From an uncultured Porphyromonadaceae bacterium (GTDB taxonomy: Bacteria; Bacteroidota; Bacteroidia; Bacteroidales; Muribaculaceae), in contig CANOLV010000028.1 in assembly GCA_947567425.1 (NCBI GenBank), positions 1-32,139 of the forward strand: a stretch of DNA of 32,139 nucleotides, in the 5' to 3' direction. The position numbers and the translations under genes were made by a program. Position 1 is the first letter of the stretch; every line of letters begins with the position of its first letter. A model generated the notes under the pieces. The model was not told the origin of the DNA. It saw only the letters and a program-made list of their open reading frames with translations, and did no database searches. Of the stretch, positions 1 through 32,139 are shown in pieces.

Positions 1-51
1 GCGCTTGTGAGTAGCCATCTTGTGGCCTTTTCTTTTCTTTCCGCTGGGCAT
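1..51 (-). CDS. Small, very basic protein (N-terminal part only)
   Basis: The start codon is at 51-49 and the first 17 codons are visible before the window edge. They read MPSGKKRKGHKMATHKR, almost entirely Lys, Arg and His. A short Lys/Arg-rich protein starting MPSGKKRK.HK.ATHKRKK is conserved across Bacteroidetes and looks like a ribosome- or RNA-associated peptide. That role is recalled from family resemblance and not proven here. It lies 86 nt downstream of the HU gene on the same strand with no obvious terminator between them, so co-transcription is plausible. Real gene: likely. Function: uncertain. Confidence 0.65.
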   Translation of the reverse strand, partial: MPSGKKRKGHKMATHKR

Positions 52-137
52 TTTTACGCTGTTTTATTGGGTTAATAAATTAATGATTTTTGGCTGTTTG
101 AGGGCCGTATGGGTTTAGCTGTATCGCGAACCGCAGA

Positions 138-410
138 TTACTTCACATCTTCCATGAACACTTTGGCGGGCTTGAATGCCGGAATCTTGTGCTCGGGGAT
201 TATGATGGTGGTATTCTTCGAGATGTTGCGTGCAGTCTTCTGTGAACGGGTCTTCACGATGAAGCTGCCGAAACCACGGAGATATACATTCTCGTCGTGG
301 GCCAATGAGTCCTTTACGATCTCCATGAATTTCTCAAGAGTCTCAAGAACCGTAGCCTTTTCAATGCCTGTAGTCTTAGCGATTTCGTTTACGATGTCGG
401 CTTTAGTCAT
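138..410 (-). CDS. hup: HU/IHF-family DNA-binding protein
   Basis: This is a histone-like nucleoid protein that bends DNA as a dimer. Its 90 residues match the usual HU length. The N-terminal helical dimerisation half is followed by the family core GFGSF (46-50), the beta-arm beginning KTRSQKTARN, and the FKPAK motif (79-83). At the arm tip the usual Arg-Asn-Pro reads Arg-Asn-Ile, so the proline that normally intercalates into DNA is absent; I believe this is common in Bacteroidetes HU proteins. The gene stands alone upstream (172 nt to ansA). A possible promoter with an imperfect -7 element (CAAATATC on the plus strand, 506-513) lies in that gap. Family assignment is very secure; whether it is a homo- or heterodimer cannot be told. 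Confidence 0.95.
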   Translation of the reverse strand: MTKADIVNEIAKTTGIEKATVLETLEKFMEIVKDSLAHDENVYLRGFGSFIVKTRSQKTARNISKNTTIIIPEHKIPAFKPAKVFMEDVK

Positions 411-582
411 TGTAGTTCGTTATTATTTGTTAATATGATGTTGATAAATTAATTGACTTACAATAATTTAAGTGTCGCGGGAGGCCAAATCCCGTTTTGC
501 AAGTGCAAATATCGCACTTTTTTTTCAATTAGCAGTAATGTTGAGGCGATTTTTTGATAATAAAATCCACAAATCCACAATA

Positions 583-1656
583 TTACACCCTGAGGGAGAA
601 TTGGTCGGAGGGTGTGCTGAGTGTCAATTCTCCACAGATCGGACGCTCGATCTGAATGCGCACTTCTTCCGGCCGGAGGCCGAGTCCGAACAGATACATC
701 ATTTTTGTTATGGCCGCTTCCGAGGTCATATCGTTGCCCGAAGAGGTGCCGGCTCCCGACAGTCTGTCGCCGCTGACATAGCGTTTGGGGTGTACTCCTC
801 CGTTGACGCATTGGGTCACGTTGACAATGACTATACCTCGGTCCACAGCATCTTTGACCGCGCGTATGAACCACGGATAGGTGGGGGCGTTGCCCGTGCC
901 GAATGTCCTGAGGACTATGCCCTTGATTCCCGGCGTGGAGAGCAGATGCTTGAATATGTTTTCGGTGATGCCGGGATGCAGTTCGAGGAACATTACGTTT
1001 GTGTCCATATTATAATGTACGCGCAAGGGGGCGTTGCCGGTCTTACGCATCAGGGCATCCTGGTTGAAGTGTATGCCGAGTCCTATCTTTGCGAGGGGTG
1101 GGTAGTTGTTGCTCTTGAACGCGTTGAAATTGTCGGCGCTCATCTTGGTCGACCTGTTGCCTCTCCATAGATAGTTTTCAAACAGTATCGCGATTTCCTG
1201 CACCATGGGTTCCCCTTTTGCATCGGTCGCGGCCGCTATCTGCAGGGCGGTGATAAGATTCTCCTCGCCGTCGGTCCGCACCTCTCCGATAGGGAGCTGC
1301 GAACCGGTGATGATCACGGGTTTGCTGAGGTTCTCAAGCATGAACGACAGCGCCGACGCCGTGTAGGCCATGGTGTCGGTGCCGTGCAGCACTACGAATC
1401 CGTCGAATGAGTCGTAGTTGTCCTCAATCGCACGTGCCATCTGGACCCAGCAGTCCGGATTCATGTCCGATGAATCCAACGGCGGGTCGAACTGAATGTT
1501 CTCGATCACATAATCGAGCATTTTTATTTTGGGCACGTTGTCGATCAGGTGAGTGAAGTCGAAAGGCTCAAGGGCCTTGGTCTCGGCGTTCTCGATCATG
1601 CCGATTGTGCCTCCGGTATATATTATCAGTATTCTCGGCTTGCGTTCATGCTTCAT
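583..1656 (-). CDS. ansA: Type I (cytoplasmic) L-asparaginase
   Basis: The enzyme hydrolyses L-asparagine to aspartate and ammonia. Both nucleophile-region signatures of the asparaginase/glutaminase family are present: YTGGTIGM near the N-terminus (13-20) with the catalytic Thr, and HGTDTMAYTASA (91-102) with the second Thr-Asp pair. The C-terminal GAGTSSGNDMTSEAA segment is also typical. The 357-residue length fits type I enzymes. There is no signal peptide, so the protein should be cytoplasmic, unlike the periplasmic type II enzyme. The gene starts 29 nt after the metG stop on the same strand, so both are probably transcribed from the metG promoter. Confidence 0.95.
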   Translation of the reverse strand: MKHERKPRILIIYTGGTIGMIENAETKALEPFDFTHLIDNVPKIKMLDYVIENIQFDPPLDSSDMNPDCWVQMARAIEDNYDSFDGFVVLHGTDTMAYTASALSFMLENLSKPVIITGSQLPIGEVRTDGEENLITALQIAAATDAKGEPMVQEIAILFENYLWRGNRSTKMSADNFNAFKSNNYPPLAKIGLGIHFNQDALMRKTGNAPLRVHYNMDTNVMFLELHPGITENIFKHLLSTPGIKGIVLRTFGTGNAPTYPWFIRAVKDAVDRGIVIVNVTQCVNGGVHPKRYVSGDRLSGAGTSSGNDMTSEAAITKMMYLFGLGLRPEEVRIQIERPICGELTLSTPSDQFSLRV

Positions 1657-1685
1657 GGAGAGCGTTATTTAGAGGGTGGGTTTTA

Positions 1686-3728
1686 TTATTTTACCTGTGA
1701 TCCCGGAGTTACGGGTGCTGTAGGTCCTATCACGACCAGGCTTCCATCGGGTTGTTCTGCTGACAGGATCATGCCCTGCGACACTATGCCCCTGAGTTTG
1801 CGCGGAGGGAGGTTGGCGATGAAGCATACCTGTTTTCCCACCAGGTCTTCAGGGTTGTAGTAGCGGGCTATGCCGGATACGATGGTGCGCTTTTCCAGTC
1901 CGTCGTCGATCAGGAATTTCAGAAGCTTGTCGGCTTTGGGCACTTTCTCGCATTCGATCACCGTGCCCACTCTGAGGTCGGCTTTCATAAATGTCTCGAA
2001 GTCTACGTCCGGAGCCTGCGGCGCGGCTTTCCAGCTGTCGATCAGATTCTGCTGCCGTGCATCTTCAAGGCGTTTGATCTGGGCCTCTATGGCGGGATCC
2101 TCGATCTTCTCAAACAGCAGCTCGGGCTGTAGCAGCTCACGTCCGGAGGGGAGTATATCGGGATTGCCGAGCTGCTCCCAGCTTATGTCGAACATGCCGA
2201 GCATCTGTCGGAGTTTCTTGCTCATAAACGGCATGAAGGGTTCAGATGCGATGGCTATGTTGGCGCATATCTGAAGGGCGGTGTTGAGTATCGTGGCGGT
2301 ACGGTCCATGTCGGTCTTTGCCACCTTCCACGGTTCGGTCTCCTGCAGATATTTATTGCCTAAACGGGCATAGTTCATCATCTCCTTCAGAGCGTCGCGG
2401 AAGTGGAATGTGTCAAGATTCTCGCTCAATTGCGTCTTGATTGACTTTAGTTCGGCGAGAGCCTCGTTGTCGACATCCATAAGCTTGTCGGCGCCGGGAA
2501 CTTTCCCCTGGAAGTATTTATGTGTGAGGACCACAGCGCGGTTGACGAAATTTCCGAGTATGGCCACAAGCTCGCTGTTGTTGCGCGCCTGGAAGTCGCG
2601 CCAGGTGAAGTCGTTGTCTTTGGTCTCGGGAGCGTTGGCTGTAAGCACGTAGCGGAGCACGTCCTGCTTGCCGGGGAAGTCCTTCAGATATTCGTGGAGC
2701 CATACGGCCCAGTTTCTCGAAGTGGATATCTTGTCGCCTTCGAGATTGAGGAATTCGTTGGCGGGGACGTTGTCGGGTAGCTGGAATCCGTCGCCGTATG
2801 CCATGAGCATGGCCGGGAACACGATGCAGTGGAACACGATGTTGTCCTTGCCTATGAAATTGATGACGCGAGTCTGGGGGTCTTTCCAATAGGTCTCCCA
2901 TGAATCGGGCAATATCTCCTTGGTATTGGAGATGTAGCCTATCGGGGCGTCGAACCAGACGTAAAGCACTTTGCCTTCGGCACCCTCTACCGGAACCGGT
3001 ATGCCCCAGTCGAGGTCGCGGCTCACGGCGCGGGGTTTCAGCCCCATGTCGAGCCATGATTTGCACTGTCCGTAGACGTTGGTTTTCCATTCGCGGTGAT
3101 CGTCGAGAATCCACTTGCGGAGCGACGGTTCCCACTTGTCGAGGGGCAGATACCAGTGTTTGGTCTCGCGCATTACCGGTGTGCTTCCCGTGATGGCGCT
3201 CTTGGGGTCTATGAGTTCGTCGGGGCTGAGCGATGTGCCGCATGCCTCGCACTGGTCGCCGTAAGCGCGCTCGTTGCCGCAGTGGGGGCATTTTCCGGTC
3301 ACATATCTGTCGGCCAGGAACTGTCCGGCTTCTTCGTCGTAAAGCTGCATTGAACTTTGCTCGATGAATTCGCCTTTGTCATACAGGCGTTTGAAAAATT
3401 CGCTTGCCGTGGCGGCGTGGGTGGCCGACGTCGTACGCGAATACACGTCAAATGATATTCCAAGCTCTTCAAACGAGTCCTTGATTATTTTATGATAGCG
3501 GTCGACGATGTCCTGTGGTGTTACGCCCTCTTTGCGGGCTTTGATGGTAATGGGAACGCCATGTTCGTCGCTTCCGCCCACCATCACCACGTCTTCGCCC
3601 TTGAGGCGCAGATAGCGGGCATAGATGTCGGCGGGGACATATACTCCGGCCAGGTGTCCGATGTGTACAGGGCCGTTGGCGTAGGGGAGGGCCGTGGTGA
3701 TTAAAGTGCGTTTGAATTCTTTTTCCAT
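1686..3728 (-). CDS. metG: Methionyl-tRNA synthetase
   Basis: This class I aminoacyl-tRNA synthetase charges tRNA-Met. I chose the ATG at 3728 ([12 protein letters not shown]) over an upstream TTG at 3749; it gives 680 residues. HIGH is present at about residues 22-25 (PVHIGHLAG). The four zinc ligands are in CPHC and CEAC around residues 147-163, and the KMSKS loop has the form KISTS. The last ~110 residues (from [16 protein letters not shown]) are the fused Trbp111-like tRNA-binding domain, which makes the dimeric long form. A TAATTTTG -7 element lies about 26 nt upstream. ansA follows closely and is probably co-transcribed. Confidence 0.97.
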
Positions 3729-3753
3729 TATGATAGATGTTGTTTTCAAGTTG

Positions 3754-3761
3754 CAAAATTA
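3754..3761 (-). promoter_or_regulatory. Probable metG promoter, -7 element
   Basis: Read on the minus strand this is TAATTTTG, matching the Bacteroidetes -7 consensus TAnnTTTG. It lies about 26 nt before the metG ATG. No clear TTTG -33 element is seen at the expected spacing, although a T-rich stretch is there. Confidence 0.5.
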
Positions 3762-3817
3762 ACGTTTATATATGAAAAAAAGAAATACCAACTGACTCAA
3801 TTTCAGACTTGGCCGTT

Positions 3818-3853
3818 AAAAAAGCGCCATGCCTCGTCTCGGGCATGGCGCTT
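3818..3853 (-). terminator. Intrinsic terminator of glgB
   Basis: A perfect 12-bp inverted repeat (AAGCGCCATGCC at 3822-3833, GGCATGGCGCTT at 3842-3853) with an 8-nt loop is followed on the minus strand by a run of T (the A run at 3818-3823 on the plus strand). It lies 30 nt beyond the glgB stop and upstream of metG, which separates the two transcripts. Confidence 0.88.
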
Positions 3854-3882
3854 GATGAATTTCGCAGGTATGGATTCATCCG

Positions 3883-5892
3883 TTATTTGTGCACTTCGCG
3901 CAGCACCTGGCAGGTGCGGGCCGGCAGATACAGTTTCAGCCAGCCTTTGTGTTCGTCGGCATATAGCGGATCGGGCTGTGTGAGGTGGTGAAGGCTGTCG
4001 TTGATATTGTCAAAGCCTCCGAACTTCTTGTCGTCGCTCGACAGCACTACCTCGTATTCTCCCTCGGGAGCGAGGAATCCATAGCCTTCGTATGACTTGA
4101 AGGGCGCCCAGTTGAACACGAAGATGAGGTTGCCGCGCTTGAACGCAAGCACCTGGTCGTCATCTTTCTCCCATAGCTTTTCTACGGGAAGCGCCTGGAA
4201 GTCATATACGTCGCTGATTAGTTCGACCATGGCGTTGTCGAATGCGTTGAGCTCCTGATAGCGCAGTTCCTCTCTGTCGACGAGGCTCCATTGGCGGCGT
4301 GCATACTTATAGCTCCAGCCGTTGCCCTCGCGTGGGAAGTCGATCCATTCGGGATGGCCGAATTCATTGCCCATGAAGTTGAGGTAGCCGCCGTTGATGG
4401 TGGCCAGCGTCACGAGGCGTATCATTTTGTGCATGGCTATTCCTCGGTTGACGGCGGCATTGTCGTCGCCCTTCATCATGTGCCAGTACATCTGGTCGTC
4501 GATAAGGCGGAATATGACGGTCTTGTCGCCTACCAGCGCCTGGTCGTGGCTTTCGACATAGCTGATGGTCTTCTCGTCGGCGCGTCGGTTGGTCAGTTCC
4601 CAGAATATCGATGTCGGATGCCAGTCTTCGTCTTTCTTCTCCTTGAGCATCTTGATCCAGTAGTCGGGTATGCCCATGGCCATGCGGTAGTCAAATCCGA
4701 TGCCGCCGCCTCTGACCGGATATGCCAGTCCGGGCATGCCGCTCATCTCTTCGGCTATGGTGATGGCGCGTGGATTCACCTGATGGATAAGTTTGTTGGC
4801 CAGCGTCAGATATGTTATGGCGTTAGTGTCCTGTCCGCCGTTGTAGTAGTCGCTGTATGAGCCGAACGCCTGTCCGAGGCCGTGGTTGTAATAAAGCATC
4901 GAAGTCACACCGTCGAAGCGGAATCCGTCGAAGCGGAATTCTTCAAGCCAGTATTTGCAGTTTGACAGCAGGAAGTGCAGCACTTCATTCTTGCCGTAGT
5001 CGAAGCAGAGGGAGTCCCATGCCGAATGCTCGCGTCGGCCGTCGCCGTAGAAGTAAAGGTCGTAGCTGCCGTCGAGGCGTCCCAGGCCCTCCACCTCGTT
5101 TTTTACGGCGTGGGAATGCACGATGTCCATGATCACGGCTATGCCTGCTTCGTGGGCGGCGTCGATCAGCGCCTTCAGCTCTTCGGGGGTGCCGAACCGG
5201 CTCGACGGCGCGTAGAAGCTCGACACGTGGTATCCGAACGATCCGTAGTAAGGATGTTCCTGGATGGCCATTATCTGGATGGCGTTGTAGCCGTCGGCCT
5301 TGACCCTCGGAAGCACGTTCTCGCGGAATTCATTGTATGTCCCCACGCCCTCCTTCTCCTGGGCCATGCCTATGTGGCATTCATATATAAGGAGCGGTTT
5401 GGTGTCGGGCACGAATTTCTTGACTGTCCATTTATATGGCTTCTCCGGACACCATACCTGGGCCGAAAATATCTTCGACTCTTCGTCCTGGACCACTCGG
5501 TTGGCGTAGGCCGGGATTCTCTCGCCGCATCCGCCGTCCCAGCAGACCAGCATTTTGTAGAGCTGTCCGTTCTGGATGGCCTTTTCGGGAAGCTTTATCT
5601 CCCACACGCCGTTGCTCTTTCTTTTGAGGGCATACTTGCGCATCTCTTTCCATTTCGAGAAGTCGCCTATGAGGGTGATGCTCGTGGCGTTGGGCGCCCA
5701 TTCGCGGAATACCCACCCGTCGTCGGTCCTGTGCAGTCCGAAGTAATTGTATGCATTGGCAAAAGCCTTTAAGGTGCCGTCGGCGGCGGTGAGTTCTTTT
5801 TCTTTATTGACGGCATCCTGGTGACGTCCTTCTATGGCGGCCGCGAATGGCTCAAGCCAAGGGTCGTTTTTTAATATGGATAATTTTGCCAT
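3883..5892 (-). CDS. glgB: 1,4-alpha-glucan (glycogen) branching enzyme, GH13_8 type
   Basis: The enzyme makes alpha-1,6 branches in glycogen-like glucans. The protein has 669 residues. An N-terminal CBM48-type beta-sandwich (about 60-150, FREWAPNATSITLIGDFSKW) precedes the GH13 (beta/alpha)8 barrel. Barrel motifs in order are VIMDIVHSH, GFRFDGVTSMLY (nucleophile Asp), IAEEMSGMP (acid/base Glu) and YVESHDQ (transition-state Asp), followed by a C-terminal beta domain. The architecture is that of the eukaryotic-like GH13_8 group, not the E. coli-type GlgB with its N1 extension. No other glycogen gene is adjacent; the unit has its own promoter-like element and terminator. Confidence 0.95.
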   Translation of the reverse strand: MAKLSILKNDPWLEPFAAAIEGRHQDAVNKEKELTAADGTLKAFANAYNYFGLHRTDDGWVFREWAPNATSITLIGDFSKWKEMRKYALKRKSNGVWEIKLPEKAIQNGQLYKMLVCWDGGCGERIPAYANRVVQDEESKIFSAQVWCPEKPYKWTVKKFVPDTKPLLIYECHIGMAQEKEGVGTYNEFRENVLPRVKADGYNAIQIMAIQEHPYYGSFGYHVSSFYAPSSRFGTPEELKALIDAAHEAGIAVIMDIVHSHAVKNEVEGLGRLDGSYDLYFYGDGRREHSAWDSLCFDYGKNEVLHFLLSNCKYWLEEFRFDGFRFDGVTSMLYYNHGLGQAFGSYSDYYNGGQDTNAITYLTLANKLIHQVNPRAITIAEEMSGMPGLAYPVRGGGIGFDYRMAMGIPDYWIKMLKEKKDEDWHPTSIFWELTNRRADEKTISYVESHDQALVGDKTVIFRLIDDQMYWHMMKGDDNAAVNRGIAMHKMIRLVTLATINGGYLNFMGNEFGHPEWIDFPREGNGWSYKYARRQWSLVDREELRYQELNAFDNAMVELISDVYDFQALPVEKLWEKDDDQVLAFKRGNLIFVFNWAPFKSYEGYGFLAPEGEYEVVLSSDDKKFGGFDNINDSLHHLTQPDPLYADEHKGWLKLYLPARTCQVLREVHK

Positions 5893-5942
5893 TGTTTATG
5901 GGTATTATTTAGTCCGAATTTTGGTTGATGATTATTAATTCA

Positions 5943-5950
5943 CAAATCTA
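5943..5950 (-). promoter_or_regulatory. Probable glgB promoter, -7 element
   Basis: On the minus strand this reads TAGATTTG, a full match to TAnnTTTG, about 50 nt before the glgB ATG. The -33 region shows no convincing TTTG. The remainder of the 269-nt space between glgB and the leucine-rich-repeat gene holds only this element and the hairpin at 6103-6154. Confidence 0.5.
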
Positions 5951-6102
5951 ACAATTATCTTTGGATTATGGATTATCGCCGAGTGATTATTTGCATGTAT
6001 ATAAATAGATTTTTTGTGTTTTTCCGGGAATGGTGTTCTATATATGATTGTCGTTAGGTATCGGAGGTAGTTCTATTCGTTTTATTAGTCTATAATCAAA
6101 TG

Positions 6103-6154
6103 TCTTAGCCCGGAAAGCTGAATCGTTTTAAGGGTCAACTTTTCCGGGCTAAGA
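6103..6154 (-). terminator. Hairpin, likely terminator of the leucine-rich-repeat gene
   Basis: A perfect 14-bp inverted repeat (TCTTAGCCCGGAAA, 6103-6116, with its complement at 6141-6154) encloses a 24-nt loop just after the stop of the leucine-rich-repeat gene. No long T run follows on the minus strand, so termination strength is uncertain. Confidence 0.55.
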
Positions 6155-6161
6155 TGCTGTA

Positions 6162-7544
6162 TCAAATAATCACTTTGATTGATTTGTGGCCGATGGTCAC
6201 AATATATATGCCTTTGGTCAAGCCCTCAACTCGGCCGTCAGTACCTGAGTAAACAAGCTGTCCAGATGCCGAATAAACCCTGACGGTTCCTGCATTCCCA
6301 TCTATCGTAATGACACCTTCGTTGACGGCAACCTTGGCGCCTTCGCCGTTTATACTCTCGATTCCTGAATAATCCATCTCCTTTATCTCCCAGAAATTCC
6401 GCCATGGGTCAACTTTTTCGTAAGTGTTAATACGTCCAAAAGGAATATATAACACTGCGTTTTCTAAGACATTATACGAGAAAATCGGAGCGCAACTAAT
6501 TGGGTCATCCCAATAGCAGTAAATTGTTTCAAGTCCCGAGCGTCCGCTGAATGCGGAGCTTCCGATCGAAGTCACCGAGTTTGGAATTGTGACGCTTGTC
6601 AAGCCCGAGCAGTCGTAGAATGCTAATTTTCCGATCGAAGTCACTGAGTTTGGAATTGTGACGTTTGTCAATTTTGAACACCCGCAGAATGTGGAGTTTC
6701 CGATCGAAGTCACCGAGTTTGGAATTGTGATGCTTGTCAATTTTGAGCAATGTTCGAATGCGGATTCTCCGATCGAAGTCACCGAGTTTGGAATTGTGAC
6801 GCTTGTCAAACCAGAGCACCAATAGAATGCGTATTCTCCGATCGAAGTCACCGAGTTTGGAATTGTGATGCTTGTCAATTTTGAGCAATGTTCGAATGCG
6901 GATTCTCCGATCGAAGTCACCGAATTGGGAATGGTAAATTGTGATTCGGTTTTACCTCGTGGGTATAAGAATAGTGATGTGAGATCTTTTGAGTATACCA
7001 CTCCGTCAATTGATGCGTACTTGTTATTCTCTGTAGATACATTTATCTCTGTCAAGAGTGGGCAACTTTCGAATGCGGAGTTTCCGATTGAAGTCACCGA
7101 ATTACCAATTGTGACGCTTGTCAAGCGCCAGCAACTTTTGAATGCGGAGTTTCCGATTGAAGTCACCGAGTTTGGAATTGTGACGCTTGTCAAACCAGTG
7201 CACTCGCTGAATGCGTATTCTCCGATCGAAGTCACCGAGTTTGGAATTGTAACGCTTGTCAAAACAGTGCACTCGCTGAATGCGTATTCTCCGATCGAAG
7301 TCACTGTATAGGTTTTGGAACTGTATATTATCTTTTTCGGTATCTCTAAGTTCTTAGGAACACCATATCCGCGGTCTGTTACTTCAACTGTCCGGTCCTC
7401 CTCCGAAAGAACCTTATAAAGCAATGGGCCTATTTGGAATGTCGATGCCGCCGATGCCGAAAAAGTGGTAATAAGCATTGCGATGGCAAATGCAATAGTC
7501 CTGAGGATATTTCGGCCTATGCCGGTATTTTCTTCTCTTTTCAT
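6162..7544 (-). CDS. BspA-like leucine-rich-repeat surface protein with a T9SS-type sorting tail
   Basis: A signal peptide (about 1-33, hydrophobic run then ASAAS) shows export. Ten BspA/TpLRR-type units of about 23 residues follow, each of the pattern SVTSIGxxAFxxCxxLTxVTIPN. Unit 4 is interrupted by a ~35-residue insert containing IDGVVYSKD, as is usual in this family. After the repeats, a C-terminal domain (about 395-460) ends in [14 protein letters not shown] and [16 protein letters not shown]. This resembles the type A sorting domain of the type IX secretion system. Such proteins are displayed on the cell surface and often bind host or bacterial ligands; the ligand here is unknown. The gene starts 13 nt after the upstream small gene, so it is probably the third gene of an operon. 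Confidence 0.88.
6540..7310 (-). repeat. Tandem 69-bp coding repeats (leucine-rich repeats)
   Basis: About ten 69-bp units encode the 23-residue leucine-rich repeats. Two segments of 87 bp (6699-6785 and 6837-6923) are identical and lie exactly two units (138 bp) apart. The first two coding units, near 7190-7310, are also almost identical to each other. This indicates recent unit duplication or gene conversion, not a non-coding array. Confidence 0.9.
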
Positions 7545-7557
7545 GATGTTGCTGTTT

Positions 7558-7806
7558 TTACCTATTGTTTTTTCTGCTTAAATATGATTTTAACGCATTT
7601 TTGATGTGTCTGTCCGGATGCTGCATAGGGTGGCTTTTTCCGGGTTTAGTGTGTAGCTCTTCTTTCAGATACTTATTCCAGCATTTCCTGTAATCACCTG
7701 GATATGTTGCAATAAATTTTTCCAAAAACTCTTTCTCGCCATAATCTTGGGGCAAAATGGAAAGTACATGTTGCACCTTTTCATCTACTTTACTAATTAT
7801 GCTCAT
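7558..7806 (-). CDS. Small protein of unknown function (82 aa)
   Basis: I chose the ATG at 7806 ([16 protein letters not shown]). An open frame extends further upstream, but that part overlaps the preceding gene. The protein is helical and charged with a Lys/Arg/His-rich C-terminal half ([26 protein letters not shown] region) and shows no signal peptide. I recognise no family. It overlaps the upstream gene by 14 nt and ends 13 nt before the leucine-rich-repeat gene, so it should be translationally linked to both. Confidence 0.6.
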
Positions 7807-8083
7807 CGCTAAATGTGATATTTTTAATGAGATAAACCGGAATGCAATATTCTGTAATGTCATGCATTGTTGTCTCATAGTCTACAGAAGCAACGTGGTC
7901 TAAAATTTCTTTCGTTTTTCCGATAGGTTTGATTCGCATTTGTAGCCCATTCCCATTTGAACTTGTCCCAAGATATACTCCTTCATAGGTGCCTTCTGTT
8001 GTTTGAACGATACATGAGGATTGATTCCCATTTTGCTCCGTTTTTCTACCTTGAACTTTTAGATAATAAATTTCTATATCCAT
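7793..8083 (-). CDS. Small protein of unknown function (96 aa)
   Basis: The protein starts MDIEIYYLKVQGRKTEQ at an ATG preceded by an A-rich leader with a GGAGG-like stretch further up. The middle (SCIVQTTEGTYEGVYLG) looks like beta-strands; there is no signal peptide or membrane segment. No family is recognised. It is the first gene of the short minus-strand run ending in the leucine-rich-repeat protein. It lies about 60 nt downstream of the long hairpin at 8145-8233, which could act as a leader terminator for the run. Confidence 0.6.
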   Translation of the reverse strand: MDIEIYYLKVQGRKTEQNGNQSSCIVQTTEGTYEGVYLGTSSNGNGLQMRIKPIGKTKEILDHVASVDYETTMHDITEYCIPVYLIKNITFSDEHN

Positions 8084-8144
8084 ATTTTATCCTTTTTGCC
8101 TCCGGACCCTCTCATTGGCTTTAGATTGGTTTATATATAGAAAA

Positions 8145-8233
8145 CGTGAGGTCTGTACTGTTGCTCGTTCCACATTGCGAGGCTCTGGAATTGCCCATTG
8201 GAGTTGAACGAGCAAACTTGCAGAGGCCTCACG
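8145..8233 (-). other. Long imperfect hairpin with T-run (terminator or small-RNA 3' end)
   Basis: Arms at 8145-8170 and 8206-8233 pair over about 21 positions: CGTGAGG with CCTCACG, TCTG with CAGA, and TTGCTCGTTC with GAACGAGCAA. On the minus strand the stem is followed by TTTTCTATATATA, so it can act as an intrinsic terminator. The plus-strand arm reads GTGAGGTCTGTACTGTTG, similar to the hairpin arm at 30140-30156. The 608 nt between 8084 and 8691 hold this hairpin, a second inverted repeat (8534-8574) and the nfnA promoter; I see no convincing gene there. Confidence 0.55.
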
Positions 8234-8533
8234 TAGAATATGCTATACACCCAACTATGGCACTCGCGTGTCATGCCGGGTGGAATATACATATCCACTA
8301 AGACATCTACCGTTTGCTGCATTCTTGACTCCAATTGAAATTTTCCAGATTTCGCAATGTCAAGAAAGAGCGTCGAGTAAACGCTTCCTATTATGTATTT
8401 ATGGAGCAAAGTGCTCCGCTATAATTGCCGACCCACCCGCTGATGCCCTTGACCGGGCCTCTGCGATGCGGTCTGCGACCGTAAAATTATGAAATATATT
8501 TTAACCACACAATAGGATGCTAAAAATCTGCGT

Positions 8534-8574
8534 TGTTAAAAGTCCTGTCCATGGTCTACGGCCATGTTTTAACA
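8534..8574. other. Inverted repeat in the nfnA upstream region
   Basis: TGTTAAAA (8534-8541) is complementary to TTTTAACA (8567-8574), with an inner CATGG/CCATG pairing. It lies 33 nt upstream of the nfnA -7 element. It could be an operator or a weak terminator for transcription entering from the left; the sequence cannot decide. Confidence 0.3.
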
Positions 8575-8606
8575 TTAATTATTTAAGGATTATAAAAATA
8601 AAGCCT

Positions 8607-8614
8607 TACATTTG
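8607..8614 (+). promoter_or_regulatory. Probable nfnA promoter, -7 element
   Basis: TACATTTG matches TAnnTTTG, about 78 nt before the nfnA ATG. A good TTTG -33 element is not seen; the region upstream is AT-rich. Confidence 0.5.
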
Positions 8615-8691
8615 TATCTAATGTGGCGGTCATGTTTGATACGCCGTATAGCTTAATAAAGTTAAAGAAATAATCATAATAACCTGCTTTT

Positions 8692-9474
8692 ATGAATAAA
8701 ATAGTTGAGAAGGAGCATTTCTCGCAGAATGTGGTTAAGCTGGTGGTGGAAGCCCCGGCTATCGCGCGTTCGCGTCGGCCCGGTCATTTCGTTATAGTAA
8801 GGGCGTGTGAGCATGGCGAGCGTATTCCGCTGACTATCGCCGATGCCGACATATCCAAGGGAACCATCACACTCGTGGTGCAGAGCGTAGGCGAGTCTTC
8901 GCGCAAGATCTGCGCCTTGGAGGTAGGCGACTCACTGACGGACGTGGTCGGGCCGCTGGGGCAGGCCACGCACATCGAGAAGGTGGGCACGGTGGTGTGC
9001 TGTGGCGGCGGTGTGGGCGTGGCTCCGCTGCTTCCTATCATAAAGGGAATGAAAGAAGCCGGCAACAGGGTCGTGACGGTGCTTGCCGCAAGGACGAAAG
9101 ACTTGATCATACTCGAAGACCAGGTGACGCCGTATTCCGACGAAGTGATAGTGATGACCGACGATGGAAGCTATGGCACCAAAGGGCTGGTGACGGCCGG
9201 TGTGGAGAGCGTGATCCGGCGCGAGCATGTTGATCTGGTGGTCACTATAGGTCCGGCGGTAATGATGAAGTTCGTGTCGCTTTTGACTAAGAAATACGAT
9301 GTGCCGACGATGTGCTCGCTCAACACCATAATGGTCGACGGCACGGGAATGTGCGGCGCATGCCGTGTCACGGTCGACGGCAAGACTAAGTTTGTATGTA
9401 TCGACGGTCCGGAATTTGATGCGCATAAGGTGGATTTTGACGAGATGATGATGCGTCTTCGTTCGTATAATTAA
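8692..9474 (+). CDS. nfnA: NfnA-type subunit of NADH-dependent reduced ferredoxin:NADP+ oxidoreductase
   Basis: This is the small subunit of a flavin-based electron-bifurcating transhydrogenase, related to SudB and the dihydroorotate dehydrogenase electron-transfer subunit. An FAD-binding barrel with the flavin motif RIPLT (44-48) is followed by an NAD-binding domain with GGGVGVAPLLP (105-115). A C-terminal [2Fe-2S] site follows, with Asp216, Cys221, Cys224 and Cys236. The Asp plus three Cys pattern is that known for NfnA. Length (260 aa) is slightly below the ~280 of characterised enzymes. The large subunit follows 33 nt downstream. The assignment as Nfn, and not a sulfide dehydrogenase or an orphan glutamate-synthase-like pair, rests on pairing and the Asp ligand. 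Confidence 0.85.
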   Translation: MNKIVEKEHFSQNVVKLVVEAPAIARSRRPGHFVIVRACEHGERIPLTIADADISKGTITLVVQSVGESSRKICALEVGDSLTDVVGPLGQATHIEKVGTVVCCGGGVGVAPLLPIIKGMKEAGNRVVTVLAARTKDLIILEDQVTPYSDEVIVMTDDGSYGTKGLVTAGVESVIRREHVDLVVTIGPAVMMKFVSLLTKKYDVPTMCSLNTIMVDGTGMCGACRVTVDGKTKFVCIDGPEFDAHKVDFDEMMMRLRSYN

Positions 9475-9507
9475 GGACACTCACGAATTTTTAAGAAAAA
9501 AGAAAAT

Positions 9508-10974
9508 ATGGATAACAACAGGAATACTTCGGCTCCGCGTGATGCCGCATGGCGTGAGGAGCTACGTAAATCCATGTCGGCTAAAGAGAGGGGCGCTATA
9601 CCCCGCGTGAAGATGCCGGAGCTTGATGCCGCTTATCGTGTGACGTGCAATGAAGAGGTCAACCAGGGCCTGCCGGCCGAAGCCGCGGTCGTAGAGGCCT
9701 CGCGCTGTCTTGACTGTCCGGATCCGCAGTGCGTGACAGGGTGTCCGGTCAATATAAATATACCCGGCTTCATCAAGAATATACAGCGCGGAGAGTTTCA
9801 TCAGGCGGCCGTCGTGCTTAAGGAGACGAGTGCGCTTCCTGCGGTATGCGGTCGTGTATGCCCGCAGGAGAAACAGTGTGAATCGAAGTGCATCTACCAT
9901 AAGATGAAGAAGGAGCCTGTGGCTATAGGCTATCTCGAGCGGTTTGCCGCTGACTTTGACCGTCTGAGCGGCCAAAGCGCGTTGCCCGGGATCCCGGCTT
10001 CCAACGGCATAAAGATTGCCGTGGTCGGGTCCGGACCCGCGGGTCTGTCGTTTGCCGGCGATATGGTAAAGCGCGGCTATGATGTGACCGTGTTCGAGGC
10101 ATTGCACGAGATAGGCGGTGTGCTGAAGTACGGCATTCCGGAATTTCGTCTGCCGAATGCTGTCGTCGATGTCGAGATCGACGCGCTCGCATCCCTCGGG
10201 GTCAAGTTTGTGAAAGACTGTATCGTCGGCAAGACATACAGTTACGGCGATCTGCATCAGATGGGTTTCAAGGGCATATTCGTGGGATCCGGCGCAGGAT
10301 TGCCGAGGTTCATGGGCATACCCGGCGAGAATTTTATCGGAGTCATGTCGTGCAATGAGTATCTCACCCGTATAAATCTTATGGGAGCCGGCCATGAGGG
10401 CTACGACACGCCGGTGCTGAGAGGCCGCAATGTGGCCGTTATCGGAGGTGGAAACACGGCCATGGATGCTGTGCGCACGGCACGGCGCATGGGTGCCTTG
10501 CGGGCCATGGTGGTCTACCGCCGCAGCGAGGCCGAGATGCCTGCACGTGCCGAAGAGGTAAAGCATGCCAAGGAAGAGGGTGTGGAATTCCTGACCCTGC
10601 ACAATCCTTTGGAATATATGGCTGACGAGAAGGGCCATGTGACCACCATGCGGCTGCAGCGTATGGAGCTTGGCGAGCCGGATGCTTCCGGACGCCGTTC
10701 GCCGGTGCCAGTCGAGGGAGCGGTCGAAGACGTGCCGGTCGATTTGGTGATAGTGAGCGTGGGTGTCTCCCCGAATCCGTTGATTCCTGACTCGATCGAC
10801 TCGCTGGAGGTGTCGCGCCGAGGAACAATCGTGGTGGATGAAGCCACCATGAGGTCGTCATTGCCTGACATTTATGCCGGGGGCGACATAGTCCGCGGAG
10901 GCGCCACGGTCATACTGGCTATGGGCGACGGCCGTCATGCGGCCGCATCCATGGACGCGGCTCTGAAAGGATAG
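9508..10974 (+). CDS. nfnB: NfnB-type subunit (glutamate synthase small-subunit-like oxidoreductase)
   Basis: This is the large subunit partner of NfnA, a homolog of the glutamate synthase beta chain (GltD). The N-terminal domain carries two [4Fe-4S] cysteine groups: Cys67, 70, 75, 79 (CLDCPDPQCVTGCP) and Cys114, 118, 124, 128. An FAD Rossmann motif VVGSGPAGLSFAG (172-184) and an NADPH-binding motif VIGGGNTAMDA (about 310-325) follow. The C-terminus closes with the family's YAGGDIVRGGATVILAMGDG. In the bifurcating complex this subunit uses NADPH and ferredoxin while NfnA handles NAD. No glutamate synthase large subunit is adjacent, which supports Nfn over GltD. Confidence 0.87.
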   Translation: MDNNRNTSAPRDAAWREELRKSMSAKERGAIPRVKMPELDAAYRVTCNEEVNQGLPAEAAVVEASRCLDCPDPQCVTGCPVNINIPGFIKNIQRGEFHQAAVVLKETSALPAVCGRVCPQEKQCESKCIYHKMKKEPVAIGYLERFAADFDRLSGQSALPGIPASNGIKIAVVGSGPAGLSFAGDMVKRGYDVTVFEALHEIGGVLKYGIPEFRLPNAVVDVEIDALASLGVKFVKDCIVGKTYSYGDLHQMGFKGIFVGSGAGLPRFMGIPGENFIGVMSCNEYLTRINLMGAGHEGYDTPVLRGRNVAVIGGGNTAMDAVRTARRMGALRAMVVYRRSEAEMPARAEEVKHAKEEGVEFLTLHNPLEYMADEKGHVTTMRLQRMELGEPDASGRRSPVPVEGAVEDVPVDLVIVSVGVSPNPLIPDSIDSLEVSRRGTIVVDEATMRSSLPDIYAGGDIVRGGATVILAMGDGRHAAASMDAALKG

Positions 10975-10994
10975 GGGTTGCCATAAAATTTACC

Positions 10995-11033
10995 GTCTCC
11001 CCCTGCGCAGATAATCCCTGCGCAGGGGGAGAC
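10995..11033. terminator. Bidirectional terminator between convergent genes
   Basis: A perfect 16-bp GC-rich inverted repeat (left arm 10995-11010, right arm 11018-11033) with a 7-nt loop sits between the nfnB stop and the MATE gene stop. T-rich sequence follows on the minus-strand side (AAATTTTA in complement); the plus side is less T-rich. Confidence 0.8.
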
Positions 11034-11052
11034 GCTTTATATCGTACAAGGT

Positions 11053-12444
11053 TTAGCCGAACGATGCTTTAAGAGGATGTGTCTGCTTGTTCAGTACGCG
11101 CATCTGCCAGATCACCATTATGACAGTGGTGATGATGCACATGGCGTCGGATGTCGGAAATGCCGCCCACACGCCTTCAAGCCCGAAATGTTCTGGAAGT
11201 ATCAGCAACAGCGGAATCAGGAAGATCACCTGGCGTATGAGGCTGAGGAAGATTGATTTACCGGCCATGCCTATGGATTGGAACAGTGTCGTGGCAATGA
11301 TGGGGAATCCCACTATCCAGAATGACACCGTGGCTGTGCGCAGCCCCTTGCAGGTGGCGTTGATAAGTTCGGGGTCGACTGTGAATGCGCGGGCTATGAC
11401 CTCTGGCCAGAACACGCTGACGCATGCGCCTATGGACGTGACTAAAGTGCCGGCGGCGGCCGAAAGCCAAAATGCACGCTTCATGCGGTCGTAGCGTCCG
11501 GCTCCGTAATTGTAGCCGAGGATAGGCTGTATGCCCTGGCAGATGCCCACCACCACCATGCACAGGAGCGACGTATAGGTGGAGAATATGCCTACTGCCC
11601 CCACCGCCACATCGCCTCCGTAGGTGTACAGGGCATGGTTGATGATGGTGTTGATGGCGGAGGCGCAGAAATTGACTATGCTTGGAGCCGCGCCGATGCC
11701 TATTATGGAGACTATTATCTTCCAGTCAAGCCGGTATATGCCGCGTTTGAAGTGCAGGACGGAGTCTTTTCTGCAGAAGTGTGCCAGCACGAATGCCATT
11801 CCCACGGTCATGGATATGTCGGTGGCTATCGCGGCACCCTTTATGCCCATATTCAGGACGAATATGAATATCGGAGCCAGTATGACGTTGCATCCGGCGC
11901 CGATGAACATGGTTATCATGGCCGCCTTGGGGTAGCCGGATGCTCTCATAACGTTGTTGAGACTGTACATTATGTTCATTACCATCATGCCGGGCAGCAG
12001 ATACAGCATAAAGTCGCGGGCATAAGGCAGGGTGACGTCCGATGCGCCGAACGCACGCAGGATGTCGTCGAGGAATATCGCGAACAAGCTTATGTAGACG
12101 AGTGCGTTGGCTATGATGAGCACCACCGAATTGCCGAGCACCCTTTGTGCGCCGGCAAGGTTGTCCTGTCCGAGGAGAATGGAGACTCTCGCCGATGCGC
12201 CGGCGCCGATCAGCACTCCGATGGCGGCGCTCAGGTTCATCACCGGAAATGTTATTGCCAGTCCGGCTATGGCCTCAGGACCTACGCCGCGTCCGATGAA
12301 TATGCGGTCGATGACATTGTACAGCGACATTACCACCATGCCGATCACGGCAGGCAGGCTGTATTCCCAGAGCAGGCGTCCTATCGGACGCGTGGCGAGT
12401 TCGCTTACATCCGTATTGGTCTTTATTTGCTGATTATTCTCCAT
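11053..12444 (-). CDS. MATE-family multidrug/cation exporter
   Basis: This is an integral inner-membrane antiporter of the multidrug and toxic compound extrusion family, driven by Na+ or H+. The 463 residues comprise about twelve hydrophobic segments arranged as two pseudo-symmetrical halves. The first half begins at LLWEYSLPAVIGMVVMSLYN with the family signature NVIDRIFIGRGVG. The substrate cannot be predicted; it is closest in feel to the MepA-like branch. The start overlaps the end of the phosphatase gene by 11 nt, so translation is coupled. Confidence 0.92.
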   Translation of the reverse strand: MENNQQIKTNTDVSELATRPIGRLLWEYSLPAVIGMVVMSLYNVIDRIFIGRGVGPEAIAGLAITFPVMNLSAAIGVLIGAGASARVSILLGQDNLAGAQRVLGNSVVLIIANALVYISLFAIFLDDILRAFGASDVTLPYARDFMLYLLPGMMVMNIMYSLNNVMRASGYPKAAMITMFIGAGCNVILAPIFIFVLNMGIKGAAIATDISMTVGMAFVLAHFCRKDSVLHFKRGIYRLDWKIIVSIIGIGAAPSIVNFCASAINTIINHALYTYGGDVAVGAVGIFSTYTSLLCMVVVGICQGIQPILGYNYGAGRYDRMKRAFWLSAAAGTLVTSIGACVSVFWPEVIARAFTVDPELINATCKGLRTATVSFWIVGFPIIATTLFQSIGMAGKSIFLSLIRQVIFLIPLLLILPEHFGLEGVWAAFPTSDAMCIITTVIMVIWQMRVLNKQTHPLKASFG

Positions 12445-12964
12445 TGCCGGCAGTTAGTCGTTGATATAGGTTTTCACATGCGTCCTCGAGCAGGTCAAGC
12501 ACCAATTCAAATCCGTCGGCGCCTTCATAATACGGATCTGGCACGTAATCGTATCTTGTAGCGATACTGAAAAATCGGCTCATAGGTATGACCTTACGCT
12601 CATCCTCCATGGTAGGCGCCATGCTTTTCAGATTCCTTTCGTTTGAACTGTCCATCGCAACGATCAGGTCAAACCGTCCGAAGTCCAATTCGGTTATTTG
12701 TCGTGAGCGGTGGGTCAGTTCGTAGCCTCTTCTGCGTGCGTGGATGCGCATGCGTCTGTCGGGCATGTCGCCGGCATGGCCACCGTAAGTCCCGGCTGAA
12801 TCTATGACCCAACGGTTTGAGTCGCCGTGCCGTGCCGCTATGTCGTTCATAATGCCGTCAGCCGCGGGCGAACGGCAGATGTTGCCGAGGCACACGAAGA
12901 GTACCCGTAGCCGCTTCTTGCTCCTTAACCTGTCGATTATGTCTATATTGTCATGCTGTGTCAT
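12434..12964 (-). CDS. Low-molecular-weight protein-tyrosine phosphatase
   Basis: The cysteine-based phosphatase signature VCLGNICRS (Cys25, Arg31) follows the short strand LRVLFV. The general-acid Asp lies in the late DPYYEG motif. The 176 residues exceed the usual ~155 because of an N-terminal extension of about 18 residues and some loop length. Substrates are likely phosphotyrosine proteins or small phosphate esters; no tyrosine kinase is adjacent. The gene is the first of a two-gene unit with the MATE exporter (11-nt overlap). Confidence 0.93.
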   Translation of the reverse strand: MTQHDNIDIIDRLRSKKRLRVLFVCLGNICRSPAADGIMNDIAARHGDSNRWVIDSAGTYGGHAGDMPDRRMRIHARRRGYELTHRSRQITELDFGRFDLIVAMDSSNERNLKSMAPTMEDERKVIPMSRFFSIATRYDYVPDPYYEGADGFELVLDLLEDACENLYQRLTAGNGE

Positions 12965-12993
12965 GGACGTAATGTATGGTTGGTCTTGCTATG

Positions 12994-13001
12994 CAAAGAT
13001 A
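12994..13001 (-). promoter_or_regulatory. Probable promoter of phosphatase-MATE unit, -7 element
   Basis: On the minus strand this reads TATCTTTG, a strong match to TAnnTTTG, about 30 nt before the phosphatase start. The 271-nt space up to 13235 is a divergent promoter region; the plus-strand side has its own elements. Confidence 0.55.
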
Positions 13002-13174
13002 CAAAATAATTTATTTAGATGTGAAGTCCCTGATGCATCGTGACGGCGGCGCGGATTCCCGTAAAGGGATGTCTGCTTGATGTTTTTTTGACTAAAAAAT
13101 GTAAATTTGCGGTATATTGAATCGCCTTTAGGTTAATTAGGATTCAGGCTGTATAATAATTGAATTTAATTGCG

Positions 13175-13182
13175 TATCTTTG
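13175..13182 (+). promoter_or_regulatory. Probable promoter of the FGE-like lipoprotein, -7 element
   Basis: TATCTTTG matches TAnnTTTG about 53 nt before the ATG at 13236. A second match, TAAATTTG at 13102-13109, lies further upstream and could be an alternative promoter. Confidence 0.5.
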
Positions 13183-13235
13183 TTGATGTGTTAAGAGATA
13201 TTATTTGTTTTACCTAACAACATTTTTTGCAATTT

Positions 13236-14396
13236 ATGAGAAATTATTATGTGTACGGGGCTGTTGCCTTGTTGATTTCCTCCATGTCGTTGCAGTCGTG
13301 TAAAGATGATGACAATCCTGTGCCCCATGGAGTTGAAGTGGTGGAAGTGGAGAACGGCGGCACTATCTCAGTTTCGCCGGCGGAAGCTAAGTCGGGAGAA
13401 ACGGTGACATTGACCGCCACTGTCGACGAAAAGTGGGAATTCGGCGGATGGAAGGTCGTTTCTGGCGATGAGGATGTCGAAGTGGCTGATGCGTCGGCTC
13501 TTCAGACCACATTTGTCATGCCGGATGCACCTGTGAGCGTAAGTGCCGAATTCTTGGCTCCGGGTCAGAAGTTCGGATTGACGACCGTTAAGATTCCTGC
13601 CGGTACTCGTATGCTTGGATCGGAGCCTACCGAACCGAGCTACTATAAGGACGAGAAGCTGCATGAGGTGACTTTGACCAAAGACTTCTACATGAGCGCC
13701 TATGAAGTGACCAATGCCCAGTTTGCCGCGTTTCTTAACGATGTCAATGTCGGTCAGGACTGCAACGGTCCGGTGGGCGATGATGTCGAGGCATATCTGT
13801 ACGACTCGTCGACACGCGACAACGGAAGTTTCAATTTCGGCGTGAACTGGGACGGCGAAAAGTGGGTTCCTGCCGAAGGCTATGAAGATCATCCTGTCAT
13901 CTACGTTTCATGGTATGGAGCAGATGCCTATGCTAAGTGGGTCGGAGGTGCGCTTCCTACCGAGGCCCAGTGGGAATATGCCTGCCGTGGCGGCCAGGAG
14001 GAGAATCTTCCGTTTGGAGTCGGCGACGGAACTAAGATGACCAAGGGCATGGCTCAGTTCTATATATATGACTATTATGACTTGGCTCAAGGCGGTCGTG
14101 TGGTCGACAGCACTATCGAGGGCTATGTGTCGTCGACTTATAAGGTGGGTTCGTTTGAGCCGAACGCCTACGGACTGTATGACATGCACGGAAATGCCTA
14201 CGAATGGGTGGCCGATGTCTATGGTAATTATCCTGACGGCACTTTGGTAGATCCGGTAGGTCCCGAGTCTGGCAACCAGCGGGTGCTTCGCGGCGGAGGC
14301 TGGGTCAATTCTGGCCGTGAGCTGCGCACCGCCATGCGCTGGAGCGCACGTCCGACCGGCAGAATGGAGCACTACGGATTCCGTGTAGTGTTCTGA
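13236..14396 (+). CDS. Lipoprotein with InlB-like repeat and formylglycine-enzyme (SUMF1) fold domain
   Basis: I chose the ATG at 13236; an in-frame TTG at 13227 is less likely. A lipoprotein signal ends at LQSC with lipidated Cys22. Residues about 40-105 (GGTISVSPAEAKSGETVTLTAT to VSVSAEF) match the divergent InlB B-repeat/bacterial repeat type of beta domain. The remainder is an FGE-sulfatase domain: VKIPAGTRMLGSEP, FYMSAYEVTNAQFAAFL, LPTEAQWEYACRGG, GLYDMHGNAYEWVAD, RVLRGGGW and a C-terminal GFRVVF. The paired C-terminal cysteines of true formylglycine-generating enzymes are missing, so sulfatase activation is improbable. It is more likely a binding or structural protein at the outer membrane. 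It is monocistronic, with a terminator just downstream. Confidence 0.88.
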   Translation: MRNYYVYGAVALLISSMSLQSCKDDDNPVPHGVEVVEVENGGTISVSPAEAKSGETVTLTATVDEKWEFGGWKVVSGDEDVEVADASALQTTFVMPDAPVSVSAEFLAPGQKFGLTTVKIPAGTRMLGSEPTEPSYYKDEKLHEVTLTKDFYMSAYEVTNAQFAAFLNDVNVGQDCNGPVGDDVEAYLYDSSTRDNGSFNFGVNWDGEKWVPAEGYEDHPVIYVSWYGADAYAKWVGGALPTEAQWEYACRGGQEENLPFGVGDGTKMTKGMAQFYIYDYYDLAQGGRVVDSTIEGYVSSTYKVGSFEPNAYGLYDMHGNAYEWVADVYGNYPDGTLVDPVGPESGNQRVLRGGGWVNSGRELRTAMRWSARPTGRMEHYGFRVVF

Positions 14397-14431
14397 TCCG
14401 GCGGGATTGAAGCTAACGCTATCTGATCATA

Positions 14432-14476
14432 TCGGGGCAGGCACCGGACCATCCGGAGTCTGCCCCGACTTTTTGA
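14432..14476 (+). terminator. Intrinsic terminator of the FGE-like lipoprotein gene
   Basis: TCGGGGCAG (14432-14440) pairs with CTGCCCCGA (14460-14468), with an inner CCGGA/TCCGG stem, followed by CTTTTTG. It lies 36 nt after the stop codon. Confidence 0.85.
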
Positions 14477-14527
14477 TCAGTAGTTGAAAAATCGGAGCCT
14501 TCCGGACGGCAAATGAAAAAAAATCGT

Positions 14528-14535
14528 TACCTTTG
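14528..14535 (+). promoter_or_regulatory. Probable parC promoter, -7 element
   Basis: TACCTTTG matches TAnnTTTG and lies about 65 nt before the parC ATG, just after the preceding terminator. The -33 region is A-rich without a clear TTTG. Confidence 0.5.
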
Positions 14536-14599
14536 TAGCTGGCGTGCTATGCTTTGGCACGGCGCGCAGACTTCACCCCATGAATTTTCACATTAGCAG

Positions 14600-17254
14600 A
14601 TGACCGACGATAATAATACACTTGACAATAACGAAAAGGCAAAAACGCGTGCTACGCTCGACACCAAAGACGATGTGGTGAGGCATCAGTTGCGCGGAAT
14701 GTATCAGAGCTGGTTCCTTGATTATGCGTCCTACGTGATTCTGGAGCGTGCGGTGCCGCACATTACTGACGGATTGAAGCCGGTGCAGAGGCGCATACTC
14801 CATTCGATGAAGACGCTCGACGACGGCCGGTTTAATAAAGTGGCCAATATTGTCGGCAACACGATGCAGTATCATCCCCACGGAGATGCATCAATCAACG
14901 ACGCGCTTGTGCAGCTGGGGCAGAAAGACCTGCTGGTGGAGACGCAGGGTAACTGGGGTAATGTGCTTACGGGGGCATCAGCGGCCGCCGGGCGATACAT
15001 AGAGGCGCGTCTGTCGCCCTTTGCCCTTGAAGTCCTGTATAATCCGAAAGTCACCGACTGGACGGTAAGCTACGACGGGCGTAAACCGGAGCCTGTGACG
15101 TTGCCAGCCAAATTCCCGCTGCTTCTGGTGCAGGGTGTCGAAGGTATAGCGGTAGGGTTGTCGTCGAAGATACTTCCTCACAATTTTAACGAGATCATAG
15201 ACGCCGCCATAGCCTATCTGCGGGAAGAACCGTTTGAGCTGTATCCGGATTTCGTCACAGGTGGATTCCTGGATGTGGGAAAGTATAACGACGGCGAGCG
15301 CGGAGGCTCTGTAAGAATCCGCGCAAAAATAGAAAAAGTGGACAATAAGACGCTTGCCATCACTGAAATACCTTTCGGTAAGACCACTCTGTCTATACGT
15401 GATTCCATAGAGAAAGCCGCCGACAAGGGCAAGATAAAGGTGAAGAAGGTCGAAGACATGACTTCCGATAAAGCGCTGATATTGGTCCACCTGCTGCCCG
15501 GCACGTCTTCCGACAAGGCTATAGATGCACTTTATGCATTCACCGACTGCGAACTGAGCATATCGCCCAACTGTTGTGTGATTTCGGATAAAAAACCCTG
15601 TTTCCTCGGAGTCAGCGATGTATTGCGCCACAGTGTCGACACTACCAAGGATATACTCCGTCGGGAACTTGAGATCAGAAAGGGTGAGATCGAAGAGTCG
15701 CTTCATTTTGCCACGCTTGAACGTATATTTATAGAAGAGCGTATCTATAAGGACAAGGAGTATGAAGAGGGAAAATCTGTAGACGCAGTCCTTGATCATA
15801 TCGATCAGCGTCTTGAACCGTTCAAGCCGCATTTCTTCCGTGAGGTCACGCGTGATGACCTTCTCAGGCTTGAAGAGATTAAGATGAAGCGTATACACCG
15901 CTTCAACAGCGACGATGCCGACCGCCAGATAGCCAAATATAAAAGCGACATAGAGGAAATCGACGGACACCTGTCGCATTTGGTTGAATACACGATTGAC
16001 TGGTATGCGCGTCTTAAGGAGAAGTATGGCGATGCGTACCCGCGTCATACCGTGATTCGCGGTTTTGACAATATCGAGGCGGCTAAGGTGGCCGAGGCCA
16101 ACGAACGGCTTTATATCAACCGCGAAGAGGGCTTCATCGGCACATCTTTGAAGAAGGATGAATATGTGTGCAACTGTTCCGACATCGACGACATCATCAT
16201 TTTCTACAAAGATGGAAAATACAAGGTGGTGAAAGTTCAGGAAAAGTTGTTCGTGGGCAAGAATGTATTGTACATCAATGTGTTCAAACGCAACGATTCA
16301 CGCACTATATACAATGTCATCTATCAGAACGGCAAGGGCGGTACATTCTACATGAAGCGTTTTGCCGTCATCGGGGTCACCCGCGACAAGGATTATGATC
16401 TGACGCAGGGACTGCCGGGATCAAAAGTGGTGTGGTTCTCCGCCAATCCCAACGGAGAGGCCGAGGTGGTAAAGGTCACGCTTAAACCGAAGCTCAGACT
16501 TAAGACTCTGCAGTTCGATGTGGACTTCGGTCAGCTCGCCATAAAAGGAAAGCAGTCGCAGGGAAACATCGTGACTAAGAACGAAGTCCATAGATTTTCG
16601 CTCAAGGAGCGCGGAGCGTCGACTCTCGGAGGGCGGGAAGTCTGGTTTGATCCGGATGTGCTGCGCCTTAACTATGATAAGCGCGGTGACTTCCTCGGCG
16701 AATTTGCCGGTAACGACCAGGTGCTCGTGATTCTTAAGAGCGGAGAGTACTACATGTCGTCGTTCGATGCCGGCAATCACTATGAGGACAATATCCTGCG
16801 CATTGAAAAGTACCGTCCCGGACATGTGTGGACAGCTGTGCTGCACGATGCCGATCAGGGCTATCCCTACATAAAGAGGTTCACTTTTGAGCCGGCTGCA
16901 AAACGCACGCGTTTCCTCGGCGACAATGAAAAGTCGAGCCTCATACTGCTCAGCGACACCAACGGATGCCGCTTGGAGGTGACGTTCGGCGGTGGAGATG
17001 CTTTCCGTGAACCGCTTATTATAAATGCCTCGGAATTTATAGCAGTGAAAAGCTACAAGGCTAAAGGTAAGCGCCTGACCACGTTTGAGATGGCTGATGT
17101 CAAGGAGATAGAACCTATGGTCACGGATGACGACGAGAATGAAGAGGCTGTTCCGGAACTGGACGATGTTGATAATGACGAAGGTCCGGCCGAACCTGAC
17201 CGGTCTGACGATGAGGTACGCGATGAAATCAACGGTCAGCAACGCATATTCTAA
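14600..17254 (+). CDS. parC: DNA topoisomerase IV subunit A (ParC/GyrA family)
   Basis: This is the DNA-cleaving subunit of a type IIA topoisomerase that decatenates chromosomes with ParE. The breakage-reunion domain begins at YASYVILERAVPHITDGLKPVQRRIL. The quinolone-determining region is at about 91-101 (YHPHGDASIND) and the catalytic tyrosine is Tyr133 in AAGRYIEARLSP. The C-terminal part forms the degenerate beta-pinwheel seen in Bacteroidetes ParC and lacks the GyrA box, which favours ParC over GyrA. The extreme C-terminus is a long acidic tail. 884 residues is typical for the phylum. ParE is not in the window. Two envelope genes follow closely (15 and 24 nt gaps) and may be co-transcribed. 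Confidence 0.92.
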   Translation: MTDDNNTLDNNEKAKTRATLDTKDDVVRHQLRGMYQSWFLDYASYVILERAVPHITDGLKPVQRRILHSMKTLDDGRFNKVANIVGNTMQYHPHGDASINDALVQLGQKDLLVETQGNWGNVLTGASAAAGRYIEARLSPFALEVLYNPKVTDWTVSYDGRKPEPVTLPAKFPLLLVQGVEGIAVGLSSKILPHNFNEIIDAAIAYLREEPFELYPDFVTGGFLDVGKYNDGERGGSVRIRAKIEKVDNKTLAITEIPFGKTTLSIRDSIEKAADKGKIKVKKVEDMTSDKALILVHLLPGTSSDKAIDALYAFTDCELSISPNCCVISDKKPCFLGVSDVLRHSVDTTKDILRRELEIRKGEIEESLHFATLERIFIEERIYKDKEYEEGKSVDAVLDHIDQRLEPFKPHFFREVTRDDLLRLEEIKMKRIHRFNSDDADRQIAKYKSDIEEIDGHLSHLVEYTIDWYARLKEKYGDAYPRHTVIRGFDNIEAAKVAEANERLYINREEGFIGTSLKKDEYVCNCSDIDDIIIFYKDGKYKVVKVQEKLFVGKNVLYINVFKRNDSRTIYNVIYQNGKGGTFYMKRFAVIGVTRDKDYDLTQGLPGSKVVWFSANPNGEAEVVKVTLKPKLRLKTLQFDVDFGQLAIKGKQSQGNIVTKNEVHRFSLKERGASTLGGREVWFDPDVLRLNYDKRGDFLGEFAGNDQVLVILKSGEYYMSSFDAGNHYEDNILRIEKYRPGHVWTAVLHDADQGYPYIKRFTFEPAAKRTRFLGDNEKSSLILLSDTNGCRLEVTFGGGDAFREPLIINASEFIAVKSYKAKGKRLTTFEMADVKEIEPMVTDDDENEEAVPELDDVDNDEGPAEPDRSDDEVRDEINGQQRIF

Positions 17255-17269
17255 TATAACTAAGACACC

Positions 17270-18133
17270 ATGAGGCTATTATTGCGTATAAGACTGCTGG
17301 CTATTTCTCTGATTGCCATGTCCGCTATGGCGCCGGCAGTGGATGCGGCCGCCGAGGAGCCGGTCAGGCCGGTGACGTCTGCCTATATGTTCAATATAGG
17401 CGGGGCCAAACTCGTCAATACCTACCTTACGCCGATAAAGTATTCCGGCATAGACTTCGGATTTGCATACGAGCGTATGCAGGCGATGAAGTTTGATCCC
17501 GACCGCTGGGTGATGCGGCTGACAGCTTCGGTCGATATGAACAAGACCGAGAATCCGGTGCGTAATGCCGACATGTGGCGCCTGGTTGGCGACGTGTCGT
17601 GGGGCATGACCTATCGGTGGCGGTTGCCGTTCGGCATAGTCGTAGCCGCCGGAGGCAGCACGGGCATTGACCTCGGATGCATGTATAATCCGCGCAACGG
17701 CAACAACCCGGTTGCGGTGGAGGCGGCATGGACCGTTAATGCCACAGGCTATGCCACGTGGCAGACAAAGGTGGGGCGGATCCCGGTTACGCTGAAGTAC
17801 CAGCCTACGGTTCCTGTGGCCGGTGTGTTCTTCTCTCCCGACTACGGAGAGCTGTTCTATGAGATTTATCTCGGCAATCACAGCGGGTTGGCGCATTTTG
17901 CCTGGTGGGGAAGTTATTTCCGCATGGACAACCTGCTTACTGCCGACCTGCATTTCGGGGCTACGGCTTTAAGGCTTGGATTCAGAAGCGATCTGCTCTC
18001 GACAAAGGTCAACAATATAGTGACGAGGGCGGTCACGTACTCGGCTGTTGTCGGAGTGGCCGGAGAGTGGATGAGCTTGAACCCTAAAAAGCGTCTTGAC
18101 CCTAAGGCCCGGATCATATCTGCCCTTTATTAA
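17270..18133 (+). CDS. Exported protein, likely outer-membrane barrel (possible DUF3316)
   Basis: A signal peptide (about 1-26, ending in AVDAAA) is followed by a mature region of alternating aromatic/hydrophobic beta-strands with many Gly, Trp and Tyr. This resembles Bacteroidetes outer-membrane barrel-like proteins. Motifs such as TYLTPIKYSGIDFGFAYER remind me of the DUF3316 family, but this is recalled and unverified. No catalytic motif is seen. It sits between parC and an S41-like lipoprotein in one direction with short gaps. A role in the envelope is the most that can be inferred. Confidence 0.72.
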   Translation: MRLLLRIRLLAISLIAMSAMAPAVDAAAEEPVRPVTSAYMFNIGGAKLVNTYLTPIKYSGIDFGFAYERMQAMKFDPDRWVMRLTASVDMNKTENPVRNADMWRLVGDVSWGMTYRWRLPFGIVVAAGGSTGIDLGCMYNPRNGNNPVAVEAAWTVNATGYATWQTKVGRIPVTLKYQPTVPVAGVFFSPDYGELFYEIYLGNHSGLAHFAWWGSYFRMDNLLTADLHFGATALRLGFRSDLLSTKVNNIVTRAVTYSAVVGVAGEWMSLNPKKRLDPKARIISALY

Positions 18134-18157
18134 ACACCCTCTTAGAATTGAATTGTT

Positions 18158-19189
18158 ATGAAAAGTCTGATCCGATATGTTCTTATGACGGTGATTGCGG
18201 TGACCGCTTGCGGATGCCATAAAGTCGATGAATGGGACAATAATCCGCAGGGCAATTTTGAAGCCTTATGGACTATTCTTGACGAGCATTACTGCTTTTT
18301 TGAGGAAAAGGGAGTGGATTGGGATGCCACCCATGACAAATATGCGTCGAAGATTAATCCGAAAATGACTCAGCGTGAGCTGTTTTTTGTCTGCGCGGAC
18401 ATGCTTGACGAGTTAAAGGACGGTCATACTAACCTGATATCGTCATTTAACACGTCGTATTACAGGAAATGGTGGAGCGACTATCCCGAGAATTACAGTG
18501 AACGTCTGGTCGAGCAGTATTACCTGAATTTCAACTATCTCAGCACCGGTGGCTTAGACTATGCCATCCTGCCTCAGAACGTAGGCTATGTGCGCTATGG
18601 CAGTTTCGCCAATCCGGTGGGAGAGGGCAATCTCGACAATGTGCTGTTCTACCTCGAATCGTGCGACGCGCTTATAATAGACATACGTAACAACGGCGGG
18701 GGCAACATGACAAATGTGGAGACTTTAGTGCGCCGTTTCATCACAGACCGCACCCTTGCCGGCTATATCTCCCATAAGACAGGCCCCGGCCATGATGATT
18801 TTTCGAAGCCTTATGCCTATTATTTTGACCCTGCCGACAAGGGCAGGATCATGTGGGGAAAGCCTGTGGCGGTGCTTACGAGCCGCGGCACATTCAGTGC
18901 CGCCAACAATTTCGTATCGATCATGAAGTACCTTCCCCGTGTGTCGATTATCGGAAGCACTACAGGTGGCGGAAGCGGTATGCCGTTTAATTCAGAACTT
19001 CCCAACGGCTGGGGAGTCCGGTTCTCGGCATGTTCAGTGCTTGACTGCAAGGGTGTCAGCACCGAGTTCGGCATTGATCCTACTCCGGGATGCGAGGTCG
19101 ATCTCGATCCGCAGGCCGCTCTTGACGGACACGACACCATCCTCGACTTTGCCGTGGACTACCTTACATCGGGCGCATCTGTCCGGTGA
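18158..19189 (+). CDS. S41-family (tail-specific/tricorn-like) peptidase lipoprotein
   Basis: A lipoprotein signal ends at AVTAC (Cys18). An N-terminal helical segment (FEALWTILDEHYCFFEEKGVDW, about 34-55) and MLDELKDGHTNL (82-93) are typical of the S41 family. The core has DIRNNGGG (175-182) and the nucleophile region TSRGTFSAANNF with Ser247. No clear PDZ domain separates the two halves, unlike classic C-terminal processing proteases. The substrate is unknown. It probably acts at the outer membrane or periplasm. It follows the outer-membrane-like gene by 24 nt. Confidence 0.88.
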   Translation: MKSLIRYVLMTVIAVTACGCHKVDEWDNNPQGNFEALWTILDEHYCFFEEKGVDWDATHDKYASKINPKMTQRELFFVCADMLDELKDGHTNLISSFNTSYYRKWWSDYPENYSERLVEQYYLNFNYLSTGGLDYAILPQNVGYVRYGSFANPVGEGNLDNVLFYLESCDALIIDIRNNGGGNMTNVETLVRRFITDRTLAGYISHKTGPGHDDFSKPYAYYFDPADKGRIMWGKPVAVLTSRGTFSAANNFVSIMKYLPRVSIIGSTTGGGSGMPFNSELPNGWGVRFSACSVLDCKGVSTEFGIDPTPGCEVDLDPQAALDGHDTILDFAVDYLTSGASVR

Positions 19190-19342
19190 TGTCGGTTTCG
19201 GCTCGGGTTCTCTATAGAATGTCGTCCCTGAAGTCCTGTCCTTTTTATGTGGCGGGGCATGATCCTACACTGTGTCAAATAGCTAAATAAGCTTAAAATG
19301 GGGAGTGCTGTCGAATCGTCGGTTGATAGTGCGGCCGCAATA

Positions 19343-19374
19343 TTTGTGTAATACTGCGTTTTTACATATCTTTG
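19343..19374 (+). promoter_or_regulatory. glyS promoter, -33 and -7 elements
   Basis: TTTG (19343-19346), a 20-nt spacer and TATCTTTG (19367-19374) match the Bacteroidetes sigma-ABfr consensus TTTG-N19-21-TAnnTTTG in full. It lies about 37 nt before the glyS ATG and is the best promoter in the window. Confidence 0.8.
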
Positions 19375-19411
19375 TAGACTGAAATATACTGAATTATAAT
19401 ATAATTTAAAA

Positions 19412-20956
19412 ATGGCACAACAAGAAGATCAATTTAAGAAGATTGTTTCACATGCCAAGGAATATGGCTTCGTGTTCCCTTCAAGCGAAATATATGACGG
19501 ACTTTCAGCCGTTTACGACTATGGTCAGAACGGTGTTGAACTTAAGAACAATATCAAGCGCTATTGGTGGGATGCCATGACGCTTCTCCACGAGAACATC
19601 GTAGGTATAGACTCGGCCATATTCATGCACCCGACCATCTGGAAGGCTTCCGGACACGTCGATGCTTTCAACGACCCCTTGATCGACAATAAGGATTCAA
19701 AGAAGCGTTATCGCGCCGATGTCCTGATCGAGGAGGAGATTGCCAAGATGGACGACAAGGTGGAAAAAGAGGTGGCCAAGGCGCGCAAGCGTTTCGGCGA
19801 ATCGTTTGACGAGGCTCTTTTCCGTGAGACCAATCCCCGGGTTCTTGAGCACAAGGCAAAGCGCGATGCACTGCATGAGCGTTTCGCAAAGGCAATGAAC
19901 GACAATGATCTTAACGAGCTTCGCCAGATAATCATCGACCAGGAGATTGTAGATCCGATCTCAGGCACCAAGAACTGGACTGATGTGCGTCAGTTCAATC
20001 TGATGTTCAGCACCGAGATGGGTTCTACCGCCGACGGTGCCATGACGGTCTATCTGCGTCCGGAGACTGCCCAGGGCATATTTGTCAATTATCTGAATGT
20101 GCAGAAGACTGGCCGTATGCGTATACCGTTCGGTATAGCTCAGATAGGCAAGGCCTTCCGCAATGAGATTGTGGCACGTCAGTTCATATTCCGAATGCGT
20201 GAGTTTGAGCAGATGGAGATGCAGTTCTTCGTGCGTCCGGGATCTGAACTTGAATGGTTCAAGTCGTGGAAGGAGACTCGTCTGAAGTGGCATAAGGCTC
20301 TCGGTCTGGGCGATCAGAAATACCGCTACCATGACCACGAGAAGCTTGCCCACTATGCAAATGCAGCTACAGACATCGAATTTGAGATGCCTTTCGGATT
20401 CAAGGAAGTAGAAGGAATCCATTCCCGCACTAACTTTGACCTTTCGCAGCATGAGAAGTTCTCAGGCAAGAAGATTCAGTACTTTGATCCCGAACTCAAC
20501 GAAAGCTATACTCCGTATGTGATAGAGACTTCGATCGGCGTCGACCGAATGTTCCTTTCGGTGCTTTGCTCAAGCTATGAAGAACAGGCCCTTGAGGGTG
20601 GCGACACCCGCGTGGTGCTTCATCTTCCCCCGGCCTTGGCTCCGGTCAAGTGTGCCGTGATGCCGTTGGTGCGCAAGGACGGACTTCCTGAAAAAGCCCG
20701 CGAGATAGTGAATGACCTCAAGTTTGACTTCCCGACACACTATGAGGAAAAGGATTCTATCGGAAAGCGCTACCGTCGTCAGGATGCCATCGGCACCCCC
20801 TTCTGTGTCACGGTGGACCATCAGACTCTTGAAGACAACACCGTCACTCTGCGCGAACGCGACTCGATGGAGCAGAAGCGCGTGAAGGTTGAGGATCTTC
20901 ATAAGTTGATACATGACTGCGTGAGCATCAACTCCCTGTTGCGCAAGCTTGGATAA
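19412..20956 (+). CDS. glyS: Glycyl-tRNA synthetase (single-chain dimeric type)
   Basis: This class II aminoacyl-tRNA synthetase charges tRNA-Gly. The 514 residues begin MAQQEDQFKKIVSHAKEYGFVFPSSEIY. Motif 2 (FRNEIVARQFIFRMREFEQMEMQFF) and motif 3 (TSIGVDRMFLSVL) are visible. An anticodon-binding domain occupies the last ~120 residues (VKCAVMPLVRKDGLPEKAREI onward). This is the eukaryote/archaea-like alpha2 form, not the alpha2beta2 GlyQ/GlyS type. A canonical promoter precedes it, and lemA follows after 28 nt. Confidence 0.96.
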   Translation: MAQQEDQFKKIVSHAKEYGFVFPSSEIYDGLSAVYDYGQNGVELKNNIKRYWWDAMTLLHENIVGIDSAIFMHPTIWKASGHVDAFNDPLIDNKDSKKRYRADVLIEEEIAKMDDKVEKEVAKARKRFGESFDEALFRETNPRVLEHKAKRDALHERFAKAMNDNDLNELRQIIIDQEIVDPISGTKNWTDVRQFNLMFSTEMGSTADGAMTVYLRPETAQGIFVNYLNVQKTGRMRIPFGIAQIGKAFRNEIVARQFIFRMREFEQMEMQFFVRPGSELEWFKSWKETRLKWHKALGLGDQKYRYHDHEKLAHYANAATDIEFEMPFGFKEVEGIHSRTNFDLSQHEKFSGKKIQYFDPELNESYTPYVIETSIGVDRMFLSVLCSSYEEQALEGGDTRVVLHLPPALAPVKCAVMPLVRKDGLPEKAREIVNDLKFDFPTHYEEKDSIGKRYRRQDAIGTPFCVTVDHQTLEDNTVTLRERDSMEQKRVKVEDLHKLIHDCVSINSLLRKLG

Positions 20957-20984
20957 TTTTCAAACCACACATAACACTCAAACT

Positions 20985-21569
20985 ATGAATTTTAAAAGCA
21001 TAAGGATATTGCTTGTGGCGGTTGTCGCTTTGATGGGGCTCTCGTCGTGCAATTACAATTCCCTTGTGGAGAAACAGCAGACTGTCGACCAGCAATGGGC
21101 GGAAGTGGAGAATCAGTATCAGCGCAGATCCGACCTGATTCCTAATCTTGTGTCTACCGTGAAGGGATACGCCGCACACGAGGAGCAGACTTTTGAGCGC
21201 GTGACAGAGGCACGGGCAAAGGCTACGTCGGTCAACATCTCAGCCGAGAATCTTAATGAAGAGACTTTGGCCAAGTTCCAGGCCGCTCAGAACGAACTGC
21301 AGAGTGCCTTGAAGTCGCTTCTTGCAGTGACGGAAGCATATCCCGACCTTAAGGCAAATGAGAATTTCAAGGATCTTCAGACCCAACTCGAGGGAACCGA
21401 GAACCGGATTGCCACCGCGCGTGGACGATATACGGAATCGGTGCGCGACTACAACACTGCCATAAAGAAATTCCCGACAACTATTTATGCCGGATGGTTC
21501 GGATTTGAACCTAAACCGCAGTTCAAGGCCGTTGAAGGAGCGGATGTGGCTCCAAAAGTCGAATTCTAA
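20985..21569 (+). CDS. lemA: LemA-family lipoprotein
   Basis: I chose the ATG at 20985 (MNFKSIRILLVAVVALMGLSSC), giving 194 residues; an upstream frame extension overlaps glyS. The lipobox LSSC puts lipidated Cys near residue 22. The conserved LemA body is helical, with QQTVDQQWAEVENQYQRRSDLIPNLV and the closing AGWFGFEPKPQFKA. LemA proteins are membrane-attached with an extracytoplasmic helical domain; the molecular role is not established. Usual companions such as TPM-domain proteins are absent here; it lies in the glyS-dnaX run. Confidence 0.93.
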   Translation: MNFKSIRILLVAVVALMGLSSCNYNSLVEKQQTVDQQWAEVENQYQRRSDLIPNLVSTVKGYAAHEEQTFERVTEARAKATSVNISAENLNEETLAKFQAAQNELQSALKSLLAVTEAYPDLKANENFKDLQTQLEGTENRIATARGRYTESVRDYNTAIKKFPTTIYAGWFGFEPKPQFKAVEGADVAPKVEF

Positions 21570-21580
21570 AACTCATATTG

Positions 21581-22144
21581 ATGAAGAAATATCCTGTTAT
21601 ATTGGCCCTGTCGCTTATGGCTGCCGGAAGCCTGGTGTCATCATGTGTCGACGACGATGACAATTATGAAGACTACAAGGAGTGGATGGAAGCTAACAAC
21701 GCTTGGCTGAGTGAATGCAAAAACAAAGTGGATGCCGACGGCCAAAAGTATTACTCCGAGATAATTCCTGACTACCAGCGCGGCAATTACGTGTTGATGC
21801 ACTGGTTCAATGACAGGGAGCTGACCAAGGACAATGTGGTGCCGTTCTATACTTCGACTGTCGATGTCAAATATAAGCTTACATTGTACAACGGGGAGCC
21901 TATGGACTCCAGCTTTCTGATGACCGAAAACGGCGATTCCATTTACCGGACTAAATTGTCCGACGTGATCACCGGATGGTCGATAGCTCTGCAGCAGATG
22001 CACGTCGGCGACTCCGTGGAAGTCATTGTCCCTTATCAGGTGGGCTATGGCTCTACCGGAAGCGGAAGTATTTATCCGTACAGCAATCTTAACTTCCACA
22101 TAAAGCTTGTGGATGTCCCCGGCTGGGAGATTGATGTGGAGTAG
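21581..22144 (+). CDS. FKBP-type peptidyl-prolyl cis-trans isomerase lipoprotein
   Basis: The ATG at 21581 gives 187 residues. A lipoprotein signal ends at LVSSC, followed by an acidic DDDDN stretch. The C-terminal half carries the FKBP fold: VKYKLTLYNGEPMDSS, VITGWSIALQQMHVGDSVEVIVPYQVGYGS and YSNLNFHIKLVDV. An internal 30-40 residue region before it is specific to Bacteroidetes-type FKBP lipoproteins. It likely assists folding of envelope proteins. It is 11 nt after lemA and 23 nt before dnaX. Confidence 0.87.
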   Translation: MKKYPVILALSLMAAGSLVSSCVDDDDNYEDYKEWMEANNAWLSECKNKVDADGQKYYSEIIPDYQRGNYVLMHWFNDRELTKDNVVPFYTSTVDVKYKLTLYNGEPMDSSFLMTENGDSIYRTKLSDVITGWSIALQQMHVGDSVEVIVPYQVGYGSTGSGSIYPYSNLNFHIKLVDVPGWEIDVE

Positions 22145-22167
22145 GGACGGCAAGAATCTGTTGTACG

Positions 22168-23919
22168 ATGGAAAACTATATTGTATCGGCGCGTAAATAC
22201 CGCCCCTCCACATTTAACAACGTGGTAGGGCAGAAGGCTCTTACCGCTACTCTTAGGAACTCTATAAGCAAGAACAGGCTGGCTCATGCCTACCTGTTTT
22301 GCGGTTCAAGGGGGGTGGGTAAGACCTCTTGTGCAAGAATATTCGCAAAAACGATCAACTGCAGACATCGCACTCCTGACGGTGAAGCTTGCAATGAGTG
22401 TGTGTCATGCCGTGAATTTAATAAAGGCGCGTCATTGAACATCGTGGAGCTCGACGCCGCTTCCAACAACGGCATCGAGGATATGCGCTCGATCATCGAT
22501 CAGGTCCAGGTGCCTCCGGTGGATGCCGACTATCGCGTGTTTATTATCGATGAGGTGCACATGCTGTCGTCGCAGGCTTTCAATGCGTTTTTAAAGACGC
22601 TTGAGGAGCCTCCGTCATACGTCATTTTCATTCTTGCCACCACAGAAAAGCATAAGATTATTCCTACGATTCTGTCGCGTTGCCAAATCTATGACTTCAA
22701 TCGTATCACCATACAGGATATGGTCGACCACATGTCATACGTGGCTTCGCAGGAAGGAATCTCCGTAGAGACGGCCGCGCTTAATGTGATAGCGAGAAAA
22801 GCCGACGGGGCCATGCGCGATGCTCTGTCGATATTCGATCAGGTCGCGGCCTCGTCGATGGGAAATGTCACTTATGCTTCGACGATTGAGAATCTGAACA
22901 TTCTTGATTACGAGTATTACAATAAGCTCGTCGATGCATTTCTGACGGGCGATGTTCCAAGGGCGTTGTTGATTTATAAGGAGATCAGGGAGAAAGGTTT
23001 CGACTCCCAATTCTTTATCAATGGCCTGGCATCGCATTTCAGAGATTTGATGGTGGCTCAGAACCCGTCGACTCTTGTGCTCCTTGAGGCAAGCGATGAA
23101 TCGCGCAAGGCGCTCGCTGAAGTCGCGTCGCGATGTACTCCGGCATTCCTGTATAAGGCGATGGATCTGTGCAATCAGGCCGATCTGAACTATCGGGCGG
23201 CTTCAAATAAACAGTTTTTGGTCGAACTGACGTTGATAAAACTGTGCCAATTACTCAGCCCCTCCCCCGAAATTGACGGCGCAGGAGAGGGGCGGCAATT
23301 GCGCCCGATAGTATCGGGTGCCGCGTCGTCTGCAAGTTCGGCACCTTCGGCCGGCGAAGGTGCCCCCGCTAAGCCGGTCGAACAGGTGCGACAGGCTCCT
23401 GTGGCTCCTCCGGTCAGGCCTGTGGCTCCGGCTCCCTCGCCGATAAGGAAGGGTGATGCGGGCAGGCTCCGCAAGCCGGCATTGTCCATCAACCGCAAGC
23501 CGGTTGATAGCGGTGTGGCTGCTGTCGCGGAACAGTCCGGACCTGACAGAAACCGGGCCTCCCTATTTTCCGACGAGCAGTTTGCCGAGGCTTGGGCTCA
23601 ATTTATTCAAACCCATCCTACAGAGCATCTGCTGATAAATGCTATGAGGATGGCTCGTCCGCTTCGTGTCTCCGACAATGTTTATTCGGCCACGGTCGAG
23701 AGCGAGGCCATCCGCGACAGTATTCAGCTTTCTATGCCTGAACTGTTGGCATATCTACGCGACAGGTTGTCCAACGATTATGTAGAGGTGCAGGTCCATC
23801 TGAATAAAGGTCAGGCATCGGTGACTTCGCTTACCGATTCGGAGGTTTATGCACTGATGAGAAAGAACCATCCTTACCTGAATGTGGTAATTGACGATTT
23901 TCATTTGACTTTGGTGTGA
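22168..23919 (+). CDS. dnaX: DNA polymerase III subunits gamma/tau
   Basis: This is the clamp-loader ATPase of the replicative polymerase. The Walker A motif GSRGVGKT is at residues 46-53. The zinc-binding cysteines are in CRHRTPDGEACNECVSC, the Walker B-like motif is IIDEVHMLS, and the sensor region is FILATTEKHKIIPTILSRCQIYDF. A Pro/Ala-rich linker (about 375-450) joins a C-terminal tau-like domain. The single continuous frame encodes the long form; I did not see a clear slippery sequence for a short gamma product. It is the last gene of the glyS run. Confidence 0.95.
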   Translation: MENYIVSARKYRPSTFNNVVGQKALTATLRNSISKNRLAHAYLFCGSRGVGKTSCARIFAKTINCRHRTPDGEACNECVSCREFNKGASLNIVELDAASNNGIEDMRSIIDQVQVPPVDADYRVFIIDEVHMLSSQAFNAFLKTLEEPPSYVIFILATTEKHKIIPTILSRCQIYDFNRITIQDMVDHMSYVASQEGISVETAALNVIARKADGAMRDALSIFDQVAASSMGNVTYASTIENLNILDYEYYNKLVDAFLTGDVPRALLIYKEIREKGFDSQFFINGLASHFRDLMVAQNPSTLVLLEASDESRKALAEVASRCTPAFLYKAMDLCNQADLNYRAASNKQFLVELTLIKLCQLLSPSPEIDGAGEGRQLRPIVSGAASSASSAPSAGEGAPAKPVEQVRQAPVAPPVRPVAPAPSPIRKGDAGRLRKPALSINRKPVDSGVAAVAEQSGPDRNRASLFSDEQFAEAWAQFIQTHPTEHLLINAMRMARPLRVSDNVYSATVESEAIRDSIQLSMPELLAYLRDRLSNDYVEVQVHLNKGQASVTSLTDSEVYALMRKNHPYLNVVIDDFHLTLV

Positions 23920-24073
23920 CGAGGCATTTTGCCGTTTCCGAGTACTGCCTGGGCAGATGTGTCCTGGCGCGGTGTCGTCGTGCATAAGTGTCGGCCGACG
24001 CTTTCCCATATATAATAATGTGTATTAATTCGCAAAAAAGTTAAAAAAAGGGGTCAGTTACATAACTTTTTCC

Positions 24074-24081
24074 TAATTTTG
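24074..24081 (+). promoter_or_regulatory. Probable topA promoter, -7 element
   Basis: TAATTTTG matches TAnnTTTG, about 27 nt before the topA ATG. It lies in the 189-nt dnaX-topA spacer, which otherwise shows no gene or strong terminator. Confidence 0.5.
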
Positions 24082-24108
24082 CCGAAAATTTCAACTAACA
24101 AGATTATC

Positions 24109-26445
24109 ATGCCGAAAAATTTAGTCATAGTAGAGTCCCCGGCAAAAGCTAAGACCATTGAAAAGTTCTTAGGTAAAGACTTCAAAGTCATGTCGAGCTA
24201 CGGACATATACGCGACCTTAATAAGAAAAAGTTCAGTATAGATGTCGACAATGGCTTTACACCTATATATGAGATTCCTGACGACAAGAAGGCTTTGGTG
24301 GCCGATTTGAAGAAGGCGGTCAAAAGTGCCTCTACTGTTTGGCTTGCATCCGATGAGGACCGCGAGGGTGAGGCTATAGCATGGCATTTGTGCGAGGTCC
24401 TCGGATTGGATCCGTCGGCCACTAAGAGAATTGTATTTCACGAGATAACGAAGAACGCGATAGAGAACGCTATCAAAAATCCAAGGGCCATCGATTTGAA
24501 CAGGGTCGATGCCCAGCAGGCGCGAAGAGTGCTTGACCGCATAGTCGGTTTCGAACTGTCGCCGGTTCTTTGGAAGAAGATTAAGCCGGCCCTGTCGGCC
24601 GGACGTGTGCAGTCTGTGGCTGTCAGGCTGATTGTCGAGCGCGAGGAGGAGATAAAGGCTTTCCGTTCGGAAAACTATTACCGTGTCACTGCTGATTTTG
24701 CCACTGACGGCGGAGCCATGTTGAATGCCGAGTTATCGAAGCGGATTTCTGACAAGAAGGCCGCTGTGAAGTTTCTCGACGATTGTGTCGGAGCGAGCTA
24801 TTCTGTCGGAGCAGTGCAGGTGCGTCCGGTGGTAAAGTCGCCCGCACCCCCGTTCACGACCTCGACGTTGCAGCAGGAGGCTTCGCGCAAATTAGGCTTC
24901 ACAGTGTCGCAGACCATGATGGTGGCCCAGCGTCTGTATGAAGCCGGACATATAACGTACATGCGTACGGACTCGCTGAATCTGTCGACGTTGGCCGTGA
25001 ATGCCATTGCCGCTGAGATATCGTCGAAGCTCGGAGAGAAATATCTTAAGATACGTCATTATCATACGAAGTCAAAGGGTGCCCAGGAAGCGCACGAGGC
25101 CATACGTCCTACAGCTTTCGATAAGCAGACCATCGAGGGTACTGCCCAGGAGAAGCGCCTCTATTCGCTCATTTGGAAGCGTACTGTAGCATCCCAGATG
25201 GCAGATGCCGAACTGGAAAAGACTACGGTGGAAATTATGCCTTCGACTCGTCCTGAACACTTCACCGCTACCGGTGAAGTCATTAAGTTTGACGGATTCC
25301 TGCGTGTATATATCGAAGGAAATGACGACGAGAATGAAGAGAAGGATTCGTCGCTTCTGCCTCCGATCAATCGTGGCGACAAGCTGACTGTAGGTGCCAT
25401 TGTGGCTACAGAGCGGTTTACGCAGCATCCGGCCCGCTACACCGAGGCGTCGCTTGTGAAGAAGATGGAGGAGCTTGGCATCGGCCGTCCGTCGACCTAT
25501 GCCCCCACAATCTCCACGATACAGGCCCGCGACTATGTTGTCAAAGGCGAAAAGGAGGGTACTCCGCGCAACTATGAGGTGCTGACTCTTAAGCAGGGCA
25601 AGATTTCTGAAGTCGTCAAGACGGAGACCACGGGATCTGACAAAGGCAAGCTCATACCCACGGATATAGGCATGGTGGTCAACGAATTTCTGATAAAATA
25701 TTTCCCCTCGATTCTTGATTACGACTTCACTGCCCGAATGGAAGAGAAGTTTGATGAGATTGCGGAGGGTGAGCTTCCGTGGAGCAAGGAGATGAGCGAA
25801 TTTTACCAACTGTTTCATCCGGCCGTGGATCATGCCACCAATATGCGTCTGGAGCATAAGGTCGGGGAGCGTTTGCTCGGCACGGACCCTGCCACGGGTA
25901 AGCCCGTCAGCGTTAAGATCGGGCGTTTCGGCCCGTTGGTGCAGGTCGGTGACGGTGACGGCGACGAAAAGCCTCAGTTTGCATCTTTGCTGAAGGGTCA
26001 GTCGGTCAACACCATAACTTTGGAGGAAGCCTTGAAGCTTTTTGAGTTCCCGCGCGAACTTGGCGAATTTGAGGGTAAGCCGGTCTCTGTGGCTATAGGC
26101 CGGTTCGGGCCATACGTGAAGCACGACGGAAAGTTTGTCTCCCTGCCTAAGGATGTGGCGCCGGCCGCCATTACACTTCAGGAAGCCGGGGAACTTATCG
26201 TGGCAAAGCGCGACTCGGAGAGTAAGAAAGTCGTGAAGACTTTTGACGAGGATGCCGACTTGCAGATTCTTAACGGTAGGTATGGGGTCTATATATCGTA
26301 TAAGAAGTCCAATTATAAGATTCCCAAGACGGTAGAGAACCCTGCCGGACTGACCTATCAGCAATGCCGCGAGATAATCGACAATCAAGACTCAAAGCCT
26401 AAGAAAAGCGCATCGGTGCGTCGTTCTGCGGCCAAAAAGAAATAA
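24109..26445 (+). CDS. topA: DNA topoisomerase I
   Basis: This type IA topoisomerase relaxes negative supercoils. I chose the ATG at 24109 (MPKNLVIVESPAKAKT); an upstream TTG start at 24079 would overlap the promoter. A Toprim domain (VIVESPAKAKTI, WLASDEDREGEAIAWHL) precedes the strand-passage region with the active-site Tyr in ITYMRTDSLNLS (about 305). In place of C-terminal zinc fingers there are repeat modules built on IGRFGPLVQ, IGRFGPYVKHDGK and NGRYGVYIS, as is usual in Bacteroidetes. The tail is Lys/Arg-rich. rluA-type gene follows after 19 nt. Confidence 0.96.
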   Translation: MPKNLVIVESPAKAKTIEKFLGKDFKVMSSYGHIRDLNKKKFSIDVDNGFTPIYEIPDDKKALVADLKKAVKSASTVWLASDEDREGEAIAWHLCEVLGLDPSATKRIVFHEITKNAIENAIKNPRAIDLNRVDAQQARRVLDRIVGFELSPVLWKKIKPALSAGRVQSVAVRLIVEREEEIKAFRSENYYRVTADFATDGGAMLNAELSKRISDKKAAVKFLDDCVGASYSVGAVQVRPVVKSPAPPFTTSTLQQEASRKLGFTVSQTMMVAQRLYEAGHITYMRTDSLNLSTLAVNAIAAEISSKLGEKYLKIRHYHTKSKGAQEAHEAIRPTAFDKQTIEGTAQEKRLYSLIWKRTVASQMADAELEKTTVEIMPSTRPEHFTATGEVIKFDGFLRVYIEGNDDENEEKDSSLLPPINRGDKLTVGAIVATERFTQHPARYTEASLVKKMEELGIGRPSTYAPTISTIQARDYVVKGEKEGTPRNYEVLTLKQGKISEVVKTETTGSDKGKLIPTDIGMVVNEFLIKYFPSILDYDFTARMEEKFDEIAEGELPWSKEMSEFYQLFHPAVDHATNMRLEHKVGERLLGTDPATGKPVSVKIGRFGPLVQVGDGDGDEKPQFASLLKGQSVNTITLEEALKLFEFPRELGEFEGKPVSVAIGRFGPYVKHDGKFVSLPKDVAPAAITLQEAGELIVAKRDSESKKVVKTFDEDADLQILNGRYGVYISYKKSNYKIPKTVENPAGLTYQQCREIIDNQDSKPKKSASVRRSAAKKK

Positions 26446-26464
26446 ACTATAGAGATTATAAAGT

Positions 26465-27394
26465 ATGCCACGCCCGACAGACAGCAGACGTAATTCACCC
26501 CGTGCCTCATTTAAGCCGGATGTCATAGAGACTTATTTCCCTAAAAGCGAAACCACTTTGCTTGTATTCCTTCAGGAGTCGATGCCTCAGCGTAAGCGTA
26601 CCGGCATCAAGCAGATGCTTCAGCACAATCAGATCGCAGTCAACGGCACGCCCATAAAGCAGTTTGACATGCCTATAGCCGACGGCGATAAGGTCGAAGT
26701 GAATCTTACCCGTGAGTTCCGCGTATTCTCCAACCGTAGGATCAAGCTTGTCTTTGAGGATGAGGATCTGCTTGTCATAGAAAAGGGATATGGACTTCTG
26801 TCCATGGGAAATGACAAGGTGACTGACGGCACGGCATATTCCATAATGCGCGACTATCTGAAGTGGAAGGATCCGCGCAATAAGCTGTTCATTGTGCATC
26901 GTCTCGACCGTGACACCTCAGGGCTTATGATGATGGCTAAGAATGTGTCGGCCAAGGACACGATGCAGCATAACTGGAACAGCATGGTGCTCAACCGTAA
27001 ATATGTCACCGTAGTTGAGGGATACGTGGAGCAGGACTCTGGTGTGGTCAGGAGCTATCTCGCCGAAACGTCGGAATTTGAAGTGTACTCTACCGACAAT
27101 CCGGAGGAGGGAAAGCTTGCCGTGACGCGCTATAAGGTGCTTAAGCGCGGTTGTGGCCATACATTGTTGGAGGTGGAGCTTGACACGGGCCGTAAGAATC
27201 AGATTCGTGTACACATGAAGGATCTTGGCCATCCCATAGCCGGCGACCGTAGATACGGTGCTAAAAAGACCATCATCCACCGTCTTGCGCTGCATGCCCA
27301 GACACTGCGTTTTGTACACCCGGTGACTCGTCGCGATATGAATTTCACGACCCCCGTCCCCGGCACATTCTACAAGCTCGTCGGCGGCAAATAG
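26465..27394 (+). CDS. RluA-family pseudouridine synthase (RluC/RluD-like)
   Basis: The enzyme converts uridine to pseudouridine in RNA, probably 23S rRNA. An S4 RNA-binding domain (about 40-85, RTGIKQMLQHNQIAVNGTPI) is followed by the catalytic domain with HRLDRDTSGLMM (145-156); the catalytic Asp is Asp148. LLEVELDTGRKNQIRVHM and GHPIAGDRRYGAK are also conserved. The N-terminus carries a short basic extension. Which uridine is modified cannot be told. It is probably co-transcribed with topA and ends at the strong terminator at 27448-27482. Confidence 0.93.
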   Translation: MPRPTDSRRNSPRASFKPDVIETYFPKSETTLLVFLQESMPQRKRTGIKQMLQHNQIAVNGTPIKQFDMPIADGDKVEVNLTREFRVFSNRRIKLVFEDEDLLVIEKGYGLLSMGNDKVTDGTAYSIMRDYLKWKDPRNKLFIVHRLDRDTSGLMMMAKNVSAKDTMQHNWNSMVLNRKYVTVVEGYVEQDSGVVRSYLAETSEFEVYSTDNPEEGKLAVTRYKVLKRGCGHTLLEVELDTGRKNQIRVHMKDLGHPIAGDRRYGAKKTIIHRLALHAQTLRFVHPVTRRDMNFTTPVPGTFYKLVGGK

Positions 27395-27399
27395 CACGC

Positions 27400-27412
27400 C
27401 GCAGTTCCAACG
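27400..27412 (+). repeat. 13-bp direct repeat, left copy
   Basis: CGCAGTTCCAACG occurs here, 6 nt after the rluA-type stop, and again at 30552-30564. The two copies bracket the AT-rich accessory cluster and could be an insertion or attachment-site scar. No integrase is present, so this is suggestive only. Confidence 0.35.
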
Positions 27413-27447
27413 TCGCAAATAGCGAAATTTTGCGGATATAAGTGAAT

Positions 27448-27490
27448 AAGGACGCTGAAAATCAACCATTTTCAGCGTCCTTATTTGTTT
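27448..27490 (+). terminator. Intrinsic terminator of the topA-rluA unit
   Basis: A perfect 15-bp inverted repeat (27448-27462 and 27468-27482, loop CAACC) is followed by a T-rich stretch with seven T in a row. The 257-nt space to the next gene holds this and nothing else I can identify; a CGGTTTACA-like short repeat near 27558 has no clear meaning. Confidence 0.92.
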
Positions 27491-27651
27491 TTTTGATGCT
27501 ACTATCTGAGCTATCGAATCTTACAGTTTAAGCAGTGTCTTGTTGCTACTTCACTTTGGTTTACAGTACGGTTTACAATCGCTATATTTGAGATGTAGTT
27601 AAACAATAGTTTTGTTCTCTCGGCAAAATATCGATGACTGTATCTGATAGG

Positions 27652-27936
27652 CTATTTGTGTCTGATGAATGTTTCTATCTCGTTGATTGATGTATTTAGG
27701 GTATCTATGTTAAGGATTATTGTATTCTTGTGAACATAGACTACCAATGAATCAGGTGTGAGTTTACGGATAGTCCAATGCTCGTTTTTAGATTCAGGTG
27801 TGTATGCGTCAGGATAGAAGCCATAAAGCACTATTGAATCTCTGTCGGTATAGTATCTGCCGGATTGTTTGTTGATATAGCCGTCTGCGCTGTATTTGTA
27901 ATGATATTTGCCGTTGGCTTCAATTTTCAGTGACAC
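27652..27936 (-). CDS. Lipocalin-like domain fragment, probably 5'-truncated
   Basis: The only usable start is a GTG at 27936. In the same frame, coding-like sequence extends upstream as YDNIAQSNLLIGEWQQPN right up to the TAG that ends the preceding gene (27991). LLIGEWQQ resembles the first strand of lipocalin-like lipoproteins, and the rest alternates as beta-strands (NGKYHYKYSADGY, DSLVVYVHKNTIILNI). No signal peptide remains. It may be a truncated gene, or the tail of a longer protein separated by a nonsense codon. Function not assignable. Confidence 0.5.
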   Translation of the reverse strand: MSLKIEANGKYHYKYSADGYINKQSGRYYTDRDSIVLYGFYPDAYTPESKNEHWTIRKLTPDSLVVYVHKNTIILNIDTLNTSINEIETFIRHK

Positions 27937-27990
27937 ATTGGGCTGTTGCCACTCTCCAATAAGAAGATTGGACTGAGCGATATTATCATA

Positions 27991-28470
27991 CTACTGCTCA
28001 GACGTGTTCGGGTATTCTTTATTCAACACTTCAGAGCGTACAAGAACAACTGATTGTCGGCATAGGGTGGGATTTATTTCGGCGATTCTCTCATCTGAAA
28101 GAGAACCATATATTACTACCGCTAGATATCTTTCGTGAGTATCATTTATAAATCTCTTGATGGCATAAAAATCATCATAAATATTAATTTCATCGTCATT
28201 AATATAAAAAGAGAATAATGAAACATGAAATGGCCTGTTTGGAAATTCATGCAAGTAAACGAACGATATCCAGGCATATTCAACTGCATAAGTTTTTCCG
28301 ATAGTCAGCGGTGGCATGTCGGGGGGGAGGCTACGGCACATAGCTATCAGCTTTCCATGTTTAGGGGTGTAAACTTCTCTGGATATCTCAGTTTTATTTG
28401 CGTTTTGCAAATCTGTGTCAGAATGTTTCTTACTGAATCCAAAAAGTTTCATAAATCCAAAAAGTCTCAT
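27991..28470 (-). CDS. Protein of unknown function (159 aa)
   Basis: The start is ATG at 28470 or ATG at 28452. The N-terminus is duplicated (MRLFGF MKLFGF) by an 18-bp tandem repeat in the DNA. No signal peptide is evident, and the rest is a mixed alpha/beta pattern (RPFHVSLFSFYINDDEINIYDDFYAIKRFI). No family recognised. The MxxFGF opening recalls the MG[LF]F openings of two genes upstream in the cluster. Its stop is followed in frame by the lipocalin-like fragment. Confidence 0.65.
   Translation of the reverse strand: MRLFGFMKLFGFSKKHSDTDLQNANKTEISREVYTPKHGKLIAMCRSLPPDMPPLTIGKTYAVEYAWISFVYLHEFPNRPFHVSLFSFYINDDEINIYDDFYAIKRFINDTHERYLAVVIYGSLSDERIAEINPTLCRQSVVLVRSEVLNKEYPNTSEQ
28439..28470 (-). 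repeat. 18-bp tandem duplication at a gene start
   Basis: CCAAAAAGTTTCAT (28439-28452) and CCAAAAAGTCTCAT (28457-28470) are spaced 18 bp apart and give two consecutive start codons six residues apart. Copy-number change here would alter the N-terminus without shifting the frame. Confidence 0.6.
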
Positions 28471-28489
28471 ATTAGAATCCTATTTTATA

Positions 28490-28570
28490 AATTATTGCAT
28501 TTGTATATTGTATATTGGGGAGCTTCGTTAAAGAACATTGCAAGTTGCATAACTCTCATTTTTTGATTGA
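28490..28570 (-). pseudogene. Decayed 3' end of the MGLF-type gene (third copy)
   Basis: The minus strand reads KMRVMQLAMFFNEAPQ in one frame, nearly identical to KMRVMQIAMFFNEALQ at the end of the gene at 29776-30078, and the DNA matches over roughly 55 bp (compare 28518-28562 with 29808-29855). The rest of the gene is missing and the frame then ends. This is a remnant of a third paralog that has been recombined with the lipoprotein start described at 28528-28647. Confidence 0.75.
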
Positions 28571-28647
28571 ACGGTGTTTATGCGTTGAGTTGAGCAAGCC
28601 GATAGGAGTATTGCCAACCCTGATAATATGATTGCTGATTTATTCAT
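28528..28647 (-). CDS. Short lipoprotein reading frame, probably truncated (39 aa)
   Basis: The frame begins with ATG at 28647, overlapping the stop of the upstream gene by 8 nt. It encodes a clean lipoprotein signal (MNKSAIILSGLAILLSAC, lipobox LSAC with Cys18) followed by only 21 residues. It then runs into the out-of-frame remnant of the MGLF-type paralog and stops. It is either a very small lipoprotein or, more likely, the 5' end of a lipoprotein gene whose body was lost by recombination. Confidence 0.5.
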   Translation of the reverse strand: MNKSAIILSGLAILLSACSTQRINTVQSKNESYATCNVL

Positions 28648-29062
28648 GTTCAGTTATTTTGTCAAAGATGTATTCTTGTCTGCCAACTGCCCCATGAGCC
28701 ATAAGTCGATATATAGAAGAAACAATGTAGTCAAGTTTATGCAACTCTCCGGCAAGTGTTGTTCGTTTTCCATTATGTGTGTCTGTTGAGTTGTGCAGAA
28801 GATGTTGCATTGCAACCGTAATAGTTTCAATATCCTTTTGGCTTGCGTCCTCACACTCGGCATTCTTTATAAGGTCAAATCTGTAAGCATCAAGGTCTGC
28901 CGATAGATTATGCAGATTGTAGCATAAGTTATCTACGGCTTGTTTAACCTGACCATGGATATTCAACGGTTCAGGTGCATTTGCTTGTTGGCACAGTTCA
29001 TAGCCAAGATTGCCAAGAGCTTTGCCGATTTCGTATAGGTATGGTCGTATCGGATTGTGCAT
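28640..29062 (-). CDS. Helical protein of unknown function (140 aa)
   Basis: ATG at 29062 (MHNPIRPYLYEIGKALGNLG) starts 2 nt after the stop of the preceding gene; a TTG six bases earlier is possible. The protein is almost wholly alpha-helical with no signal or membrane segment. The sequence has several Cys and His (CQQ, NLCYNLHNL, AECEDAS) without a recognisable metal motif. Tight packing with its neighbours indicates one operon. No family recognised. Confidence 0.65.
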   Translation of the reverse strand: MHNPIRPYLYEIGKALGNLGYELCQQANAPEPLNIHGQVKQAVDNLCYNLHNLSADLDAYRFDLIKNAECEDASQKDIETITVAMQHLLHNSTDTHNGKRTTLAGELHKLDYIVSSIYRLMAHGAVGRQEYIFDKITEHE

Positions 29063-29064
29063 AT

Positions 29065-29361
29065 TCAAAATGGTCTATTCTTTGCCATATCAACTAACAT
29101 CTCAGTATCAGCAAGTATTTGATATATGGATTTATTTGAACCCATAAACTGAAAATCAGCACATTTCACAGTATTTCCAGCAGATTCAACAATTCTTTTG
29201 ACTTCAGCAAGTTCATTAAGAATATTAGAAGCCAATATATTCGTATAATCACGGTTGTACATAGCTCTTTGCCCAACCATGAGTTCATTGAACATTGGTT
29301 CAATCTTGCGCAAATGCGAATAGATCTTGCTTATTGCATTGAAACTTCCAAAGAAACCCAT
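29065..29361 (-). CDS. Helical protein of unknown function, paralog of the first cluster gene (98 aa)
   Basis: The protein begins MGFFGSFNAISKIYSHLRKIEP and ends with DFQFMGSNKSIYQILADTEMLVDMA. It aligns over its whole length with the gene at 29776-30078: same MG[LF]F start, a K..L+.LE..F..L helix, and a C-terminal FMG..K..xQI segment. All predicted helices; no signal peptide. Start and stop lie 2 nt from its neighbours, so it is translationally packed into the operon. Function unknown. Confidence 0.7.
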   Translation of the reverse strand: MGFFGSFNAISKIYSHLRKIEPMFNELMVGQRAMYNRDYTNILASNILNELAEVKRIVESAGNTVKCADFQFMGSNKSIYQILADTEMLVDMAKNRPF

Positions 29362-29363
29362 AA

Positions 29364-29759
29364 TTATTTAATTGAATATTTTATTTCAACTTTTATATTA
29401 TCTTCAACTTCGGTATATATTAGTTTTTGAACTGTCCCATTATGTACTATTGCAGACATGGAATATTTAAGATTCCCATATTGTCCAGAGTTGTAGTAAT
29501 TATTGTTATTTGAGGGATAAAGGGTTAATTTCCGATCTCCTCTCCGAACAATGATTCTATTCGCACTCTGTTCGTAAGTCGCACTAAATAGAGGCAGTCC
29601 ACTTAAATCAGGCATTTTTATGGTTTGTCCATATTTTGTTGCGGATGCTTCAATTGGATAAAGAGTTGTAGTATTTGTCCAATTTTGAGACTTGGCAACA
29701 TTGCTGTTTATTAGGCACAACAACAATGTAATAAGGATATTACCCAATAGTTTTTTCAT
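29364..29759 (-). CDS. Secreted or periplasmic protein of unknown function (131 aa)
   Basis: A clear signal peptide (MKKLLGNILITLLLCLINSNVAKS, about 1-24) precedes a mature part rich in Asn, Thr and Tyr with beta-strand character (NRIIVRRGDRKLTLYPSNNN, DNIKVEIKYSIK). There is no lipobox Cys, so it is probably cleaved and soluble in the periplasm or exported. No family recognised. It is the only clearly exported full-length product of the cluster and starts 16 nt after the preceding stop. Confidence 0.7.
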   Translation of the reverse strand: MKKLLGNILITLLLCLINSNVAKSQNWTNTTTLYPIEASATKYGQTIKMPDLSGLPLFSATYEQSANRIIVRRGDRKLTLYPSNNNNYYNSGQYGNLKYSMSAIVHNGTVQKLIYTEVEDNIKVEIKYSIK

Positions 29760-29775
29760 ATAATGATGTATAGAG

Positions 29776-30078
29776 TTAATATCCGTTTCTACTGATTATG
29801 GCATTAGCACTTTGGAGTGCTTCGTTGAAAAACATTGCAATTTGCATGACTCGCATTTTCTGTCCCATGAATGTGTACATGGAAATTTCGGCTGTTTTGC
29901 TTTGTTCTACCGTTTCAAGAAACGTCCTGACAAGAGAAGCAGCGTCATTGCAATATGAACGTGCAGCGGAATAATTGCACATATCCATATTGGTTTGTAA
30001 TCGTCCAAACGTGTACTCCAGACGTTTGAGGGTGTCATTCGCTTTTGAAAGCGACTTATAGGCGTTAAATAATCCCAT
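29776..30078 (-). CDS. Helical protein of unknown function, first gene of the cluster (100 aa)
   Basis: I chose ATG at 30078 (MGLFNAYKSLSKANDTLKRLEY), because it matches the start of the paralog at 29065-29361; a TTG ten codons earlier is possible. The protein is all helical, probably a small coiled-coil or helical bundle, with no export signal. The C-terminal FMGQKMRVMQIAMFFNEALQSA is the segment preserved in the remnant at 28490-28570. It follows the leader hairpin at 30140-30220 by about 60 nt. Function unknown. Confidence 0.7.
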   Translation of the reverse strand: MGLFNAYKSLSKANDTLKRLEYTFGRLQTNMDMCNYSAARSYCNDAASLVRTFLETVEQSKTAEISMYTFMGQKMRVMQIAMFFNEALQSANAIISRNGY

Positions 30079-30137
30079 ATAGATACTTTGTCGCTTCTCA
30101 TCCTCCAATGAAACGGGCTATGTTATTAGACATAAAA

Positions 30138-30398
30138 AAGGTGTGAGGATTGTATCTTGTTTTATCTCATTATCAGGTCTTGGCGTACCTTAGTAGCAGA
30201 TAAAACAATAGCCCCACACCGATATTGCTATATAATCTGCCATTTACGGCAGGGTATAAGCAACCAGTGCAGGTGCTATTGCCAATCTTACCCTCGCTAC
30301 TAATTCAAACCGCCAAGTTCGATAATGGAAGATAAAATTTCAATAACACCTTTTATAAAGTTGTGTTGATTCCGTCTGCCAACTCTATGGCTCGGAAA
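30138..30398 (-). ncRNA. Candidate structured leader or small RNA upstream of the cluster
   Basis: On the minus strand, a TAGATTTG promoter element (30406-30413) is followed by three consecutive stem-loops. The first pairs 30287-30293 with 30252-30260 and has an inner GCAAT/GTTGC stem. The second is CTGCC-loop-GGCAG (30237-30252). The third is a long hairpin at 30140-30220 ending in six T. This is the architecture of an independent small RNA or an attenuating leader. I do not recognise a known family; it is not a tRNA or tmRNA. The 560 nt between 30109 and 30668 hold this RNA and the phosphatase terminator, with no convincing gene. Confidence 0.45.
30140..30220 (-). terminator. Long leader hairpin with T-run
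   Basis: Arms at 30140-30167 and 30198-30220 pair: GGTGTG with CACACC at the base and TTGTTTTATCT with AGATAAAACAA above an internal loop. On the minus strand TTTTTTATG follows. It sits between the promoter element and the first gene, so it could attenuate the whole cluster. Confidence 0.75.
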
Positions 30399-30405
30399 TC
30401 AAGTG

Positions 30406-30413
30406 CAAATCTA
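30406..30413 (-). promoter_or_regulatory. Probable promoter of the leader RNA and cluster, -7 element
   Basis: On the minus strand this is TAGATTTG, matching TAnnTTTG, preceded by eight T. No TTTG is seen at the -33 spacing, so the match is partial. Confidence 0.4.
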
Positions 30414-30551
30414 CAAAAAAAATGTCATTGTTGGGGCTATTGCGTAGAAGATATTTCACGTTTCCTGCTCTACAACATAAAGATTATAGTCTGCCCTCGT
30501 CACATTAGAAATAGTAAGTGTATGAGGGCGTTACTATGAGTCGCTATTAGA

Positions 30552-30564
30552 CGCAGTTCCAACG
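30552..30564 (+). repeat. 13-bp direct repeat, right copy
   Basis: CGCAGTTCCAACG, identical to 27400-27412 and in the same orientation. It lies just outside the leader region of the accessory cluster and before the phosphatase terminator. Confidence 0.35.
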
Positions 30565-30587
30565 AGCTGTTATAAACGTACTTATAT

Positions 30588-30632
30588 AAAAATTGAGCGC
30601 ATGGATGTCGATTTGATCCATGCGCTCAATTT
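30588..30632 (-). terminator. Intrinsic terminator of the histidine-type phosphatase
   Basis: A perfect 16-bp inverted repeat (30590-30605 and 30617-30632) is followed on the minus strand by a short T stretch. It lies 37 nt beyond the phosphatase stop. Confidence 0.85.
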
Positions 30633-30668
30633 ATGTCTATCGGTGTAGATTGCTGTCCGGAGCGGGGG

Positions 30669-31958
30669 TTAGTTCTCGGTGCCGATTTTGTTGAGGTAGT
30701 ATTCGCGGAGTTTCGGCCATGAGTAGTAGGGTCCGGCGACGGGTTCTATGGGCAGACGGCGTTCGGTCTCGTGGAGCATCACCTTGACGAGCACGTCGTC
30801 GGGATTTGTTGAGCCTTTCGGGCGGTAGAACACCATCTGTATGTTGGCGGCCATCGGGACGAGCATATAGTCGTTGATACGGCCTTCGACTTGAGAGAGG
30901 TCGTTTATCTCCTGGCCGAAGTCGTCGAGTTCCATCAGTACTGACAGAGGATAGACCATCGTGTCGTGTCCAAACCTGAGGTTGGCGCTTGTGCGGGGTG
31001 ACACCATGGCCGTGTCTGCGCTCTCGATGAAGTTGCGCAGCAGGAACCGCTGTTCCATAGGCTGTGTGCCTCCGGTCAGGGCGGAGTTGCCGGCATCGAC
31101 AAACCAGTTGAGATTGCGCTTCATCCATTCGGTATGAAGTTCATCGGGCGAGAACACTTTATCGAGCAACCACGGCTGGTCGGAGTGGCTTTGGGCGTTT
31201 CCGAGCACATTGGCCAGATCGGCTGCAAGTGCAGTGACATTGATGCTGTCTTTGGCAAACTGCGGATCGGAAATCAGTTTTGACATGAATTTCCCGCTGG
31301 TTTTGTATTTTGCGCGTTCCTCTTTCAGCGCGCCTGATTTGGCTTTTTTCCTCCAGTCGCGGGTGATCGAGTCGTGGTCATGGTTCATGTAGTACATGTC
31401 GGCATAGCTCGCGTCGGTGGTTATGAGCAACTGCGGTTCGAGAGCCTGCAGCTCCTTGATCTCGTTGAGCATCGACAGGATGCATCGTATCACAATGGTG
31501 GACTTTGCATCGACATGAGTGCCGGGCTGGAATATCTGGGGATAGTTTTCATACATGCGTCTGCCGATGGCCTGATGCTGCCAGGCTCCGATGTCCGATA
31601 GTTCACCCAGGCGGTTCTTGCTTTTGTTCTGAATATCCCTGACAGTGTTCAGTATTTCCTGTCCGAAGGGGGTGAGTTTGCCGGCTTTTTCTGCTTTTGA
31701 GAGTTCATTGACCGGAGTGGCGTATTGGTTTGGATTTATGAGCCAGCGCGATCCATGTCGGCCGTAGTGCTCGATATGGAATGGCTCATATCCTTCGGGA
31801 GCCGGTGTCTGTGCGGGTGGAGCCACGTCCAGATAAGGATAGGCGTAGTAGTGGCTTGCTGTCTGCTGAGGAGTAGGGGAGGCGGATTGTTGTGCAAATG
31901 CCGATGCTATCCCCATGGTCAGGATGGCAAGAGCGGATGCTGCTTTTCTGTAGTTCAT
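30669..31958 (-). CDS. Histidine-type phosphatase (histidine acid phosphatase / MINPP-like)
   Basis: A signal peptide (MNYRKAASALAILTMGIASAFAQ) exports the protein to the periplasm or beyond. The catalytic signature HYGRHGSRW (64-72) contains the nucleophile His68. The phosphate-binding STIVIRCILSM segment is at 153-163, and the acid motif is HD at 331-332 (RFGHDTMVYP). Length (429 aa) and layout resemble Bacteroides inositol-polyphosphate phosphatases (MINPP-like phytases), which release phosphate from phytate; whether phytate is the substrate here is inference. It is monocistronic, with its own promoter-like element and terminator. Confidence 0.88.
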   Translation of the reverse strand: MNYRKAASALAILTMGIASAFAQQSASPTPQQTASHYYAYPYLDVAPPAQTPAPEGYEPFHIEHYGRHGSRWLINPNQYATPVNELSKAEKAGKLTPFGQEILNTVRDIQNKSKNRLGELSDIGAWQHQAIGRRMYENYPQIFQPGTHVDAKSTIVIRCILSMLNEIKELQALEPQLLITTDASYADMYYMNHDHDSITRDWRKKAKSGALKEERAKYKTSGKFMSKLISDPQFAKDSINVTALAADLANVLGNAQSHSDQPWLLDKVFSPDELHTEWMKRNLNWFVDAGNSALTGGTQPMEQRFLLRNFIESADTAMVSPRTSANLRFGHDTMVYPLSVLMELDDFGQEINDLSQVEGRINDYMLVPMAANIQMVFYRPKGSTNPDDVLVKVMLHETERRLPIEPVAGPYYSWPKLREYYLNKIGTEN

Positions 31959-31996
31959 GTGTTGATTATATCTGTGGTTAATTATTTGCTAAGATA

Positions 31997-32004
31997 CAAA
32001 TTTA
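31997..32004 (-). promoter_or_regulatory. Probable phosphatase promoter, -7 element
   Basis: On the minus strand this reads TAAATTTG, matching TAnnTTTG, about 39 nt before the phosphatase ATG. Confidence 0.5.
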
Positions 32005-32038
32005 CATATAATATCCTTGATTAAAAAATGGAATGGGC

Positions 32039-32070
32039 ATAAAAAAAGCCTCGGTTATTTACCAAGGCTT
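32039..32070 (-). terminator. Intrinsic terminator after the tRNA gene
   Basis: On the minus strand AAGCCTTGGT pairs with ACCGAGGCTT (one bulge), followed by seven T. It lies 5 nt after the CCA end of the tRNA. Confidence 0.85.
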
Positions 32071-32074
32071 CTGA

Positions 32075-32139
32075 TGGTGGGCGTTGAGGGATTCGAACCC
32101 CCGACCCTCTGCTTGTAAGGCAGATGCTCTGAACCAGCT
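32075..32139 (-). tRNA. tRNA-Val (anticodon UAC), 5' end beyond the window
   Basis: The minus strand shows most of the D arm (AGCTGGTTCAGAGC), an anticodon stem TCTGC/GCAGA around the loop CTTACAA (anticodon TAC), a T arm with GTTCGAAT, the acceptor 3' strand and an encoded CCA (32077-32075). About 10-13 nt of the 5' acceptor strand fall outside the window. It decodes GUA/GUG valine codons. Confidence 0.92.

What the first reader, a model, noticed from the sequence alone, without database searches (positions are those of the whole stretch)
27652..30414. Compact minus-strand cluster of unassigned small genes behind a structured leader RNA
Seven tightly packed small frames (gaps of 2-20 nt in the first half) follow a promoter-like element, three stem-loops and a terminator. 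None matches a family I know. Two are paralogous helical proteins, one is secreted, one has a lipoprotein signal. A recurring set of cytosolic helical proteins with an exported partner under a shared attenuator would suggest a self-contained, undescribed system (for example competition, immunity or regulation). The function is pure inference.
Basis: partly seen in the sequence, partly recalled or inferred. Interest (0 to 1): 0.72.

Follow-up and report, generated by a model that had tools for sequence, protein, structure and literature searches.

The report
New leader RNA before exported-protein genes
In front of this cluster of small genes lies one copy of an apparently undescribed folded leader RNA that recurs, beside different and mostly exported or membrane proteins, across bacteria of the phylum Bacteroidota, and it looks like a shared on/off switch for those genes.

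Summary
The gene cluster is real but is variable cargo; the conserved thing is the RNA in front of it. A 221-nt element (30354-30134, minus strand) has its own promoter, a 5' hairpin, two look-alike hairpins whose loops pair with each other, and a terminator (second hairpin plus U-run). Another hairpin past the terminator pairs back onto the terminator strand. Covariation supports the main helices, also in sequences not used for the model. No Rfam 15 match. The element is in 138 of 247 Muribaculaceae genomes (1-8 copies as scored); a related shorter class is in 98 of 247 Bacteroidales and 36 of 296 Bacteroidota genomes. A frame starts a median 55 nt after the U-run with no promoter box between; 96 of 131 first genes carry an export or membrane signal by a rough rule (101 of 407 background frames). 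Two conserved pairings need the same four bases, so they exclude each other: the mark of a switch. Conclusion: a new superfamily of cis-acting attenuator leaders for envelope and secreted proteins; signal unknown, no expression data. The window's genes are a reshuffled set of rare families; the lipoprotein gene is split.

The parts
30417..30441 (-). Conserved promoter block in place of the usual -33 box (subgroup of the family); complementary to segments 3 and 1 of the RNA
   Evidence: Block with at least 12 of 19 matches, starting 24-29 nt upstream of the -7 box, in 46 of 118 class-1 loci; only match in own genome at up to 3 mismatches; own versus swapped pairing with the RNA 15.78 vs 14.74, sd 0.23, max 15.27, 112 loci. 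Role not explained
30406..30413 (-). -7 promoter element TAnnTTTG (Bacteroidota type; motif recalled, two-element promoter mentioned in PMC7366714 passages); transcription start inferred near 30399
   Evidence: Found 35-115 nt upstream of the element in 121 of 137 loci, in 4 of 128 control windows
30378..30391 (-). 5' hairpin with AGAG loop (candidate protein-binding site)
   Evidence: Perfect AGAG tetraloop hairpin of 3 or more pairs in 54 of 121 loci, 1.25 on average in shuffles, at most 5; the window copy has a mismatch next to the loop and is not among the 54
30272..30350 (-). Hairpin H1: segment 1 (30350-30341) with segment 2 (30281-30272), inner stem, large loop
   Evidence: 98.7% and 97.4% of cells paired in 80 further sequences, on an alignment that leans to the model; 98.6% and 98.1% in A1
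30296..30327 (-). Loop of H1, 5' strand of loop-loop helix K (partner in the loop of H2)
   Evidence: K is not in the search model; 92.9% paired vs 61.0% shuffled, 18 of 19 pairs with changes on both sides
30221..30271 (-). Middle hairpin MH
   Evidence: Weaker: 64.0, 86.3, 73.1 and 95.1% of cells paired in its four helices
30140..30220 (-). Hairpin H2, the terminator stem: segment 3 (30220-30212) with segment 4 (30148-30140), inner stem, loop with 3' strand of K
   Evidence: Helices 3-5: 97.1-99.2% paired, 16 of 20 pairs with changes on both sides
30134..30139 (-). U-run of the intrinsic terminator
   Evidence: At least 5 T in 7 nt in 132 of 137 class-1 and, in 8 nt, 42 of 43 class-2 loci
30093..30114 (-). 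Post-terminator hairpin P3; loop with GAGGAU pairs with segment 4 (AUCCUC in the window, CAAUCCUC in many copies)
   Evidence: Own versus swapped partners 16.65 vs 13.75, sd 0.26, max of 300 swaps 14.41, 80 loci; hairpin score 12 or more in 111 of 136, 31% of shuffles
29776..30078 (-). p1, helical protein, 100 aa
   Evidence: No family; homologues in L036, L037, L074
29364..29759 (-). p2, protein with signal peptide (by eye), 131 aa
   Evidence: Homologue in L036 (63% identity)
29065..29361 (-). p3, helical protein, 98 aa, paralogue of p1
   Evidence: BLASTP E 5e-6 to p1; L036, L037
28640..29062 (-). p4, helical protein, 140 aa
   Evidence: Homologues in L140, L038, L061 and, in part, L036
28528..28647 (-). 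N-terminal end of a split lipoprotein gene (39 codons to a stop), running into DNA that resembles p1
   Evidence: p1-like stretch 28515-28601, 59% identity, one stop
27991..28470 (-). p5, 159 aa, no family
   Evidence: Homologues in L053, L043, L041
27652..27989 (-). C-terminal end of the split lipoprotein gene
   Evidence: 84.5% identity to L140, where the gene is one frame; relatives in L036, L037, L038, L043, L061, L138, L142, L163

Best explanation
The element is a cis-acting leader RNA, a transcription attenuator that is transcribed from its own promoter and decides whether the operon behind it is made. Shown by sequence: promoter box, 5' hairpin, H1, MH, H2 with U-run, loop-loop helix K, and P3 downstream; open frame about 55 nt after the U-run with no promoter box between; first genes mostly with export or membrane signals. 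Inferred: in the OFF state segment 3 pairs with segment 4 (H2) and the U-run ends transcription, leaving an RNA of about 270 nt. In the ON state segment 4 is withheld from segment 3, RNA polymerase passes, and the loop of P3 captures the CAAUCCUC part of segment 4, which keeps the leader open. H2 and P3 need the same CCUC bases, so they exclude each other, and selection has kept both. Helix K sets the two hairpins against each other; the AGAG hairpin at the 5' end is the likely place where a trans-acting factor is read. The signal is not known. The small genes of the window are interchangeable cargo of one such leader.
For: Structure: 93.0% of 3420 cells paired vs 81.4% shuffled and 40-51% slid, 49 of 71 pairs with changes on both sides (50 sequences). 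Further set: K 92.9% vs 61.0%, H1/H2 98.1% vs 93.3% (80 sequences). P3-terminator pairing: own vs swapped in 51 loci (16.68 vs 14.08, sd 0.34, max 15.02), 80 loci (16.65 vs 13.75, sd 0.26, max 14.41) and 43 class-2 loci (15.09 vs 12.94, sd 0.36, max 14.08). Promoter box 121 of 137 vs 4 of 128. Open frame of 100 aa or more starting 15-150 nt downstream on the same strand in 103 of 130, divergent upstream in 8 of 128. TAnnTTTG between U-run and +45 in 0 of 137. U-run 132 of 137. Export or membrane signal (own rough rule) 96 of 131 first genes vs 101 of 407 background frames.
Against: No transcript data: start site, termination and read-through are inferred. The alternative rod (segments 1:4 and 2:3), which energy models prefer in 60 of 80, is conserved but gains little over shuffles, so which state is the antiterminated one is not settled, nor whether K coexists with H1 and H2. 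For K one of five measures (further pair types) does not exceed shuffles (116 of 500). In class 2 the outer H1 and H2 helices are less regular (75.3% and 84.0%) and the promoter box was seen in 28 of 43. No regulator or ligand identified; a search for NusG in the window's genome found no match at all and says nothing.
Confidence: 0.7

Rival explanations
1. The RNA is a free-standing small RNA (6S-like or trans-acting) that ends at the U-run; the downstream gene is a neighbour only.
For: Own promoter box and strong terminator; rod-like fold as in 6S RNA. Five class-2 copies outside the order lie 225-377 nt before the gene.
Against: Median distance of 55 nt (quartiles 51-63) to a same-strand frame, no promoter box in between, covarying pairing with a hairpin beyond the terminator, several copies beside different genes, no match to Rfam.
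Confidence: 0.12
2. The leader controls translation or mRNA stability rather than termination: P3 with its GGAGG-like loop is opened or closed by segment 4 shortly before the start codon.
For: P3 sits between U-run and ATG and pairs with segment 4; the loop often looks like a Shine-Dalgarno sequence (85 of the 111 strong hairpins have GG[AG][TG]).
Against: The U-run is almost invariant (132 of 137), which translation control alone would not need; many loops change away from GGAGG together with segment 4.
Confidence: 0.25
3. The element is a mobile or recombination site (MITE or attC-like) and the folding is of DNA.
For: Several copies per genome next to different genes; two contigs of G036 start inside a copy.
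Against: Promoter box upstream and frame downstream on one strand; G-U pairs are frequent in the helices, as in RNA; no recombinase among the 25 commonest Pfam families of the first genes (71 families in all). Terminal repeats and target duplications were not tested.
Confidence: 0.08
4. The window's genes form a dedicated competition or immunity system with the leader as its private control.
For: Five of the window's families recur together in L036; small helical and exported proteins.
Against: The leader is shared with leucine-rich-repeat proteins, lipoproteins, TerB-like proteins and many others; six PADLOC families are matched by one or two of 131 first genes each (best a caspase model, E 8.8e-10); one member is split in the window.
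Confidence: 0.1

Closest known systems
Transcription attenuators and terminator-type riboswitches in general (trp-type leaders, T-box, metabolite riboswitches; recalled)
   Same: Leader RNA with own promoter, intrinsic terminator, mutually exclusive pairings shortly before the first gene
   Different: Two look-alike hairpins joined by a long loop-loop helix; a hairpin beyond the terminator that pairs back onto it; first genes share export rather than a pathway; no Rfam match
c-di-GMP (GEMM) riboswitches (recalled, not tested beyond Rfam)
   Same: Works alike in one respect: one RNA class in front of many unrelated surface and secreted proteins
   Different: No Rfam match to the element
6S RNA of Bacteroidota, Bacteroidales-1 and Flavo-1 (names from passages of PMC2864571 and PMC9723704)
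   Same: RNAs of the same phylum; 6S is rod-like (recalled)
   Different: No Rfam match at the element; several copies per genome; placed as mRNA leader
LoaP/UpxY-type antitermination leaders (recalled; papers seen in the search listing only)
   Same: A small hairpin near the 5' end of the transcript that could recruit a factor
   Different: No NusG paralogue shown; the search was uninformative

Membership tests
Any described Rfam 15 family | Covariance-model match at the element | tested here: not met
   cmscan of the window at gathering threshold and of 27500-30700 by E-value, of 6 loci and of 20 class-2 loci: no match at the element
Cis-acting leader RNA / attenuator | Same-strand gene at short fixed distance | tested here: met
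   Class 1: 103 of 130 vs 8 of 128 divergent, 15-150 nt; class 2: 32 of 43 vs 8 of 37, 15-200 nt
Cis-acting leader RNA / attenuator | Intrinsic terminator between promoter and gene | tested here: met
   H2 with covariation, U-run 132 of 137, promoter box 121 of 137; by sequence only
Cis-acting leader RNA / attenuator | Mutually exclusive pairings, both conserved | tested here: met
   H2 and P3 share the CCUC bases of segment 4; both covary
Cis-acting leader RNA / attenuator | Regulated read-through in the cell | not testable with these tools
   Needs RNA data
Metabolite riboswitch | Ligand and coherent pathway of genes | tested here: inconclusive
   First genes share export, not a pathway; ligand not testable
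6S RNA | Match to 6S families; no link to a downstream gene | tested here: not met
Transposon-borne or integron site | Terminal repeats, target duplication, recombinase | not tested
   Only indirect evidence

The most novel reading that the evidence does not exclude
A phylum-wide, previously unrecorded RNA switch of Bacteroidota, in two or more classes, with a duplicated-hairpin plus loop-loop architecture and a post-terminator lock, that places dozens of unrelated envelope and secreted proteins (leucine-rich-repeat proteins, lipoproteins, SusC-type receptors, small helical proteins) under one unknown signal; the RNA may also contact its own promoter DNA, to which it is complementary.
Probability: 0.45. 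Interest if true: 0.93.

Novelty: new variant of a known kind. Interest (0 to 1): 0.85.

Why it matters
Bacteroidota are among the main bacteria of the gut, and few RNA switches are known in them (recalled). A leader with up to 11 or more copies per genome (class 2, where the scoring limit was reached), in front of exported proteins, would be one of the wider post-initiation regulators of the phylum, would tell which surface genes are co-regulated, and gives a directly testable question: what does it sense? It also explains a cluster of orphan small genes as cargo of a common control element.

Tried and rejected
Three separate stem-loops: rejected, the RNA folds as one element and covariation supports H1, H2 and K, MH less. 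A simple rod: energy models prefer it, but the pairs that only the rod has gain little over shuffles (93.3 vs 92.8% paired, score 0.106 vs 0.096; 90.7 vs 89.2%, 0.224 vs 0.196), whereas H1 and H2 do. Known RNA: no Rfam match. Phage or plasmid origin: no match of the element in phages or plasmids by blastn, none exact for a 23-base stretch in viral contigs; p1 not in plasmids; proteins with no PHROG match better than E 0.007. Defence system: six PADLOC families, one or two of 131 first genes each. NusG-type antiterminator: no match in the own genome, uninformative. Solved structures: best E 0.064 for the p1/p3 profile, 0.002 (a designed coiled coil by its name) for p4. Papers: searches (listings); passages of PMC2864571, PMC9723704, PMC10994844 and PMC7366714 and a term search without hits in PMC11109978 named no such element; supplements were not open to me, and PMC9723704 mentions a table of 64 structured leaders that I did not see.

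Rows dropped: BLAST matches spanning less than 140 query bases were left out of the first alignment (51 kept), then L066 too (50 in A1). Of 100 further places chosen were fetched; one batch of 20 was not. L164 repeats the locus L036 under another handle, so it is in A1 and A2; other rows of A2 are related to rows of A1. Of 143 first frames 131 went to the family search (12 short or doubtful ones left out by hand). Of 20 class-2 loci 17 went into A8 (two long ones and one near-copy left out). Of the 45 class-2 rows two identical ones were dropped, and about 15 of the remaining 43 were in the alignment that built R2 (P3 is not in that model). Copy counts are limited by the number of candidates scored (9 and 11). 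In the export test first genes were 60 aa or more, background frames 100 aa or more; second same-strand frames gave 39 of 77.
Full report
1. What is there. The minus strand from 30441 to 27652 carries a promoter, a structured leader and five intact small genes plus one split lipoprotein gene. The window is contig C28 of a 2.9-Mb assembly; that it is a Muribaculaceae genome I infer from the titles of the two named relatives. The six proteins have no match above cut-off in Pfam or NCBIfam and none better than E 0.007 in PHROGs. p1 and p3 are paralogues (E 5e-6). Frames 28647-28528 and 27989-27652 are the two ends of one lipoprotein gene, parted by p1-like DNA and by p5; L140 has the gene as one frame.

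2. The leader. The RNA 30402-30130 folds at -102.4 kcal/mol (z -8.6; 0 of 200 shuffles). BLAST found related DNA in 35 of 99 genomes, the window's own counted, at 66 places, some of them short. Rfam 15 has no match.

3. Structure by covariation. In 50 aligned copies (A1), a structure with H1, MH, H2 and loop-loop helix K has 93.0% of cells paired (shuffled 81.4%, slid 40-51%) and 49 of 71 pairs with changes on both sides. A model (R1) built without K found the element in all 80 further loci fetched for it. In these K, unknown to the model, is 92.9% paired against 61.0% in shuffles, with a covariation score of 0.761 against 0.183; only the count of further pair types is not above shuffles. H1 and H2 are 98.1% against 93.3%, but here the alignment leans to the model. 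The middle hairpin is weaker. Pairs specific to a plain rod are conserved but barely covary, though energy models favour the rod in 60 of 80. So K, H1 and H2 are all under selection; whether all three exist at once or K and the hairpins alternate is open.

4. Beyond the terminator. After the U-run (132 of 137) comes a hairpin, most often GUUUC...GAAAC (score 12 or more in 111 of 136, 31% of shuffles), whose loop pairs with the 3' strand of the terminator stem. The pairing is specific to each copy: own pairs score 16.68 against 14.08 (sd 0.34, max 15.02) for swapped pairs in 51 loci, 16.65 against 13.75 (sd 0.26, max 14.41) in 80 loci. It uses up to CAAUCCUC, while H2 uses CCUCACACC; the shared CCUC makes the two exclusive.

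5. Upstream. A -7 element TAnnTTTG lies 35-115 nt before the element in 121 of 137 loci, in 4 of 128 control windows. Between it and the element is often a hairpin with an AGAG tetraloop on a varying stem: 54 of 121 by a strict test, 1.25 expected; the window's copy has a mismatch and is not counted. In 46 of 118 loci the -33 region carries a block of about 19 bases at a nearly fixed place, which is complementary to segments 3 and 1 of the RNA and tends to change with them (15.78 vs 14.74 swapped, sd 0.23, max 15.27; 112 loci); relatedness of the loci may account for part of this. In the own genome the block occurs only here. Its role is not explained.

6. It is a leader. A frame of 100 aa or more starts 15-150 nt downstream on the same strand in 103 of 130 loci, divergently upstream in 8 of 128; in the 124 of 137 loci with a frame of 60 aa or more within 260 nt the median start is 55 nt, quartiles 51-63. 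TAnnTTTG lies between U-run and +45 in 0 of 137 loci. Of 131 first genes (112 class 1, 19 class 2) 21 have BspA-type leucine-rich repeats, 7 TerB, 6 Big_2, 5 a secretion-system C-terminal sorting domain. By a rough rule of my own 96 of 131 have an export or membrane signal, against 101 of 407 other frames and 39 of 77 second frames.

7. Spread. R1 matches 138 of 247 genomes of the family, 26 of 30 genera, 1-8 copies as scored, and 47 of 294 in the order; 9 genomes outside the family have matches of 95 bits or more. Many of the weaker matches there are shorter (163-178 nt) and proved to be a second class: same order of parts, AAAGCGUU / AACGCUC / GGCGUGGG / CCCACGCUUUUUU, with the K core paired in all 119 cells of 17 sequences, the outer H1 and H2 helices in 75.3% and 84.0%. 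A model of class 2 (R2) matches 98 of 247 genomes of the order, 13 of them at the limit of 11 scored candidates, and 36 of 296 genomes of the phylum; it also finds the window's element (E 1.1e-7), which supports kinship of the classes. Class 2 shows the same downstream frame (32 of 43 vs 8 of 37 divergent, 15-200 nt) and the same terminator-P3 pairing (15.09 vs 12.94, sd 0.36, max 14.08), with the promoter box in 28 of 43. Five copies outside the order lie 225-377 nt before genes with a TonB-receptor plug domain and show no usual P3 hairpin by eye. The own genome has a second class-1 copy on C19 and a class-2 copy on C51, the latter before a frame that looks Crp/Fnr-like by eye.

8. The gene cluster. 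p1, p2, p3, a p4-like frame and the lipoprotein recur together in L036; parts of the set recur in L037, L038, L041, L043, L053, L061, L138, L140, L142, L163. Nearly all these loci were fetched because they carry the leader, so co-occurrence with the leader is biased; the unbiased search for p1 gave 3 of 99 genomes, the own one included, and 2 loci of the named collection, both with a leader or a piece of one. One distant p1-like gene, in L074, has no leader match in the 314 bases before it. The cluster is best read as a reshuffled operon of rare families behind one leader.

9. Mechanism and limits. The best reading is an attenuator switch (see Best explanation). Shown: parts, their order, covariation, exclusivity of H2 and P3, position. 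Inferred: termination, read-through, the ON state, a factor at the AGAG hairpin. Not known: the signal. Rivals are translation control by P3, a free small RNA and a DNA element.

10. Novelty. A leader attenuator is a known kind; this family, its architecture and its regulon matched no Rfam family and were named in none of the papers I could search or read in passages, which cover open-access text only. Hence 'new variant of a known kind', high interest.

Noticed in passing
window 30417-30441: Promoter block complementary to segments 3 and 1 of its own RNA, at a nearly fixed place in 46 of 118 loci; could be an operator, a longer transcript or an RNA-DNA contact.
   Followed up: partly
window 28647-27652: A lipoprotein gene is split by p1-like DNA and the p5 gene; one frame in L140.
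   Followed up: partly
L267, L268, L269, L272, L274: Class-2 copies 225-377 nt before genes with a TonB-receptor plug domain (SusC-like), with two -7 boxes in all five and no usual P3 hairpin by eye.
   Followed up: partly
L037/L075 and L061, first 85 bases: Two contigs of one genome (G036 C62 and C58) both begin inside a leader copy, as if assembly broke at the repeat.
   Followed up: no
L038, L043, L036 upstream of the leader: A frame that looks like a RadC/JAB protein (by eye) precedes the leader in these loci, perhaps a mobile-element setting.
   Followed up: no
L235:208-283 and L235:2698-2732: A group II intron match (above its cut-off) and a DUF805b match just below its cut-off (35.2 vs 35.6 bits) flank a class-2 copy.
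   Followed up: no
window 32078-32139: A tRNA is cut by the contig end.
   Followed up: no
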